Assembly: GCF_937873615.1 (NCBI RefSeq)
Contig: NZ_CALMYP010000067.1
Coordinates: forward strand, 1 to 64,000
From: an uncultured Paracoccus sp.
Lineage (GTDB): Bacteria; Pseudomonadota; Alphaproteobacteria; Rhodobacterales; Rhodobacteraceae
DNA length: 64,000 bases
Direction of reading: 5' to 3'
The notes below the pieces were generated by a model. It was not told the DNA's origin. It searched no databases and was given only the letters and a program-made list of their open reading frames with translations. The position numbers and the translations under genes were made by a program. Below are positions 1-64,000 of the stretch, in pieces (the first letter of the stretch is position 1; every line of letters starts with the position of its first letter).

Positions 1-240
1 ATTGTGCGTAGAGGCATTGGAACTGGAATCTCCCAGCGTGGGGGCGGTGAGTGTGGGCGGGGAAACCTTACGGAACGGGTACACTGCGGTGAGGGTGAGG
101 GTTTCGGGTGCTTCTCCGAAGGCCGCGGCCAGAGCCTCCACCAGGTCCCCCGCGCGCTGGTAGCGATCCGCGGCGCTTTTTGCCATGGCTTTTTGCAGCA
201 CGTCATCTATGCCAGGGGGCAGGGTGCTGTTGAGGGCGGT
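1..240 (-). CDS. Fragment of a bacterial Ser/Thr protein kinase (end of kinase domain plus linker), probably foreign to this contig
   Basis: Reading the minus strand from 240 to 1 gives an open frame with PPGIDDVLQKAMAKSAADRY followed by QRAGDLVEALAAAF. This is the standard end of a PknB-type bacterial kinase C-lobe. A Thr/Pro/Ser-rich segment follows, as in the linker before the membrane segment of such kinases. The frame is closed upstream by a stop at 241-243, exactly where a permease coding frame begins on the other strand, so the kinase is cut in mid-domain. Base composition and codon choice (AAA, ATA, AGC) differ from the rest of the window. The style is that of Chloroflexi or other multi-kinase bacteria. 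I infer an assembly chimera or contaminant; a true genomic rearrangement is possible. Partial at both ends. Confidence 0.7.
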
Positions 241-247
241 TTAGGTC

Positions 248-610
248 GCCGCGGGGCTCTGCGGGGCACGGGCGGGGATCGTCGTCACCGCCGATATTCG
301 CGGCGCCGACGCCAATAATGCCGGCCTCTGGCTGGAGCTTGACGCCATCCTCGCCGTGGTGATCGGCGGCAACTCGCTTCTGGGCGGTCGCTTCTCGGTC
401 CTCGCCTCGCTGATCGGGGCGATGATCATCCAGACCATCGACACCGGCGTGCTGCTGGCCGGGTTTCCGCCGGAATACAACCTCGTCATCAAGGCGGTGC
501 TGGTGCTGGTGATCCTCGTGCTGCAATCGCCCCGCATCGCCGCCGAGTGGCGGGTCTGGCGCGACACCAGACGCGAACCGAAGCCGGTCAGCGGAGGAGC
601 CCCGACATGA
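248..610 (+). CDS. Sugar ABC transporter permease, C-terminal part only (YtfT-like)
   Basis: The frame reads in from about 248 (AGLCGARAGIVVTADIRGAD) and contains the segment ANNAGLWLELDAILAVVIGG typical of the YtfT/RbsC family inner-membrane permeases of sugar ABC importers. About 120 residues remain of a protein normally near 330. The 5' two thirds, and the ATPase and binding-protein genes expected upstream, are missing because the sequence switches to the kinase fragment; an in-frame TAG lies at 242-244. The stop (608-610) overlaps the ATG of the next permease gene, so the two were translationally coupled. Family assignment is secure; the substrate (galactofuranose, galactose, arabinose or similar) is inferred from the downstream enzymes. 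Confidence 0.85.
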   Translation, partial: AAGLCGARAGIVVTADIRGADANNAGLWLELDAILAVVIGGNSLLGGRFSVLASLIGAMIIQTIDTGVLLAGFPPEYNLVIKAVLVLVILVLQSPRIAAEWRVWRDTRREPKPVSGGAPT

Positions 611-1581
611 ACACCCGCGCCCTGCCGCTTTACGCCACCATCGCGATCTTCCTGATCGCCTATCTGCTGTGCTGGCTGCAATTCCCGAATATCCTTTCGA
701 CCCGGGTCGTCGGCAACCTGCTGACCGACAATGCCTATCTGGGCATCGTCGCGGTGGGCATGACGCTGGTGATCCTGTCGGGTGGGATCGACCTGTCGGT
801 CGGCAGCGTGATCGCCTTTTCCGGCGTCTTCATCGCCGTGATCCTGCGCGAGACGCCGCTGCATCCGCTGATCGTCTTCGCCCTGCTGCTGGCGCTGACC
901 ACGGCATTCGGCGCGGCCATGGGCCTTCTCATCGACCGGCTGGCCATGCCGGCCTTCATCGTCACGCTGGCCGGCATGTTTCTGGCCCGTGGCGCGGCCT
1001 ATATGCTGTCCATCGATTCGGTGCCGATCCAGCACCCGTTCTATACCACGCTGCAGAAGGCCTATTGGCTGATGCCCGGCAAGGGCCGGCTGACGCTGAT
1101 CGGGGTGGTCATGCTGCTGACCGTTCTGGCCGGCATGATCGTCGCCCACAAAACCCGCTTCGGGGCCAGCGTCTATGCCCTTGGCGGGGGCGAGGCGACG
1201 GCGCGGCTGATGGGCGTGCGCCAGGGCCGCACCACGATCATGGTCTATGCGTTTTCCGGGCTGATGGCGGGCCTCTCGGGCATCGTCTTCTCGATCTATA
1301 CCGGCTCGGGCTATTCGCTGGCGACGGTGGGCACGGAGCTGACCGCCATCGCCGCCGTGGTGATCGGCGGCACGCTTTTGTCCGGCGGCGCGGGCTATAT
1401 GTTCGGCACCCTGGTCGGCGTGTTGACCATGGGGCTGATCCAGACTTACATCGTCTTTGACGGCACGCTGTCCAGCTGGTGGACCAAGATCGTCATCGGC
1501 ATCCTGCTGCTGATCTTCATCCTGCTGCAAAAGGGGCTGCTCAGCCTCTCGCAAGCCCGCCTGTCACGGGGGACCGCATGA
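607..1581 (+). CDS. Sugar ABC transporter permease (YjfF-like)
   Basis: A 324-residue polytopic membrane protein of the BPD_transp_2 family, the second permease of a YtfQRT-YjfF type sugar importer. It has the family segments GIDLSVGSVIAFSGVF and LGGGEATARLMGVR and at least eight hydrophobic spans. The chosen ATG at 607 overlaps the stop of the preceding permease (ATGA); a longer start at 547 would lie inside that gene and adds only an arginine-rich shadow. It pairs with YtfT to form the translocation pore. Its own stop overlaps the next ATG at 1578, so transport and sugar-lactone metabolism share an operon. Confidence 0.88.
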   Translation: MNTRALPLYATIAIFLIAYLLCWLQFPNILSTRVVGNLLTDNAYLGIVAVGMTLVILSGGIDLSVGSVIAFSGVFIAVILRETPLHPLIVFALLLALTTAFGAAMGLLIDRLAMPAFIVTLAGMFLARGAAYMLSIDSVPIQHPFYTTLQKAYWLMPGKGRLTLIGVVMLLTVLAGMIVAHKTRFGASVYALGGGEATARLMGVRQGRTTIMVYAFSGLMAGLSGIVFSIYTGSGYSLATVGTELTAIAAVVIGGTLLSGGAGYMFGTLVGVLTMGLIQTYIVFDGTLSSWWTKIVIGILLLIFILLQKGLLSLSQARLSRGTA

Positions 1582-2444
1582 ACGACACCGCCACCTCGAC
1601 GGCCAGCGCCTATGACGCCCGTGCCTGCTTTCTGGGCGAGGGCGCCTTCTGGCATCCGCAACGCCGGCAGTTCTTCTGGTTCGACATCATCGGCAAGCGG
1701 CTCATGTCGCGCGACATCTCGGGCGCGCGGGAATGGCAGTTTGCGGAAATGGCCTCGGCGGCGGGCTGGATCGACGCCAACCGCCTGCTGATCGCGACCG
1801 AGACCGGGCTTTCCGTGCTCGACCTGCGCGACACATCGCCCACGCCCCTGACCCCGCTGGAGGCCGCGAGCCCCGGCACCCGCTCCAACGATGGCCGCGC
1901 CGACCGGCAGGGCGGCTTCTGGATCGGCACCATGGGCAAACAGGCCGAGGCCCGTGCCGGCGCCATCTATCGCTGGTATCGGGGGGAATTGCGCAAGCTC
2001 GTCGATGCCGTGACCATCCCCAATGCCATCTGCTTTTCCGCCGATGGCCGCCTCGCCCATTACGCAGATACGCGCGAAAGCCGGGTCTGGACCCAGCCGC
2101 TCGATGCCGAGGGCTGGCCCGAGGGCGAACGCCGCCCCTATCTCGACCTCGCCCCGCGCGGGCTGAACCCCGATGGCGCGGTGATCGACGCCAGCGGTGC
2201 CTTCTGCGTCGCCTGCTGGGGCGATGGCGCGGTGCGGCGCTTCGACCCGCAGGGCCACGAACTCGACCGGATCGCGGTCGGCGGTCTTCATGCCAGTTGC
2301 CTGGCCATTGGCGGCAGCGACATGCAGGACCTGCTGGTGACCACCGCGCGTCAGGGCATGACTGACCCCGACCCCGCCCAGGGCCTGCCCTATCTGACCC
2401 GCGCGCCGGCCCCCGGCCTGCCCGAACCGAAGGTGATCCTGTGA
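1578..2444 (+). CDS. SMP-30/gluconolactonase/LRE-family lactonase
   Basis: A 288-residue protein of the SMP-30/gluconolaconase family, six-bladed beta-propeller lactonases that use a divalent metal to open sugar lactones. Visible family signatures are the early LGEGAFWHP (metal-binding Glu), RSNDGRADRQGGFWIGTMG (Asn and Asp ligands), PNAICFSADGRLAHYADT and LNPDGAVIDASGAFCVACWG. It starts with ATG in an ATGA overlap with the permease and its stop overlaps the GTG of the epimerase. By context it probably hydrolyses the lactone formed by oxidising the imported aldose, for example galactono- or arabinonolactone. The exact sugar is inferred, not visible. Confidence 0.85.
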   Translation: MNDTATSTASAYDARACFLGEGAFWHPQRRQFFWFDIIGKRLMSRDISGAREWQFAEMASAAGWIDANRLLIATETGLSVLDLRDTSPTPLTPLEAASPGTRSNDGRADRQGGFWIGTMGKQAEARAGAIYRWYRGELRKLVDAVTIPNAICFSADGRLAHYADTRESRVWTQPLDAEGWPEGERRPYLDLAPRGLNPDGAVIDASGAFCVACWGDGAVRRFDPQGHELDRIAVGGLHASCLAIGGSDMQDLLVTTARQGMTDPDPAQGLPYLTRAPAPGLPEPKVIL

Positions 2445-3424
2445 CCGCTTCCCAGATCGAAACCCTGCCCGACGGGCGCGAGGTGCAGCGCCTGACGCTT
2501 CGCGGCGGCGGGCTGAGCGCCACCGTCCTGACCCTCGGCGCCATCGTCCAGGACCTGCGGCTCGACGGCATCGACTATCCGCTGGTCCTCGGCGCGCCGG
2601 ATGCGGCCAGCTATCTCGGCCCTGCGCGCTATTTCGGGGCCATAGTCGGCCGCCTCGCCAATCGCATCGGCAATGCCCGCTTCACCCTCGACGGGCGCGA
2701 CTACCAAACCGATCCGAATTTCCGCGACCGCCACACGCTGCATGGCGGCAGCGATGGCGTCGATGTCCATATCTGGCAGATCGAGGCCCGGACGCCTTCC
2801 AGCGTCACACTCTCGCTCAGCCTGCCCGACGGCCATATGGGCTTTCCCGGCACGATCACGATGACCACCCGTATCGCGCTGGAAGACGGCGCGCTCAACT
2901 TCGTTCTGGGCGCGACTGCCGACGCGCCCACGCCCTGCAGCCTGACCCATCACGGCTATTTCAACCTCGACGGCTCGGACGATGTGCGCAACCATACCGT
3001 CCATATCGACGCCGAGCATATGCTGCCCACCACCGACGACCTGATCCCGACCGGGGAAGTCGCCCCCGTCGCCGGCACCCGCTTCGATTTCCGCCAGCCC
3101 CGCCCCCTCGGCCCCGAGCCCTGCGACCGCTGCTTCTGCCTGTCGGACGGCCCGCGCCCGCAGCGCCCGGTGGCCTGGATCACCGGCGAAAGCGGCCTTG
3201 CGCTGCGGGTCGAGACCACCGCCTGCGGGCTGCAATTCTACAACGGCGCTTACCTGCGCGACGTGCCGGGGCTGGACGGCCGCATCTACGGCCCCCAGGC
3301 CGGGCTGGCGCTGGAGGCTCAGGCCTGGCCCGACGCCCCGAACCAGCCGAATTTCCCCGATACGATCCTGCGCCCGGGCGAGGCCTGGTCCGAAACCACC
3401 CGCTACGTCTTCACGCGGCCCTGA
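2441..3424 (+). CDS. galM: Aldose 1-epimerase (mutarotase)
   Basis: A 327-residue galactose mutarotase family protein that interconverts alpha and beta anomers of aldoses in the cytoplasm. Diagnostic stretches are GRLANRIGNARFTLDGRDYQ (Asn-Arg substrate contact), TLHGG, the catalytic-His segment LTHHGYFNLDG and a late Glu near ETTACGLQFYNGAYL. Translation starts at a GTG whose last bases overlap the stop of the lactonase (GTGA). It completes an import, mutarotation and lactone-hydrolysis module. The gene ends 7 bp from the convergent methyltransferase gene. The family is certain; whether it prefers galactose is inferred. Confidence 0.9.
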   Translation: MTASQIETLPDGREVQRLTLRGGGLSATVLTLGAIVQDLRLDGIDYPLVLGAPDAASYLGPARYFGAIVGRLANRIGNARFTLDGRDYQTDPNFRDRHTLHGGSDGVDVHIWQIEARTPSSVTLSLSLPDGHMGFPGTITMTTRIALEDGALNFVLGATADAPTPCSLTHHGYFNLDGSDDVRNHTVHIDAEHMLPTTDDLIPTGEVAPVAGTRFDFRQPRPLGPEPCDRCFCLSDGPRPQRPVAWITGESGLALRVETTACGLQFYNGAYLRDVPGLDGRIYGPQAGLALEAQAWPDAPNQPNFPDTILRPGEAWSETTRYVFTRP

Positions 3425-3431
3425 CAGCGGA

Positions 3432-4487
3432 TCATGCCGCCTTGCGCACCACATAGGCGTCATGGCGCGACGCCGTGCGCGCGGCTTCATGGCGCACCAC
3501 CGACAACCCCTCTGGCAGCAGCGTCTCGACAAAACCCGGCAGCAGGAAGCTCAGCCCCCAATCCGCCGTCGTCGGCTGCGCGGCCCCCCTGAGATCGGAC
3601 TGGTGATAGATCTCGCGGAAGGCCGCGAAGAAATGCCCGTCCGCGCGGAACCCCTCGATGATCGCCATCAGGAACTCGTCGCGCGTCCAATGCGGATGCC
3701 CGGTATAGCGTTCGTATTTCGGCCTGGGCAGATCGCGCAGGATGCGCGAGGCCACGTCATGCGGCCCGTGGGTCGAGAAGAAGAAATGCCCGCCCGGTTT
3801 CAGGCATCGCCCGATCTCGGCAAACCACGCCTTCGCGGCAGGCGGCGAAAAATGCGTCCAGATGCTCTTGGCAATGACGATGTCCAGAAAATCATCCGCG
3901 AAGCCAAGCGGCGGCGACTGGCTGGACTGACAGGCCGTCACCCCGTCGATATGCTGCTCAAGCCAATTGATCGAGGCCCCCGAAGGATCGACCCCGAACA
4001 GCTCCAGCCGATCCGGAAAGGCGCGTTTCAGCACCGCGAGGCTGCGGCCCGAACTGCACCCGAAATCGAGAAACCGCCCCTCGATCTTCGCCCCGGCCCG
4101 GACCAGCTCGGTCAGGACGATGTCGAGATTGCGGAAATCGTAGAAGATCGGGTATCGCCCCGCGACATGGTGGATCACTTTCGGCGGCACCGGCAGGTCC
4201 AGCCCCGCCACCGCCTTCTCCTCGTCCGAGGCCGCCATAATCCATTGGCACAGCGCATCTATGACCCCGATCTCGTCCGAGGGCCGGGGAAGACCCGTCA
4301 GACCGGAAATCTCATGCAGCGCGGCGACCACGCGCCGGCTCGACACCGGGATGAAATCCGTGGTCTCTGTCTGCAATTCACCCTCGGAAATCCTGATCTG
4401 ATCGCTGAAATCGGAAAGGAAATCCCGAAAGGCCCGCCGGGCATCGTCGCTGGAAGAAATAACTGACAACATGACTGCTAGACCCAT
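3432..4487 (-). CDS. Class I SAM-dependent methyltransferase
   Basis: About 351 residues from ATG 4487; an in-frame ATG at 4472 is an alternative and neither has a strong ribosome binding site. The middle of the protein holds the SAM-binding fold: motif I FLDFGCSSGRSL, the acidic residue in LFGVDPSGASINWL, and the post-motif segment ADDFLDIVIAKSIWTHFSPP, followed by LKPGGHFFFSTHG. The first ~120 residues are unrelated to the fold and may recognise the substrate. It is transcribed alone, convergent with galM and divergent from secG. The substrate is unknown. Similar stand-alone enzymes modify small molecules or glycans, but the sequence does not decide. Confidence 0.75.
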   Translation of the reverse strand: MGLAVMLSVISSSDDARRAFRDFLSDFSDQIRISEGELQTETTDFIPVSSRRVVAALHEISGLTGLPRPSDEIGVIDALCQWIMAASDEEKAVAGLDLPVPPKVIHHVAGRYPIFYDFRNLDIVLTELVRAGAKIEGRFLDFGCSSGRSLAVLKRAFPDRLELFGVDPSGASINWLEQHIDGVTACQSSQSPPLGFADDFLDIVIAKSIWTHFSPPAAKAWFAEIGRCLKPGGHFFFSTHGPHDVASRILRDLPRPKYERYTGHPHWTRDEFLMAIIEGFRADGHFFAAFREIYHQSDLRGAAQPTTADWGLSFLLPGFVETLLPEGLSVVRHEAARTASRHDAYVVRKAA

Positions 4488-4671
4488 ACAAATGTCTTGC
4501 CCGACCTTGTTGTCCTCATTTCTGCCCTGACGCAATATTTCTCTGTGTCCGACCCGCCCCGGCACGGCACGACAGCGCCCGGTCAGGATTTCCCGCGCCC
4601 GCACGCTCGCGCCTTGCCAAGCCAGCCGCTGCTGACTAGATAGGCCCGTCCGTAATCGAAAGGCCCGAGTC

Positions 4672-5133
4672 TTGGAAAACGTCGTCCTGACCGTCCACCT
4701 GATCCTTGCGCTGCTGCTGATCGGCATCGTGCTGCTGCAACGCTCCGAAGGCGGTGGGCTTGGCATGGGCGGCGGTGGCGGTGCCGGCGGCGGCGTCATG
4801 ACTGGCCGTCAGGCCGCCAATGCACTGTCGAAGATGACCTGGATCATCGCGGCGGCCTTCCTTGCGACCTCGATCACGCTGGCGGTGCTGGCCTCGAACA
4901 GCGCGGATGGCGGCTCGGTCCTCGACCAGCTCGGCGTCTCGACCGGCGGCAGCGACAGCGGCCAGACCGACAGCGGCGCGCCCGCCCTGCCCAGTTACAC
5001 GCCGCCGCCCGGCGCCGGCGAACCGATCGCCCCGCCCGCGCCCGAAGCTGCGGCCCCTGCGGCGGCAGAAGCGGCGGCACCTGCCGCCGATGCCCCGGCT
5101 GACAGCCCGGTCGCGCCGCCTGCGGCCAACTGA
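4672..5133 (+). CDS. secG: Preprotein translocase subunit SecG
   Basis: SecG is the small auxiliary subunit of the SecYEG inner-membrane channel. The 153-residue product has two hydrophobic spans (about 4-21 and 58-78) separated by the conserved loop QRSEGGGLGMGGGGGAGG. After residue 80 comes a long Ala/Pro/Glu-rich tail, longer than in Enterobacteria, as is common in alphaproteobacteria. No ATG or GTG precedes the conserved ENVVLTVHL start, so initiation appears to be at TTG 4672. It is followed by pyrG, a frequent alphaproteobacterial order. Identity is secure; the TTG start is inferred. Confidence 0.9.
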   Translation: MENVVLTVHLILALLLIGIVLLQRSEGGGLGMGGGGGAGGGVMTGRQAANALSKMTWIIAAAFLATSITLAVLASNSADGGSVLDQLGVSTGGSDSGQTDSGAPALPSYTPPPGAGEPIAPPAPEAAAPAAAEAAAPAADAPADSPVAPPAAN

Positions 5134-5145
5134 CACCCTATAACT

Positions 5146-5195
5146 TGGGGGCAGCACTTGCGCCCCCACGACAACTTGCGGTCCGCGTTGCGGAC
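5146..5195 (+). terminator. Two hairpins behind secG, possible terminator or leader structure
   Basis: Downstream of the secG stop are two perfect inverted repeats: TGGGGGC (5146-5152) with GCCCCCA (5162-5168), and GTCCGC (5181-5186) with GCGGAC (5190-5195, 3-nt loop). Neither is followed by a T-run, so a classical intrinsic terminator is doubtful. They may end or attenuate secG transcription, or form part of the pyrG leader. Confidence 0.35.
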
Positions 5196-5222
5196 ACGGG
5201 ATAATTCGGTTATATCTTTCCT

Positions 5223-5276
5223 CCCGTGAACGGTGCGTATCTGCGGCCGCGCATCAGACTGATTCGAACTCACGGG
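5223..5276 (+). promoter_or_regulatory. Inverted repeat in the pyrG leader that would cover the ribosome binding site
   Basis: CCCGTGA at 5223-5229 is a perfect complement of TCACGGG at 5270-5276. The 3' arm overlaps the G-rich ribosome binding site just upstream of the pyrG ATG (5283). Between the arms lies a further palindrome, GCGGCCGC (5243-5250). If transcribed, the outer stem would hide the ribosome binding site. I see the pairing; a regulatory role is inferred. Confidence 0.35.
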
Positions 5277-5282
5277 GGCCGT

Positions 5283-6929
5283 ATGGCGCGTTACATTTTC
5301 ATCACCGGCGGCGTCGTCTCCTCGCTTGGCAAGGGTCTGGCCTCGGCGGCGCTCGGCGCGCTTCTACAGGCCCGTGGATTCACCGTCCGCCTACGCAAGC
5401 TCGACCCCTATCTGAACGTCGATCCCGGCACCATGTCGCCCTTCGAACATGGCGAGGTTTTCGTCACCGATGACGGCGCCGAAACCGATCTCGACCTTGG
5501 CCATTACGAGCGTTTCACCGGCGTCCATGCCCGCAAGACCGATTCGATCTCCTCGGGCCGGATCTATTCCAATGTGCTGGAGAAAGAGCGGCGCGGCGAA
5601 TATCTCGGCAAGACCATTCAGGTGATTCCGCATGTCACCAACGAGATCAAGGATTTCCTGACCATCGGCGATGACGAGGTCGATTTCATGCTCTGTGAAA
5701 TCGGCGGCACCGTCGGCGACATCGAAGGCCTGCCCTTCTTCGAAGCCATCCGCCAGTTCATCCATGAACGCCCGCGCGGCGAATGCATCCTGATGCACCT
5801 GACGCTGCTGCCCTATCTGGCGGCCTCGGGCGAATTGAAGACCAAGCCAACCCAGCACAGCGTCAAGGAATTGCAATCCATCGGCCTTGCGCCCGATGTG
5901 CTGGTCTGCCGTTCCGAACATCCGATCCCGGAAAAGGAACGCGCCAAGATCGCGCTCTTCTGCAATGTCCGCCCCGACGCGGTGATCCCGGCCTACGATC
6001 TGAAATCCATCTACGAGGCGCCCTTGGCCTATCATCGCGCCGGTCTCGATCAGGCGGTGCTGAACGCCTTCCAGATCAGCCCGGCCCCGCGCCCGGACCT
6101 GACCCGCTGGGAAGATGTCATGGACCGGCTGACCCATACCGACGGTCAGGTGAAGATCGCCATCGTCGGCAAATATACCCAGCTTGAAGACGCCTATAAG
6201 TCGATTGCCGAGGCACTGACCCATGGCGGCATGGCCAATCGCGTGAAGGTCCGTTCCGACTGGATCGCCGCCGAGGATATCGAGGCCGAGGGCGGGCAGC
6301 ATCTTCTGGACGGCTATCACGGCATCATCGTGCCCGGCGGCTTCGGCGAACGCGGCACCGAGGGCATGGTGACGGCGGCGCGCTATGCGCGCGAAAAGAA
6401 CGTGCCCTATCTCGGCATCTGCCTCGGGATGCAGATGGCGGTGATCGAGGCGGCGCGCAATCTGGCCGGGATCGAGGATGCGGGTTCCGAGGAATTCGAC
6501 CACGAGGCCGGCAAGGAACGCTTTACCCCCATCGTCTACCACCTCAAGGAATGGGTGCAGGGCAATTACACCGTCCAGCGCAAGCTCTCCGACGACAAGG
6601 GCGGCACCATGCGGCTCGGTGCCTATACGGCGGTGCTGAAACCCGGCTCGCGCATCTCCGCGACCTATGACGGCGCGCATGAGATCGAGGACCGCCACCG
6701 CCACCGTTACGAGGTCGATGCCAGCTATATCCCGCAGCTAGAGAAAGCCGGCCTGTCCTTCTCAGGCATGTCGCCCGATGGCAAGCTGCCCGAGGCGGTC
6801 GAATATCCCGATCACCGCTGGTTCATCGGCGTGCAGGCCCATCCCGAGCTGAAGTCGAAACCCTTCGACCCGGCCCCCCTGTTCGACGGCTTCGTCGAGG
6901 CCGCGAAGGAAGGCGCCCGGCTGGTCTGA
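5283..6929 (+). CDS. pyrG: CTP synthase
   Basis: CTP synthase aminates UTP to CTP using ATP and glutamine-derived ammonia, the last step of de novo pyrimidine nucleotide synthesis. The 548-residue product has the family's normal length. The N-terminal synthetase domain begins with [14 protein letters not shown] (ATP loop) and includes [20 protein letters not shown]. The C-terminal class I glutamine amidotransferase domain has GGFGERG and the nucleophile-Cys motif [12 protein letters not shown], with a late catalytic His and Glu in [13 protein letters not shown]. The ATG at 5283 begins the conserved [10 protein letters not shown]; an upstream in-frame start lies within the leader inverted repeat and is not needed. 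Confidence 0.97.
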
Positions 6930-6943
6930 GCCTGCCGCGCCGG

Positions 6944-6963
6944 GGCGCAGTTTCGGCTGCGCC
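6944..6963 (+). terminator. Hairpin downstream of pyrG
   Basis: GGCGCAG (6944-6950), loop TTTCGG and CTGCGCC (6957-6963) form a perfect 7-bp stem 14 bases after the pyrG stop, followed by the weak tail TTGCCTC. It probably terminates pyrG transcription. Confidence 0.45.
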
Positions 6964-6989
6964 TTGCCTCACCGGCGGGTGCCGAAAAC

Positions 6990-7033
6990 ATATGCACGCG
7001 ATATGCACGGCGTATGTACGGGATATGTCTGCC
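6990..7033 (+). repeat. Four imperfect 11-bp direct repeats upstream of ppk2
   Basis: Four consecutive 11-bp units begin at 6990, 7001, 7012 and 7023: ATATGCACGCG, ATATGCACGGC, GTATGTACGGG, ATATGTCTGCC. The spacing equals about one helical turn, so a protein binding each unit would sit on one face of the DNA. They end 63 bp before the ppk2 ATG. A regulator array is inferred; PhoB also binds 11-bp-period repeats, but the unit does not match the PhoB consensus well. Confidence 0.5.
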
Positions 7034-7096
7034 CGGCGCCCCCTGTAAAACCGTCACAATTCGCGTTTATATCTCTCCAGGCAACCGGAGGATTTC

Positions 7097-8002
7097 ATGG
7101 ACGACGGACCGCAGGACTGGCTCGAAGCAGAGCTGCAGGACACGCTGGACGAGGATTACGAGCTCGAACTGGAAGACGCCGTTCTCAGCCGGGAGATCAA
7201 GCAGATCTACCGCGACACCCATCCTGATCAGATGGATAGAAGTCTTTATTTTCAGTCACTTCTGCGCCTGCAATCGGAACTTATCAAGCTTCAGGACTGG
7301 GTCAGCCACACCAGGGAAAAGGTCGTCGTGATCTTCGAGGGCCGCGACAGCGCCGGCAAGGGCGGCGCGATCAAGCGAATCACCCAGCGCCTGAACCCCC
7401 GCGTCGCCCGCGTCGTCGCCCTGCCCGCCCCTTCCGACCGCGAAAAGACCCAATGGTACTTCCAGCGCTACGTCCCCCATCTCCCCGCCGGCGGCGAAAT
7501 CGTGCTGTTCGACCGCAGCTGGTACAACCGCGCCGGGGTCGAGCGGGTCATGGGTTTCGCCAGCGAGGACGAGGTCCGGCAATTCTTCGACGACGTGCCG
7601 GAATTCGAGCGTATGCTGGTCCGATCCGGCATCCGGCTGGTGAAATACTGGTTCTCGGTCACCGACGAGGAACAGCAGATGCGCTTCCTCATGCGCATCC
7701 ACGACCCGATGAAGCAATGGAAGCTCTCGCCCATGGACCTGCAGTCCCGGGTCCGCTGGGAGGCCTATACCAAGGCCAAGGAGGAGATGTTCGAGCGCAC
7801 CAATATCCCCGAGGCGCCGTGGTATATCGTGCCCGGCAACGACAAGAAGCGGGCGCGGCTGAACTGCATGGCGCATCTTCTGTCGCTGATGCCCTATACC
7901 GAGATCCCGCATGAGGACATCACCCTGCCGAACCGGGTCTTCAATCCGGATTACGAGCGCGAAGTGCTGCCCCGCGATCTCTACGTTCCGCAGAAATACT
8001 GA
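7097..8002 (+). CDS. ppk2: Polyphosphate kinase 2 (class I PPK2)
   Basis: PPK2 enzymes transfer phosphate between polyphosphate and nucleotides, usually making GTP or ATP from the diphosphate. At 301 residues, with a single domain, this is a class I form. The P-loop is FEGRDSAGKGGAIKRI (about 80-95), followed by ALPAPSDREKTQWYFQRY and the second catalytic acid motif EIVLFDRSWYNRAGVERVMG, then the lid region WKLSPMDLQSRVRWEAYTKA. The N-terminal ~45 residues are acidic. The start at 7097 has a good GGAGG site 7 bases upstream. It is monocistronic or leads into the TerB-like gene 66 bp downstream. The upstream 11-bp repeats suggest specific control. Confidence 0.93.
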   Translation: MDDGPQDWLEAELQDTLDEDYELELEDAVLSREIKQIYRDTHPDQMDRSLYFQSLLRLQSELIKLQDWVSHTREKVVVIFEGRDSAGKGGAIKRITQRLNPRVARVVALPAPSDREKTQWYFQRYVPHLPAGGEIVLFDRSWYNRAGVERVMGFASEDEVRQFFDDVPEFERMLVRSGIRLVKYWFSVTDEEQQMRFLMRIHDPMKQWKLSPMDLQSRVRWEAYTKAKEEMFERTNIPEAPWYIVPGNDKKRARLNCMAHLLSLMPYTEIPHEDITLPNRVFNPDYEREVLPRDLYVPQKY

Positions 8003-8068
8003 GCCCGCGCGCCGCGCGGCCAGCCGCATTCTGCTTGTCGTTTCCGCATGATAGCGTATGATCCTCGC

Positions 8069-8530
8069 ATGTTCCGCAACCTCATGTCGCGCCTTTTCGA
8101 TCAGGAAAGCCCCAGCTCACAGCTTCAGGGCACGGATGCCGAAGTGGCCATCGCGGCGCTTCTGGTGCGGGTCGCGCGGGCCGATGACCACTATACCGCG
8201 CAGGAAGAGGCTCGGATCGACCAGATCCTTGCCCGTCGTCGTGGGCTGGACCTGAACGAGGCCGCCGAACATCGCGCCGCCGCCGAGATGATCGAGGGCG
8301 AGGCCCCCGATACCGTCCGCTTCACCCGCCAGATCAAGGACCGGATCCCGCTGGACGACCGCTCGGGCGTGCTCGCGGCGATGTGGGAAATCACCTATGC
8401 CGATGGCGAGCGCAGCGCGGACGAGGAATCTCTGGTCCGGCTGGTGGCCGGGCTTCTGGGCATCAACGACCGCGATTCGGCCCTGATCCGGCAGCGCGTT
8501 CTGACCGATCTGGGCATCGCCGAGGGCTAA
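8069..8530 (+). CDS. TerB-family (tellurite-resistance-like) protein
   Basis: A 153-residue all-helical protein with the TerB fold. The core, AEVAIAALLVRVARADDHYT followed by EEARIDQILARR and later MWEITYADGERSADEESLVRLVAGLLGI, shows the repeated Asp/Glu residues of this family on predicted helices. I chose ATG 8069 (MFRNLMSRLF) rather than 8048 because related proteins start with this short amphipathic segment. The role of stand-alone TerB proteins is uncertain; metal-associated or envelope stress functions have been suggested. Convergent with the response regulator gene, 9 bp apart. Confidence 0.75.
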   Translation: MFRNLMSRLFDQESPSSQLQGTDAEVAIAALLVRVARADDHYTAQEEARIDQILARRRGLDLNEAAEHRAAAEMIEGEAPDTVRFTRQIKDRIPLDDRSGVLAAMWEITYADGERSADEESLVRLVAGLLGINDRDSALIRQRVLTDLGIAEG

Positions 8531-8539
8531 GCGGGCCGT

Positions 8540-9259
8540 TCAGTTCCAGCTGACTTCCGCCAGGAAGATATAGCCGGCACCATAGATGGTCTTGATCAGC
8601 TGCGGGTTTTTCGGATCTTCGCCCAGCTTGCTGCGCAGCCGTGAAATCCGCACATCCATCGCCCTATCGAAGCTTTCGCCCCCCGCCGCCCCCAGCGATT
8701 CCTGCATCTGCGCCCTAGAGATCAGCCGCCGCGAGGCATCGAGAAAGATGCGCAGCACCTCGGCCTCGGCATGGCTCATGGGGGTGTCGCTGCCTTCGGG
8801 AGAGGTCAGGCTGTAACGGTCGAAATCGGCAATCCAGCCGGCAAAGCGGGCACGGCTGCGCTGATCGGGATGGGCCTTCGCCGCCGGGCGACGCAGGCGC
8901 GCGCGCAGCCGGGCCAGCAGTTCGGCCGGCTCGAAAGGCTTGATGATGTAATCGTCGGCGCCGAGTTCCAGCCCGGTGACCCGGTCCTGCACCTGCGCCC
9001 GGCCCGAGACAATAATGATCGCCGCCCCCGATTCCATCGCCAGCCGGTGCACGAGCGCCAGCCCGTCGCGATCCGGCAGGCCAAGATCGACCAGGCAGGC
9101 ATCGGGGGTAATGTGGCGCAGGGCCGCCTCGAATTCGGTGGCGCGGGAAAAGCCCATGGTACGGAACCCAGCCCCTTCCAGCACATCCATCATGATCCGG
9201 CGGATCTCGGGCTCGTCTTCGAGAATGGCGATCAGTTGGCGGTCGTCGGCGTCAGTCAT
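8540..9259 (-). CDS. OmpR-type response regulator
   Basis: A 239-residue two-domain response regulator. The receiver domain has the acidic pair in AILEDEPEIRR, the phospho-acceptor Asp58 in CLVDLGLPDRDG and the conserved Lys in DDYIIKPFEP. The C-terminal winged-helix DNA-binding domain ends in RISRLRSKLGEDPKNPQLIK and TIYGAGYIF. Its start codon lies inside the end of the upstream hybrid histidine kinase gene (8-bp overlap), so kinase and regulator are made together and are very likely cognate. Target genes are unknown; the pair is divergent from the acyl-CoA ligase and Liv transporter cluster, which is an obvious candidate. Confidence 0.92.
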   Translation of the reverse strand: MTDADDRQLIAILEDEPEIRRIMMDVLEGAGFRTMGFSRATEFEAALRHITPDACLVDLGLPDRDGLALVHRLAMESGAAIIIVSGRAQVQDRVTGLELGADDYIIKPFEPAELLARLRARLRRPAAKAHPDQRSRARFAGWIADFDRYSLTSPEGSDTPMSHAEAEVLRIFLDASRRLISRAQMQESLGAAGGESFDRAMDVRISRLRSKLGEDPKNPQLIKTIYGAGYIFLAEVSWN

Positions 9260-11129
9260 GCAGCACCCGGTTCAGCGTTTCGGCCAGCGACACAGCGTCG
9301 AATGGCTTGGTCAGCACGATGCCGCCCGCCGCGACCCGCAGCGGATCGCCCGGCGGCAGCGCCGTCATCAGGATCAGTGGCGGCCCCCCGGCCCGGCGCA
9401 GGTCGGGGCCCAGCCCGTCGCCAAGCTGGATATCGGACAGGATCAGCGTCAGCCCCGGCAGATCGACCAGTTGTTCGGCCTCGGCGAAGGACGCCGTCTC
9501 GATCACCGAATGGCCCATGCCGATCAGCATCCGCCGCAGGACCTCGCGCAGGCTGTGATCGTCCTCGACCAGCAGGATCATCTGCGGCGTGACCGGGTGC
9601 AGCGGCAGGCGCAGCCGTGCCACGGCGCCGGGACCGTCGGAACGGTTCGACAGATGCAGGGTGCCGCCGGCCAGCTTGGTCTGGTCGAAAACCATGGCAA
9701 GCCCGAGGCCGGAACCCTGCCCGCGTTTGGTGGTAAAGAACGGCTCGGTCGCGCGGGCAAGCGCCTCGGCGGTGAAGCCGGGGCCGGTATCGCTGACGCT
9801 GAGTTCCAGCCAGGGCGCGGCGGCGCGGGCCTCGATCAGGATCGTGCCACCGGCCTCGCCCATGGCATCGCGGGCATTCAGGATCAGGTTCAGCAGCGCA
9901 TCCTGCACATGGCCGGGATCGAGCATCAGCGGCGTCTCGGGCAGATCGCAGCGGACCTCCAACTGCAGATGCTCGCCCAGGCTGGGACGGGCCATCTTGC
10001 TGAGATCGTCGAGCAGGTCGCGCAGGGCCACCGGTTCGCGCGTCGTACCGGGGGGCTGGGCGATCTGACCGATCCGTTCCAGCAAATGCACCCCGCGCCG
10101 GGCGGCGGCCAATGTCGCCTCGACATCGCCCTGCGCCTCGGCCGGCAGACCGCTGCGCGCCAGACGATCCTGCAGCCCGAGGATCACGGTCAGCAGATTG
10201 CCGAAATCATGCGCAAGGCCCGAGGTGATCTTGGCCGCCAGCTCGCGCCGCGAGGCATGGGTCAGGGCCTCGCGCACCTCGACCTCGGCAGTGACATCGG
10301 TCGACAGGATATAGACCCCTTTCCCGGCCCGGTCCGGGGTCAGCGCGATGCGGATACGGCGCCCCGAATCCGAATCGGTAATCTCGAAGACCTGATTGCG
10401 GCCCGAAAGCGCAAGTTCCAGATAGGGGCGCAGCACGACGAAATTCGCCGGGCCAAGCGCCTGTTCCACGCTGAGCCCGACGATATCGGCGCGGCTGCCC
10501 GGAAACACCTGCGGCAACTGCCCGTTGGAAAAGAGATAGCGGAAATCCGGGTCGATATGGGCGATATGGGCGGCGACCATCTCGGTCACCTGCCGGGTGC
10601 GGGCCTGGGTCTCGGTCACAACCCGCTTGGCTTCCTGCAACGCGCTGATCGTCGCGGCGAGTTCGCGGTTCGCGCCCGCCAGCCGCTCGGCATGATCCAG
10701 CACCTGTTCCGAGAGCAGTTCGGAGCGGGTGCGCAACAGCGCCTCCTGCCGCTTGGTCTCGGTGATGTCGGTATAGACGGCGACCCAGCCGCCCTGCGAC
10801 AGGGGCGCGCCCTCGACCGCAACCCAGCGACCGTCGGCACGCTCGCGCTCCATGTAATGCGGCTGGAAGGCGCGGGCCTGATCGACGCGGATGCGCACGG
10901 CCTCGTCCGGGTCGTCCTGCGGGCCGTATTCGCCGCGCAGGACCAGATAGCGGATGGTGTCTTCGAAGAAGGCACCGGGGCGGGTCAGGCTGTCGGGCAG
11001 GTCGAACATGGCCTGATATTGCCGGTTCGAGACCGCCAACCGCAGATCGGCATCGAAGATCGACAGGGCCTGACCGATCAGGTTCAGCCCCGATTGCATC
11101 AACTCTGCCCGTGAATTTTCGGTGACCAT
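9252..11129 (-). CDS. Hybrid sensor histidine kinase with PAS domains and receiver
   Basis: A 625-residue soluble-looking sensor kinase with no clear membrane span. Order: PAS-type domain (about 15-125), coiled-coil (125-165), second PAS-like domain (about 175-285), HisKA with phospho-acceptor His307 in SGLAHDFGNLLTVILG, HATPase (N box LLNLILNARDAMG; G boxes SDTGPGF and GQGSGLGLAM), and a C-terminal receiver with Asp566 in LILSDIQLGDG. The ATG at 11129 follows a good GGAGGGTGAG site. The gene overlaps the OmpR-type regulator by 8 bp. The absence of transmembrane segments suggests an intracellular signal, possibly redox or a small ligand bound by PAS; the ligand is unknown. Confidence 0.9.
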   Translation of the reverse strand: MVTENSRAELMQSGLNLIGQALSIFDADLRLAVSNRQYQAMFDLPDSLTRPGAFFEDTIRYLVLRGEYGPQDDPDEAVRIRVDQARAFQPHYMERERADGRWVAVEGAPLSQGGWVAVYTDITETKRQEALLRTRSELLSEQVLDHAERLAGANRELAATISALQEAKRVVTETQARTRQVTEMVAAHIAHIDPDFRYLFSNGQLPQVFPGSRADIVGLSVEQALGPANFVVLRPYLELALSGRNQVFEITDSDSGRRIRIALTPDRAGKGVYILSTDVTAEVEVREALTHASRRELAAKITSGLAHDFGNLLTVILGLQDRLARSGLPAEAQGDVEATLAAARRGVHLLERIGQIAQPPGTTREPVALRDLLDDLSKMARPSLGEHLQLEVRCDLPETPLMLDPGHVQDALLNLILNARDAMGEAGGTILIEARAAAPWLELSVSDTGPGFTAEALARATEPFFTTKRGQGSGLGLAMVFDQTKLAGGTLHLSNRSDGPGAVARLRLPLHPVTPQMILLVEDDHSLREVLRRMLIGMGHSVIETASFAEAEQLVDLPGLTLILSDIQLGDGLGPDLRRAGGPPLILMTALPPGDPLRVAAGGIVLTKPFDAVSLAETLNRVLHD

Positions 11130-11313
11130 CTCACCCTCCGGATAGGTGGTTAGCACCGCTGGAGAGGTTCTGGAAGAGCGTAACAATTCGTTAGGATCTG
11201 GCAAAACTCCGGTAAGTATCGGGATGAAATCTGTTCGGGCCGGTGCGCAGGCGGAAGACCCGCCGCCGGCAGCGACCGTCCCTTCGCCAAAGGGGACGGA
11301 GGTGGGAGGAGAC
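11130..11313. promoter_or_regulatory. Divergent intergenic region between the sensor kinase and acyl-CoA ligase genes
   Basis: This 184-bp non-coding stretch must hold the promoters of both divergent transcripts. It has no strong sigma-70 match, but an A/T-richer stretch around 11178-11222 stands out from the GC-rich surroundings. The ligase ribosome binding site GGTGGGAGGAG lies at 11301-11311. Confidence 0.4.
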
Positions 11314-13290
11314 ATGGCAGAGACGGCCCGGCCAGCGGATAACGGCCTGCAATCCATACCCGCGCTTCTGGCGCGCAACGCGACAAGCCTGGGCAACCGC
11401 CCGGCTTACCGCGAGAAGGAATTCGGCATCTGGCAAAGCTGGAGCTGGTCCGAGGCCGCCGAGGAGATTCGGGCGCTGGCACTTGGCATGCTGAGCCTGG
11501 ACCTGGCGCCGGGCGATCATGTCGCGGTGATCGGTCGCAACCGCCCGGCCCATTACTGGGCGATGATCGCGGCGCAGATGTGCGGCGCGGTGCCGGTGCC
11601 GCTGTATCAGGACGCCGTGGCCGAGGAGATGGCCTATGTCCTGAATCATTGCGGCGCGCGTTTCGTCATATGTGGCGATCAGGAACAGGTCGACAAGGTG
11701 CTGGATGTGGGCGACGACGCCCGCTCGGTCGAGCAGATCATCTATACCGACAAGCGCGGGATGCGGAAATACGACCACACCCGCATGAACGCCCTTGCCG
11801 ATGTGCAGGCCGAGGGTCGCGCCGCCAGCCAGCGCCTGTCGCCGGAACTGGACCGTCGCATTGCCGGGCTGGATTACGACAGCACCTGCGTGATGCTCTA
11901 TACCTCGGGGACGACCGGCAAGCCGAAGGGCGTGGTGCTGTCGAACCGCAACATCATCGAGACGGCGAAGAATACCAGCGAGTTCGACGGGCTGACCCAT
12001 CGCGACGAGGTGCTGGCCTATCTGCCGATGGCCTGGGTCGGGGATTTCATCTTCTCGATGGGACAGGCGACTTGGTCGGGCTTTACCGTGAACTGCCCGG
12101 AAAGTGCGGCCACGATGATGACCGACCTGCGCGAGATCGGGCCGACCTATTTCTTCGCCCCGCCCCGCGTTTTCGAGGGGCAGTTGACCAATGTAATGAT
12201 CCGCATGGAAGATGCCGGTCCCGTCAAGCGCTGGCTGTTCCGGCATTACATGGCGGTGGCGAACCGGGTCGGGCCGTCGCTTCTGGACGGCAAGCCGGTG
12301 GGGCTTGGCGGGCGGCTGTCCTATGCGCTTGGCAACCTGTTCATCTATGGCCCCCTGAAGAACACGCTGGGTTATTCCCGCATCCGTGTCGGCTATACGG
12401 CGGGCGAGGCGATCGGGCCGGAAATCTTCGATTTCTACCGCTCGCTCGGGATCAACCTGAAACAGCTTTACGGCCAGACCGAGGCTTCGGTCTTCATCAC
12501 CCAGCAGCCCGATGGCGGCGTGCGTTCGGATACGGTCGGCGTGCCCTCGCCGGGGGTGGAGCTGAAGATCGCCGAAAGCGGAGAGGTCTTCTATCGCGGC
12601 CCCGGCACCTTCGTCGAATATTACAAGAACCCCGAAAGCACCGCCTCGACCAAGGATGCGGAAGGCTGGGTGGCCACCGGCGATGCCGGCTTCTTCGACG
12701 AAGGCACTGGTCAATTGCGCATCATCGACCGCGCCAAGGATGTCGGCAAGATGGCCGATGGCAGCATGTTCGCGCCCAAATATGTCGAGAACAAGCTGAA
12801 GTTCTATCCCAACATCCTCGAAGCCGTCGTGCTGGGGAATGGCCGCGACTATTGCACCGCGATGATCAATATCGACCTGAGCGCGGTCGGCAACTGGGCC
12901 GAGCGGAACAATATCGCCTATGCCTCCTATCAGGAACTGGCCGGACATCCGCAGGTCTATGCGACGATCAAGTCCCATGTCGAAGAGGTCAACCGTTCGG
13001 TCGCAGAAGACCCGATGCTGTCGGGCTGCCAGATCCACCGCTTTCTGGTGCTGCACAAGGAACTGGACGCCGACGACGGCGAACTGACCCGCACCCGCAA
13101 GGTTCGCCGCGCCGTGATTGCCGAGAAATTCGCCGATCTGGTCAACGCGCTCTATGATGGTTCCGCCAGTGTCTATACCGAGACGGAAGTGACCTATGAG
13201 GACGGCCGCAAGGGCGCGATCAAGGCCACGCTCCAGATCGAGGATGCGGCCGTGGTGCCGGGCGCGCTGCAGAAGGTTGCAGCGGAATGA
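11314..13290 (+). CDS. AMP-dependent long-chain acyl-CoA synthetase
   Basis: A 658-residue member of the ANL superfamily that activates a carboxylic acid to its CoA thioester through an acyl-adenylate. The ATP loop is MLYTSGTTGKPKGVVLSN, the A5 motif is LKQLYGQTEAS and the A7/A8 region is WVATGDAGFF followed by IIDRAKDV. The length and the FAPKYVENKLKF segment match FadD15/FAA-type long-chain ligases. The ATG at 11314 follows GGAGGAGAC. It is the first gene of a run that continues with a small membrane protein and a complete Liv-type importer, so it probably activates the imported acid. Chain-length preference cannot be read from the sequence. Confidence 0.88.
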   Translation: MAETARPADNGLQSIPALLARNATSLGNRPAYREKEFGIWQSWSWSEAAEEIRALALGMLSLDLAPGDHVAVIGRNRPAHYWAMIAAQMCGAVPVPLYQDAVAEEMAYVLNHCGARFVICGDQEQVDKVLDVGDDARSVEQIIYTDKRGMRKYDHTRMNALADVQAEGRAASQRLSPELDRRIAGLDYDSTCVMLYTSGTTGKPKGVVLSNRNIIETAKNTSEFDGLTHRDEVLAYLPMAWVGDFIFSMGQATWSGFTVNCPESAATMMTDLREIGPTYFFAPPRVFEGQLTNVMIRMEDAGPVKRWLFRHYMAVANRVGPSLLDGKPVGLGGRLSYALGNLFIYGPLKNTLGYSRIRVGYTAGEAIGPEIFDFYRSLGINLKQLYGQTEASVFITQQPDGGVRSDTVGVPSPGVELKIAESGEVFYRGPGTFVEYYKNPESTASTKDAEGWVATGDAGFFDEGTGQLRIIDRAKDVGKMADGSMFAPKYVENKLKFYPNILEAVVLGNGRDYCTAMINIDLSAVGNWAERNNIAYASYQELAGHPQVYATIKSHVEEVNRSVAEDPMLSGCQIHRFLVLHKELDADDGELTRTRKVRRAVIAEKFADLVNALYDGSASVYTETEVTYEDGRKGAIKATLQIEDAAVVPGALQKVAAE

Positions 13291-13329
13291 GGCCGGGCGC
13301 CGCGACGCGGAAAACAAAGGAACTACCTG

Positions 13330-13596
13330 ATGAATAAACCTGTCGTGACCTACAAACCCAGCTATGTCATCGGCGCGGCGATTGCGCTTGCCGGGCTGGT
13401 GATCGCTTGGCTTCTGCCCGATTTCCTGCCGCCGGTGGTGGCGAACCTTCTGGCCGGCGCGATCACCGGCGGCTTCGGCGTGGCCTTCGCCGCCCGCTTC
13501 TGGCCAGGCCTGCCGCTTGGCCAGATGATCCAGTATGGCCCCGCCGTCGCCGTCTATGGCGCGCTTGTCGGCTGGCTTGCAGCAAGCGGAAGCTGA
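13330..13596 (+). CDS. Small integral membrane protein of the Liv/ligase cluster
   Basis: An 88-residue protein with three hydrophobic stretches (about 13-30, 36-55 and 66-84) and little else. It lies between the acyl-CoA ligase and the LivG gene, 2 bp before the latter, so it is part of the operon. I do not recognise a named family. Its position suggests a small partner of the transporter or a membrane anchor for the ligase; this is inference only. Confidence 0.7.
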   Translation: MNKPVVTYKPSYVIGAAIALAGLVIAWLLPDFLPPVVANLLAGAITGGFGVAFAARFWPGLPLGQMIQYGPAVAVYGALVGWLAASGS

Positions 13597-13598
13597 TC

Positions 13599-14417
13599 AT
13601 GCTCGACGCCGCCGAAAACCAGACCACTGCCGATGGCCGCCAGATCGGCCCGGTGGTGATGGACCTCAAGAACATCACCCTGCGCTTCGGCGGCGTCGAA
13701 GCCATCAAGAATATCAGCTTCGACATCCGCGAGGGCGAGATCCGCGCCATCATCGGGCCGAACGGGGCCGGGAAATCCTCGATGCTGAACGTGATTTCCG
13801 GCTTCTACGTCCCGCAGGAGGGCGAGGTCTGGTTCAAGGGCTATCGCCGCGGCCCGATGCGCCCCTATCAGGTGGCGCGCCTTGGCATCGCCCGGACCTT
13901 CCAGAACATCGCGCTGTTCGACGGCATGTCGGTTCTGGACAACATCATGACCGGACGGCTGAACAAGATGAAGGCCGGCTTCCTGAGCCAGGCGCTGTGG
14001 TGGGGCCGTGCCGAGGCCGAGGAGATCGCCAATCGCGCGCAGGTCGAGAAGATCATCGACTTCCTGGAGATCCAGAATATCCGCAAGACCCCGGTCGGCC
14101 GCCTGCCCTATGGGCTGAAAAAGCGGGTCGAACTGGCCCGGGCACTGGCGGCGGAACCGCAGATCCTGCTGCTGGACGAGCCGATGGCCGGGATGAATGT
14201 CGAGGAGAAGGAGGACATGTCCCGCTTCATCCTCGACGTGAACGACGAATTCGGCACCACCACCGTGCTGATCGAACATGACATGGGCGTGGTCATGGAC
14301 CTGTCCGACCGCGTCGTGGTCATGGATTACGGCCGCAAGATCGGCGACGGCACCCCCGACGAGGTGCGCAACAACCAGGAGGTCATCGATGCCTATCTGG
14401 GGGTGGCCCATGACTGA
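13599..14417 (+). CDS. Branched-chain amino acid-type ABC transporter ATPase (LivG-like)
   Basis: A 272-residue ABC ATPase: Walker A GPNGAGKSS, the family-typical RLGIARTFQNIALFDGMSVL, signature region GRLPYGLKKRVELARAL (the usual LSGGQ replaced by LPYGL), Walker B ILLLDEPMAG and the switch His in TVLIEHDMGVV. With LivF it forms the nucleotide-binding pair of a HAAT-family importer. The degenerate signature is common in LivG proteins of acyl-ligase-linked clusters, but I cannot quantify that here. The ATG at 13599 lies 2 bp after the small membrane protein gene. Confidence 0.92.
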   Translation: MLDAAENQTTADGRQIGPVVMDLKNITLRFGGVEAIKNISFDIREGEIRAIIGPNGAGKSSMLNVISGFYVPQEGEVWFKGYRRGPMRPYQVARLGIARTFQNIALFDGMSVLDNIMTGRLNKMKAGFLSQALWWGRAEAEEIANRAQVEKIIDFLEIQNIRKTPVGRLPYGLKKRVELARALAAEPQILLLDEPMAGMNVEEKEDMSRFILDVNDEFGTTTVLIEHDMGVVMDLSDRVVVMDYGRKIGDGTPDEVRNNQEVIDAYLGVAHD

Positions 14418-14441
14418 CCGCAATTGCAGGAGCGCGCGCTG

Positions 14442-15425
14442 ATGGACCAGCTTCTTTATGCCTCGGAAGTCTTCATCAACGGGCTGATGACCGGGGTGAT
14501 GTATTCGCTCGTCGCGCTCGGTTTCGTGCTGATCTACAAGGCCTCGGGCGTGTTCAACTATGCGCAGGGCGTGATGGCGCTGTTCGCGGCGCTGACACTC
14601 GTGGGCATCATGAACGGACAGGTGCCCTTCGCGCATCTGATCAACGCCATGTTCGGCACCCATCTGGACAAGTTCGGCTGGACCGTGCCGGCGGTGCTGG
14701 CCATCGTGCTGACGGCGGGCGTCATGGTGCTGCTGGCGATCCTGATCGAGAAGCTGGTGCTGAAACATCTGGTCGGGCAGGAGCCGATCATCCTGTTCAT
14801 GGCGACCATCGGGCTGGCCTATTTCCTTGAAGGTCTGGGCGACGTGATGTGGGGCGCCGATATCAAGACGCTGGATGTGGGCCTGCCGCAGGGGATTTCC
14901 GACACCGTCGAGCAACTGACCGACAGCTGGTTCGGCTATGGTTTCTTCATCGACCGGCTGGACATCTGGGCCACGATCATCGCCGCACTTCTGGTCACCG
15001 CACTGGTCGCCTTCGCGCAATATACCAAGCAGGGCCGGGCCATGCGGGCGGTGGCCGACGACCATCAGGCGGCGCTGTCGGTCGGGATCTCGCTGCAGTT
15101 CATCTGGATCATGGTCTGGTCCATCGCCGGCTTCGTGGCGCTTGTCGCGGGCATCATGTGGGGCACCAAATCCGGGGTGCAGTTCAGCCTGTCGCTGATC
15201 GCGCTGAAGGCGCTGCCGGTGCTGATGCTGGGCGGCTTCACCTCGATCCCCGGGGCCATTGTCGGCGGGCTGATCATCGGCGTGGGCGAGAAGATGTTCG
15301 AATTCTGGATCGGCCCCATGGTCGGCGGCGCGACCGAGAACTGGTTCGCCTATGTGCTGGCGCTGATCTTCCTCGTCTTCCGGCCGCAGGGCCTGTTCGG
15401 CGAACGCATCATCGAGAGGGTGTGA
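14442..15425 (+). CDS. Liv-type ABC transporter permease (LivH-like)
   Basis: A 327-residue polytopic permease of the BPD_transp_2 family. Typical features are GLMTGVMYSLVALGFVLIYK, the helix-start GVFNYAQGVMAL and the cytoplasmic loop RAMRAVADDHQAALSVGI that contacts the ATPases. It pairs with the LivM-like protein to make the membrane channel. I chose ATG 14442, after CAGGAG, instead of an in-frame ATG at 14424 without a site. It begins 24 bp after LivG and ends 2 bp before LivM. Confidence 0.92.
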   Translation: MDQLLYASEVFINGLMTGVMYSLVALGFVLIYKASGVFNYAQGVMALFAALTLVGIMNGQVPFAHLINAMFGTHLDKFGWTVPAVLAIVLTAGVMVLLAILIEKLVLKHLVGQEPIILFMATIGLAYFLEGLGDVMWGADIKTLDVGLPQGISDTVEQLTDSWFGYGFFIDRLDIWATIIAALLVTALVAFAQYTKQGRAMRAVADDHQAALSVGISLQFIWIMVWSIAGFVALVAGIMWGTKSGVQFSLSLIALKALPVLMLGGFTSIPGAIVGGLIIGVGEKMFEFWIGPMVGGATENWFAYVLALIFLVFRPQGLFGERIIERV

Positions 15426-15427
15426 CG

Positions 15428-16504
15428 ATGTTCTACCGTGAGGCCGGAGACTTCAAGACCAGCTATCGCGACGACGGGCAGACCTTCCCGATCGCGCTGG
15501 ATCGCTGGGGCTATTACGCCATCGTCGCGGTGGCGGCGCTGGTGGTGCCCTTCGTCATCAACGATTACTGGGCCAGTGCCATCCTGCTGCCCTTCCTGAT
15601 CTATGCCATCGCCTCGATCGGGCTGAATATCCTGGTCGGCTATGCCGGTCAGGTCAGCCTCGGCACCGGCGGGTTCATGGCGGTGGGGGCCTATTCGGTC
15701 TACAAGCTGATGACCGCCTTCCCCGAGATCAGCATCATCGCCCATATCCTGCTGGCCGGCGGCATGACCGCGCTTGTCGGCATGGCCTTCGGCCTGCCCA
15801 GCCTGCGCATCAAGGGCTTCTATCTGGCCGTGGCGACGCTGGCGGCGCAGTTCTTTCTGGTCTGGCTGTTCAACAAGGTGCCGTGGTTCTACAACAACTC
15901 GGCCTCGGGCCAGATCAACGCGCCGGAACGCACGGTGCTGGGCTGGGCGGTGACCGGACCGGCGGCCACACCGGCGGCGAAATATCTGGTCTGCCTTGCC
16001 TTCGTCGTCTTCGCCGCCTGGATCGCGCGCAACCTGACGCGCGGCATGTTCGGGCGCAAATGGATGGCCATTCGCGACATGGATATCGCCGCCGAGATCA
16101 TCGGCGTGAATCCCCTGACGGCGAAACTCTCGGCCTTCGGGGTCAGCTCGTTCTTCGTGGGGATCGCCGGCGCGCTGCTGTTCGCGGTCTATCTGGGCGC
16201 CGCCGAGGTGACCGAGGCCTTCGGCATCAACAAGTCGTTCCTCGTCCTCTTCATGGTCATCATCGGCGGGCTGGGCTCCATCTTCGGCAGCTTCGCCGGC
16301 GCGGCCTTCCTGGTCGTCCTGCCGGTCTTCCTGAAGAACCTGCTGGTCGGCACATTCGGCTGGCCGACCGACCTTGCCGCGCATTTCGAACTGATGATCG
16401 TGGGTGCGCTGATCATCTTCTTCCTCATCGTCGAACCCCATGGCCTCGCCCGGCTGTGGCGGCTGGTGAAGGAGAAACTGCGGCTCTGGCCGTTCCCGCA
16501 TTAA
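15428..16504 (+). CDS. Liv-type ABC transporter permease (LivM-like)
   Basis: A 358-residue polytopic permease. The family core ILVGYAGQVSLGTGGFMAVG and the coupling loop WMAIRDMDIAAEIIGVNP are clear, followed by the late GGLGSIFGSFAGAAF. About 40 residues precede the first span. It is the second subunit of the channel and follows LivH by 2 bp, so expression is coupled. Confidence 0.92.
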   Translation: MFYREAGDFKTSYRDDGQTFPIALDRWGYYAIVAVAALVVPFVINDYWASAILLPFLIYAIASIGLNILVGYAGQVSLGTGGFMAVGAYSVYKLMTAFPEISIIAHILLAGGMTALVGMAFGLPSLRIKGFYLAVATLAAQFFLVWLFNKVPWFYNNSASGQINAPERTVLGWAVTGPAATPAAKYLVCLAFVVFAAWIARNLTRGMFGRKWMAIRDMDIAAEIIGVNPLTAKLSAFGVSSFFVGIAGALLFAVYLGAAEVTEAFGINKSFLVLFMVIIGGLGSIFGSFAGAAFLVVLPVFLKNLLVGTFGWPTDLAAHFELMIVGALIIFFLIVEPHGLARLWRLVKEKLRLWPFPH

Positions 16505-16556
16505 CCAATCAGAACCGGGCAAGCCGGCACCTGAAACCCTTGGGAGGAGACCAAGA

Positions 16557-17840
16557 ATGAAACTGAAATTCGCAAGCCTCGTGGCCGGCGCGGTGATGGC
16601 CGCAGCCCCCGCCATGGCCGATCTGATCGTGCCGAACCTGTCCTATCGCACCGGCCCTTACGGCGCCAACGGCACCCAATATGCCGACGGCTTCAACGAT
16701 TACTTCACGCTCCTGAACGAACGCGACGGCGGCATCGGCGGCGAGAAGATCCAGGTCCCCGAATGCGAGACCGCCTATAACACCGAAAAAGGCGTCGAAT
16801 GCTACGAGGCGACCAAGGAGGGCGCGCTTGTCTTCAACCCGCTCTCGACCGGGATCACCTATCAGCTGATCCCGAAGGTCTCGGTGGACAAGAAGGTGCT
16901 TTACACGCCCGGCTATGGCCGCACCTCGGCCAAGGACGGGGCGGTCTTCGAGTGGGTCTTCAATGCGCCCGCGAACTACTGGGACGGCGCTTCGGTCGCG
17001 ATCAAGTATCTGCTCGACCAGAATGGCGGCGACCTGAACGGCAAGAAGGTCGCGCTCGTCTATCACAACTCGGCCTACGGGAAGGAACCGATCCGCACCC
17101 TGCAGGAACTCGGCAAGAAGCACGGCTTCACCCTGACCGAGATCCCGGTCGAGGCACCCGGCCAGGAACAGAAGTCGCAATGGCTGCAAATCCGCCGCGA
17201 CAAGCCGGATTACGTTCTGATGTGGGGCTGGGGCGTTATGAACCAGGTCGCCATTCAGGAAGCCGCGAACATCCGCTTCCCGATGGAGAATTTCATCGGC
17301 ATCTGGTGGGCCGGGTCCGAGCTTGACGTGCTGCCCGCCGGCGACGGCGCCAATGGCTACAAATCGCTGACCTTCAACGGCGTCGGCATGGACTACCCGC
17401 TTTACGACGACCTCAAGACCCATGTCATCGACCCCGGCAAGGCCAGCCAGGGCGGCGAGCATGTCGGCTCGGCAGTCTATTCGCGCGGCATGTATGCCGC
17501 CGTCGTCATCGCCGAGGCGATCCGCAAGGCGCAGGAGCTTTCCGGCACCTCGGCGATCTCGCCCGAACAGCTTCGCGACGGGTTCGAACAGCTCGACATC
17601 ACGCCCGAGCGGCTGGTCGAGATCGGCCTTCCCGATTTCGGCCCCGAGATCAAGCTGAGCTGCGCCAACCATGGCGGCAGCGGCATGGCCCGTCTGCAGC
17701 AATGGGATGCGGCGGCGAAGAAGTGGAACCTGATCACCGAGTTCACCGAACCCGATGCCGAGGTTCTGGCCCCGCTGATCGCCGAGGACGCGGCGGCCTA
17801 TACGGCCGAGAACAACATCACCCCGCGCGCCTGCGATTAA
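16557..17840 (+). CDS. Periplasmic substrate-binding protein of the Liv-type transporter
   Basis: A 427-residue secreted protein with a Sec signal peptide (MKLKFASLVAGAVMAAAPAMA, cleavage after AMA) and a type I periplasmic-binding fold: YRTGPYGANGTQYADGFNDY near the N-terminus, KVALVYHNSAYGKEPIRTL at the second lobe, and a late Cys pair (in LSCANH and at the terminal RACD). It captures the ligand for the LivHM-GF importer. Such proteins next to acyl-CoA ligases often bind aromatic or aliphatic acids, not amino acids, so I would not call it a leucine-binding protein. A strong GGGAGGAG site precedes the ATG. Confidence 0.9.
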   Translation: MKLKFASLVAGAVMAAAPAMADLIVPNLSYRTGPYGANGTQYADGFNDYFTLLNERDGGIGGEKIQVPECETAYNTEKGVECYEATKEGALVFNPLSTGITYQLIPKVSVDKKVLYTPGYGRTSAKDGAVFEWVFNAPANYWDGASVAIKYLLDQNGGDLNGKKVALVYHNSAYGKEPIRTLQELGKKHGFTLTEIPVEAPGQEQKSQWLQIRRDKPDYVLMWGWGVMNQVAIQEAANIRFPMENFIGIWWAGSELDVLPAGDGANGYKSLTFNGVGMDYPLYDDLKTHVIDPGKASQGGEHVGSAVYSRGMYAAVVIAEAIRKAQELSGTSAISPEQLRDGFEQLDITPERLVEIGLPDFGPEIKLSCANHGGSGMARLQQWDAAAKKWNLITEFTEPDAEVLAPLIAEDAAAYTAENNITPRACD

Positions 17841-17850
17841 GACCGACCGG

Positions 17851-17872
17851 CCCGGCGGCACCCGCTGCCGGG
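17851..17872 (+). terminator. Hairpin between the binding-protein and LivF genes
   Basis: CCCGGCGGC (17851-17859) pairs with GCTGCCGGG (17864-17872) with one mismatch and a 4-nt loop, just after the binding-protein stop. The tail has few Ts. It probably stabilises the upstream message or partly terminates transcription, so that more binding protein than ATPase is made. Confidence 0.4.
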
Positions 17873-17897
17873 CCCCCTTCCCTTTCGAGGACCCGCC

Positions 17898-18722
17898 ATG
17901 CTCGACGCCACGCCAGAGACCGAGACCCTGCTGGAGGTCAACAATATCGAGGTGATCTACAATCACGTCATCCTCGTCCTGAAAGGCGTCAGCCTCTCGG
18001 TCCCCAAGGGCAGCATCACCGCGCTTCTGGGCGGCAACGGCGCCGGCAAGACCACGACGCTGAAGGCGATCTCGAACCTGCTCGCCTCAGAACGGGGCGA
18101 GGTCACCAAGGGCGCCATCACCTATCGGGGCGAGCGGGTGGCCGATCTGAACCCGGCCACGCTGGTGAAGAAAGGCGTCATCCAGGTGATGGAAGGCCGC
18201 CATTGCTTCGAACACCTGACGGTCGAGGAAAACCTGATGACCGGTGCCTATACCCGCACCGACGGCGCAAGCGCGATCCGGCGCGACCTCGACATGGTCT
18301 ATGACTATTTCCCGCGCCTGCGCGAACGCCGCCGGTCCCAGGCCGGCTATACCTCGGGCGGCGAGCAGCAGATGGTCGCCATGGGCCGCGCCCTGATGTC
18401 GCGCCCCGAGATGATCCTGCTGGACGAACCCTCCATGGGCCTTGCCCCGCAACTGGTCGAGCAGATCTTCGACATCGTGAAGGCGGTGAACGAGGGCGAG
18501 GGCGTGACCTTCCTTCTGGCCGAGCAGAACACCAATGTGGCGCTGCGCTTCGCCCATTACGGCTATATCCTTGAAAACGGCCGCGTGGTCATGGACGGCG
18601 CCGCCAAGGCGCTGCGCGAAAACCCCGATGTGAAGGAATTCTACCTCGGCATGTCGGACAAGGGCCGCAAATCCTTCCGCGACGTGCGCTCCTATCGCCG
18701 CCGCAAGCGCTGGCTGTCCTGA
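17898..18722 (+). CDS. Liv-type ABC transporter ATPase (LivF-like)
   Basis: A 274-residue ABC ATPase: Walker A GGNGAGKTTTL, VIQVMEGRHCFEHLTVEENL, signature YTSGGEQQMVAMGRALM, Walker B MILLDEPSMGLAP and LLAEQNTNVALRFAHYGYIL. It is the second nucleotide-binding subunit of the importer. A basic C-terminal tail (RDVRSYRRRKRWL) extends past the usual family end. It lies 57 bp after the binding-protein gene and 43 bp before the second ligase gene. Confidence 0.92.
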   Translation: MLDATPETETLLEVNNIEVIYNHVILVLKGVSLSVPKGSITALLGGNGAGKTTTLKAISNLLASERGEVTKGAITYRGERVADLNPATLVKKGVIQVMEGRHCFEHLTVEENLMTGAYTRTDGASAIRRDLDMVYDYFPRLRERRRSQAGYTSGGEQQMVAMGRALMSRPEMILLDEPSMGLAPQLVEQIFDIVKAVNEGEGVTFLLAEQNTNVALRFAHYGYILENGRVVMDGAAKALRENPDVKEFYLGMSDKGRKSFRDVRSYRRRKRWLS

Positions 18723-18765
18723 TTTCACTGGACAATCTGTGATCCTGCCGATGGAATGAGGGCCG

Positions 18766-19989
18766 ATGATGGGTGAATATTTCGACGATCTGGAACTGCG
18801 CAGCGAGGATGAGCGCGCCGAATGGCTGGCCACGGCGCTTCCGGCAGCGATCTCGCGCGCGAAGACGGCACCGGCACTGGCGCGGCTGTTGCGCGATGTC
18901 GAACCGGGCGAGGTAACGGATCGCGCGGCACTGGCGCGGCTGCCGGTGATCCGCAAGGCCGAACTGACCGAGGCGCAGAAGAAGAATCCGCCCTTCGGCG
19001 GCTTCGCCACCCGCCTCGCCGCCGAATTCGACCATATCTTCCAGTCGCCCGGCCCGATCTATGAACCCGGCCGGCGCGAGGGCGACTGGTGGCGGCTTGG
19101 CCGCTTTCTGTTCGCCTGCGGGGTGCGGCGCGGCGATATCGTGCAGAACTGCTTCGCCTATCACCTGACCCCTGCCGGCATGATGTTCGACAGCGCCGCC
19201 CGCGCCGTCGATGCCGCCGTGCTGCCCGCCGGCACCGGCCAGACCGACCTGCAGGTACGCGCCGCCGCCGATATCGGCACCACCACCTATGCCGGCACAC
19301 CGGATTTCCTGAAGGTCATCCTCGACCGCGCGGATGAATTGGGCGAAACCCTCTCCTTCACCCGCGCCGCCGTCGCCGGGGGGGCGCTGTTCCCCTCTCT
19401 GCGCCAGTATTACGCGGATCGCGGCATCGTCACCCAGCAATGCTATGCCACCGCCGATCTGGGCAATATCGCCTATGAATCCGAGGCGATGGAAGGGATG
19501 ATCGCCGACGAGGGCGCCATTATCGAAATCGTCCGCCCCGGCACCGGCGATCCGGTTCCCGATGGCGAGGTGGGCGAGGTGCTCGTGACCACGCTTAACC
19601 CCGATTACCCGCTGGTGCGCTTCGCCACCGGTGACCTTTCGGCGGTGCTGCCCGGGCTGTCGCCCTGCGGGCGGACGAATATGCGCATCAAGGGCTGGAT
19701 GGGCCGGGCCGACCAGACCACCAAGATCAAGGGCATGTTCGTGCGCCCCGAACAGGTCGCAGCCCTGGTTGCCCGCCACCCCGAAATCACCCGCGCCCGT
19801 ATCATTGCCGAACGCGAGGGCGAGATGGACAGGATGACCGTCCAGATCGAAAGCCCCCGCTCGACCGAGGCCGATTACGCCGGCTCGGTCGTCGAGACGC
19901 TGAAGATGAAGGGCCGCATCCAGATCGTGCCGCCGGGCAGCCTGCCAAATGACGGCTTGGTGATCGAGGACCGCCGCAAATACGACTGA
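18766..19989 (+). CDS. Phenylacetate-CoA ligase-like AMP-binding enzyme
   Basis: A 407-residue adenylate-forming enzyme of the PaaK-like group. Its order matches that family: LARLPVIRKAELTEAQK near the N-terminus, VQNCFAYHLTPAGMMFD (in place of the Ser/Thr-rich loop of classical ligases), the QQCYATADLGNIAYE region equivalent to A5, and VRFATGDLSAVLPG, then RADQTTKIKGMFVRPEQV at the C-terminal domain. It is the last gene of the import cluster, so one ligand may be activated by either ligase, or the two may handle different acids. An alternative ATG lies 3 bases downstream. The substrate is inferred to be an aromatic or other carboxylic acid. Confidence 0.85.
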   Translation: MMGEYFDDLELRSEDERAEWLATALPAAISRAKTAPALARLLRDVEPGEVTDRAALARLPVIRKAELTEAQKKNPPFGGFATRLAAEFDHIFQSPGPIYEPGRREGDWWRLGRFLFACGVRRGDIVQNCFAYHLTPAGMMFDSAARAVDAAVLPAGTGQTDLQVRAAADIGTTTYAGTPDFLKVILDRADELGETLSFTRAAVAGGALFPSLRQYYADRGIVTQQCYATADLGNIAYESEAMEGMIADEGAIIEIVRPGTGDPVPDGEVGEVLVTTLNPDYPLVRFATGDLSAVLPGLSPCGRTNMRIKGWMGRADQTTKIKGMFVRPEQVAALVARHPEITRARIIAEREGEMDRMTVQIESPRSTEADYAGSVVETLKMKGRIQIVPPGSLPNDGLVIEDRRKYD

Positions 19990-20203
19990 ATACCATCACC
20001 GTGCCTTGTCGTCGGCAGGGCGCGCTGAGATGTGGACAGGTCAGTGGCAGCCAACAGGACAGGCTGGCCCACGGCGACCTTGCAGGGAATGTTGTGCTGG
20101 GAGGGGCGCGTTCACATTCAGCAGTTTCAATAGGTTATGTGAAGGCACCTTCCGCATTGAAACTTCCAGGATCTGAACCTGAAGGGCAGAAGATGGAAAC
20201 CAC
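19990..20203. other. Gene-free gap between the Liv/ligase cluster and the accessory block
   Basis: I see no convincing coding sequence in these ~214 bp. An imperfect hairpin (CTTCCAGG near 20162 with CCTGAAG near 20178) is followed on the minus strand by TTTC and could weakly terminate the beta-lactamase-like gene. I searched it by eye for a copy of the tRNA-Phe 3' end, as expected for an island boundary, and found none. Confidence 0.5.
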
Positions 20204-21343
20204 CTACCGCGTTGCCAGTTGAGCAATCAGGTCATTGGCCATTTGTGCAATCTGTGCCGATGCAGCGAAATCGAACTGGTTGATGGCGATGAAGACACCG
20301 ATATCATGCGACGGCGCGAAGGCGTGGTAGAGGAACATTCCCTGCAAGCCCCCTGCCTTTTGCAGGATGAACGGCTGGTTTCCCTTTTGTTGCATGACGA
20401 TCCAGCCAAGGCCCATTGCGTCCATGTCTCCCGATTCGTCGAACCCATAGGCAGGATCGAGCCCGTCACGCGTAACGAAGACCGCGTGATCGAGAAGACG
20501 GGTCTCTGGCCGATCGCCATCGTCCAGATGCCATTCCATCCAGGTCAGCATGTCATTGGCGGACGAGTATAGCCCGCTGGCACCAACCATAGCCGGGGAC
20601 GTAGGAATATCGGGAAGAACTTCGCCGTCGAAGCCATGCCCCGACATCAGTCGATCAGCGTCACGCGGTGCGAAACCGGTATCCTCCAGGCCGAGCGGGT
20701 CCAGGATGCGCTCGCTCAGCAAAGACGGGTAGGCCTTGCCGCTCGCCTTCTCTAGCGCGACCGCCAGCATGTCGAAGCCGAAATTCGAATACAGGCCGCC
20801 TGTTCCAGCCGGAAAAAGCTGCACGCCCGCCGAAAGCGCATCCAGATAGGCTTCATGCGTCAGTGTTGCGAAAGGGTCGTCATCCGGTCCAGCGGGGCGA
20901 TCCAACTCTCTCGGCAGGCCAGAGGTATGCGTCGCCAGATCGATCAGTCGGATCGGGCGGCTGCCAAGCTCTGGAATTTCTGTGCCATCCAGGTGCTGCT
21001 GAAGACTGTCGGTCAGGCCTATCTCTCCCTCGGCGGCCATCTCGGCCAGCACCGCCCCGGTGAAGACCTTGGTGATCGAGCCGACCCGCATCAGAGTGTC
21101 GCCATCAGGCGTGACACCATTGCCACGTTCGGTCTCGCCAAAGCCAAAGACCGCCCTGTCGCCATCCCGAACCGCACCGATGACCAGACCCGGAACGCCG
21201 GTTTCAAGAAAGAGAACCTGTCCACTGAAGGACACGGTTTCCTCAAGCAGGGAGGTTTGCGCAGCGACTGACCTGGCCGAGGTCGTTTGCATCAGTATTG
21301 AGAGTGTTAGAGCCACGGCCAGTTGTAACATCGGTCTACGCAT
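20204..21343 (-). CDS. Class C beta-lactamase-like serine hydrolase
   Basis: A 379-residue exported penicillin-binding-protein-like hydrolase. A signal peptide (MRRPMLQLAVALTLSILMQT, then SARSVAAQ) precedes the domain. The catalytic Ser89-X-X-Lys92 is in RVGSITKVFTG, the Tyr185-X-Asn187 motif is in GGLYSNFGF, HTSG sits between them, and the third motif is read as QKAGGLQG in place of KTG. AmpH/esterase-like members of this family cleave peptides, esters or beta-lactams; which applies is not visible. The ATG at 21343 follows GAGGAA. It lies 127 bp behind the protease gene on the same strand. Clinical-type resistance should not be assumed. Confidence 0.82.
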   Translation of the reverse strand: MRRPMLQLAVALTLSILMQTTSARSVAAQTSLLEETVSFSGQVLFLETGVPGLVIGAVRDGDRAVFGFGETERGNGVTPDGDTLMRVGSITKVFTGAVLAEMAAEGEIGLTDSLQQHLDGTEIPELGSRPIRLIDLATHTSGLPRELDRPAGPDDDPFATLTHEAYLDALSAGVQLFPAGTGGLYSNFGFDMLAVALEKASGKAYPSLLSERILDPLGLEDTGFAPRDADRLMSGHGFDGEVLPDIPTSPAMVGASGLYSSANDMLTWMEWHLDDGDRPETRLLDHAVFVTRDGLDPAYGFDESGDMDAMGLGWIVMQQKGNQPFILQKAGGLQGMFLYHAFAPSHDIGVFIAINQFDFAASAQIAQMANDLIAQLATR

Positions 21344-21470
21344 TTGCTTATGTTCCTCAATCCGCCTCCGCTTCGGTAAGGATAATGGCCTGCAACACTG
21401 CAAATAGTACAGCGGCCGGCGGCGATATTTCCAAGCCGTTTACCGGTCTGGTCTGGACCGAACTCCTTGA

Positions 21471-22523
21471 TCATGTTCCTTTCCACGCGTCTTCCCAAGG
21501 CCCCGGACCGGGGGTCGGGATGGCATCGAAGGTCACGCCGGCGTCGACGATGCGGACATCGCTTGCGATGTCGGACGCAGGCACAGCCCAGTTTGAGCCG
21601 TCAAGATTGCCCCTGAAATGCAGCCCAACGACCGAGCCGCTGTCGATATCTACCACCGCGCTGCCGGAATTGCCCGTCAGGGTCGAGCAATCGTGCCCGA
21701 GGAAGCGCCCGGTTCTGCCATTGATATTGCGGATCTCAACCGAGCCGACGATGCCGGGCGACAGGTGCTTGGTGTCAAATTCGGAAATCGTCGCGTTTTG
21801 CAGCGCCACGTCCTCTTCTGAATTTTTAGAGGGATAGCCGACAACCACCACCCGCGCATCGTCGGCTCCGGCGGCATCGGCGACCGACAGGGCCAGCGGC
21901 TCGGCGCCATCCGGCTTGCCCTCGATGCGCAACAGCGCGAGGTCGAACCAGGGATGGCGCATGACGATCCGCGTCACCGCTCGCGAGGCCGTCGGATCGG
22001 TGTCCCAGCGGTCCCTCTCGCGGCAGAAATTGACGCGTACAGAATATCCGGGGCGGATATAGGGGCCAAAGACCTCGTGGTTTCCGGAAAATACGGAGGC
22101 GACATGGTTGTTCGTCATCACGAGGTCATCGGCGACCAGGAAGCAACTGCCGTATTTCTGGAATTCTGCGCCCGAGGAATACTCGACTCGCGCCGTCGCG
22201 CGGCAGATGGGTTCGAGACGCGCATGGGCGGCAGGTTCGTTGAGGTCGGTCCAGAGCGGCCCCTCGATATGTTCAGGCAGGTCATTCAGCACCGGGGCTG
22301 CCGGCTGCATGAATATCGAACGCAAGACCATCTGTTCGGATTCGCTCAACTCCTCGCCCTGCTGCAATCGCTGGTGCAGCCGTTCGACCCGATCCGGATC
22401 GAGCCGGCGCTGTTCGAGCATCCGGGGCGAGACAATCTTGGCAAGTGGCTTGCCGGCGAGCCGCCTCAGCGTCTTGGGTTGGATCGCAATCGGGCGGCGA
22501 GGACGGGTCGGAAGATCCTGCAT
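21471..22523 (-). CDS. Trypsin-like (V8-type) serine protease without a signal peptide
   Basis: A 350-residue protein with an N-terminal ~110-residue basic, charged region and a C-terminal chymotrypsin-fold protease. The triad is visible: His140 in LVMTNNHVAS, Asp194 in PWFDLALLRI, and Ser286 in TLTGNSGSAVVD, the GNSGS arrangement of staphylococcal V8-like endopeptidases. No signal peptide or membrane span is seen, so it probably acts inside the cell or is exported by another route. The start follows AAAGGAG. It is divergent from the multicopper oxidase operon, sharing a 144-bp intergenic region. Target proteins are unknown. Confidence 0.82.
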   Translation of the reverse strand: MQDLPTRPRRPIAIQPKTLRRLAGKPLAKIVSPRMLEQRRLDPDRVERLHQRLQQGEELSESEQMVLRSIFMQPAAPVLNDLPEHIEGPLWTDLNEPAAHARLEPICRATARVEYSSGAEFQKYGSCFLVADDLVMTNNHVASVFSGNHEVFGPYIRPGYSVRVNFCRERDRWDTDPTASRAVTRIVMRHPWFDLALLRIEGKPDGAEPLALSVADAAGADDARVVVVGYPSKNSEEDVALQNATISEFDTKHLSPGIVGSVEIRNINGRTGRFLGHDCSTLTGNSGSAVVDIDSGSVVGLHFRGNLDGSNWAVPASDIASDVRIVDAGVTFDAIPTPGPGPWEDAWKGT

Positions 22524-22558
22524 GATCGGCTCCTTTTACGAAATTACCGGAAGAATCT

Positions 22559-22586
22559 TTGACGAAAAGGGAATCATTGGTATCGT
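22559..22586 (+). promoter_or_regulatory. Candidate promoter of the multicopper oxidase operon
   Basis: TTGACG at 22559-22564 and TATCGT at 22581-22586 are separated by 16 bp, a reasonable sigma-70-type pair in the divergent region, 82 bp before the oxidase ATG. Not verified experimentally. Confidence 0.4.
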
Positions 22587-22620
22587 GGAAGTCTATCGTT
22601 CTATTGGCTTTCTTTCAATT

Positions 22621-22639
22621 CCGGCGCGTTTCGCGCCGG
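22621..22639 (+). promoter_or_regulatory. Perfect palindrome in the oxidase operon leader
   Basis: CCGGCGCG, TTT, CGCGCCGG is a perfect 8-bp inverted repeat with a 3-nt centre. It lies 28 bp before the oxidase ATG (22668), between the candidate promoter and the ribosome binding site AAGAGG. As RNA it is a very stable hairpin; as DNA it is a symmetrical operator. Attenuation or repressor binding is inferred. Confidence 0.5.
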
Positions 22640-22667
22640 AGCGGCTTTCTTACAAGAGGCTGAATTC

Positions 22668-25600
22668 ATGGACCGATTTGTACATTTTGTCGCTGTCTCG
22701 CTTCTGTCTGCGTGGCTGATGCCCGACGCTCTGCATGCCGCCGATTCTCAGGTGCAGACGGGCGGCCAGACCACAGCCGACGCGATGGATTGCGCGCCCA
22801 TTCACGCAAAGTTCGCGGAGTTCACGGATCTCAAGCTAGATCGGACGGTCTGCGCCGATGTCGTCGCCCTGGACCAGACGCTGGTTTACAACCGCTTCGG
22901 CTCGTTCAACCCTTATGGCATGATCTTCGCGCTGAGGCGCGATGTGGCTTCGATGGACGAGGCGCCCAAAAGTTTTACCGCCGATGCCTGCGACGCATTT
23001 CTTGGCACCGAGGCCGGTGGCGGCGACCTGGTCGCGGGCAACGTGCGTCTGAAGGATTGCAAGCGACCGCGCCCGTTGACCCTTCGCGCCAATGTCGGCG
23101 ACTTGCTGCATGTGCGGCTCGACAACCTGTTGCGCCACGAGGCGCCGGGGATTTCCGAAACCTTCTGCCGGAGCACGCCGGACGGCGCCGACAACCTGTT
23201 CAAGACCTTGCGCGATTGGGTGGCCTGGGGCGACGCGAGCCGTGTCAAACATGGCGAGGCGCTTTGCGAAGCCGGTTCGGCGGCGCAATCGCCCGGCGCG
23301 GCGCCCGAAGGCGGCGACTGGCCGCGCACGCGTGGCGTTAATTTCGCCATCCAGGGGCTGAGGGCCGTCAACATCAACGGCAGCCAGGCGGACAACCGTT
23401 GCGTCGGCCTGGCGCCGGTCAAGCAGGGCTGGCCGGTCGATTGCTACTACGCGGTAGAGCGCGAGGGACCGTATTTTCTGGCCTCGACCGCGGCGCCTTC
23501 GGGGGGCGAGGGCGATGGCGGCTCGCTGACGCATGGGCTTTTCGGCGCCGTGGTGGCCGAACCTGCGGGAACGCGCTGGTATCGCAGCCAGGTCACGCGC
23601 GCCGCTTTCGACGCCGCCTGGGAGGTGACGCGTGCAAGTGACGGTCGGCTCGATGCCGTGGCCGATGCCGATGCCGATGTGATGAAGCCCTACGAGGCTG
23701 CCGACGACAACGGCGTGCCGATCCTCGATATGCTGATGGATCGGGGCAGCGGCGCGCATGAACTGGTCCATGGCGACCTCAATGCCATCGTCCACCGCGC
23801 GCCCGATGCTGGCGCCGGCGTCATCTATCGCGAGTTCTCGGTGTTTTTTCATGATGAAACGAAAACCTTCGTCACCCGGAATTTCCAGGAGCTTGGCATG
23901 TTTGCCAACGGGCAGCTTGCCGGGGTCAAGGACGGGTTCGCGATCAATTACGGCGCCAGCGGCATGGGGGCGATGCTGGTTGCCAACCGCAAGGGCATCG
24001 GACCTGCTGCCGATTGCATCGAGTGTCTATACGAGGAATTCTTCCTGACCTCGTGGGCCAATGGCGATCCGGCGCTTTTGGAACAGTTCAGCGACGATCC
24101 GTCGAACGTGCATCATTCCTATCTGAACGATCCGGTGGTGTTCCGGAATTTCCACGCCGGCCCCAAGGAAACCCATGTATTCCACCTGCACGCCCATCAG
24201 TGGTTCAGTGGCAACGATACCGGTCGCGGCGCCTATCTCGACTCCCAGACCGTGGCGCCGCAGCAGGGGTTCTCGTACCGCATCTATGGCGGCGGGACGG
24301 AAATCTATCGCCGCGACGACGAAACCCAGAAGGGCTGGTACGACACGCTGGGTTCGGGCAACCGCAATCGCACGGTGGGAGACTCGATCTTCCACTGTCA
24401 CCTCTACCCGCATTTCGCCCAGGGCATGTGGGAGTTGTGGCGCGTCCATGACGTGCTGGAGGACGGCAGCCGTAAGCTGCCCGACGGTCAGCTGGAGCCG
24501 ACCCTGTCCCTGGCCGAGATGGCACCCGAGATCCGCGCCCAGAGCCGCCCCGGCTCGGTCGATCCCACGACCGGTGCCTGGAACGCGCCCGGCCCCGAAG
24601 GTGCGACTGCGCTTGGCACGCCGATCCCGGCGATCGTTCCCCTGCCCGGCCAGCCCTGGCCGGTGCTGCCGTCCTATGGCGACGAGGATGTGACCCCCGA
24701 GCCGGGCGAGATCGCCGACGCTATGCCGGGCTATCCCTTCTACGTCGCGGGCCGTCCCGGCCACCGCCCGCCCCAGGCGCCGATGGACATTGCCCGCAAC
24801 CCCGCGCCTGGCCCAGGCGACGAGTTTCTTGATGGCGGCCTGCCGCGCCATGTGGTGACCGGTGGCGAGCGGCATTTCCCCTTCGAGATCCCCGATCTAG
24901 GCGACGCGCCGACGACCGGGACGTTGGATCAGGCCTTGAATGACCGCACCCGCACGGCGCGCGAGATCACTCAGGAGCAGATCGTCGCCAAGGCGCTAGC
25001 GCTCGGCGACATGACGATGGAGATCGAAAAGGTCAAACTCGACCTGCTGGATTATGACGGAACACCCCTGGAACGCGCCGCGATGGCGTTCCATCACGAC
25101 GGCGCCGGGCTGACCCTGCGCGACGCCAAAGGCAATCTGACGGCTTTCGACACCGTGCTCGGGGGATATGCTTCGCCCGGCGGGATCTATTCGGTCAATG
25201 GTGCCCCGCCGAAACCCGGCGCGCCCTTTGCCGATCCCTGCGGCGCGCCCGATCAACTTGGCACGATCACCGACTCGGGCGGAGGCTATAGCCACTTGGG
25301 CCGACCAGTGTTCTTCGTGAACGGTGACATCGACCCGAGCATCCCCATAGCAGAGGCCGATCGCGCGGCGGCCGGGGCAATGCAGGTGACGGCTTGGGTC
25401 CGCCGCCTCGCCCCCGGTGCCAAGCCAGAGGACCGGCCCCGGCTTTACACCGTCGATCCCGGCGGCAACCAGGTCGAGATCACTGGCCCGGTTCAGATTG
25501 TCGAGGATGATCCATTCCTGACGAGCACCGAGATCGCGGGCGCCTTCACTGCCGATCCGGCGGTCGTCGGCTATCGTCGCTACGAGGCTTCGGCGGTGCA

Positions 25601-28600
25601 GCTGGATCTGGTGACAAACCGCGCCGGCTGGCACGATCCGCAGGCGCGCATCAACGTACTGAGCGCCAATTCCGGGCGCTACAAGACCGGCCTTGGCTTC
25701 GACTACGGGACCGCTCAGGGGCGGTTCTCGCCCGTCATCAGCGCCAGCGAGGAGCCGTTCTTCTTCCGCGCGGTCTCTGGCGAATGCATCGAGTTTCGCC
25801 ATACCAACGAATTGCCCAAAGAGCTGGAGCTTGACGATTTCCAGATCAAGACACCGACCGACACCATCGGCCAGCACATCCATCTGGTGAAGTTCGACGT
25901 GACCTCGTCTGACGGATCTGGCAACGGCTTCAACTATGAGGACGGCACACTGGCCCCCGACGAGATCGCCCACCGCATCTGCGCGGCAAAGAACGCCGAA
26001 ATGGAGACGACGGGCGAACGCGCGCCCTCGGCACTGGAACTGCGCGAGGTGCCGGGCTTATGCGTCGAGAAAGACGGGGTGTGGCATGTCAGCGAGGATT
26101 TCAAGGACATCTGGCGGCGCGAGATGCAGGCCGATACCAACCGCAACCTTTTCCAGACCACGGTGCAGCGTTGGTTCGCCGACCCGATCCTGAGCGCCAC
26201 CCGCGTTGAAGGCGATGGCGATGGAGGCCTGGCCGACCGCACGCTCAAGACCGTCTTCAGCCACGACCATTTCGGCCCCTCGTCGATCCAGCAGCACGGA
26301 TTTTATACCGCTCTCGTGATCGAACCGCAGCGCTCGATCACCTGCGCACCCGAGAGCAACGGCACCGGCGAGACCTGCACCGACCAACGCAACGACCGCG
26401 CACTGGTTCAGTCGGATGATCGCGACGTGGGCGCGCGCAAGGTAATCTCGGATCGGGACGTGATTGACCGCTATGACGCTTCGTTGCTCAGCGTCAAGGG
26501 TCTGGCCGCCGCGCCCGGCCCCGATTCCATCGAGGACCGCACCTATCGCGAGTTCGCTCTGGCCGTGGCGGATTTCGCGGTGCTCTATGACCCGCGCGAC
26601 CGCATGACTCCGCAGGAATTCGAAGTCGCTTTGGACGATCGCCAGGGGGCCGGTTTCAAAGGTATGGGAACGCTTGTCTGCGAGGCTCGCCACCAGGGCG
26701 ACCCCGTGGCACTGGCCGCAATCTGCCACTCCGAAATCAAGAAGGACGAATTGAACCCCGGCCACTTCTTCGCGCCGAGCGGCAATGCACCACCATCCTG
26801 GGTCGCAGCAGGACGTCCGGGCGACCTGCCGGCCCATATCGCCGGGACCTCGGCGTTGATTACAGACGAAGAACTGGCCGGCTTGAAGAATTGGATGACC
26901 AGTTATCGCCAGATGGCCGCCGGATATGCCCCTGGCCCAGGGGCGCCGATGGCGAAACCCGTGGTCGCGCCGCAGCGGCCCGAAAGCATCTCGGTCGACC
27001 ATCACGACCCCTATCTGGTCAACTACCGGGGCGAGCCGATCCCACTGCGTGTCGGGGAGGGCATAAATTCGGGCGAGGATTGCGCCTTGAAGGCGCCGGA
27101 ATATTGGGTGCCGGAGCTGGCATCGGGCGTCACCGAGACCTGTTCGGTCGCGCGTCAGAGACCGGGTGAGGCCGGTGATATGGCGAACGTGTTTCTGTCC
27201 CCGGTCCACGGCGACCCCGCGACCCCGGTATTTGAAACCATGTCGGGCGACAAGGTGCAGTTCCGGCTGATCCAGGGCGCGCAGGAGGTGCAGCACACCT
27301 TCACGCTTGAAGGCTATACCTGGCCGCGCCATATCGACCAGCACTTCCCCGCCGGGTATCCGATCGGCGGTGACCTGACGCCGGACGGCACGCTGACCAT
27401 TGCCTGTTCGCGTCTGGCCGAGGCGCGCGCTGGACGGCCCGACCAGTATTCGACATGGCTCAGGCTTGGCCCCCTCGGCTTTGCTGCCCCCGCCGATCAG
27501 GCCTATTGGAGCGACTACGAGGAATATCTGGCCGATTGCTTCAACGCCACCGGGCGCGTTCCCGCCCAGGAAATCGGCATCTCGGAACATTTCGAGTTCC
27601 AGGGCGTGTTCAGGCAAGAGGCCTCGGGGCTGGAATTCAGGCGCCCCCCCAACTCAGAGTTCCAGGCCATGTTCAGGCGAGACGACTCGGGGCAAAAAGC
27701 CGCGCCGGCCATCAACCCAGACGTGCTTCAGGACCGGCCCTCGGATACGCTGATGCATTTCGGTTCAGTCGATGCCTTGTGGAACGGTGCCTGGGGGCTC
27801 TTCCGTGTCCACAAGACGCGCGCGGCGACCTGCGGATACCGCATCGCGGCGATGGTTCCGCCCCCCACCGATCGTGGGGATGCCATGGACGAATGCCTGG
27901 CTGACCTGTCGGTATACGCGCTGAGTGGCAGTTCTGCGGCGGTTCCCGGCGGCGATGTGCTGGAGTTACCACCCACCCAGGTGTTCGGCTGCGCGCCGGG
28001 CGCGCCCCGCATCCACGCCGCCGCCGTCGCCATCGAGGCCAGCGCCGTCTTCGGCAAGCTGGATGAGGCGGGCGATTGGGGCACGCCCTATGACAAAGGC
28101 CATTACGACCGGAACGGGCTGTTCCTGGCCCTGGTCGATCCGCGGGTGCTGATCGACCCCGCTGATCCGGCCAGCGTCACGCCCGAGGCGCTGAACCGTC
28201 CCGAGACCTGGGACGGAATTCCGCTGTCGCGGATCACCAAGGCGATCAACGACGCCTATGTGCGCCCCGAACCCTTCGTCTTGTCGGTCAACGCGGGCGA
28301 TTGCGTGAACCTGGCGGTTCTGAACGCACTGCGCGACACCGGCGAGGGTGACCCGAGCGGGCTGTGGGACGATCTGGGGGATGCGCGGATGCCCCAGATC
28401 ACACCGCTCAATGTCGAACCCGTCTGGAGTGAAAGCGACGGTGGGCACAACAGCCCCGGTACCTTCGATCAGCGCGAGACGGTGAACCTCAGGCCCTCGT
28501 CGCGGCTGGCGCTGTCGATGCCGCTCCCTGTGCTGAACCATCGTCAGAACGTGGCCATGCCGATCGGCGGCAACGTCACCTGGGCGCTGGCGGGCATTCC

Positions 28601-29885
28601 CTCTGCAGGCGATCCGGCGCTCAGGCTATGCACTGGGTCGAACGGCTGCACCGACACTCCGGATGCGCCGCGTCAGAGCCAGATCGAGTTGCTGACGTTT
28701 TACGCCGGGCGCGCCTCGGCGCCGAAGGATCTGGATTTCGATCCATTCGCGCGTGTTGCGAGCGCTTTTGAGGCTGCCTGGAACTCGGAGGATCCGGCTT
28801 GGAGCGGGCTGCGTCGCGCGGCCGAGGCCGAGGGGCTGAACGGCATTAGCAAGGTGCTTAAGAGCGAGCAGGCGGACGCTGTCTTCACGGTCGCGGGCCG
28901 ACCGATAGACATCAATGTCTTTGCCTCTGGCGAGCGAAAGAACATGCGCGATGTCCTGCCGCAATCCCAACACAAGGCGCTGCAGGACAAGATCAACGAG
29001 CTGACCGAGACGGCCCGGGCGAAGATCGTCGAGGATGTTCACTTCATCCCCTATGCCTATGGCGCCCTTCCGGTGAAATCGCTGGGCGACGTGGTCGGGC
29101 ACGGAACGCATGGTCTGTTCGGCTCGCTGAATGTCATGCCGCGAAGCGCAAAGCTGACTTCGGGTCCGGAGCGCATCGCCATCGCGCCCAATACCTTCGT
29201 CATTGCGCCGGGCGCGGCGGCGCGGCCCTGGGTCAGCCGGATCGAGACGACGCTAGGGGACCAGCCCCACGCCATCCGCCAGTTCACGCTGTTCTGGCAG
29301 GACGGGCTGAACCTGCGCGACAACGACTCGCTGGACATTTTCCGGGGTTTTCTGCCGCCGGGCAAAACCGTGCCAATTTCGCCCAAGCTGGTCGCCGAAT
29401 GCGAGGTCTGCGACGACAGTTACGACCTGGGCGACCAGGGCGTGAACTATGGCAGCGCGAGCTTCGCGCGCGCCCTTCGCGGCGTGAACGGCAATGCGAC
29501 GTCCGAACGGCATTACAACCTGAATGCCCTCGACTTCGGCGAGGGCGTCTTCAAAGCGGACGAGGCCACGCCGGTTCTGCGCGCCGAAGCCGGCGAAGAA
29601 GTGGTGATCCACCTCGTCCACCCGGGCGGGCGGGCGCGCCAACGCGCGTTCGTCACCATCGCGCAGGATTACCATGACTTGTTCCCAGGCTTCGGCTTTC
29701 CGCATTCGGGGCTTCTGGCGCCGGGTAAATCAATGACCGCCAGCCTGACGAGGGTGATGGCTCCGGGCTGTTACCTGTGGTTCGACGGGCCTTTGCACCT
29801 GCGCTCGGGCGGCACCTGGGGCCTTCTGGATGTCGTGGGCGCGGGACAGGCGGAGGACAAAAGTGTCTCGCGCTGCGACCATTAG
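22668..29885 (+). CDS. Giant secreted multicopper oxidase (2405 residues)
   Basis: A 2405-residue protein with a Sec signal peptide (MDRFVHFVAVSLLSAWLMPD, cleavage near ALHA) and several cupredoxin-like repeats. Copper motifs: HVFHLH (503-508; motif 3), HCHLYPHFAQGM (576-587; motif 4 with Cys577, His582 and axial Met587), GQHIH (His1070, His1072; motif 1) and FSHDHFGPSSIQQHG (His1199, His1201; motif 2). All ligands for one type 1 site and one trinuclear site are thus present, but in the order 3-4-1-2. Other cupredoxin-like segments near 289, 1543, 1740 and 2145 lack complete ligand sets. Large bacterial multicopper oxidases include the Mn(II)-oxidising MnxG, MofA and McoA proteins; this is the best-known comparable class, so Mn(II) oxidation is a hypothesis. 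Genes for a copper chaperone and a cytochrome c follow in the same operon. Confidence 0.85.
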   Translation: MDRFVHFVAVSLLSAWLMPDALHAADSQVQTGGQTTADAMDCAPIHAKFAEFTDLKLDRTVCADVVALDQTLVYNRFGSFNPYGMIFALRRDVASMDEAPKSFTADACDAFLGTEAGGGDLVAGNVRLKDCKRPRPLTLRANVGDLLHVRLDNLLRHEAPGISETFCRSTPDGADNLFKTLRDWVAWGDASRVKHGEALCEAGSAAQSPGAAPEGGDWPRTRGVNFAIQGLRAVNINGSQADNRCVGLAPVKQGWPVDCYYAVEREGPYFLASTAAPSGGEGDGGSLTHGLFGAVVAEPAGTRWYRSQVTRAAFDAAWEVTRASDGRLDAVADADADVMKPYEAADDNGVPILDMLMDRGSGAHELVHGDLNAIVHRAPDAGAGVIYREFSVFFHDETKTFVTRNFQELGMFANGQLAGVKDGFAINYGASGMGAMLVANRKGIGPAADCIECLYEEFFLTSWANGDPALLEQFSDDPSNVHHSYLNDPVVFRNFHAGPKETHVFHLHAHQWFSGNDTGRGAYLDSQTVAPQQGFSYRIYGGGTEIYRRDDETQKGWYDTLGSGNRNRTVGDSIFHCHLYPHFAQGMWELWRVHDVLEDGSRKLPDGQLEPTLSLAEMAPEIRAQSRPGSVDPTTGAWNAPGPEGATALGTPIPAIVPLPGQPWPVLPSYGDEDVTPEPGEIADAMPGYPFYVAGRPGHRPPQAPMDIARNPAPGPGDEFLDGGLPRHVVTGGERHFPFEIPDLGDAPTTGTLDQALNDRTRTAREITQEQIVAKALALGDMTMEIEKVKLDLLDYDGTPLERAAMAFHHDGAGLTLRDAKGNLTAFDTVLGGYASPGGIYSVNGAPPKPGAPFADPCGAPDQLGTITDSGGGYSHLGRPVFFVNGDIDPSIPIAEADRAAAGAMQVTAWVRRLAPGAKPEDRPRLYTVDPGGNQVEITGPVQIVEDDPFLTSTEIAGAFTADPAVVGYRRYEASAVQLDLVTNRAGWHDPQARINVLSANSGRYKTGLGFDYGTAQGRFSPVISASEEPFFFRAVSGECIEFRHTNELPKELELDDFQIKTPTDTIGQHIHLVKFDVTSSDGSGNGFNYEDGTLAPDEIAHRICAAKNAEMETTGERAPSALELREVPGLCVEKDGVWHVSEDFKDIWRREMQADTNRNLFQTTVQRWFADPILSATRVEGDGDGGLADRTLKTVFSHDHFGPSSIQQHGFYTALVIEPQRSITCAPESNGTGETCTDQRNDRALVQSDDRDVGARKVISDRDVIDRYDASLLSVKGLAAAPGPDSIEDRTYREFALAVADFAVLYDPRDRMTPQEFEVALDDRQGAGFKGMGTLVCEARHQGDPVALAAICHSEIKKDELNPGHFFAPSGNAPPSWVAAGRPGDLPAHIAGTSALITDEELAGLKNWMTSYRQMAAGYAPGPGAPMAKPVVAPQRPESISVDHHDPYLVNYRGEPIPLRVGEGINSGEDCALKAPEYWVPELASGVTETCSVARQRPGEAGDMANVFLSPVHGDPATPVFETMSGDKVQFRLIQGAQEVQHTFTLEGYTWPRHIDQHFPAGYPIGGDLTPDGTLTIACSRLAEARAGRPDQYSTWLRLGPLGFAAPADQAYWSDYEEYLADCFNATGRVPAQEIGISEHFEFQGVFRQEASGLEFRRPPNSEFQAMFRRDDSGQKAAPAINPDVLQDRPSDTLMHFGSVDALWNGAWGLFRVHKTRAATCGYRIAAMVPPPTDRGDAMDECLADLSVYALSGSSAAVPGGDVLELPPTQVFGCAPGAPRIHAAAVAIEASAVFGKLDEAGDWGTPYDKGHYDRNGLFLALVDPRVLIDPADPASVTPEALNRPETWDGIPLSRITKAINDAYVRPEPFVLSVNAGDCVNLAVLNALRDTGEGDPSGLWDDLGDARMPQITPLNVEPVWSESDGGHNSPGTFDQRETVNLRPSSRLALSMPLPVLNHRQNVAMPIGGNVTWALAGIPSAGDPALRLCTGSNGCTDTPDAPRQSQIELLTFYAGRASAPKDLDFDPFARVASAFEAAWNSEDPAWSGLRRAAEAEGLNGISKVLKSEQADAVFTVAGRPIDINVFASGERKNMRDVLPQSQHKALQDKINELTETARAKIVEDVHFIPYAYGALPVKSLGDVVGHGTHGLFGSLNVMPRSAKLTSGPERIAIAPNTFVIAPGAAARPWVSRIETTLGDQPHAIRQFTLFWQDGLNLRDNDSLDIFRGFLPPGKTVPISPKLVAECEVCDDSYDLGDQGVNYGSASFARALRGVNGNATSERHYNLNALDFGEGVFKADEATPVLRAEAGEEVVIHLVHPGGRARQRAFVTIAQDYHDLFPGFGFPHSGLLAPGKSMTASLTRVMAPGCYLWFDGPLHLRSGGTWGLLDVVGAGQAEDKSVSRCDH
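27594..27719 (+). repeat. In-frame 63-bp tandem duplication inside the oxidase gene
   Basis: Copies start at 27594 and 27657, exactly 63 bp (21 codons) apart. The first 36 bases match at 31 positions, encoding EFQGVFRQEASG and EFQAMFRRDDSG. TTCAGGC recurs a third time between them. The duplication lies at residues 1643-1684, in a linker between cupredoxin-like domains. Confidence 0.7.
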
Positions 29886-31683
29886 GGCGGGGATGCTGGC
29901 CTTCGCCTTGGCCGGCGCGGGCGGTGCGGCAGGTGCCGAAGAATCCGCGCGCGCCAGTCTGGCCGCCGAACTGGCGACTTCCGACCCCGTGACGGGCCGC
30001 ACCATCCGCGTCGAGGCGGGGCAGCCCTTTCGCCTGTCGGCCATGCTTACCGACGTCACCACCGGGCGGGCACCGCGCGGCGTGGCGCTGGCGGGGTGGA
30101 TTCGCGCCGTCGTCGCCGGCAATTCCGATTGCAGGGACGCCGCCCGCGCCTTTCGCGTGACCGCAGAGGCTCCGTTCGGGGCCACCGATCTGAACGGCAT
30201 TCTGCTGGTCTCGGTCAACGAGGACGCCAGTGTAGGCGTCATCGACCCAAAGCTGAACCTGAAGTCGTCGAACATGATCGCGGCAGCACGACTGGATGCG
30301 CCGCCCGTGGCGATGGCGGTTGATCCCGAAAGCTTCCGCGCCTTTTTCGTGCTGCCCGACGCGCAGGGTATCGTTGTGATCTCGATCCTGGATGGCGCGC
30401 AGGAGGTCTTGTTATCCGACATGGCGCTTTCGGATGTCGTCGCCCGGGGAGGGCGGGTATGGCTGGGACGAGAGGACGGCGCCATCCTCGCCACCGACGC
30501 GCCCGAGGCGGCGCAGGTGATCGGATTGGGCGGGGTGCGGTTTCGCGCCTCGTCCGAACCCGACAGCCCGCTCGTTGCGGCCTTTGGCGCGGGTGGCGGG
30601 CTAAGTGTGTTCGACGCAGCTACAGGACGCACCGTGTTCGAGCGCGCTCGGTACGAGGCCTTGGCCGATCTCGCACTTCTGGCCGACGGCACGGTGCTTA
30701 GTCTGCCCAAGGATGGTGACGTGATGCGCATCGTCTATGGCGACGCGCCCGATCATGCAGTTGATGTGCCGCTCGGGCTACGGGCTGGGCGCATAACCGC
30801 CAGCCCCGATGGCCGCCATGCCATCGCCTATGCTCCGGCGGGCGCGGGCGCGGTGGTGATCGACGTGGTGCGCGGCGAGGTGGTGCAGCCGCTTGCATTC
30901 ACTCAGGGCGGGATCAGCGACGTGGCATTTACCGACGAGGCGGCATACCTTCTCAGCCTAGACGGTGGCTTCGCCGGGCTTATCGACCTGGATTCGGTGG
31001 CGCCGGGCCGGGCCGCCCAGATCAGAAAGATCGACCTAGCGCGCAAGGCGGCGGATCCGGTGGCGGGCGAGGGCCTTCTGGTGCCGCTTTGGCCTTCGCC
31101 TCAGGTGATCGCGGTGTCGCCCGAGACCCAGACCGGCTGGATCCTGCACGACAACCAGGCGGTCGGAGAGATGCCGCCGATGGACTCGGTCGGCCTGAGG
31201 GGCGGTGTGCCCGCCCGCCTCGCCGTGCTGGATCGCAGTTTGCGCGAGGTGGCGCCGGGCCACTTCCAGACCGTCGCCGTCCTGCCGGCGGGCGAGCACG
31301 AGTTGGTCCTGACAACGGGGATCGGCGGCATGACCGCCTGTCTGCCACTGTCGGTCCGGGGTGGGAGCGACGCTCAGGCGATTGAGCCGGTCACACTTGC
31401 ACTGGCCGAGCCCAACGGCCCGCTGATGGCGGGTCAGGACATAAACATCGCGCTGACGTTCCGCGACCGCAAGGGCGCCGTGGTCCCGGTCGAGCGGGCG
31501 GAGTTTCTGGTGCCGAGCCTGGCCTCATCCTGGATCGGCCGCATGAGCCTGTCCCGGTCAGAGGACGGCACGCTCAGGGGCCAAATGCGGTTCCCACATC
31601 CCGGTCCTTTCGTGCTGCAACCCCTTGGGCTGCCGCGCGATCTTTACCTGACAAGCGCCCTTTTGCTGGAGGTCTCGTCATGA
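29863..31683 (+). CDS. Secreted beta-propeller protein of the oxidase operon
   Basis: About 606 residues. I chose GTG 29863, which follows CGGAGGAC; it gives a signal peptide (MLAFALAGAGGAAGA, cleavage after AGA) and overlaps the oxidase stop by 23 bp. An ATG at 29830 is the alternative. The body has repeated short beta-rich units such as PVAMAVDPESFRAFFVL, RITASPDGRHAIAYAP and GISDVAFTDEAAYLLSL, as in YVTN/cytochrome d1-type propellers, then a C-terminal Ig-like region. No CXXCH haem motif is present. It is probably a periplasmic partner or scaffold of the oxidase, but no catalytic function can be assigned. Confidence 0.75.
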   Translation: MSRAATIRAGMLAFALAGAGGAAGAEESARASLAAELATSDPVTGRTIRVEAGQPFRLSAMLTDVTTGRAPRGVALAGWIRAVVAGNSDCRDAARAFRVTAEAPFGATDLNGILLVSVNEDASVGVIDPKLNLKSSNMIAAARLDAPPVAMAVDPESFRAFFVLPDAQGIVVISILDGAQEVLLSDMALSDVVARGGRVWLGREDGAILATDAPEAAQVIGLGGVRFRASSEPDSPLVAAFGAGGGLSVFDAATGRTVFERARYEALADLALLADGTVLSLPKDGDVMRIVYGDAPDHAVDVPLGLRAGRITASPDGRHAIAYAPAGAGAVVIDVVRGEVVQPLAFTQGGISDVAFTDEAAYLLSLDGGFAGLIDLDSVAPGRAAQIRKIDLARKAADPVAGEGLLVPLWPSPQVIAVSPETQTGWILHDNQAVGEMPPMDSVGLRGGVPARLAVLDRSLREVAPGHFQTVAVLPAGEHELVLTTGIGGMTACLPLSVRGGSDAQAIEPVTLALAEPNGPLMAGQDINIALTFRDRKGAVVPVERAEFLVPSLASSWIGRMSLSRSEDGTLRGQMRFPHPGPFVLQPLGLPRDLYLTSALLLEVSS

Positions 31684-32261
31684 TCCGACCACTCACGCTG
31701 ATCTTGGGTCTGGTATTGACCCTTGCCACGCTGGGGTTAGGCGCAGCAGCCAATGGGTTATGGCGCGCCGACCCCGAAAACTTCCGCGCCGAACGGATCC
31801 TCCTGCCGGATGCCACGATGCTTGACAAGTCGGGCACGCCGTTCCGCTTGCGCGGCGACATCGGCGACGACGCGCTGGTCGTCATCAATTTCAGCTACAC
31901 GACCTGCGGATCGATCTGCCCGCTCGGCAACCAGATCCTTCAGTTCGTCGACGAACGGCGGGACGAAATCGGGCGCGAGGTGCATCTGTTGACGATCACC
32001 ATAGACCCGGCCAACGACACCCCCGAGGTCATGCGCGCCTCTGCCGAAGCGTTTGGCGCGAGCGGCAACTGGCACTGGCTGACTGCCGCGCCCGGCGTGA
32101 TCGCCGAGATCCTGCGCGCGGCGGATGCAAGCACGGCGGATATCGAATCGCACGACCCGGTGTTCCTTGTCGGCGATATGGATACGGGGCGTTATTTCCG
32201 GTCGCTGTCGCTGCCGGATGCTGACGAGTTGATTGCGATGCTCGACCGGTTCGATGCCTGA
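31680..32261 (+). CDS. SCO1/SenC-family copper chaperone
   Basis: A 193-residue thioredoxin-fold protein with an N-terminal membrane anchor or signal (about 5-24). It has the copper-binding Cys76-XXX-Cys80 (FSYTTCGSICPLG) and the distal ligand His158 in ESHDPVFLVGD, the full SCO ligand set. SCO proteins deliver copper to, or reduce the copper site of, periplasmic copper enzymes, classically cytochrome oxidase CuA. Here the start overlaps the propeller gene stop (ATGA) within the oxidase operon, so the oxidase is the likely client. No cytochrome oxidase gene is nearby. Confidence 0.88.
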   Translation: MIRPLTLILGLVLTLATLGLGAAANGLWRADPENFRAERILLPDATMLDKSGTPFRLRGDIGDDALVVINFSYTTCGSICPLGNQILQFVDERRDEIGREVHLLTITIDPANDTPEVMRASAEAFGASGNWHWLTAAPGVIAEILRAADASTADIESHDPVFLVGDMDTGRYFRSLSLPDADELIAMLDRFDA

Positions 32262-33439
32262 TGCGCGCTCTGGCGGCAGTCGTGGCCGGGCTTTTGGCCA
32301 TCGACTCCGGTGCGGCGGCCGATCCGGGACGCGCGATTTTTGAAGGCCAGCCGGGCGCGGCTGGCGCTGCCCTGATCGGCAGCGCGCGAGTGCCAATACA
32401 GAAGTTTGCCTGCCGAAACTGCCATCGCCGCGATGGTGAAGGCGGCGGCGAGGGCGACGCGCCGCCGATCACCTGGCAGGCACTGACGCAGCCGACAGAG
32501 GAGCGCCCGGCCTACGACACAAGGGCTTTCGCGCGCGCGCTCTCCACCGGCAAGGCCCCTGGCGGGCGCGATCTGAGCCGCCTCATGCCGCGCTACGATC
32601 TGGATGAAGAGGTGGTCGCGAAGCTGATTGCACATCTGACCAGGCTCCCGGCCGAACAGCGTGCCGGGGTCTTGCCGGACCGCATTGTGCTGGCCGTGCC
32701 GGTTCAGGCGGGTGACCTGCGCCTGGCCAAGGCGCTGGAAGCGGCGATCGTCGCGCGGCAGCCGCCCAACGGGACTCATGGAAGGCGCATCGTGTTGCAG
32801 ATGCTGTCGGGCGACATGCCCGAGATTCTGACAAGCGTCCGTTCCGAAGCCACGGCTGTCCTGTCACCTGTTCACGGTACGGCAGAATTTACAGCAGCAG
32901 GCATACCCGTCCTTTTCCCACTCGCGGCGATTTCCGAGGCCGACGATCCGGAGCTGGTCCGAAGTCTTTATGCAACGCGAGAGCAGTTGCACGCGGCACT
33001 GGCCGAGCGCGCGCGCACAGATGGCTGCAGCCTGGACGACGGGGCCACCGACTGCGCACTGATCGCAGACGGTGGTGGGGCTGTCGTCGGGGACTGGGCG
33101 GACACCACGCGCCTCTATCTGACGGTCGAGAGCGCCCACGCGCTTGGTCCCGCGATTGTCGGGATCGGTGGAACCTTGGTTATCGCAAGACACGAGGCAG
33201 CAACGCTGACACGGGCCGCTGCCACGGAACAGGAACCGTTGGATGTCCATGCAGCACTTGTTGCCGAGATCCTGCTTGACGCACTGACCGTGGCAGGGCG
33301 GGACTTGACGCGTACCGCCTTGATGGAGGCGATCGGCCAAGTCGCTCGGCCGGATCTTGGGCTGAGCTTTCGCCCCGGCGCACCGTCGGGATCGGATGCG
33401 GTGGCGATCTACGTTGTGAATCCGAAGGAAGATCGCTGA
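32261..33439 (+). CDS. Cytochrome c fused to a periplasmic-binding-like domain
   Basis: A 392-residue exported protein. A signal peptide (about 1-20) leads into a mono-haem cytochrome c domain with Cys51-XX-Cys54-His55 (ACRNCHRRDGEGG) and a likely axial Met109 in DLSRLMPRYDLDEEVVAKL. From about 125 to the end it has alternating beta-alpha segments (RIVLAVPVQAGDLRLAKALE, ATAVLSPVHGTAEFTAAGIP) resembling the type I periplasmic-binding fold of Liv-type proteins. Its ATG shares one base with the SCO stop (TGATG). It is a plausible electron acceptor for the oxidase; the binding-like part may sense or hold a ligand. That role is inferred. Confidence 0.75.
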   Translation: MRALAAVVAGLLAIDSGAAADPGRAIFEGQPGAAGAALIGSARVPIQKFACRNCHRRDGEGGGEGDAPPITWQALTQPTEERPAYDTRAFARALSTGKAPGGRDLSRLMPRYDLDEEVVAKLIAHLTRLPAEQRAGVLPDRIVLAVPVQAGDLRLAKALEAAIVARQPPNGTHGRRIVLQMLSGDMPEILTSVRSEATAVLSPVHGTAEFTAAGIPVLFPLAAISEADDPELVRSLYATREQLHAALAERARTDGCSLDDGATDCALIADGGGAVVGDWADTTRLYLTVESAHALGPAIVGIGGTLVIARHEAATLTRAAATEQEPLDVHAALVAEILLDALTVAGRDLTRTALMEAIGQVARPDLGLSFRPGAPSGSDAVAIYVVNPKEDR

Positions 33440-33776
33440 GCCCAAAGCAACCCGCCTTTAATCTGAGACAGATCCGGCAGCCTTGACGTAATGCCAACAC
33501 TCTAAAGCGTCCCGCCCAGCACGGGGATTTTCATGTCAGCAATAGTAAGCTTGTCGAATCGACCTGCCACGACCAACCTGTGCCGGGTGGGGGTGCCGAT
33601 GTGCGGACGATTTGTTGACCCGGATTTTCGCAGTCTCGGGCTTGATCCAAGTTGGCTGAACTTTATTCGGTTCGTGGGCCGGGGCGCTACGCCCAGATGA
33701 TACGCCTTGCGGTCAGTTAGATTCCCCCCTTTTTCACATTTACCACCGACCGAAAGGGGAACCAAAAGGAGGGCAG
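33440..33776. other. Non-coding or unrecognised stretch between the oxidase operon and tRNA-Phe
   Basis: About 340 bp with no recognisable gene. A minus-strand frame of 87 codons (33502-33765) is Lys/Arg/Ser/Thr-rich, resembles no family I know and has no clear ribosome binding site. The stretch is A/T-richer than its neighbours and sits beside the 3' end of a tRNA gene, where integrase genes or their remnants are often found. No integrase is visible. Confidence 0.45.
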
Positions 33777-33801
33777 AAAAAGCACACTACTGCAGTATGC
33801 T
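33777..33801 (-). terminator. Intrinsic terminator of tRNA-Phe
   Basis: On the minus strand AGCATACT and AGTGTGCT form an 8-bp stem (one G-T pair, 5-nt loop) followed by TTTT, 28 bases after the tRNA 3' end. This is a standard Rho-independent terminator. Confidence 0.75.
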
Positions 33802-33828
33802 GATGTTATCGACTAATCTTCATTAAAG

Positions 33829-33904
33829 TGGTGCCCGGAGGCGGATTCGAACCACCGACACGCGGATTTTCAATCCGCTGCTCTACCAACTGAGCTATCC
33901 GGGC
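33829..33904 (-). tRNA. tRNA-Phe (GAA)
   Basis: A 76-nt tRNA with encoded CCA. The acceptor stem is GCCCGGA with TCCGGGC, discriminator A; the D-arm is TAGCTCAGTTGGTAGAGC; the anticodon loop ATTGAAAAT holds GAA; and the T-arm has GGTTCGAATCC. It is transcribed after yacG (66 bp gap). Its 3' end faces the accessory block at 20.2-33.4 kb, the usual orientation for an integration site. Confidence 0.97.
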
Positions 33905-33970
33905 ACATCAGCCTTGGCTGAGGTTGGGCGTATTTACGCAACGCGCCGTGCGGTGTCCAGACCGAAAACG

Positions 33971-34129
33971 CTATTCTTCGTCATGAGTTTCGGCAGGATG
34001 CGCCTTGTCGCCCGGAATGACGTAATCGCCGCGCAACCACCGCGCCAGGTCGATATCGGCGCAGCGTTTGGAACAGAAGGGATGATACTCGGGAAGAGAG
34101 GGCTTCCTGCAGATCGGACAGCGCGACAT
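33971..34129 (-). CDS. yacG: Zinc-ribbon protein YacG (DNA gyrase inhibitor family)
   Basis: A 52-residue protein with four zinc ligands: [20 protein letters not shown], followed by [17 protein letters not shown]. In E. coli YacG binds GyrB and inhibits gyrase. Its ATG shares one base with the stop of the RNase G-like gene, so the two are translationally coupled, as in many alphaproteobacteria. The acidic C-terminus (HPAETHDEE) is normal for the family. Confidence 0.9.
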
Positions 34130-35169
34130 CACCCCTCCCTCGCGATCAGGGACAGCGGGATGCGGTCGCGCTTGCGGCTGAGTTCGAACAGCCCCATCGC
34201 CGTCCAGCCCGACAGCGCCGTATCGGCCCCATCGGCGCGGAAAGCCTTTTTCAGCTCCTGCTCCAGCGTGCCGCGGTCGCGCTTCGACATTGGCGCGAAA
34301 TCGACGACGACCTGACCGCCAAGACCGCGCAGGCGCAACTGGCGCGGCAGTTCGCGGGCAAGCGCGATATTGGCCTTCAGACCGGCGGCGGGGGAATGGT
34401 CGCGGCCGGTATTGACGTCGATGGCGACAAGGGCGCGGGTGGGCTCGATCGCGGCGAAACCGCCGCCGGGCAAGGGCAGGCTGTCCGACAGAAGCGCGTG
34501 CAGTGCATCGGTCGCATCGTCGGGCAGCAGATCGAATTCCTCGATACTGTCGGGCGGCGGTTCGGCCCAGTCGCGCCAGGCGGTGTCGGCAGGCGTGGGG
34601 GCATCGAGCAGCAGTTCCTCGGAACCCTGAAGATCGCCGGTGATGGCCATGGCGATGTCGAGGACCTGACCGAGTTCCTCGGCAATGTCCTGATCGTCCG
34701 CCCATTCGGCGGCGCTGCGCAGGATCACCCCGCAATCGCGACCGGCAAGGATCTCATCTCCCACAGCTTGCAACGCCGCGCGGCGGTCGGGATCGGCGAT
34801 GCTGCGCGAGACGTTCACCCCCGGCTTGCCCGGCGTGGCAATGGCATGACGACCCCGAATCAGCAGGCGGGAATTCAGCGGCACGGCCTTGCCGGGCTCG
34901 GCCACGCCGCTGACCTGGACCAGCACCGGCTGCCCCTCGCCCAGACCCGCACGGTCGCGCAGATAGCCGCTTTCGCCGCCCGGCAGGGTGACGAAGACAC
35001 CGCCCTGCCCCTTGATCAGCCGGTTGACCCTGCCGCGCAGGATGGCACCGGGGGCGAAGGGCACCAATTCGCCCGGGTCGATGGCGAAATCCTCCAGTCG
35101 GCCATCGACCAGAAGCACGGCACCGTCACGACCGAAGACCTGCCCCAACAGGATCTGGCGTCCCTTCAT
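34129..35169 (-). CDS. Short RNase E/G-family ribonuclease
   Basis: A 346-residue endoribonuclease of the RNase E/G family. An S1-like RNA-binding region is at about 35-70 ([19 protein letters not shown]). The metal-binding acidic residues appear in [12 protein letters not shown] and [11 protein letters not shown]. The protein ends soon after the catalytic region and lacks the CPXCXG zinc-link of E. coli RNase E/G, so it is about 140 residues shorter than RNase G. It probably takes part in rRNA or tRNA processing, in keeping with its position between maf/infA and tRNA-Phe. It follows maf by 4 bp. Confidence 0.87.
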
Positions 35170-35173
35170 CGGT

Positions 35174-35758
35174 TCACATCCTTTCCGCCGCAGCGGCTTT
35201 CAGAAGCCCGGCGGTTTCCGCCAGCGGCAGGCCGACGACGCCGGTAAACGACCCCGAAATCCAGCTGACGAAGGCCCCGGCATGGCCTTGCACGGCATAG
35301 CCGCCGGCCTTGCCCTGCCATTCGCCGGTATCGAGATAGGCGGCGATCTCGGCCTCGTCGAGCGGGCGCATCTTCACGATGGTCTCGACCAGCCGGAACC
35401 AGTGCCGGTCGCCGCGACGCAGGGCCACAGCCGTCATGACGCGATGCCGGCGGCCCGAGAGAAGCTTCAGGAAATCCCGCGCCTCGCCCCGATCCTCGGG
35501 CTTGCCGAGGATACGCCGGCCGGCGGTCACCACGGTATCGGCGGTCAGCACGGCCTCATCCGGGGCGGCGGGAATGGCGGCACATTTCTCGACTGCCATG
35601 CGCCGGACATAGTTGCGCGCAACCTCTCCGCGATGCGGGGTCTCGTCGATATCGGCAGGCCGGATCGCGTCGGGGGTAATGCCGATCTGGGCCAGCAGCT
35701 CCTGCCGGCGCGGGCTGGCAGAGCCGAGGATCAGGCGGAAGGGGGCATTGGCAGTCAT
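35174..35758 (-). CDS. maf: Maf-family nucleotide pyrophosphatase
   Basis: A 194-residue protein that hydrolyses non-canonical or pyrimidine nucleoside triphosphates to monophosphates, a house-cleaning role linked to septum control. Conserved parts are [26 protein letters not shown] (catalytic Asp region) and [20 protein letters not shown] chose ATG 35758 ([11 protein letters not shown]), which fits the family start; an ATG six codons upstream is possible. It lies 90 bp after infA and is followed by the RNase G-like gene. Confidence 0.9.
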
Positions 35759-35848
35759 AGCGGGGCCGAATCTCATGGTCGCGTCGGCCTAGCGCGAAAT
35801 GCGGGCGGTGAAAACAGCCGGCTTGCGCCGCCGCCCCACATGCATCGC

Positions 35849-36067
35849 TTAGCGGAAGCGATAATTGATGCGACCCTTTGTCAGGTCGTAAGTGTTCATT
35901 TCCACCTGAACCTTGTCGCCGGCCAGAACCCGGATGCGGTTCTTCCGCATCTTACCTGCCATATGCGCGATGATCTCATGGCCGTTTTCAAGCTCGACCC
36001 GGAATGTCGCATTCGGCAGGAGTTCCTTCACGACGCCGGGAAATTCGAGCATTTCTTCCTTGGCCAT
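35849..36067 (-). CDS. infA: Translation initiation factor IF-1
   Basis: A 72-residue OB-fold protein, the exact length of the family, with [40 protein letters not shown] and [15 protein letters not shown]-1 occupies the ribosomal A site during initiation. The ATG at 36067 follows AAGGAGTGACC, a strong site. It opens the infA-maf-RNase G-yacG group. Confidence 0.98.
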
Positions 36068-36145
36068 GGTCACTCCTTGATTGCGTGCCTGCGGACATCG
36101 CAAGCGCGCGTTAAATGCGACCGCAGCCGCAGATAATCAAGGGGA

Positions 36146-36166
36146 AAAGCGCCGGATGCGCGCTTT
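36146..36166. terminator. Hairpin between the symporter-kinase gene and infA
   Basis: AAAGCGC (36146-36152) pairs with GCGCTTT (36160-36166). Read on the minus strand the stem is followed by TCCCC, so it is a possible terminator for the kinase gene, about 100 bp past its stop and 80 bp before infA. Confidence 0.35.
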
Positions 36167-36267
36167 CCGGCTTGGGCGTGGCAAAACAGGCGCGAAACCG
36201 ACCCTGCAAACCGTCCGAGAGACATGTCGCAGGCCCGATTCGCAGCCCGGACCTTGCTTGCCCTCGT

Positions 36268-38913
36268 TCAGGACGTTTCTGCGGAGGCGCCCAGTCCCGG
36301 CGGACGCACCGGAAGTTCCAGCCGGAAGGCCGCGCCGTCATGGCCCGGCAGATAGGTGATGGTCCCGCCAAGCGCCGTCATCACCTCGCGCGAGATCGCC
36401 AGCCCCAGCCCCGCCCCGCCCGCCCGTGCGGGATCGTTCAGGCGCGAGAATTTCTCGAAAACCAGGTCCTGCTGCTCAGCCGGAATGCCCGATCCGTTAT
36501 CCATGACCGTGATCTGGGTGCCGTCCGTCAGCTTGCGGGTGCGGATGGTCAGCACCGGACGAGCGGCATCGCAATATTTACGGGCATTGCCGATCAGGTT
36601 GATCAGCACCTGCAGCAGCCGGTCGGCATCGGTCATGACCATGATCTGCTCGGTCGGTGTATCGCGGTCGATGCGCAATTCGGCACCGCTGCCTAGGGCG
36701 GAACTGGCCTCGATCGCGCGCGAGATCAGGTCGTGGAGGTTGACCACCGAAGAGGACAGCCGCGCCCGCCCGCTTTCCAGCACCGAAAGGTCCAGCAGAT
36801 CGTCCAGCAGCCGGGTCAGGCGCGTGGCTTCCTCATTGATGATGCCGGCGAAACGCTCGCGATCCTCGGGCGACAGGTCGGGCAGTTTCAGCAGTTCGGA
36901 AAAGGCCCGGACCGAGGTCATCGGCGTGCGCAATTCATGGCTGATCTGGCCCAGGAAGGCATCCTTCTGCACCGACAGCGCGGTCAGGCGGTCATTGGCC
37001 TCCTGCAGGCTGCGGGCGGTGCGGGCCAACTCGTCTGAATCGTCCTCAAGCTGGCGGGCGCGTTCCTTGGCGCGCTGCGCCTCTCCGGCCACGGCCATCA
37101 GTTCGGACATGGTGGTCTGCCGCTGACCGGCGACCTGGGCCAGCATGGCATGGGCCGTGGCCGTGCCCATGGACCCCGCCAGCCGGCGTTCCAGCCGCGA
37201 CAGGAAACTGGCGGTGACATCGGGCAGGAAGCCGGATTTGCCCTGCCGGTCGGCCTCGGACCGGAAGAAGAGCAACGCCTCGTCCCCGCCCCAGACGCGC
37301 CGCGCCAGCGTCAGCAGCGCCTCGGCCCGGACTGCGCCCTCGGGCCTCACGGCACCGCCGGCCATGGTCGCCTCGGGCGAGACGGCATGGACGAAGGACA
37401 GGCCCTGCAGCCGTTCCTGCGGGTCCGGCAGGGTCAGCAGCGAGACGGCGGTGAAACAGGCGATGTTCAGCCCCAGCGAGACGAAGACCGCCCCCGCCAG
37501 TGGATCGACAGGGCCGAGATCGGGCAGCCCGCGCAGCCCGAGCGAGGGCAGAAAGACCCAGAGCAGCCAGATCGCGCTGCCCATGCAGATCCCTGCATAG
37601 GCCCCCTTGCGCGTGGCACCGCGCCACAGAAGCCCGCCCAGCATGGCCGGAAGAAGCTGCGCCACGCCGACAAAGGCCACCGTGCCCATGGCCGCCAGTG
37701 CCTGCCCGCCGCCAATGGCCTGATACAGCGCGCCCGCCCCGATCACCGCCATGATCGCGATCCGGCGCGAGGCCAGAAGCGGGCCGCGGATATCGGCCGG
37801 GGCGGTATCGCTCGCATCAATCCGGCGCAGCGCCAGAAACAGCGGCACCAGCCAGTGGTTCGAGACCATGGTCGCCAGTGCAATCGTGCTGATGATGACC
37901 ATCGAAGTGGCGGAACTCAGCCCGCCGAGAAAGACCAGAAGCGCCAGCCCGTCCGCCCCCTGCGACAAGGGAAGGTGCAGAACGTAAAGGTCCGGGGCGG
38001 CATCCGCAGGCAGCATCTCCTTGCCGATCACGGCGATGGGCAACACGAACAGCGACATCGCCATGAGATAGGCAGGAAAGGCCCAGGCGGCAGAGGTCAG
38101 TGGGGTCTCGTCGGCGGGCTCGATCACCATGACCTGGAACATGCGCGGCAGGGTCAGAAGCGCCGCCGCCGAAACCGCGATCAGCGCCGTCCAGCGGTCC
38201 GGGCGCAGGGTCCAGCCGGCGGCGTCTGGCTGGGCGGCGCGCGCGGCGATCCGGGCCAGCATGTCGGCAGGGCCATCGGCCAGCCCCCAGACCACCCAGA
38301 TGCCAAGCGCGATGAAGGCCAGAAGCTTCACCATCGCCTCGACCGCGATGGCCATGACCACGCCGTGATGACGCTCGTCGGCAGCAAGATTGCGGGTGCC
38401 GAACAGGATGGCGAAGACGGCAAGCCCCACGGCGACCCAGCCATCCAGCGGCCCGGAGGGCAGATCCCCCGGGCTGAAGGCCGCGAAGGAGACCGAGATG
38501 GATTGCAGTTGCAGCGCCAGATAGGGCGTGGCCGCGATCAGCGCGATCAGGGTAATCAGCGCCGCCAGCGGGTTCGACTTGCCGAAGCGGGCCGAAACGA
38601 GATCGGCGACCGAGGTGACACGGTGCAGGCGCGAGACCCGCACCAGCCGCCGCAGCCCCCACCAGCTTCCCGCCAGCACGATGGTCGGACCAAGATAGAT
38701 CGTCGCGAATTCCAGCCCCGAGCGGCTGGCATAGCCGACCGCGCCGTAAAACGTCCAGGCCGAGCAATAGACCGAAAGCGACAGCGTATAGACGATGGGC
38801 TTGTCGGTCCATCGCGTCCGCCCGCGCGCGGCGGCGCGGTCGGCGGCCCAGGCGACCGTGAACAGCAGACCGACATAGCCGAGTGCGGCCAGGATCAGCG
38901 TGTCAAAGCTCAT
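36268..38913 (-). CDS. Sodium/solute symporter-like sensor histidine kinase (CrbS-like)
   Basis: An 881-residue membrane sensor. The N-terminal ~550 residues form an SLC5-type symporter domain with about 13 hydrophobic spans, for example VYTLSLSVYCSAWTFYGAVG and GLALLVFLGGLSSATSMVII. A linker and coiled coil (about 590-660) follow, then HisKA with GQISHELRTPMTSVRAFSEL and HATPase with LINLIGNARKY and DNGSGIP. CrbS of Vibrio and Pseudomonas has this layout and controls acetate use through CrbR and acs. I place the start at ATG 38913 (MSFDTLILAAL), 11 bp inside the small membrane protein gene. The response regulator is two genes upstream in the operon. Acetate or another short-chain acid as signal is inferred. 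Confidence 0.88.
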   Translation of the reverse strand: MSFDTLILAALGYVGLLFTVAWAADRAAARGRTRWTDKPIVYTLSLSVYCSAWTFYGAVGYASRSGLEFATIYLGPTIVLAGSWWGLRRLVRVSRLHRVTSVADLVSARFGKSNPLAALITLIALIAATPYLALQLQSISVSFAAFSPGDLPSGPLDGWVAVGLAVFAILFGTRNLAADERHHGVVMAIAVEAMVKLLAFIALGIWVVWGLADGPADMLARIAARAAQPDAAGWTLRPDRWTALIAVSAAALLTLPRMFQVMVIEPADETPLTSAAWAFPAYLMAMSLFVLPIAVIGKEMLPADAAPDLYVLHLPLSQGADGLALLVFLGGLSSATSMVIISTIALATMVSNHWLVPLFLALRRIDASDTAPADIRGPLLASRRIAIMAVIGAGALYQAIGGGQALAAMGTVAFVGVAQLLPAMLGGLLWRGATRKGAYAGICMGSAIWLLWVFLPSLGLRGLPDLGPVDPLAGAVFVSLGLNIACFTAVSLLTLPDPQERLQGLSFVHAVSPEATMAGGAVRPEGAVRAEALLTLARRVWGGDEALLFFRSEADRQGKSGFLPDVTASFLSRLERRLAGSMGTATAHAMLAQVAGQRQTTMSELMAVAGEAQRAKERARQLEDDSDELARTARSLQEANDRLTALSVQKDAFLGQISHELRTPMTSVRAFSELLKLPDLSPEDRERFAGIINEEATRLTRLLDDLLDLSVLESGRARLSSSVVNLHDLISRAIEASSALGSGAELRIDRDTPTEQIMVMTDADRLLQVLINLIGNARKYCDAARPVLTIRTRKLTDGTQITVMDNGSGIPAEQQDLVFEKFSRLNDPARAGGAGLGLAISREVMTALGGTITYLPGHDGAAFRLELPVRPPGLGASAETS

Positions 38914-39166
38914 CTTTCGGGGCCTCTGTCGGCAGCGGACGGCCAAGGCGGCGATGCAGCAGCCCCGAGGCGATGACGATCAGCAGCCAGACCGCGAACA
39001 GCCCGACCATGCCGAGCGCGCCGGACAGGGCGGAAGGCATCAGCCAGACCGGCACCAGAAGCAGGACGATCGTCGCCATCGGCAGCAGCCGCGCCGCGTC
39101 CTGCAGGCGGCGGCGGCGATAGGCGGCGCGTTCCAGAAAGATCGGGCCTTCGGGCGGCAGGCTCAT
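38903..39166 (-). CDS. Small membrane protein between CrbR-like regulator and CrbS-like kinase
   Basis: An 87-residue protein with two hydrophobic segments (about 28-46 and 49-70) and basic flanks. It overlaps the response-regulator stop by 4 bp (ATGA) and the kinase start by 11 bp, so its synthesis is tied to both. I recognise no named family. A role as accessory subunit of the symporter-like sensor is plausible; this is inferred from the overlaps. Confidence 0.75.
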   Translation of the reverse strand: MSLPPEGPIFLERAAYRRRRLQDAARLLPMATIVLLLVPVWLMPSALSGALGMVGLFAVWLLIVIASGLLHRRLGRPLPTEAPKDEL

Positions 39167-39540
39167 CCGGCGGCGCCCAGCATATCGCGGACCACCTGGC
39201 GCAGTTCTGCATTGTCGAAGGGCTTGGCCAGCACCCGGTCGGCCGCGTCAGAGGCAACGCCGCTGCGCCCGGCGGTGCCGCGCGCCGTCAGCAGCAGCAC
39301 CGGCGTCGGACGAAGCGCCGGATCGGCGCGCAGATCGTCCAGCACCTCCAGCCCCGACCGGACCGGCAGCATCACGTCGAGGATGAGCAGGCGCGGCCTG
39401 AGCGCGCGGATCCGGTCAAGCGCCTCGCCGCCCTCGTGCCAATGCTGCATCTGCCAGCCCTCGCGCGACAGGATGAAGCGGATCGCCTCGGCGATGTTCG
39501 GCTCGTCCTCGATCAGCAGAATGTCGGTGCCCGATGTCAT
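39163..39540 (-). CDS. Stand-alone receiver-domain response regulator
   Basis: A 125-residue receiver domain with no output domain. It has the acidic pair in LLIEDEPNIAEAI, phospho-acceptor Asp55 in LLILDVMLPVRSG, Thr in LLLTARG and Lys in RVLAKPFDNAEL. Start is taken at ATG 39540; a GTG three bases upstream is possible. Encoded with the symporter-like kinase, it is probably its first phosphorylation partner. Lacking a DNA-binding domain, it may act through protein contacts or a phosphorelay, unlike classical CrbR, which has a LuxR-type output. Confidence 0.88.
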   Translation of the reverse strand: MTSGTDILLIEDEPNIAEAIRFILSREGWQMQHWHEGGEALDRIRALRPRLLILDVMLPVRSGLEVLDDLRADPALRPTPVLLLTARGTAGRSGVASDAADRVLAKPFDNAELRQVVRDMLGAAG

Positions 39541-39636
39541 CACTGCCCCCTTCCCCGCGCCAGATTAGGCACGCGACCGCCCCGCTTGTCAAAGCGCCAG
39601 AGGCCCGCCGCGTGCTAACGCTGCGGCGCTGTCGCC

Positions 39637-40860
39637 TTATCGCTGCAGAATCGAGGCGACGCGACGGCCCGGGCAATCGCTGCGCGGGCAGATACGGCAG
39701 GTCGGCCCGACCGGGATGGCGGGGCCGTCTTCTTCGGCAACCGGGCGCATCAGCATTACCGCGCGGCTGAGGACCGGCGCAGCGATTGACGCCGCCGGCA
39801 GCCGTCGGGCGATGGCAAGCGCGCGCAGGCGCTGCCCGGTCTCTGTCTCAATCAGCCGTTCGACCGGGGCGCCGGGCTGGGCCAGGGCCTCGAAGATCGG
39901 CAGCATGGCGCAGGGATCGCCGGCGCGGAAGGCGCCCATGCCGCGTGCCGGACGACGAAAGATCACGCCACCGGCCCCGTCACAGATCAGCAGGCCCGAA
40001 TCGGGCTCGATCCCGGCCAGCCGCCGCAGCACCAGATCCAGCGGCTTGTCCTGCTGCACCGCCAGTCGCATCGGGTCAGCGCCTTCGGCCCCTACCAATC
40101 GCTCATCGGGAAGGGCCGCGCGATCCGCCGCTTCAATCTCCGACCAGTCCCGGGCCAGATCCCGGGCCGCATCCGTGGCGGGTCCTTCGGCGGGACGACC
40201 CTCGGCAATCCAGGCCTCGAACTCCTCCTGCGGGGGCAAAAGCGCCGCGTCCTGCTCGAAGCTTTCCAGATAGGCGACGAGCGCCTGCGCCGTGACCGAC
40301 AGCCGGCGGCTGTCCTGATCGAGATTGCCGTGAAACCGCGCGCGCCAATCCGGCGTCATCTCGGGTTCCTGCACAAGGATCGAGGCGGTCGAGCGCAGCG
40401 AGGTCACTGCCGAAAGCACCTCGTGCAGCGTGTCCAGCAGATAGGGATTGCGGGTCATCCGGTCGGACAGGCCAGCGAGCCGCCGCTCCAGCCCATCGGC
40501 CTGCTGGGTCAGCGCCACGACCAGCCCGGCCCAGCCCGGCATCCTTGTGGCGAATTCGGCCATGCGCCCGGCCTCGACCGCGATATTGTCGGGGGCGGCC
40601 GCCACCGCGACACGCAAGCCAGCCAGCAGCGATTCCTCGCGCCCGGCCTCCAACTCCTCCTCGGTGGTGCCAAGTACCTCGGCCAGACGGGCGCGCACCG
40701 GGGCGGTCAGGCTGCGCCGGTCATGTTCGATCAGGTTCAGATAGGCCGGAGAGATCCCCGCCGCATGGGCCATCTCGGCCTGGGCGCGGCCCTGCGCCAG
40801 ACGCAGCTCGCGGATGCGGGCACCGGCAGAGATGCGGGAGGGGGTGTTCTGCGGACTCAT
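39637..40860 (-). CDS. XRE-family short-chain acyl-CoA-type regulator (ScfR-like)
   Basis: A 407-residue regulator. The N-terminal helix-turn-helix (about 10-70) includes LRLAQGRAQAEMAHAAGISP and YLNLIEHDRRSLTAPVRARL. The C-terminal half matches the DUF2083/ScfR-PrpR-RamB type, ending in the Cys cluster TCRICPRSDCPGRR. Such regulators sense propionyl- or other short-chain acyl-CoA and control carboxylic-acid metabolism. It lies 96 bp upstream of the receiver gene on the same strand, next to a CrbS-like sensor, which points to a shared theme of acetate/short-chain acid response. Ligand identity is inferred. Confidence 0.82.
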   Translation of the reverse strand: MSPQNTPSRISAGARIRELRLAQGRAQAEMAHAAGISPAYLNLIEHDRRSLTAPVRARLAEVLGTTEEELEAGREESLLAGLRVAVAAAPDNIAVEAGRMAEFATRMPGWAGLVVALTQQADGLERRLAGLSDRMTRNPYLLDTLHEVLSAVTSLRSTASILVQEPEMTPDWRARFHGNLDQDSRRLSVTAQALVAYLESFEQDAALLPPQEEFEAWIAEGRPAEGPATDAARDLARDWSEIEAADRAALPDERLVGAEGADPMRLAVQQDKPLDLVLRRLAGIEPDSGLLICDGAGGVIFRRPARGMGAFRAGDPCAMLPIFEALAQPGAPVERLIETETGQRLRALAIARRLPAASIAAPVLSRAVMLMRPVAEEDGPAIPVGPTCRICPRSDCPGRRVASILQR

Positions 40861-40935
40861 CTTTACAGAAAAGCCGAAGCGGCGAAATCAAGCAAGCATT
40901 TGCTTGAGCGACAGATTTACAGATCGGCGATGATT

Positions 40936-41778
40936 TTACAGCCGCAAGCCGTGACGCCCGGCCAGATCGGTGAAGAACTGCCAGGCCACCCGACCCGAGC
41001 GCGCCCCGCGTGTCGCCTGCCACTCGATCGCTTCGGCGCGCAGCGCCTCGTCCCCGATCTCCAGCCCATAGGCGTCGCAATAGCCCCGGATCATCTGCAG
41101 GTATTCGTCCTGCGCACAGGGATGAAAACCCAGCCACAGCCCGAAACGGTCGGACAGAGAGACCTTTTCCTCGACCGCCTCGCCGGGATGGATGGCGGTC
41201 GCGCGTTCGTTGTCGATCATGTCGCGCGGCATCAGGTGACGCCGGTTCGAGGTCGCATAGAGGATCACATTGTCCGGTCGCCCGGCCAGCCCGCCATCCA
41301 GCACCGCCTTCAGCGATTTGTATTGCGTATCGTCATGGCTGAAGGACAGGTCATCGGCGAACAGCACGAAACGCTTGTCTTCGGCATGACCCAGAACGGA
41401 CAGCAGCCGACCGACGCTGTCCAGATCCTCGCGCGCGATCTCGACCAGCACCAGCGGCAGGCCCTGCGCGCGTGCCTCGGCATGGGCGGCCTTCACCAGG
41501 CTGGACTTGCCCATCCCGCGCGCACCCCAGAGCAACGCATTATTCGCCGCATGGCCGCGCGCGAATTGCAGCGTATTGGCCAGCAGCGTGTCGCGGGCGC
41601 GGTCGATGCCGACCAGTTGGGACAGATCGACCCGGTTGACCTTGGTCACGGCTTCCAGCCGGTCGGGATTGGTGTGCCAGATATAGGCATCGGCCTCGGC
41701 GAAGCTGGGCGCGGGTGCGGGCGCAGGGGCCAGACGCTCCAACGCCGCGGCAATGCGGGTCAGGGCCGCGTCATTCAT
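40936..41778 (-). CDS. DUF815-family ATPase
   Basis: A 280-residue P-loop ATPase. Walker A is [17 protein letters not shown], Walker B is [14 protein letters not shown] and the sensor-like region is [18 protein letters not shown]. The substrate-facing N-terminus, [20 protein letters not shown], is typical of the DUF815 family, which is found across alphaproteobacteria and whose biochemical role is not established. The chosen ATG 41778 overlaps the end of tatC by 8 bp, so it belongs to the tat operon. A chaperone or remodelling function is possible. Confidence 0.82.
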
Positions 41779-42625
41779 CGACCGGCAGGCCCTGTGCGCG
41801 CAATTCCTCGTTCCGGCGGCGCTCGATCCGGCGGACAAGCTGGATCGAGATCTCGTAAAGCCCGTAAACCACGGTAAACAGCACCACCTGGCTGATCACA
41901 TCGGGCGGGGTCACCACCGCCGCCAGAATCAGGATCAGCACGATGGCATATTTGCGCATGCTGCCGAGACCCGCCGAAGACACCAGCCCCGCCTTGCCCA
42001 TCAGCGTCAGCGCCACCGGCAATTGGAAGGACAGACCGAAGGCAAGGATGAATTTCGTTGTCAGCGACAGGTATTCGCTGACCGAGCCCTGAAAGACGAT
42101 CCCCGCCATCGCGGTCGAGGCGGTCTGCACGGCATCGGGGTCGTCCGGCAATGCCAGCGGTCCCTGCTGGAAGCCCAGGAAGAAGTCATAGGCCATCGGC
42201 AGGATGACGTAATAGGCGAAGGACGCGCCGAGGAAGAACATCACCGGAGAGGCGATCAGGAAGGGCAGGAAGGCCTGCTTCTCGCTGCGGTAAAGGCCGG
42301 GCGCGACGAAGCGCCACATCTGATAGGCAATGACCGGGAAGGCCAGGATGAAGCCGCCGAAAAAGCTGATCTGGATGGCGACGAAGAAGCCTTCCTGCAG
42401 TTTCAGCAGGATCAGCCCGCATTCCTGCCCGCGCCCTTCCAGCGCCGAACAGATCGGCCGGGTCAGGAAGTTATAGACCGGGTTCCAGACCGTATAGCAG
42501 ATCACCATCGCGGCCAGGAAGGCCAGCACCGACCAGATCAGCCGGGTCCGAAGTTCGGCCAGATGCTCGATCAGCGGGGCCGAACTGTCGTCGATCTCGT
42601 CCCCTGTCGCGGGCTTCTCACTCAC
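41771..42625 (-). CDS. tatC: Twin-arginine translocase subunit TatC
   Basis: A 284-residue inner-membrane protein, the receptor for twin-arginine signal peptides. Six hydrophobic spans are visible; conserved parts are [23 protein letters not shown]-less loop [26 protein letters not shown] and [19 protein letters not shown] place the start at GTG 42625 ([13 protein letters not shown]), one base after the tatB stop; longer starts only add arginine-rich sequence read out of the tatB gene. It forms an operon with tatA and tatB upstream and the DUF815 ATPase downstream. Confidence 0.95.
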
Positions 42626-42626
42626 C

Positions 42627-43112
42627 TCAGGCGTCCTTCGAATCACTGCGCCGAACCGCGTGCAAGCGACGTTGGCCGGCGGGGCTTTCCTGTTGCGGCG
42701 CCTCGGCGAGCGCGGCTGTGGCCGGGGCGGGGGCCGGTGCGACCGAGGCCGGCGTCTCTCCATCGCTCGGTGCCGGGCCGGAGGCCGCAGGATCGGGCTT
42801 GGCGGCGGCGCGCGCGGATGGCATCTTCGGGTCCCATTTCTCGAACCGGTCGGCGGCGCGATCCAGCGCCTCCACCCCGAGCGAGCGTTTCGAGGTCAGG
42901 TTGCGGACATCGTTCAGCGATTTCGTCGCCTCATCCAGACCCGAATCGCGCGCCGCATCCTCCATCGCCGAGGAGAATTCGCGCGCCATCATCCGCACCT
43001 TGCCGGTGATCCGGCCAAGGGCGCGAAACATGTGCGGCAGGTCGCGCGGACCGATCACGATCAGCGCCACCACTCCGATGAGCAGAAGCTCGCTCCAGCC
43101 GATATCCAGCAT
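42627..43112 (-). CDS. tatB: Sec-independent translocase subunit TatB
   Basis: A 161-residue protein: N-terminal membrane helix in [20 protein letters not shown], amphipathic helix [20 protein letters not shown], then a charged segment and a long Ala/Pro-rich C-terminal tail. TatB works with TatC in binding folded precursor proteins. It lies 27 bp after tatA and 1 bp before tatC. The order A-B-C and the tail are normal for alphaproteobacteria. Confidence 0.95.
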
Positions 43113-43139
43113 CTGGCGCCCCTAACGCGGCCCTGGCCC

Positions 43140-43394
43140 TCAGGCCTGTTTCTGGTCGTCCGGGGTCACGTCGCGCAGCTTTTCGTCGCGCTTGGCCTCT
43201 TCGGTCTTCATTTCGGCGGTCAGTTCGCGGCCGGAATTCTCGACTTCCTCGCTGCCTTCCTTGACGCCCTTCTTGAACGAGCTGATGCCCTTGCCCACCT
43301 CGCCCATCAGCGACGAGACCTTGCCGCGCCCGAACAGCACAAGCACGACAACGGCGATCAGCAGAAGGCCTGGAAGGCCGATATTGTTCAGCAT
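43140..43394 (-). CDS. tatA: Twin-arginine translocase subunit TatA
   Basis: An 84-residue pore-forming subunit with a short N-terminal membrane helix ([20 protein letters not shown]), the hinge FGRGK, and the amphipathic helix [16 protein letters not shown] followed by a charged tail. First gene of the tat operon. TatA multimers form the passage for folded proteins, including periplasmic redox enzymes. Confidence 0.95.
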
Positions 43395-43563
43395 GTCTCT
43401 TTCCCTTCTCGAGCGGGATCGCCCGATGACGCCATATATCTAGGGGGTCCGGGGGGCATTTGCAAAGCCTCGTTTGCGCCGCGCGACGATGTGATCGGGA
43501 CCTTCGCCCCCTCATTCGCGGTCCGGCTTGGCAGCGCCGTCCGGCTGGGCCATAAGCGGGACT

Positions 43564-44178
43564 ATGGACATGGCCGCGATCCTGACCGCTTTCGTGACGC
43601 TGTTCGTGGTCATCGACCCGATCGGCCTGGCGCCGCTGTTCATCGCGCTGACCCAAGGCATGAGCGATGCGCAAAGGCGGCGAATCGGCTGGCGTGCCAC
43701 CCTGATCGCAGCCATCCTGCTGACGCTTTTCGGCCTTGCCGGCGAGAATATCCTGACCGCCATCGGCATCTCGCTGCCGGCCTTCCGCATCGCCGGGGGG
43801 ATCCTGCTGTTTCTCACCGCGCTCGACATGCTGTTCGAGCGCCGGACCGAGCGGCGCGAGGGCCAATCCGCCGATCACGACCACGACCCCAGCGTGTTCC
43901 CGCTGGCGACCCCGCTTCTGGCCGGGCCGGGTGCCATGGCAACAATGATCCTGCTGGTGGGCGAGGATCCGGGTGCCGTTCATACGGCTTTGATCCTGCT
44001 GGTGATGTGCATGGTCCTTGGCACCGCAATGCTGCTGTTTCTTTTGGCCGGACCGCTGTCGCGCGCGCTTGGCCGGACCGGGACCATGGTGGTGACGCGG
44101 CTTCTGGGGATGCTGCTGGCGGCGCTGTCGATCCAGTTCATCCTTGACGGGTTGCGCGGCACGGGTCTGTTCACATGA
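43564..44178 (+). CDS. MarC-family integral membrane protein
   Basis: A 204-residue membrane protein with six hydrophobic spans, starting MDMAAILTAFVTLFVVIDPI. The family signature VIDPIGLAPLFIALTQ and the later FPLATPLLAGPGAMATMILL identify MarC/YchE. Despite the name, MarC has no proven role in antibiotic resistance and its substrate is unknown. I chose ATG 43564; an earlier in-frame start adds a poor N-terminus. It overlaps the downstream aspartic protease gene by 4 bp. Confidence 0.9.
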   Translation: MDMAAILTAFVTLFVVIDPIGLAPLFIALTQGMSDAQRRRIGWRATLIAAILLTLFGLAGENILTAIGISLPAFRIAGGILLFLTALDMLFERRTERREGQSADHDHDPSVFPLATPLLAGPGAMATMILLVGEDPGAVHTALILLVMCMVLGTAMLLFLLAGPLSRALGRTGTMVVTRLLGMLLAALSIQFILDGLRGTGLFT

Positions 44179-44747
44179 GCGACAACTGGCCGCGTATCGC
44201 CTATTTCGTCCTGCTGCTGATCGCGCTCAGCGGTTACCTGCTGGTCGAGATGCGCAAGGATTTCGGCAAGTCGCTGCGCCAGATGCTCGCCTGGGGGCTG
44301 ATCTTCCTCGGCCTGATCGCGGGTTTCGGGCTCTGGGACGATATCCGCAAGAATATCGCGCCGCCGCAGATCGTCGAGGGCAACCGGATCGAGTTGCCGA
44401 TGGCGGTCGACGGGCATTTCTATATCGACCTGCGCCTGAACGGGGTCGAGGTGCCCTTCATGGTCGATACCGGCGCCAGCGATATCGCGCTGCGCCGCAA
44501 GGATGCGGAACGCGCCGGGATCGAGATGGACCGGCTCAGCTATACCGGCTTCGCCTCGACCGCGAACGGGACCGTCTCGACCGCGCCGGTGCGCATCGGC
44601 CTGATCGAGATCGGCGATATCAGCGACGAGGATGTCCGCGCCGACGTGGTCGAGGGCGATCTGGATATCTCGCTTCTGGGCATGTCCTATCTGCGCCGCT
44701 TCGCCCGCGTGGGTTTCGAGGGCGAGACCATGGTGCTGGAACGCTGA
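44175..44747 (+). CDS. Membrane-anchored retropepsin-like aspartic protease (TIGR02281 type)
   Basis: A 190-residue protein with two N-terminal hydrophobic segments (about 8-24 and 37-55) and a single retropepsin-like domain: the catalytic motif is VPFMVDTGASDIALRRKDAE, and the second conserved region is LDISLLGMSYLRRF. These clan AA proteases act as dimers with the active site outside the membrane. The start overlaps the marC stop (ATGA). Substrates are not known. Confidence 0.85.
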   Translation: MSDNWPRIAYFVLLLIALSGYLLVEMRKDFGKSLRQMLAWGLIFLGLIAGFGLWDDIRKNIAPPQIVEGNRIELPMAVDGHFYIDLRLNGVEVPFMVDTGASDIALRRKDAERAGIEMDRLSYTGFASTANGTVSTAPVRIGLIEIGDISDEDVRADVVEGDLDISLLGMSYLRRFARVGFEGETMVLER

Positions 44748-44757
44748 GGCTTTCGGC

Positions 44758-45210
44758 CTAACGCTTCTTTTCCCAGCGACCGCCGGCTTCCGACCAGTAT
44801 TCCGCCTCGACGCCTGCGCCGGTCAGGGCGCGCCACTGATCGCGGGCGCGCTCGACAGCCGCCTGATCGTTGCCGTCGAAGATGATGCAGGTCCGGGCGA
44901 CGGCACCGGCTTCTTCCGCGCCGACCTCCACCCCGTCGATGGCCATGATGCAGTCGGGATTATTGGCGGCGGCGAGTGCTGCGGGGTCGCGCAAAAGGAC
45001 CGGCTGGCGGACGTCATGTGCGCCGCCCGCCAACCCGTGCGGCAGGAAACCGTCGCCCATCCAAAGCGCTTCATCCAGCCCTTCCAGCCGCGCCCGGTCG
45101 GGGCCGCGCAATTCCACCCGCCAGCCCGCGCCCATCGCCTTGCCGATCAGTTGCGGCAGCAGCGACGCGGCATTCGAGCGCGTCAGGTGATAGAAAAGCG
45201 CATTGCCCAT
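44758..45210 (-). CDS. holC: DNA polymerase III chi subunit
   Basis: A 150-residue protein similar to HolC, the clamp-loader accessory subunit that links the replication machinery to SSB. It begins GNALFYHLTRSNAASLLPQL and has GWRVELRGPDRARLEGLDEA, LWMGDGFLPHGLAG and ARTCIIFDGNDQAAVERARD. It follows pepA by 9 bp on the same strand, the usual pepA-holC pair of proteobacteria. Confidence 0.9.
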   Translation of the reverse strand: MGNALFYHLTRSNAASLLPQLIGKAMGAGWRVELRGPDRARLEGLDEALWMGDGFLPHGLAGGAHDVRQPVLLRDPAALAAANNPDCIMAIDGVEVGAEEAGAVARTCIIFDGNDQAAVERARDQWRALTGAGVEAEYWSEAGGRWEKKR

Positions 45211-45219
45211 GGCCCCCGA

Positions 45220-46701
45220 TCAGCCCTCGTAATTGTCGCGGATCATGCGGTTCAGCGTCATCACCCCCCAGCCCGAGGCGCCCTTCGGGGCCAGATCCGT
45301 CGCACCGGGCGGCAGCGCCACCCCGGCAATGTCCAGATGCACCCAAGGCTGGTCCTCGCGGATGAAGCGCTGCAGGAACTGCGCCGCCGTGATCGAACCC
45401 GCCGGGCGACCGCCGGTGTTTTTCATGTCCGCCAGCCGGCAGTCGATCAGCTTGTCATAGGCCGGTGCCAGCGGCAGCCGCCATGCGCCTTCGCCCTCGG
45501 CCCGGGCGGCCTCCAGCACCTGCCCGGCAAAGGCATCGTCATTCGAGAAGACGCCGGCATTTTCGTGACCGAGCGCGATGATGACGGCCCCGGTCAGCGT
45601 CGCCAGATCGACCACCGCCGCAGGCTCGAACCGGGTCTGCGCGTACCAGAGCACATCTGCCAGCACCAGCCGCCCCTCGGCATCGGTATTGACGACCTCG
45701 ATCGTGTCGCCCTTCATGGAGTGCACGATATCGCCCGGACGCTGTGCGGCACCGTCGGGCATGTTCTCGACCAGACCCACAAGACCCACGACATTGGCCT
45801 TGGCCCGGCGCAGCGCCAGCGTGCGCATGACGCCGGCGACGACGCCCGCGCCGCCCATATCCATGGTCATTTCTTCCATGCCCGCCGCCGGCTTGATAGA
45901 AATCCCGCCAGTGTCGAAGACCACGCCCTTGCCGACCAGAGCGACCGGCGCCTGATCCTTCCTGCCGCCATTCCAGCGCATCACCACGACCTTGGAGGGC
46001 GACACCGACCCCTGCCCGACCGCCAGAAGCGCCCGCATCCCGAGCTTTTCCAGATCGGCCTCTTCCAGCACCTCGACATCGAGGCCCAGGGCCTCCATCG
46101 CCTTCAGCCGGTCGGCGAAATCGCTGGTGGTCAGGACATTTGCCGGCTCATTGACGAGATCGCGGGTGAAGAAGACGCCCTCGGCCACGGCGGCATGATC
46201 GCCGGCGGATTTCGCCAGAGCCTCTGGCTTTGCCGCCATGAAGGTGACGCGGGGACGGGCGGAACCGCTGGTTTCCCCGTCCTCGGGCTTCTTCGACTTG
46301 TAGACCGAGAAGTCATAGCCGCGCAGCGCCAGACCCAGGGCAACCTCGGCTGCCTGCGGATGGGTGCCTGCCATGACCAGCACTTCGCCCTTGCCGAGTG
46401 CCGCGCCGATGGTCGCGCCGGCCCGGCGCGCCTCCACCACGCTGGCCTTGCGCGGCAGCTTGACCAGCAGGACCGATTCGGCAGCCCAGCCCGCCGGCCA
46501 GGCCAGTTTCAGCGCCTCGCCCGGTTTCAGCTTCTGAAAATCGCTCGACCCCAGAGCGCGCGACAAGGCCGCGCGCGCGCCCCGCGCCAGCCGTGCCGGC
46601 AACTTGCCGCCATCGTCCAGGATCATCGCGATCCGGCCTTCGCGCGCGGTCAGGCCTTCGGTTGCGGTTTCTGCGAATCGGATCTCGACCGGATGGGTCA
46701 T
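45220..46701 (-). CDS. pepA: Leucyl (cytosol) aminopeptidase
   Basis: A 493-residue M17-family enzyme that removes N-terminal residues from peptides using two metal ions. The metal and active-site motifs are VALVGKGVVFDTGGISIKPA and the signature NTDAEGRLVLADVL. The N-terminal domain (about 1-170) is variable, as usual. The ATG at 46701 follows AGGAGTGCCCC. It forms a two-gene unit with holC. E. coli PepA also binds DNA in Xer recombination, but that need not apply here. Confidence 0.95.
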   Translation of the reverse strand: MTHPVEIRFAETATEGLTAREGRIAMILDDGGKLPARLARGARAALSRALGSSDFQKLKPGEALKLAWPAGWAAESVLLVKLPRKASVVEARRAGATIGAALGKGEVLVMAGTHPQAAEVALGLALRGYDFSVYKSKKPEDGETSGSARPRVTFMAAKPEALAKSAGDHAAVAEGVFFTRDLVNEPANVLTTSDFADRLKAMEALGLDVEVLEEADLEKLGMRALLAVGQGSVSPSKVVVMRWNGGRKDQAPVALVGKGVVFDTGGISIKPAAGMEEMTMDMGGAGVVAGVMRTLALRRAKANVVGLVGLVENMPDGAAQRPGDIVHSMKGDTIEVVNTDAEGRLVLADVLWYAQTRFEPAAVVDLATLTGAVIIALGHENAGVFSNDDAFAGQVLEAARAEGEGAWRLPLAPAYDKLIDCRLADMKNTGGRPAGSITAAQFLQRFIREDQPWVHLDIAGVALPPGATDLAPKGASGWGVMTLNRMIRDNYEG

Positions 46702-46848
46702 GGGGCACTCCTGTCTGCGTTGCCGTGAAACCTATCCCCGCCGCCCGCGCTTGACCAGAGAGAGGCCCGGACCATCCCCGGATAAAGGCCGGGCTTCCCC
46801 AAAGCCGCGACAGGGGCTAATCAGGTCGCAGCCCGAAGGACCGTGTGC

Positions 46849-47988
46849 ATGACCAGCATCGACCGTTACATTCTGAAAACGATGCTGATCTTCTTCGGCT
46901 TCTTCGCGCTCGTGCTGGTCGCGGTCTATTGGGTGAACCGCGCCGTGTCGCTGTTCGAACGCCTGATCGGCGACGGCCAGACCGCGCTCGTGGTGCTGGA
47001 ATTCACCCTGCTGACGCTGCCCTTGGTGATCTCGGTCGTGCTGCCGGTCGCGGCCTTCGCGGCCACCGCCTATGGCACCAACCGCCTGTCCGGCGAATCC
47101 GAGCTTGTGGCCATGCAGGCCGCCGGCCTTTCTCCCTGGCGGCTGGCGCGGCCGGTGCTGATCTTCGGCTTTCTGGTCAGCCTCATGGTGGCGGTGCTGG
47201 TCCATGCGCTTGTGCCTGCGGCGCGGGCGCAGCTGGCGGCACGGCAGGACCAGATCGCCGAGAACGTGACCGCGCAGTTCATGCGGCCGGGCGTCTTTCA
47301 ATACCCGGTCAGCGGCATCACCCTGTTCATCCGAGAGATTTCCCCGGTGGGAGAGCTTGAGGGCGTCTTCCTTGAAGATGCGCGCAATGGCGAGGTTGCC
47401 ACCTCCTACAGCGCCGAGAAGGCGCTGATCGTGAAATCCGAGACCGGCCCCAAGCTGATCATGCTGAACGGGATGATCCAGTCGCTGCGACCGGGCGAGA
47501 CCGCGCAGCGCCTTTCGGTGACGCGCTTCGACGACATGGCCTATGATCTGGCCGCGATGTTCGGCGGATCGTCGAAAAGCGGGCGCGACCTGCGCGATTA
47601 TTCGACGAAACGGCTGATGTTGCCCGATCAGGCGCTGCTCGACGCGACCGGGGCCACGCCGGCCCAGGCCCGGCTGGAAGCGCATGAGCGGATCGCCCAG
47701 CCCCTGCTGTCGCCCGTGGCGGCGATGCTGGGCTTTGCCGCGCTTCTGGTCGGCGGCTTCTCTCGCTTCGGGGTCTGGCGCCAGATCGCCTGGGCCGTGG
47801 TCGCGCTGATCTTCGTGCAACTGCTGAGCAACTGGGCCGCGAGCCAGGCGGGCGAGGATGCCGCGAAATGGCCGCTCGTCTACCTGCCGGCGCTTGTCGG
47901 CACCGCGATCTGCATCACGCTTCTGTGGCTGGCGGCCCGGCCGCGCAAACCGCGACCCGGCATTCATGACGTCGAGGCTGCGACATGA
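46849..47988 (+). CDS. lptF: LPS export permease LptF
   Basis: A 379-residue inner-membrane protein with six spans around a periplasmic beta-jellyroll (about 135-270). It starts MTSIDRYILKTMLIFFGFFA and has LSGESELVAMQAAGLSPWRL, the coupling segment for the LptB ATPase. With LptG and LptB it extracts lipopolysaccharide from the inner membrane. ATG 46849 is preferred over GTG 46843. It overlaps lptG by 4 bp and is divergent from pepA. Confidence 0.93.
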   Translation: MTSIDRYILKTMLIFFGFFALVLVAVYWVNRAVSLFERLIGDGQTALVVLEFTLLTLPLVISVVLPVAAFAATAYGTNRLSGESELVAMQAAGLSPWRLARPVLIFGFLVSLMVAVLVHALVPAARAQLAARQDQIAENVTAQFMRPGVFQYPVSGITLFIREISPVGELEGVFLEDARNGEVATSYSAEKALIVKSETGPKLIMLNGMIQSLRPGETAQRLSVTRFDDMAYDLAAMFGGSSKSGRDLRDYSTKRLMLPDQALLDATGATPAQARLEAHERIAQPLLSPVAAMLGFAALLVGGFSRFGVWRQIAWAVVALIFVQLLSNWAASQAGEDAAKWPLVYLPALVGTAICITLLWLAARPRKPRPGIHDVEAAT

Positions 47989-49085
47989 TCCTGGCCCGCT
48001 ATGTCGCCAATCGCTACCTGCGCGCCTTCCTGCTGCTGGCCGGGGTGTTTCTGGCCATCCTGCTGCTGATCGACATGGTCGAACAGATCCGGCGGTTTGC
48101 CGATAATGGCATCACGCTTGGCGATGCGGCGGAACTTTCGGCGCTGGCAGTGGCGGGCAGCTTCTATACCATTCTGCCGCTGATCGGGCTTCTGGCGGCG
48201 ATCATGCTGTTTCTGGCGCTGTCGCGATCCTCGGAAATGGTGGCGATCCGGGCGTCCGGGCGTTCGGCCCTGCGCGTGGTGGCGGCACCTGCGGTCATGG
48301 CGGCACTGATCGGGATATTCGCGGTTGCGGTGCTGAACCCAATGGTGGCGGCAACCGAATCGAAATACTCGGCCGCTACGGCGCGCATCGAATCGGGCAC
48401 GACGCAGACCGTCAGCATCAGCGAGGACGCGCTCTGGCTGCGGCAGGCGATGGGCCAGGATGGCGGCCAGATGATGATCCGCGCCGCCCGCAGCAGCCCC
48501 GACGCGACCACGCTTTATGATGCGAGCTTCGTGATCTATGAGCCCACCATCGGCCCGGCCACCCGGATCGAGGCGCGCGAGGCGGTGCTGGCCGATGGCA
48601 ACTGGCAGCTTCGCGATGTCAAGCGGTGGTCGCTGACCGACCCCAACCCCGAGGCCACCGCCAGCCGCGCCGACGCGATGTCGCTGCCGACCGAATTGAC
48701 CGCCGACCGCATCCGCGACGGCTTCGGCAGCCCGCAGGCGATCCCGGTCTGGGAATTGCCGGCCTATATCGCCGGGCTGGAGCGGGCAGGCTTTTCCGCC
48801 CTGCGCCACCGGGTCTGGCTGCAGATGGAACTGGCCCTGCCGCTGACGCTGGCGGCGATGGTGCTGGTCGCCTCGGTCTTCACCATCCGCCACATGCGCG
48901 GGCGCAAGACCGGCGGGCTGGTCATGGCCGCCTTCACCTGCGGGCTGGCGCTTTTCTTCCTGCGCAGCATGGCGCAGGTTCTGGGTGACAGCGCGGGCCT
49001 GCCGCCGGCCTTCGCGGGCTGGGCGCCGCCGGTCATCGCGCTGCTGTTTTCGATCGGCGCGCTGCTGCAACTTGAGGACGGATGA
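47985..49085 (+). CDS. lptG: LPS export permease LptG
   Basis: A 366-residue partner of LptF with the same six-span plus jellyroll layout: ILARYVANRYLRAFLLLAGV at the start, LSRSSEMVAIRASGRSALRV in the cytoplasmic coupling region, and RHRVWLQMELALPLTLAAMV late. Its ATG overlaps lptF and its stop overlaps lptD, so the three transport proteins are produced from one coupled message. Confidence 0.93.
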   Translation: MILARYVANRYLRAFLLLAGVFLAILLLIDMVEQIRRFADNGITLGDAAELSALAVAGSFYTILPLIGLLAAIMLFLALSRSSEMVAIRASGRSALRVVAAPAVMAALIGIFAVAVLNPMVAATESKYSAATARIESGTTQTVSISEDALWLRQAMGQDGGQMMIRAARSSPDATTLYDASFVIYEPTIGPATRIEAREAVLADGNWQLRDVKRWSLTDPNPEATASRADAMSLPTELTADRIRDGFGSPQAIPVWELPAYIAGLERAGFSALRHRVWLQMELALPLTLAAMVLVASVFTIRHMRGRKTGGLVMAAFTCGLALFFLRSMAQVLGDSAGLPPAFAGWAPPVIALLFSIGALLQLEDG

Positions 49086-51424
49086 TGATAAGCCGCCTGA
49101 CAATCGCATCGCTCTGCCTTGCGGCGGCCCCGGCCTTCGGTCAGGACATGACCGAGCCGCCGTGGTGGACCACCGATCCCGCCTATGCCGATGTCGATGG
49201 GCCCGCCCTTGCCCCGACCGAGAGCCGCGATCTGAACGCGCCCTATGCCGACGGGACCGAACTCAGCCGGCTGACCCGCTCTGTCAGCACCCGCCCGCGC
49301 GACGTGACCATTTCGGACGGGGGCGGTCAGGCCGGGGACGAGGGCGGCGCGGCAACGCTGCTGGCCGATTACATCACGCTGTCGGGCGACCGGACGCTGA
49401 CCGCCTCGGGCGGGGTGGTGGTCTGGTATCAGGGCGCAAGGCTTGTCGCCGATCAGGTCCGCTATGACGGCGGCACCGGGGCCATGACCGTGACCGGCCC
49501 GATCCACCTGACCCGACCCGGCCAGGCCGGCACCGAGGACGAGGCGATCCTGATCGCCGATGAGGCCCAGCTGAGCCAGGACATGCGCGAGGGCATGTTG
49601 CGCGGTGCCCGCGCGGTGCTGGCCCGCGAGATGCAACTGGCCGCGACCGAGGCGGTTCTGTCCGGCAATGGCCGCTTCACCACGCTGAACCATGTCGTCG
49701 CCTCCTCCTGCCGGATCTGCGCCGAAGACCCGATCCCGCTGTGGGAGGTGCGCGCCCGTCAGATCGTGCATGACGACGAATTGAACGTGCTGGTCTTCGA
49801 CCACCCGCAACTGCGCGCCTTCGGCCTGCCCATCGGTGCCTGGCCGGGCCGCGTCACCGCCCCCGATCCCACGGTCGACCGCATGTCGGGCTTCCTGCGC
49901 CCGAACTTCCGCACCACCTCGAATCTCGGCTTCGGGGTGATGGTGCCCTATTTCAAGACGCTCGGGCTACATGCCGACCTGACGGTGACGCCCTATCTTT
50001 CGGCCTCGCGGACCTCGACGCTGATGCTGCGCTATCGCCAGGCCTATTGGAACGGCGCGATGGAATGGAACGGCGCCATCACCCGCGACGATATCCGCGA
50101 CGGCGAGACCCGCGGCTATCTGTTCGGTGCCGCGCAGTGGGAATTGCCGCGCGGCTACAAGCTGGGCCTGCAGATCCAGCTCACTTCGGATGACGGCTAT
50201 CTGCTGGATTACGACATCTCGGATGCCGACCGGTTGTGGAGCGGGCTGACGCTGGAGCGGGTCACCGCCGACAAGCTGGTCTGGGCGCGGGTCGGCAATT
50301 ACCACTCGCTGCGCGATGACGAGGACAATTCGACCTCGCCCGCTCAGGTCGCCGACGTGATGTGGATCCGGCGCTGGCAGACCGGCGGCGGGCAGGCGCA
50401 ACTGCAATGGTCGGTCCATGCCCATCGCCGCCCCTCCAGCAAGGATATCATCGGGCGCGACATGGCGCGCGGCTCGATCGCGTTCGACTGGCAGCGGATG
50501 CAGATCCTGCGGGGCGGGCTGGTGGCGCGGGGCGCAGCCGGGATCGACGCCGACATCTTCGCCATCGGCGATGACAGCCGCTATGATCGCACCGTGACCC
50601 GCGTCACCCCATGGCTCTCGACCGAGTTGCGCTTTCCGATGACCGGCAGCGACGGTTATGCCTCCTATGTGCTGGAACCGGTGGCGCAACTGGTCTGGTC
50701 GCCCGACCGCGATCAGGACGATATCCCGAACGAGGACAGCCGGCAGGTCGAATTCGACGAGGGCAACCTGTTCTCGCTGTCGCGCTATCCGGGCTGGGAC
50801 GTTCAGGAAACCGGGCTCAGGGCGAATCTGGGTATCACCTGGACGCGCTTCGATCCGACCGGCTGGTCGCTGGCATTTGCCGCCGGGCGGGTTTACCGCA
50901 ATCTCGACAACAGCGACGACAACACCACATCGCTGCTGCAACGCGGCAATCGCTCGGACTGGCTGATTGCCGGGCATTACGCCAACAATAACGGCCTGAC
51001 CATCGCCAATCGCGCGCTGCTGGACGACGATCTCAACGTCACCCGGGACGAGCTTCGCATCGGCTGGCTTCGCCCCGGGCTGCAATTCGGCCTTGGCTAT
51101 CTGTGGATGGAGGCCGACCAGTTCGAGGATCGCAGCCGCGACCTGTCGGAACTGACCAGCGAGATCGGCTGGCAAATGGCCGAGGGCTGGTGGGCAAATG
51201 CCTATGGTCGCTACGATATCGAGGAAAGCACCGCCCATAAGGCCGGCTTCGGGCTGACCTATCGCAATGAATGCGTGAGTGTCGAGCTGGCGGCCTCGCG
51301 GCGCTTTACCGATACCGAGGAGGTAGATCCCTCGACCGATATCGACCTGTCGATCCGCCTTGGCGGTTTCGGGCGCGCACCGGCCGGCAAGGGCACGGTG
51401 GCGCGGCGCAATTGCTTGCGCTAG
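49082..51424 (+). CDS. lptD: LPS-assembly outer membrane protein LptD
   Basis: A 780-residue outer-membrane protein with a signal peptide (about 1-20, ending AAPAFG), an OstA/LptA-like periplasmic domain (about 85-230) and a C-terminal 26-stranded-type barrel rich in alternating aromatic strands. The paired Cys residues in SSCRICAEDP and the C-terminal ECVSVELAASRRF and RRNCLR could give the family disulfides. It inserts LPS in the outer leaflet. The ATG overlaps the lptG stop; a second ATG follows directly. Confidence 0.93.
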   Translation: MMISRLTIASLCLAAAPAFGQDMTEPPWWTTDPAYADVDGPALAPTESRDLNAPYADGTELSRLTRSVSTRPRDVTISDGGGQAGDEGGAATLLADYITLSGDRTLTASGGVVVWYQGARLVADQVRYDGGTGAMTVTGPIHLTRPGQAGTEDEAILIADEAQLSQDMREGMLRGARAVLAREMQLAATEAVLSGNGRFTTLNHVVASSCRICAEDPIPLWEVRARQIVHDDELNVLVFDHPQLRAFGLPIGAWPGRVTAPDPTVDRMSGFLRPNFRTTSNLGFGVMVPYFKTLGLHADLTVTPYLSASRTSTLMLRYRQAYWNGAMEWNGAITRDDIRDGETRGYLFGAAQWELPRGYKLGLQIQLTSDDGYLLDYDISDADRLWSGLTLERVTADKLVWARVGNYHSLRDDEDNSTSPAQVADVMWIRRWQTGGGQAQLQWSVHAHRRPSSKDIIGRDMARGSIAFDWQRMQILRGGLVARGAAGIDADIFAIGDDSRYDRTVTRVTPWLSTELRFPMTGSDGYASYVLEPVAQLVWSPDRDQDDIPNEDSRQVEFDEGNLFSLSRYPGWDVQETGLRANLGITWTRFDPTGWSLAFAAGRVYRNLDNSDDNTTSLLQRGNRSDWLIAGHYANNNGLTIANRALLDDDLNVTRDELRIGWLRPGLQFGLGYLWMEADQFEDRSRDLSELTSEIGWQMAEGWWANAYGRYDIEESTAHKAGFGLTYRNECVSVELAASRRFTDTEEVDPSTDIDLSIRLGGFGRAPAGKGTVARRNCLR

Positions 51425-51457
51425 ATTGGCGGCAAATCAAAAGGGGGCATGGGTTTC

Positions 51458-52723
51458 ATGCGGCAGTTTCTTATCTCCATGGCGCTCGCGGCAGCCCTGA
51501 CCGGGCCAGGCGCGGCCCCGGTGCTGGCACAGGATTTCTCGCCGGTCGTCTATATCAACAATTCCGTCGTCACCCGCTACGAGATCCAGCAACGGCAGCG
51601 CTTCATGAAGGTGCTGAACGCGCCCGACCAAAGCGAGGCCGAGGTCGAGAAGGCCCTGATCGAGGACCGTCTGCGTCTGGCATCCGCCCGCCAGCTTGGC
51701 GTCGAGGTCAGCGACGAAGGGCTGGAACAGGGTCTGTCGGAATTCGCCGGTCGCGCCGGGATGAGCACGGGCGAGTTCATTCAAGTGCTGGAAAAGAATG
51801 GCGTCGACCGCCAGGCCTATCGCGATTTCGTCAAGGCCGGCGTCGCCTGGCGAGAGGTCATCCGCCGCCGCATCGCCCCGACGATCAGCGTCTCGGACGC
51901 CGAGGTCGATCAGGCATTGAAGCGCATCGTCGAGACCCCGCTGATCAAGCAGGTCCTGCTGTCGGAACTGATCATGCCCGCCCCGCCCGGCCAGGAAGAG
52001 GCCGTGCAGGCCCGGGCCGAACAGATCCGCGCCAGCGTCCGCAGCGAGGGCGGCTTTGCCGATGCCGCGCGGCGCTATTCGGCCACGCCCTCGGCCGGGC
52101 GCGGCGGTCGGCTGGAATGGATGGCGGTCGAGAACATGCCGCCAAGCCTGCGCCAGATCATCCTCGGGCTGCAGCCGGGCCAGATGACCCCGCCGCTGAC
52201 CGTTCCGGGCGCGGTGGTGATGTTCTATCTGCGCGACACCCAGGGCGAATTGCGCCCCGGTGCCAGCGAACAGCAGCTGGATTACATGACCGTCACCTTC
52301 GCCAGCATGGCCGATGCCCAGAACGCCGCCTCGCTGGCGCGCTCCTGCGACGAGCTTTACGTCTTCGCCAATGGCCTGCCCGACCAGCAGGTGCAGCGCA
52401 CCGATGCGAGCCAGGGCGCGGTGCCGGAATATGTCGCCATCCGCCTTGCCTCGATGGACAAGAACGAGGCGACGGTGACGGATCGCGGCGGCGCGGGCGA
52501 GGTGCTGATGCTGTGCGATCGCCGCCCGGCGCTGCTGGCCGGGCTGGATGCAGGCCCCGTGGCCACCGCCAGCACAGAAGGCGAGACGGTGACCGAGGCC
52601 GATCCCAATGCCCTGCCCGAACGCGATTCCGTGCGCGAGCAGATCTTCAACCGCAAGATCGGCCTCGCCTCGGACGCCTATCTGGCCGAATTGCGCGCCG
52701 ATGCGGTGATCCGGAGGCCCTGA
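51458..52723 (+). CDS. Periplasmic SurA-like peptidylprolyl isomerase/chaperone
   Basis: A 421-residue secreted chaperone with signal peptide (MRQFLISMALAAALTGPGAA, then PVLAQ), a SurA N-terminal helical domain (FSPVVYINNSVVTRYEIQQR and LIEDRLRLASARQLGVEVSD) and one parvulin-like PPIase region (about 175-270). SurA delivers outer-membrane proteins such as LptD, encoded just upstream. ATG 51458 is chosen over 51449 because the AAGGGGG site is too close to the latter. E. coli SurA has two parvulin domains; this one appears to have one, as in other alphaproteobacteria. Confidence 0.88.
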   Translation: MRQFLISMALAAALTGPGAAPVLAQDFSPVVYINNSVVTRYEIQQRQRFMKVLNAPDQSEAEVEKALIEDRLRLASARQLGVEVSDEGLEQGLSEFAGRAGMSTGEFIQVLEKNGVDRQAYRDFVKAGVAWREVIRRRIAPTISVSDAEVDQALKRIVETPLIKQVLLSELIMPAPPGQEEAVQARAEQIRASVRSEGGFADAARRYSATPSAGRGGRLEWMAVENMPPSLRQIILGLQPGQMTPPLTVPGAVVMFYLRDTQGELRPGASEQQLDYMTVTFASMADAQNAASLARSCDELYVFANGLPDQQVQRTDASQGAVPEYVAIRLASMDKNEATVTDRGGAGEVLMLCDRRPALLAGLDAGPVATASTEGETVTEADPNALPERDSVREQIFNRKIGLASDAYLAELRADAVIRRP

Positions 52724-52724
52724 C

Positions 52725-53696
52725 ATGGCGCGGCCGGTCATCGTCACCTGCGGGGAACCGGCCGGGATCGGACCGGAGCTTGCGCCCCTGATGACCGCCG
52801 CCCGCGTGCCGATGGTCTGGCTGGGCGATCCCCGCCACCTGCCGCAGGGTTGCGCCTGGGCCGAGATCGCCTCGCCAGAGGCTGACCTGCCCGAAGGCGT
52901 GCTGCCGGTCCTGCGTCACGATTTCGCCGGCCCCGCCATACCGGGCCGACCGGAGCCAGCCAATGCGCAGGGCGTCATCGACGTGATCGCCCGCGCCGTG
53001 ACGCTGGTGAGCGAGGGCAAGGCCTCGGCCATCTGCACCCTGCCGATCAACAAGAAGGCGCTGAAGGACGGCGCCGGCTTCCCCTTCCCCGGCCATACCG
53101 AATATCTCGCCCATCTCGCCGGCGGGGCGGATGTGGTCATGATGCTCGCCTCGACCACGGTCCAGCCGCCCTGCCGGGTGGTACCGGCCACGATCCATGT
53201 CGCCATTTCCGAAGTGCCGGCCCTGCTGACACCCGCGCTTCTGGAACGGGCGATCCGCCTCACCCGCGACGGGCTGATCCGCGATTTCGGCATTGCCGCG
53301 CCGCGCCTCGCCGTGGCCGGGCTGAACCCCCATGCCGGCGAAGGCGGCGCCATGGGGCGCGAGGAAACCGACTGGATCGCCCCGCTGCTGGACCGGCTGC
53401 GGGCCGAAGGGCTCGACATCGCCGGCCCCCTGCCCGCCGATACCATGTTCCACGCCCCGGCCCGGACACGCTATAACGGCGCGATCTGCGCCTATCACGA
53501 TCAGGCGCTGATCCCGATCAAGACGCTGGATTTCGCCGGCGGGGTGAATGTCACGCTGGGTCTGCCCTTCATCCGCACCTCGCCCGATCACGGCACCGCC
53601 TTCGATATCGCGGGGCAGGGCCGCGCCGATGCGGCAAGCGCCATCGCCGCCCTGCGCATGGCCTGGGACATGGCCGGGGCCAGGGGCACGAGATGA
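52725..53696 (+). CDS. pdxA: 4-hydroxythreonine-4-phosphate dehydrogenase
   Basis: A 323-residue NAD-dependent metalloenzyme of pyridoxal phosphate synthesis. It starts [20 protein letters not shown] and has [11 protein letters not shown], the metal-binding [16 protein letters not shown] and [16 protein letters not shown], and the C-terminal INVTLG-like [20 protein letters not shown]. It begins 1 bp after the SurA-like gene and overlaps rsmA by 4 bp. The surA-pdxA-rsmA order is conserved in proteobacteria. Confidence 0.95.
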
Positions 53697-54547
53697 GCAC
53701 CATCGACGGGCTGCCGCCGCTGCGAGAGGTAATCGCGACCCACGATCTGCGCGCCAGAAAGAGCCTCGGACAGAACTTCCTGCTGGACCTGAACCTGACC
53801 GCCAAGATCGCCCGCCAGGCCGGCGATCTGGCCGGCAGCGATGTGCTGGAAATCGGCCCCGGCCCCGGCGGGCTGACCCGGGGCCTGCTGGCCGAAGGCG
53901 CGCGCCGGGTGCTCGCCATCGAAAAGGACGCCCGTGCCCTGCCCGCTCTGGCCGAGATCGCCGCCGCCTATCCGGGCCGGCTTTCCGTCATCAATGGCGA
54001 TGCGCTGGAAATCGACCCGCTGGCGCATCTGACGCCGCCGATCCGCATCGCCGGCAACCTGCCCTATAATATCGGCACCGAATTGCTGGTCCGCTGGTTG
54101 ACGCCGCCGAACTGGCCGCCTTTCTGGGACAGCCTGACGCTGATGTTCCAGAAGGAGGTGGCCGAACGCATCGTGGCCCGGCCCGGCAGCAAGGCCTACG
54201 GTCGGCTGGCGCTGCTGGCGCAATGGCGCACGGATGCCCGCATCGTCATGACCCTGCCGCCCGAGGCCTTCGTGCCGCCGCCGAAGATCCATTCCGCCGT
54301 GGTCCACCTGACCGCGCTGCCTGCGCCGCGCTTTCCCGCCGATCCGGCCACGCTGTCGCAACTCACCGCCGCCGCCTTCAACCAGCGGCGCAAGATGCTG
54401 CGCGCCTCGTTGCGCGGCCTGCACCCGGATATCGAGACCCTGCTGAAAGATGCCGGCATCGCGCCCACCGCAAGGGCCGAGGAGATCGACCTCGAACATT
54501 TCTGCGCCCTCGCGCGCCTGTTGCAGGCCGCGCGCCAGAAGAACTGA
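53693..54547 (+). CDS. rsmA: 16S rRNA adenine dimethyltransferase (KsgA)
   Basis: A 284-residue enzyme that dimethylates two adenines near the 3' end of 16S rRNA during 30S maturation. Motifs: [23 protein letters not shown] loop [16 protein letters not shown], the acidic residue in [12 protein letters not shown], and catalytic [11 protein letters not shown]. The C-terminal [20 protein letters not shown] is typical. The start overlaps pdxA (ATGA). Confidence 0.96.
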
Positions 54548-54560
54548 GCACCGACAAAGC

Positions 54561-54584
54561 AAAACGGGCCGCATCGGCGGCCCG
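54561..54584 (-). terminator. Shared terminator between rsmA and the DUF4167 gene
   Basis: CGGGCCGC (54565-54572) and GCGGCCCG (54577-54584) form a perfect 8-bp stem with a 4-nt loop. On the minus strand it is followed by TTTTGCTTTG, so it terminates the DUF4167 transcript; on the plus strand it lies 18 bp after rsmA and may stop that one too. Confidence 0.7.
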
Positions 54585-54611
54585 CTTCGCTCATACAGCA
54601 ATCTGCGGCAA

Positions 54612-55367
54612 TCAGCCCTGTTCGGCACCATCTGCCGCCGGCGCGGCGGCGGCTGCCGGCTTGCGCCTGGTTCGCGGGGTGGAATTGGCACTGCGCGGCG
54701 CGCGGGCCCGGCTGGCCGGGGCCTTTTCCTCGGGCGTCTCGACACGGCTTTCGCCGCTATCGGCATCCGTGCCGACCGCATCGGGCAAGGCATCAGAGGA
54801 TGCAACCGGCGCGGCGTCGGATGGCGCATCAGCCGAGGATGCGGCCTGACGACGCGGCCCGCGCGAGCGGCGAGCGGAAGGGGTTACCTCGGCCTCGGCG
54901 GCATGTTCGGGCCGAGAAGCGGGCCGGGGTTCCGGCTGTTCGCGGCGCTCGGGCGGGGCATCGGCACGCGGCTGGCCGCCATCCTCGTTACGCGCGTTCT
55001 GGCCGTCGCGCGCATCATCTGCCTGACGGGGCTGCGGTTCGTCACCGTTACGGTTGTATTGATGCTGGTTCTGATGATTTTGCTGCTGGTTCAGCAATTG
55101 CTGTTGCTGACGCTCTGCCTGTTCGCGCTGCGCCTCGCCCAGCATACGGGTGTAATGTTCGGCATGTTGCAGGAAGGACTGTTCAGCCACACGGTCGTTC
55201 GACAGTTGGGCATCACGGGCCAGTGTCAGGTATTTTTCGATGATCTGCTGCGGGGTGCCGCGGACCTTGCCCTCCGGCCCCGAGGAATCAAATACACGAT
55301 TGACAACATTGCCGAGCGAACGCTGACGGTTCGACTTCGAACGCGAACGGGATTTCGATGATCTCAT
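54612..55367 (-). CDS. DUF4167-domain protein with low-complexity tail
   Basis: A 251-residue protein. The conserved DUF4167 region is N-terminal: a basic stretch RSSKSRSRSKSNRQRSLGNV, then VFDSSGPEGKVRGTPQQIIE and LARDAQLSNDRVAEQSFLQH. From about 95 it becomes Gln/Asn-rich (QQQQLLNQQQNHQNQHQYN) and then a long acidic/Ala/Pro/Arg tail. The basic head suggests RNA or DNA binding; no function is established. I chose ATG 55367 over an upstream one because the conserved basic head starts there. It is downstream of prmC, a usual alphaproteobacterial position. Confidence 0.85.
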   Translation of the reverse strand: MRSSKSRSRSKSNRQRSLGNVVNRVFDSSGPEGKVRGTPQQIIEKYLTLARDAQLSNDRVAEQSFLQHAEHYTRMLGEAQREQAERQQQQLLNQQQNHQNQHQYNRNGDEPQPRQADDARDGQNARNEDGGQPRADAPPERREQPEPRPASRPEHAAEAEVTPSARRSRGPRRQAASSADAPSDAAPVASSDALPDAVGTDADSGESRVETPEEKAPASRARAPRSANSTPRTRRKPAAAAAPAADGAEQG

Positions 55368-55597
55368 TTGCCTGACTTTATCCAGTGATCTGGAAGTTCC
55401 TCTCGCCCGCGACAACTTGCTCTGGCCCCATGATTGCGGTCACCCGCATCAAGGCTTCAGAATGTCGTGGCTGGTCAGCGCAGCGGACTGCCGTCCGCCA
55501 TCACTTGAGCCGCAATAACCACGGCACGACCCGCGTTACAAGCGAAAAGTGACTATTTCCCTGTGGAAGGCGGAATATTGCCCGAGTTTAACACGTT

Positions 55598-56428
55598 TCA
55601 GGCCGGATTCGTATCGAATCTTGCCCGAATCACCCGGTCGCGCGCTCCGAGATCGCGGATAACCTCGGTCCGGGCACCATGTTCGGAAAAGATCGCGCTG
55701 ACATCGGCGGCCTGCTGCCAGCCGATCTCGACGAAAACCTGCCCGCCCGGGTTCAGGTGCGCAACCGCGCCCGCCGCGATCGCCCGATAGGCCGACAGCC
55801 CGTCGCCGCCATCGGTCAGCGCCAGATGCGGTTCCCAATCGCGGACCTCGGGTTGAAGCCCGTCCATTTCGGATCGGGCAATATAAGGCGGGTTCGAGAC
55901 GATCAGATCGAAGCGCCCCTGAACCCCGTCGAACCAGTCGGCCCTGATGAAACGCGCGCCCACCCCGATCAGCGAGGCATTCTCCCGCGCCACATCAAGG
56001 GCGGCCTCGGACATATCCGTGCCCAGCCCCGTCGCCCCCCGACGGTCGGCCAGAAGCGAGATCAGGATCGCGCCGGTCCCGGTGCCAAGGTCCAGCACGC
56101 TTTGCCAGGGCTGTTTCAGCGCCGCCTCGACCAGGGTTTCGGTATCCGGGCGCGGGTCCAGCGTATCGCGCGTCACCCGGAATTCATGCTTCCAGAAGGC
56201 GCGCAGCCCGGTGATCTGGCTGAGCGGCTGGCGCGCCACCCGTGCCGCCAAGATACCATTCAAGGCCTGCAACCACTCGGCATCGACGGGCTGGGTCAGC
56301 GGCATGTAAAAGCGCGTATTGCGCGGCATGACCGCTGCGACAATCGCCCGAGCCTCATGTTTCGTATCCTCGATTCCGGCCGCGGCCAGCCGGGCCTCGG
56401 CCAACTCGAACCATTCGAGCCAGGTCAT
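55598..56428 (-). CDS. prmC: Release-factor glutamine methyltransferase
   Basis: A 276-residue SAM-dependent enzyme that methylates the Gln of the GGQ motif in release factors. It shows SAM-binding [20 protein letters not shown], the catalytic [20 protein letters not shown] and an N-terminal helical substrate domain. Its ATG overlaps the prfA stop by 4 bp (ATGA), so it is made together with one of its substrates. Confidence 0.95.
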
Positions 56429-57477
56429 TCCTGCGCCGCCAGCTTCTCGGCCTGGTCATGCGCGGTCAGCGCGTCGATGATTTCGGTCAGATCGCCCGCC
56501 ATCACCCGGTCGAGCGCATAGAGCGTCAGGTTGATCCGGTGATCGGTCATCCGCCCCTGAGGAAAGTTATAGGTGCGGATGCGTTCGGATCGGTCACCGG
56601 AGCCGACCTGGCTCTTGCGGTCGGCAGCGCGTTCGCTGTCGGCGCGCGCGCGTTCCATGTCGTAAAGCCGCGCACGCAGCACCGCCATCGCGTTGGCACG
56701 GTTCTGGTGCTGCGACTTTTCGGAACTGGTGACCACGATCCCGCTTGGCAGGTGGGTGATCCTGACCGCCGAATCGGTGGTGTTGACGTGCTGACCGCCC
56801 GCGCCCGAGGAGCGATAGGTGTCGATGCGGATATCGGTGGCGGGGATGTCGATATCGACCTCCTCGGCCTCGGGCAGAACGGCCACGGTCGCCGCCGAAG
56901 TATGGATGCGCCCGCCCGATTCGGTTTCCGGCACCCGCTGCACGCGATGCACGCCGGATTCGTATTTCAGCCGGGCGAAGACGCCCTCGCCCTCGATCCG
57001 GGCCGAGGCTTCCTTGATCCCGCCAAGCTCGGTCTCGGACAGATCGAGCATCTGGAAGGACCAGCCCTGAGCCTCGGAATAGCGGCGATACATGGACAGC
57101 AGATCGCCCGCGAAAAGCGCCGCCTCCTCGCCGCCGGTGCCGGGGCGGATCTCGACGATGGCCGGGCGGGCATCGGCGGCATCCTTGGGCAGAAGCGCGA
57201 TGCGCAGCGCCTGTTCCAGAGCGGGCAGCGCGGCCTTCAGGCGCGTCACCTCCTCCTCGGCCAGTTCGCGCATGTCGGGATCCGAGAGCATCGCCTGTGC
57301 CTCGGCCAGCCCGTCGCGGGCGGCGCGCCATTCGCCGATCTGGGTCACCACCGGCTTCAGATCGGCATATTCGCGGCTGATCGCGGCGATCTCATCGGGG
57401 GCGGGGCCGGCATTCAGCTTCGCTTCGAGAAACTCGAAACGCTGGGAAATCTGGACAAGGCGATCTTCGGGCAGCAT
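56425..57477 (-). CDS. prfA: Peptide chain release factor 1
   Basis: A 350-residue class I release factor, reading UAA and UAG. The peptidyl-transferase motif is [20 protein letters not shown], and the codon-recognition region lies near [20 protein letters not shown]; its C-terminal RGRMTDHR equivalent reads [21 protein letters not shown] chose ATG 57477 ([10 protein letters not shown]), which gives the family length; a start three codons earlier exists. It overlaps prmC. Confidence 0.95.
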
Positions 57478-57526
57478 GTGCCGCAATTACCGCCGCGACG
57501 GCTGACCGACAAGGCGCAATCCGGGC

Positions 57527-57904
57527 TCAGCCCGGATAGGCGCGTCGATGCATCCACCAGAAAAGCGGCGGCAGGATCAACTCGAAGATCAGGAAGGCGG
57601 TGATCGAGGGAACCGGCCAGCCGACCATCGCGACCGAGACCAGACGCGATAACCCGGCAACGAAGAACAGCGCCACAAGCGCGAAGAAGGTGCCGCGCCG
57701 GGCGGCAAGGTCGCGCGCCGCCCAGATCATCGCGACCCCGTAGCCGAGGAAGACGGTCGCATAGAAGCGATCCTCGTTATCCATGGTCACCGTGCCCGGA
57801 ATGCTGCCGGGAATGACCGAGGGACCGAAAAGGATATGCGCCAGCCCGATCAGGCAGCACAGCCCGCCGAAAAGCAATGCGAGAAGGGTCAAGAGCTTTG
57901 CCAT
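57527..57904 (-). CDS. DUF4345-type small membrane protein
   Basis: A 125-residue protein with four hydrophobic spans (about 5-27, 47-63, 71-90 and 97-116). The conserved DNEDRFYATVFLGYGVAMIW segment identifies the DUF4345 family of unknown function. It is downstream of speB by 20 bp on the same strand and upstream of prfA by 49 bp, but has no evident link with either. Confidence 0.8.
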   Translation of the reverse strand: MAKLLTLLALLFGGLCCLIGLAHILFGPSVIPGSIPGTVTMDNEDRFYATVFLGYGVAMIWAARDLAARRGTFFALVALFFVAGLSRLVSVAMVGWPVPSITAFLIFELILPPLFWWMHRRAYPG

Positions 57905-57924
57905 ATGGTCCTCCTGTCAGGTTG

Positions 57925-58890
57925 TCACGCCTGCCGCCGGGTCCAGCCGTAAAGGCAGATCAGTTCGGTGGCGACATGGGCGCCGGCAATCGCCGTGGCC
58001 CCGGTCGTGTCATAGGGGGGCGAGACCTCGACCACGTCGCCGCCCAGAAGGTTCACCCCCGCCAGCCCGCGCAGCAACGCCGCCGCCTGCCAACTGGCCA
58101 GCCCACCCCAGACCGGGGTGCCGGTGCCCGGCGCAAAGGCGGGGTCGAGCGCGTCGATATCGAAGGTGATGTAGACAGGCCGCTGGCCCACCACCTCGCG
58201 GATACGGGCCAGCGTCGCCTCTACCCCATCCCGATGAACCGAAGCCGCATCGAGGATCGTCACCCCGAGCGTGTCCGGGTTCTCGGTCCTGATGCCGACG
58301 CTGACACTGGCGGCAGGGTCGACGACGCCCTCTCGGATCGCCTTGTAAAGGAAGGTGCCATGGTCGATCCGGTCGGGATCGTCATCGACCCAGGTATCGG
58401 AATGGGCGTCGAACTGGATCAGCGCGACGGGGCCATGCCGCCTGGCATAGGCGCGCAGGATCGGCAGGGTGATGAAGTGATCGCCGCCAAGCGTGACCGT
58501 GCCCACGCCCTGATCCAGCAAACCGCCGATATGGGCCTCGATCCGGGCCGGAACCTCGCGGGTATTGGCGTAATCGAAGGCCATGTCGCCGGCATCGGCG
58601 ATGGCCAGCTCGGTCAGCGGGTCGTAACCCCAGCCAAAGGGCGGATCGTAAGGTTGCAGGGTCGAGGCCTCGCGGATGGCGCGCGGCCCGAAGCGGGTGC
58701 CGGGGCGATGGGTCACCGCCTGATCGAAGGGAATGCCGGTCACCGCCAGATCGAAACCGGCCAGATCCTTCGTATAGCGCCTGCGCAGGAAACTGGTGGC
58801 GCCACCGAAGGCGTTCTCAAAGCTGGGACCGCGCGGGTCCGTCCGCGTAAAGGCCTGATCGACCTGGGTCTTTGCGTCTTCCAGCGCCAT
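57925..58890 (-). CDS. speB: Agmatinase-family ureohydrolase
   Basis: A 321-residue arginase-superfamily enzyme using a di-manganese centre. The ligands are visible in VTLGGDHFITLP, LIQFDAHSDTWVD and YITFDIDALDPAFAPGTGTP. The family splits into agmatinase, guanidinobutyrase and others; size and motifs favour agmatinase (agmatine to putrescine and urea), but the specificity is not fixed by sequence alone. I chose ATG 58890 (MALEDAKTQV); an upstream start adds an unlikely 12 residues. It is divergent from the rpsF operon. Confidence 0.88.
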   Translation of the reverse strand: MALEDAKTQVDQAFTRTDPRGPSFENAFGGATSFLRRRYTKDLAGFDLAVTGIPFDQAVTHRPGTRFGPRAIREASTLQPYDPPFGWGYDPLTELAIADAGDMAFDYANTREVPARIEAHIGGLLDQGVGTVTLGGDHFITLPILRAYARRHGPVALIQFDAHSDTWVDDDPDRIDHGTFLYKAIREGVVDPAASVSVGIRTENPDTLGVTILDAASVHRDGVEATLARIREVVGQRPVYITFDIDALDPAFAPGTGTPVWGGLASWQAAALLRGLAGVNLLGGDVVEVSPPYDTTGATAIAGAHVATELICLYGWTRRQA

Positions 58891-59017
58891 CTCCACCCCC
58901 GAACAATGGACGTCCCGCCATCGCAAGCCATATCACGACCACCCCGAAAGGCGAGACGTGATCTGTCGCGCAGCGGGCGGCTTTCCGCCCGCGCTTGGCG
59001 GGACGAAACGAATCGCC

Positions 59018-59045
59018 TTGTGTTGACGCGCTTCGCCGCTATAAA
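59018..59045 (+). promoter_or_regulatory. Candidate promoter of the rpsF-rpsR-rplI operon
   Basis: TTGTGT at 59018-59023 and TATAAA at 59040-59045 are 16 bp apart, just before a structured leader. TTGACG at 59023-59028 is closer to consensus but only 11 bp from the -10 element, so I prefer the first pair. Confidence 0.45.
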
Positions 59046-59052
59046 GCCCCAT

Positions 59053-59102
59053 CCTTCCGCAATCGCGAAACCGGCAGGCCCCTCGTGGCGGGGCGCGGAA
59101 GG
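59053..59102 (+). promoter_or_regulatory. Structured 5' leader, probable S6:S18-binding autoregulatory element
   Basis: CCTTCCGC (59053-59060) pairs perfectly with GCGGAAGG (59095-59102). Inside, GCCCC (59078-59082) pairs with GGGGC (59090-59094), directly stacked on the outer stem, while the 5' side carries a 17-nt bulge (59061-59077) containing CCG. Outer stem, CCG-containing bulge and inner hairpin is the known shape of the rpsF leader bound by the ribosomal proteins S6:S18. It is 42 bp before rpsF. Binding is inferred from shape and position. Confidence 0.6.
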
Positions 59103-59144
59103 TTATCCCGCCGTTGAAGCCGCCCTGAACCTGAAAGGTCTGAC

Positions 59145-59555
59145 ATGCCGCTATACGAGCATGTGATGATCGCCCGTCAGGACCTGTCGAATGCGCAGGC
59201 CGAAGGGCTGATCGAACATTTTTCCACCGTGCTGGCCGATAATGGCGGCAAGGTGGTCGACAGCGAATACTGGGGTGTGCGCACCCTCGCCTACAAGATC
59301 AACAAGAACCGCAAGGGCCATTACGCCTTCCTGCGCACCGACGCGCCCTCGGCCGCCGTGCAGGAGATGGAGCGCCTCGCCCGTCTGCATGACGATGTCA
59401 TGCGGGTGATGTCGATCAAGGTCGACGCGCATGAGGAAGGCCCCTCGGTCCAGATGCAGAAGCGCGAAGAGCGTGGCGAGCGCGGGGATCGTGGCGACCG
59501 TGGTGATCGTTCGGACCGTGGCGAACGCCGCGAGCGCCGCGACCGCGACAACTGA
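59145..59555 (+). CDS. rpsF: 30S ribosomal protein S6
   Basis: A 136-residue ribosomal protein: MPLYEHVMIARQDLSNAQAE, VVDSEYWGVRTLAYKINKNR, GHYAFLRTDAPSAAVQEMER and RLARLHDDVMRVMSIKVDAH. After residue 107 comes a highly charged tail of RGD/RGER-like repeats ending RRDRDN, longer than in E. coli S6, where the tail carries added glutamates. S6 binds S18 in the platform of the 30S subunit. First gene of the operon with rpsR and rplI. Confidence 0.96.
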   Translation: MPLYEHVMIARQDLSNAQAEGLIEHFSTVLADNGGKVVDSEYWGVRTLAYKINKNRKGHYAFLRTDAPSAAVQEMERLARLHDDVMRVMSIKVDAHEEGPSVQMQKREERGERGDRGDRGDRSDRGERRERRDRDN

Positions 59556-59568
59556 GGAGATCTGATCC

Positions 59569-59796
59569 ATGGCGAACAAACCGTTTTTCCGTCGTCGCAA
59601 GGTCGATCCGTTCGGTGGCGATAACGCCCCCAAGATCGACTACAAGGACACCCGTCTGCTGCAGCGCTACATCTCTGAGCGTGGCAAGATCGTGCCGTCG
59701 CGCATCACCGCCGTCTCGGCCAAGAACCAGCGCAAGCTGGCCCAGGCCATCAAGCGCGCGCGCTTCCTGGCGCTGCTGCCCTACGTCGTGAAATAA
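59569..59796 (+). CDS. rpsR: 30S ribosomal protein S18
   Basis: A 75-residue protein with [40 protein letters not shown] and RRITAV-type core [20 protein letters not shown], ending [12 protein letters not shown]. It follows rpsF by 13 bp. S18 forms a heterodimer with S6 and is likely part of the autoregulatory complex for the leader upstream. Confidence 0.97.
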
Positions 59797-59808
59797 GGAG
59801 GAAGACCG

Positions 59809-60411
59809 ATGCAAGTCATCCTGCTGGAACGCGTGGCCAAGCTCGGCGCCATGGGCGACGTGGTGAACGTCAAGCAAGGTTACGCCCGTAACTTCCTGCT
59901 GCCCCAGGGCAAGGCGCTGCGCGCCTCGGACGCCAATATCGCCGCTTTCGAAGCGCAGAAGGCCGCCCTCGTCGCCAAGAACGACGAATCGAAGGTCGAT
60001 GCGCAGAAACTGGCCGAGAAACTCGATGGTGAAACCTTCGTCATCATCCGCTCGGCCTCGGATGCCGGCGCACTTTACGGCTCGGTCACCCCGCGTGACG
60101 CCGCCGATGCCGCCAACGAATCGGGCCATTCGGTCGACCGCAAGCAGGTCGTTCTGGGCGCGCCGATTAAGGAGTTGGGCCTGCACAAGGTGCTGGTCGT
60201 CCTGCACCCGGAAGTCGAGGCGGAAATCGTGCTGAACGTCGCCCGCTCGACCGAAGAGGCCGAATTGCAGGCCTCGGGCAAGTCGATCCAGGATCTGGCC
60301 GCGGAAGAAGATGCCGCTGCCGAGTTCGAGATCGCCGAGCTGTTCGACGATATCGGTTCCGCCTCGCGCGACGAGGACGGCCCGGAAACGACGGCGGGCG
60401 CCGGCGAATAA
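59809..60411 (+). CDS. rplI: 50S ribosomal protein L9
   Basis: A 200-residue protein: the N-terminal domain reads [20 protein letters not shown] and [20 protein letters not shown], followed by the long connecting helix and a C-terminal domain with [20 protein letters not shown] and [20 protein letters not shown]. An acidic Ala/Glu/Asp-rich tail from about 160 is longer than in E. coli L9 (149 residues), as in other alphaproteobacteria. Good AGGAGG site before the ATG. Last gene of the operon. Confidence 0.96.
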
Positions 60412-60437
60412 GCCGCACCATCCGTTGCAAGGACCAG

Positions 60438-60471
60438 AACCGCGCCGGGGATTTCCGGCGCGGTTTTTTTT
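60438..60471 (+). terminator. Intrinsic terminator of the rpsF-rpsR-rplI operon
   Basis: AACCGCGCCGG and CCGGCGCGGTT form a strong stem with a short GGATTT loop, followed by a run of eight Ts. It begins 27 bp after the rplI stop. Confidence 0.9.
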
Positions 60472-60602
60472 ATCCTGCGCGATTTATCCCGCACGATACT
60501 GTCCGTCCCGATGGCAATCCGCGCCGGGACAGGTCACAACCGGAACGAAACCGCCCTGCCGCTCGTTTTCGTAGCACTCATGATCTGAAAGGGACCGCCA
60601 GC

Positions 60603-61235
60603 ATGTCACGCTTTGCCGATGTCACCTCCGACACGCCGCACGGACCGCGCCCGGTTCCCGAAGACCATATCCCGACCGAGGATCCGCCGCCGGCCCCTGC
60701 GCCGAAATCGCTGCGCTCGACCCTGCTTGTCTGGGGCGGGCTGGGGCTGGCCCTGACAGTGGGCGCGCTTGCCGCCCGCGCCGCCGCCGATGCGCTGGCC
60801 GGCGACAGGGAGGACCGGCCCCGGCAACCCCCACGCCCCCGCCACGCGCCGGGCTATGCGGCACTGGATGCGGAAGCCCGCGACCGGATGCGCGCCCGCG
60901 CCCAGGCCGATTTCGCCGATTACGAGGACCGCGCCGAGGAAATCCGCGCCGCCGCCCTGCGCGCGCGCCGCAGACGCCGCCGGCCCCCGCAGACGGCCAG
61001 CCTCGGCGACAATATCGGCGCGGCCGCGCGCAATGTGACCGCCCTGATCGGCGCGGCGGCGACGGCGCTGGAAGCCTTCCGCCAGGTCTCGACCAATAGC
61101 GACGAGATCATCCGCGATTTCAGCAATGCCGCCGACCGGCTGCACGAATTTCTCAACACCCGCAGCGGCGACACGCCCGAGCGCGAGGCCGAGGCCGAGC
61201 GCACCGAGAACGACAAGCGTATGCGGAACCTCTGA
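60603..61235 (+). CDS. Hypothetical membrane-anchored protein upstream of nnrD
   Basis: A 210-residue protein. A Pro/Asp-rich N-terminal ~35 residues is followed by one hydrophobic span (about 40-60), then a basic, Arg-rich segment (ARRRRRRPPQTASLG) and a helical C-terminus with GAAATALEAFRQVSTNSDEI. I do not recognise a family. It lies 3 bp before the NAD(P)HX dehydratase gene, so they are probably co-transcribed, but no functional link is evident. Confidence 0.7.
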   Translation: MSRFADVTSDTPHGPRPVPEDHIPTEDPPPAPAPKSLRSTLLVWGGLGLALTVGALAARAAADALAGDREDRPRQPPRPRHAPGYAALDAEARDRMRARAQADFADYEDRAEEIRAAALRARRRRRRPPQTASLGDNIGAAARNVTALIGAAATALEAFRQVSTNSDEIIRDFSNAADRLHEFLNTRSGDTPEREAEAERTENDKRMRNL

Positions 61236-61238
61236 CCG

Positions 61239-62069
61239 ATGGCCGACGCGCCAGAGATGCCCGGCCTGATCGACCTGCTGCAAAAGCGGGGCGGCCACAA
61301 ATACGATCACGGCCATGCGCTGATCGTGGCCGGCGGGCCAGGCATGGGCGGCGCGGCCCGGCTTGCGGCGCGGGCGGCGTTGCGGATCGGTGCCGGGCTG
61401 GTGACCATCGCGCCGCCCGCCTCGGCCATGATCGAGCATTGCGGGCCACCCGACGCATTGATGCGCCATCCGCTCGATCAGGCGCGTGACCTGCCCGGGC
61501 TGCTCGCCGCACGGCGGATCGGCGTCATCGTCATCGGCCCCGGCTGCGGGGTGGCACGCGCGGCCTCGCTTCTGCCGGCGGTGCTGGCCGCAGACCTGCC
61601 CACGGTGCTGGACGCCGATGCGATCACCGCCCTTGCCGGGCAGGAAGCGCCCCTGCCCCTGCGCCCGGATATCGTCCTGACCCCGCATCGCGGCGAATTC
61701 GCGCGGCTTCTGCCCGATCTGGCCCGGAACCTTCCCGACGATCCCGAGGGCCTGGTGCAGGCCGCTCGCAGCGCCGCAAGGCAACTTGGCGCGACCCTGC
61801 TGCTGAAAGGCCCGGCCACGGCCATCGCCTCGCCCTCGGGCGAATCGGCGCTGAACCGGGCCGAGGACGCGCCCGGACTGGCCACCGCCGGATCGGGCGA
61901 TGTGCTCTCCGGGCTGATTGCAGGACTGCTGGCGCGCGGATTTACGCCCTTCGACGCCGCCCGCTTCGGTGCCCATATACATGCCGAGGCCGCCCGCCGC
62001 TTCGGGCCGGGACTGATCGCCGACGACCTGCCCGAACAGATCCCCGCGATCCTCGGCGAGGGGGCTTGA
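61239..62069 (+). CDS. nnrD: ADP-dependent NAD(P)H-hydrate dehydratase
   Basis: A 276-residue ribokinase-fold enzyme that repairs hydrated NADH/NADPH using ADP. The signature is GLATAGSGDVLSGLIAGLLA, with the catalytic Asp in GSGD; other parts are ALIVAGGPGMGGAARLAARA, VIVIGPGCG and ILTPHRGEFARLLPD. In many bacteria this domain is fused to the epimerase (NnrE/YjeF N-terminal domain); here it is free-standing, and no epimerase gene is seen in the window. Confidence 0.9.
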   Translation: MADAPEMPGLIDLLQKRGGHKYDHGHALIVAGGPGMGGAARLAARAALRIGAGLVTIAPPASAMIEHCGPPDALMRHPLDQARDLPGLLAARRIGVIVIGPGCGVARAASLLPAVLAADLPTVLDADAITALAGQEAPLPLRPDIVLTPHRGEFARLLPDLARNLPDDPEGLVQAARSAARQLGATLLLKGPATAIASPSGESALNRAEDAPGLATAGSGDVLSGLIAGLLARGFTPFDAARFGAHIHAEAARRFGPGLIADDLPEQIPAILGEGA

Positions 62070-62151
62070 TTTTCCCCTCGCGCCCCGGCCTGCGCTTTGC
62101 TAGAACGGCGCGGATTTTCGTGGCGGGCCTTGGTGTCCGCTACTGGACATT

Positions 62152-62236
62152 GCGGGTGTGGCGAAATTGGTAGACGCACCAGATTTAGGTTCTGGCGCCG
62201 CAAGGCGTGGGGGTTCAAGTCCCTCCACCCGCACCA
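62152..62236 (+). tRNA. tRNA-Leu (UAG)
   Basis: An 85-nt class II tRNA with encoded CCA. Acceptor stem GCGGGTG with CACCCGC, D-arm with GAAATTGGTAGACGC, anticodon loop TTTAGGT giving UAG (reads CUA and other CUN codons), a long variable arm (GCCGCAAGGC) typical for Leu, and T-arm GGTTCAAGTCC. It ends 16 bp before the trigger factor ATG, leaving no room for a separate terminator and promoter. Confidence 0.97.
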
Positions 62237-62252
62237 TGACGAAGGATAGGAC

Positions 62253-63587
62253 ATGCAGGTCAAAGAGACCCAGAACGACGGCCTCAAGCGCGGCTACCAG
62301 ATGACCCTCCCGGCGGCCGATCTGGCCACCATGGTCGATCAGAAACTGAAAGAAGCCCAGCCCGAAGTCGAGATGAAGGGCTTCCGCAAGGGCAAGGTGC
62401 CGATGGCGATGCTGAAAAAGCAGTTCGGCCCCCGCGTGATGGGCGATGCCATGCAGGATTCCATCGACGGCGCCCTGCGCGAGCATCTGGAGAAATCCGG
62501 CGACCGCCCGGCCGTGCAGCCGAAGATCGAGATGCAGGATGGCGAGAACTGGAAAGAGGGCGACGATGTCATCGTCAACGTTTCCTATGAAATCCTGCCG
62601 GAAATCCCGGAAGTGGACCTGGCCAAGCTGAAGCTGGAACGTCTGGTCGTGAAGGCCGAGGACGCCGCCGTCACCGAGGCGTTGGAAAATCTGGCCAAGA
62701 ACGCGAAATCCTATGAGGACAAGCGCAAGGGCTCCAAGGCCGCCAAGGACGATCAGGTGGTGATCGACTTCAAGGGGTCGGTAGATGGCGAGCTGTTCGA
62801 AGGCGGCACTGCCGAGGATTACCCGCTGGTTCTGGGCTCGGGCAGCTTCATCCCCGGTTTCGAGGATCAGCTGACCGGTGCCAAGGCCGGCGACGAGGTC
62901 GAAGTGAAGGTGCAGTTCCCGGCCGATTACGGCCATGCCGCCCTGGCCGGCAAGGACGCCGTCTTCGCGACCACCGTCAAGGCGGTCAAGAAGCCGGTCG
63001 ATGCCAAGATCGACGACGAGTTGGCCAAGCGCTTCGGTGCCGAATCGCTGGACAAGCTGAAAGAGCAGATCGGCGAGCGTCTGGAATCCGAATACAAGGG
63101 TGCCAGCCGCGCGGTGATGAAGCGCGCCCTGCTGGACCAGCTCGACGGGTTGGTGAAGTTCGATCTGCCTGACGTGCTGGTCGAGGCCGAGGCCGGCCAG
63201 ATCGCGCATCAGCTTTACCACGAGGAACACCCGGACGATCATGGCCACGAACATGGCGCGATCGAGCCGACCGACGAGCACAAGAAGCTGGCCGAGCGCC
63301 GCGTTCGCCTGGGCCTGCTTCTGGCCGAAGTTGGCCAGAAGGCCGAAGTTCAGGTTTCCGATCAGGAATTCACCCAGGCGGTGATGATGCAGGCGCGTCA
63401 GTTCCCGGGTCAGGAACGCCAGTTCTTCGAGTTCATCCAGCAGAACCCGCAGGCGCAACAGCAGCTGCGCGCCCCGATCTTCGAGGACAAGGTTGTCGAT
63501 CACATCGCCGAGCAGGCGAAGGTGAAAGACAAGGAAGTCTCGAAAGAGGATCTGGAAAAGGCGGTCGAGGCGCTCGACGAACTTTGA
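62253..63587 (+). CDS. tig: Trigger factor
   Basis: A 444-residue ribosome-bound chaperone. The N-terminal domain has [20 protein letters not shown] and the ribosome-docking [20 protein letters not shown] (family GFRxGKxP signature). A FKBP-type PPIase domain is at about 155-245 ([20 protein letters not shown]), then the helical C-terminal arm. It captures nascent chains and delays premature folding. The gene is directly downstream of tRNA-Leu and followed by its own terminator. Confidence 0.97.
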
Positions 63588-63608
63588 TTGCACCTTGCAG
63601 TTGAACGG

Positions 63609-63640
63609 AAAAGCCGCGACTCTCGGGTCGCGGCTTTTTT
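63609..63640 (+). terminator. Intrinsic terminator of tig
   Basis: AAAAGCCGCGAC, loop TCTCGG, GTCGCGGCTTTTTT: a strong stem and T-run starting 21 bp after the tig stop. Confidence 0.92.
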
Positions 63641-63654
63641 GTTCAGGAGGTCTG

Positions 63655-64000
63655 ATGAACAGCGCTGATATTGTGCGCGCCTTCTGGGCCGCGATGCGCA
63701 GCAACGATTTCGACAGGGCGGCGCGGACATGGCTCGCGCCCGATTATATCGGTCTCTGGCCCCAGACCGGCGAGGTCATTCGTGGCCCGGGCAAATATGC
63801 CGAAATCAACCGGGCCTTCCCCGGCGGCGGCACCTGGGAGTTCGAGGAATTCTCGCTGGTGGATGCCGGGCTGCGCGTGGTGACCGACATGCGCATCTCG
63901 AACAACCCGCTGGAGGTCTCGATCCACGCCATCACCTTTCACGAGATACGGGGCGAACAGATCCTGCGGCAGACCGAATACTGGCCCGATTCCTATCCGG
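63655..64000 (+). CDS. SnoaL/NTF2-like protein, partial at the window end
   Basis: The first 115 residues of a SnoaL-like (NTF2-fold) protein: NSADIVRAFWAAMRSNDFDR, AARTWLAPDYIGLWPQTGEV and the strand region EVSIHAITFHEIRGEQI followed by RQTEYWPDSYP. AGGAGG precedes the ATG by 7 bases. Members of this fold include polyketide cyclases, isomerases and non-enzymatic ligand binders; the function cannot be called. The C-terminus lies beyond the window. Confidence 0.82.
   Translation, partial: MNSADIVRAFWAAMRSNDFDRAARTWLAPDYIGLWPQTGEVIRGPGKYAEINRAFPGGGTWEFEEFSLVDAGLRVVTDMRISNNPLEVSIHAITFHEIRGEQILRQTEYWPDSYP

Follow-up and report, generated by a model that had tools for sequence, protein, structure and literature searches.

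A six-domain MnxG-family multicopper oxidase and its gene neighbourhood in an uncultured Paracoccus

Why should a very large bacterial multicopper oxidase carry its four copper motifs in the order 3-4-1-2, and is this order new? The question is raised by a reading frame at positions 22668-29885 (forward strand) of a 64,000-nucleotide stretch of DNA from an uncultured Paracoccus sp., the window analysed here. The frame runs for 2405 codons without a stop. GC content by codon position is highest at the third (0.79), followed by the first (0.67) and the second (0.49), and other genomes hold full-length relatives of similar size. The N-terminus, judged by eye, resembles a signal peptide, so the protein is probably exported or secreted. 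As set out below, reading frame, profile matches and structure matches identify the product as a six-domain MnxG-family multicopper oxidase. Its family is already known, has bacterial manganese oxidases among its members, and makes the protein ordinary in kind.

We found all four motifs in the translated frame at the positions given in the original prediction: motif C (3), HVFHLHAH, at residues 503-510 (24174-24197; the HVFHLH stretch starts at 503); motif D (4), HCHLYPHFAQGM, at residues 576-587 (24393-24428); motif A (1), HIH, at residues 1070-1072 (25875-25883); and motif B (2), HDHFGPSSIQQH, which opens with HDH, at residues 1199-1210 (26262-26297), all on the forward strand. Together they contain the complete set of type 1 (T1) and T2/T3 copper ligands that marks the multicopper oxidase superfamily. 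When the protein was shuffled 2000 times, HxxHxH arose in 83 of the shuffled sequences, HCHxxxHxxxx[ML] in none, HxH in 1701 and HDH in 255, and motifs C and D never occurred jointly (0/2000). Motifs C and D are thus far above chance, whereas A and B taken singly are not; the latter two are secure because of their conservation. We rejected a chance arrangement of the motifs on the basis of the shuffles and of conservation in homologues.

The motif-independent set for assessing conservation consists of same-genus homologues found by whole-protein similarity, with frames chosen on length alone. All eight carry the four motifs in identical order and retain the ligands; loss of ligands in close homologues, which the original prediction had named as evidence against itself, was not seen. 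A wider alignment of 67 relatives, Priestia MnxG among them, shows no variation at the twelve ligand positions (503, 506, 508, 576, 577, 578, 582, 587, 1070, 1072, 1199 and 1201), and H1210 is His in 63 rows. This set was partly motif-selected (HFAQGMW was one of two scan patterns, frames were taken via C and D, and rows via C and B), leaving only motif A free of selection, so 67/67 is fair evidence for A and supporting, not proving, evidence for B, C and D. The order C-D-A-B recurs in 96 of 98 extracted frames, a partly motif-selected collection with a few duplicates of the same gene; the two exceptions, L063 and L098, are each one motif short in the frame that was extracted. Like the 67-row count, this number is biased towards intact motifs. 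We note that in four MnxG-like sequences (L143, L144, L145 and L147) Ile or Val replaces the His after the QQ of motif B, the equivalent of H1210, with the twelve ligands intact. Just upstream of motif C lies a CxxC..EE element (residues 450-457; 24015-24038, forward strand) that is invariant in 67/67 rows, Priestia MnxG included, and that might form a disulfide, bind a structural metal or belong to a substrate path. Three acidic residues beside the type 1 motifs, E501, D525 and D572, are conserved in 66, 67 and 67 of the 67 rows, respectively.

The domain layout accounts for the motif order. Six segments, cut by eye with the motif positions known beforehand, were compared by HHalign after excluding rows that covered <60% of a segment (51 to 64 rows kept). 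All lie on the forward strand: the odd-type domains D1 (residues 56-345, bounds by eye; 22833-23702), D3 (955-1235; 25530-26372) and D5 (1770-2175; 27975-29192), and the even-type domains D2 (370-612; 23775-24503), D4 (1425-1725; 26940-27842) and D6 (2195-2400; 29250-29867). In global alignments, odd domains matched one another with probabilities of 95.4 (D1-D3), 99.3 (D1-D5) and 96.8 (D3-D5), and even domains with 69.0 (D2-D4, the weakest link among the two-domain repeats), 96.4 (D2-D6) and 98.5 (D4-D6); eight of the nine odd-even pairs gave at most 0.1 and the ninth, D1-D6, 13.8. Local alignments of the six same-type pairs ranged from 66.7 (D2-D4) to 98.4, with only part of the domain aligned for D1-D3 (77 columns) and D2-D4 (69 columns). 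Of five odd-even pairs rerun in this mode, D5-D6 reached 17.8 and the others 0.2 to 1.5. Because same-type domains match and odd-even pairs hardly do, we read the oxidase as three two-domain units on one chain. HHalign and the predicted models thus agree on six cupredoxin domains in three two-domain repeats, the hallmark of six-domain MnxG-type oxidases. We considered whether rearrangement had circularly permuted a laccase gene and rejected the idea, given the odd-even alternation across all six domains and the linear collinearity with MnxG.

In sequence, intact C/D motifs occur in D2 only and intact A/B motifs in D3 only, with the equivalents lost in D1, D4, D5 and D6. The D3 ligands align with non-ligand residues in D1, where the A/B set is lost, and in D5, with the exception of H1210, whose residual counterparts are H289 and H2148. 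The D2 ligands align with non-ligand residues in D6. D4 has lost its copper set; its counterpart of H503, H1543, is kept as His in 67/67 rows, its counterpart of H576 in the global alignment, H1697, is His in 37/67, and C577, H578 and H582 face an alignment gap. HHalign and residue counts therefore bear out the proposal that the remaining cupredoxin domains are without ligand sets, and one complete copper centre can indeed be built from the two motif pairs, with D2 carrying C/D and D3 carrying A/B. Going by these residues, the trinuclear site is predicted to lie between D2 and D3, each contributing half, and the T1 copper in D2 only, the pattern of six-domain oxidases. In a predicted model, residues 51-1240 form a single body that can be laid over MnxG D1-D3; the two motif pairs would accordingly not lie far apart, the other outcome that would have counted against the prediction. 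The motifs would then read 3-4-1-2 because only the D2/D3 interface kept a trinuclear site and only D2 kept a T1 site. This removes permutation as new biology, a false lead, and puts a simple account in its place: one of three equivalent interfaces in a fused laccase-like trimer retained copper.

Database searches point to the same family. No Pfam model matched the oxidase above cut-off, and the single NCBIfam match was MnxG (Mn-oxidising oxidase, NF041487; E 7.2e-148) with 494 bits, where the equivalog takes at least 3100 bits. A phmmer search of solved chains also returned one match, MnxG 9bxa_A (E 4.1e-58); in the alignment, HxxHxH, HCH, HIH and HDH follow in the same order as in the oxidase, and the CxxC..EE elements align. 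The solved chain is an H340A variant, and its Ala aligns with H582. Profiles of the two protein halves matched 9bxa with E 6.6e-99 and 2.1e-79; two-domain laccases came second, at E 9.6e-9 and 3.1e-5 for the best of them. The predicted models match 9bxa residues 1-603 and 596-1212, with modest global Foldseek TM-scores of 0.39 and 0.35; the structure alignments used 64 rows. The fold, which had been called open, is therefore that of MnxG. An oxidase of organic substrates in the manner of laccases, acting on phenols or aromatic amines, is very improbable, since the MnxG match is clearly closer and extends over all six domains, whereas laccase matches cover about 240-256 residues. The laccase family Cu-oxidase_2 (PF07731) had no match in the oxidase's own genome and matched in 9 of 14 control genomes; as the oxidase itself falls below the PF07731 cut-off, the search would have revealed only ordinary laccases of the family, and it revealed none. 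Animal haem peroxidase (PF03098) had no match in the own genome, and likewise none in the 14 control genomes, so that its absence is uninformative.

Over the N-terminal half, the oxidase is 35% identical to Priestia MnxG and 36-40% identical to L143-L145, its nearest Pseudomonas-type relatives, which represent another class, probably Gammaproteobacteria; four proteins of another class have 36-42% identity to the oxidase. At these identities, and at 494 against 3100 bits, its substrate may differ from that of MnxG, and on this point the original prediction, which had left the substrate open, stands. Its claim that the motif order is a novelty does not, as MnxG has the identical order. A literature search on giant multicopper oxidases and MnxG copper binding motifs returned no match. 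Both the motif order and its explanation are nevertheless already in print, as far as the accessible portions of two papers go: mnxG primers run from motif D to motif B (PMC3039467), and a D2/D3 trinuclear site is described in all bacterial six-domain oxidases analysed, with type 1 sites in D2 only, and in green-algal ferroxidases such as Fox1 (PMC3600357). Nor is the size exceptional. The bacterial six-domain list in the accessible text of PMC3600357 spans 1217 to 2681 aa, with entries of 2681 aa (Roseovarius sp. TM1035), 2493 aa (Methylobacterium populi) and 1886 aa (Nitrosomonas europaea).

From general knowledge of multicopper oxidases, we infer ligand roles, copper binding and activity as follows. 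We think it likely, if well short of certain, that the protein is an exported six-domain MnxG-type multicopper oxidase that passes electrons from a reduced metal, with Mn(II) the best candidate, to O2. The three two-domain cupredoxin units would close into one body as in MnxG, creating three equivalent interfaces, of which only that between D2 of unit 1 and D3 of unit 2 would have kept a trinuclear copper site. The reduced metal, Mn(II) as best candidate, would donate single electrons to the type 1 copper (H503, C577, H582 and M587). The HCH bridge would carry them on to the trinuclear centre (H506, H508, H576, H578, H1070, H1072, H1199 and H1201), where O2 would be reduced to water. By relation to known enzymes, the most likely activity would be O2-dependent oxidation of a low-valent metal, with Mn(II) the leading candidate. 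In the available text of the respective papers, P. putida strains restricted to either MnxG or McoA oxidise both Mn(II) and Mn(III) (PMC5906577), and the Bacillus Mnx complex produces Mn oxide (PMC5622069). In the literature searched, with most subscription journals outside it, we found no tested member of the alphaproteobacterial clade.

The same six-domain enzyme might instead act on Fe(II) or Cu(I), as a ferroxidase or cuprous oxidase serving metal uptake or detoxification. We regard this as unlikely: the nearest members known to have been tested for activity are manganese oxidases, and although the conserved acidic residues E501, D525 and D572 would suit any metal substrate, the 9bxa alignment finds them in MnxG too. 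An SCO-type protein gene adjoins the oxidase gene, as would suit an Fe(II) or Cu(I) oxidase, and Chlamydomonas Fox1, termed a multicopper ferroxidase in the accessible part of PMC3600357, has the same D2/D3 site.

We next consider the neighbouring genes, three of which follow the oxidase on the forward strand. The first (29830-31683) encodes a 617-aa protein of a beta-propeller family; its start codon is unsettled and, as listed, it overlaps the end of the oxidase gene by 56 bases. The protein itself has no Pfam match, but some of the 15 aligned members of its family match beta-propeller Pfam families, and a profile built from the family finds propellers of solved structure, with the surface layer protein 1l0q at the top (E 8.8e-32). 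The second (31680-32261) encodes a 193-aa SCO1/SenC-family protein (PF02630, E 1.9e-12), likely a copper chaperone. The third (32261-33439) encodes a 392-aa protein with a cytochrome c domain, whose CxxCH (residues 51-55) and M109 are invariant in 13/13 aligned sequences; alone it stays under the Pfam Cytochrom_C cut-off (18.4 of 21.3 bits), but 13/13 scanned family members match that model at E up to 0.1. No SurA-like product was found by Pfam among the three. Their position suggests co-transcription with the oxidase. On the Mn(II) reading we prefer, the SCO1-like protein would assist copper loading, and the propeller and cytochrome c, judging by position, may work with the oxidase in electron transfer, docking or assembly. 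On the other side lies a divergent gene for a trypsin-like peptidase of uncertain relevance (21471-22523, reverse strand; PF13365, E 2.2e-20). Trypsin-like peptidase genes occur at 6 of 88 loci (L037, L040, L056, L061, L064 and L073), and at a Shinella locus (L150) the corresponding place is taken by two peptidases, one trypsin-like and one of family S8. Farther upstream, at about 4-9 kb from the oxidase and separated from it by other genes, there are ABC transporter genes.

To count the downstream set across loci, we excluded the duplicate loci L042, L071 and L086; 22 of the remaining 85 have <4.5 kb downstream, leaving 63 testable. Propeller, SCO and cytochrome genes follow in the same order and strand at 43 of the 63, and singly they occur at 54, 48 and 47, respectively. 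One or more of the three is missing at 20 loci, and at nine none is detected at E 1e-5, Nitrosomonas europaea and Nitrospira MAGs among them. The nitrifier loci with none of the three at this threshold are L076, L078, L079 and L080 (Nitrosomonas) and L089, L094 and L099 (Nitrospira), while Nitrosomonas mobilis L100 and Nitrospira L088 have all three, a pattern indicating that the downstream gene set is not universal. At the MnxG-like loci of the other class (L143-L147; E 1e-2), we found the propeller in 5/5, SCO in 4/5 and cytochrome in 3/5; the neighbours of L147 are on mixed strands in a different order, and the sequence of L143 ends soon after the propeller. According to the available part of PMC8218464, the P. 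putida mnxG operon contains a beta-propeller lactonase-family gene and an SCO gene, along with SurA-like and ABC transporter genes, and a cytochrome c gene is part of the MofA operon. Beta-propeller and SCO genes thus stand beside the oxidase as in the P. putida mnxG operon, a comparison of content and not of gene order.

This neighbourhood also invites a respiratory reading, in which electrons pass between the oxidase and the cytochrome c encoded nearby, so that metal oxidation either supplies the electron-transport chain or draws on it; it is compatible with any metal substrate. The cytochrome c domain throughout the scanned family of the cytochrome gene, the cytochrome gene standing in order with the oxidase at most testable loci, and the likewise equipped MofA operon (PMC8218464, in its accessible part) all speak for it. 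With the cytochrome undetected at 16 of the 63 testable loci, we nonetheless consider it improbable. A more specific proposal is that the large Rhodobacterales and Rhizobiales members, with open frames of about 2180-2970 aa, form with propeller, SCO and cytochrome c a distinct oxidase system that the cytochrome couples to respiration. We rate this as quite improbable; if true, metal oxidation would conserve energy, or the substrate would be other than manganese.

Relatives of the oxidase are scattered within and beyond the genus. Nine of 61 genomes searched match, namely its own and 8 of 36 others of the genus, with no match in the 24 genomes outside it. Two peptide patterns, run against a collection with a single genome for each species, found 562 stretches, 547 of them encoding relatives. 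The best 80, which we retained, include Rhodobacteraceae, Rhizobiales, Methylobacterium, nitrifiers, methanotrophs and Meiothermus. In a FastTree tree of 67 rows rooted on Priestia MnxG, the oxidase pairs with the protein of Roseovarius pacificus (support 1.0), which is 71% identical to it in its best segment, away from other Paracoccus copies, which fall into at least two groups intermixed with other genera. The closest relative being in Roseovarius pacificus and not in Paracoccus, the tree suggests horizontal transfer within Rhodobacterales. Of 30 plasmid records that have a match, eight are from Paracoccus, and spread among genera, partly via plasmids, is a reasonable inference. Coverage reaches at least 80% in 11 plasmid records; in ten of these the relative is deposited as "hypothetical protein", and the eleventh is without annotation. 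With such labels, and with Pfam and NCBIfam cut-offs missed, annotation-based surveys of Mn oxidation may miss these relatives. Jiella avicenniae has two oxidase loci (L051 and L058) on two scaffolds with equal match coordinates and identity, which points to a replicon present twice or to an error of assembly.

How does the oxidase compare with characterised systems? The Bacillus sp. PL-12 MnxG (9bxa) and the related Priestia protein (L149) share with it the C-D-A-B order, the ligands, the whole-chain six-domain layout and the CxxC..EE element, but are about 1220-1230 aa long, against 2405. Bacillus MnxG acts with MnxE and MnxF (PMC5622069, in its available text), and its gene neighbours differ from those at the oxidase locus; a 107-aa Priestia gene adjoining MnxG, MnxF by position, had no match in the oxidase's own genome in a search run without a positive control. 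Pseudomonas-type MnxG (NF041487), compared through L143-L145, is related over most of the length and alike in motif order, with a propeller gene downstream in all three and an SCO gene in L144 and L145, but forms a separate clade in the tree; no genome in samples of 398 and 369 exceeded the MnxG cut-off. By genera, size, D2/D3 trinuclear site and single D2 T1 site, the oxidase belongs with the six-domain oxidases of PMC3600357; it is absent from the list in the accessible text, and we compared it via relatives of the same genera, not the listed sequences. Ceruloplasmin likewise combines six cupredoxin domains with one trinuclear site, but places that site between D1 and D6 and type 1 sites in D2, D4 and D6 (PMC3600357, accessible part), whereas the ligand equivalents of D1 and D6 are lost in the oxidase. 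Each domain pair of the oxidase folds like one chain of a two-domain (small) laccase. Two-domain laccases form trimers and carry their motifs in the order A-B-C-D; at about 280 aa with A-B before C-D, they differ from the oxidase in both length (2405 aa) and order (C-D-A-B). A triplicated two-domain protein is the proposed ancestor of six-domain oxidases in the available portion of PMC3600357.
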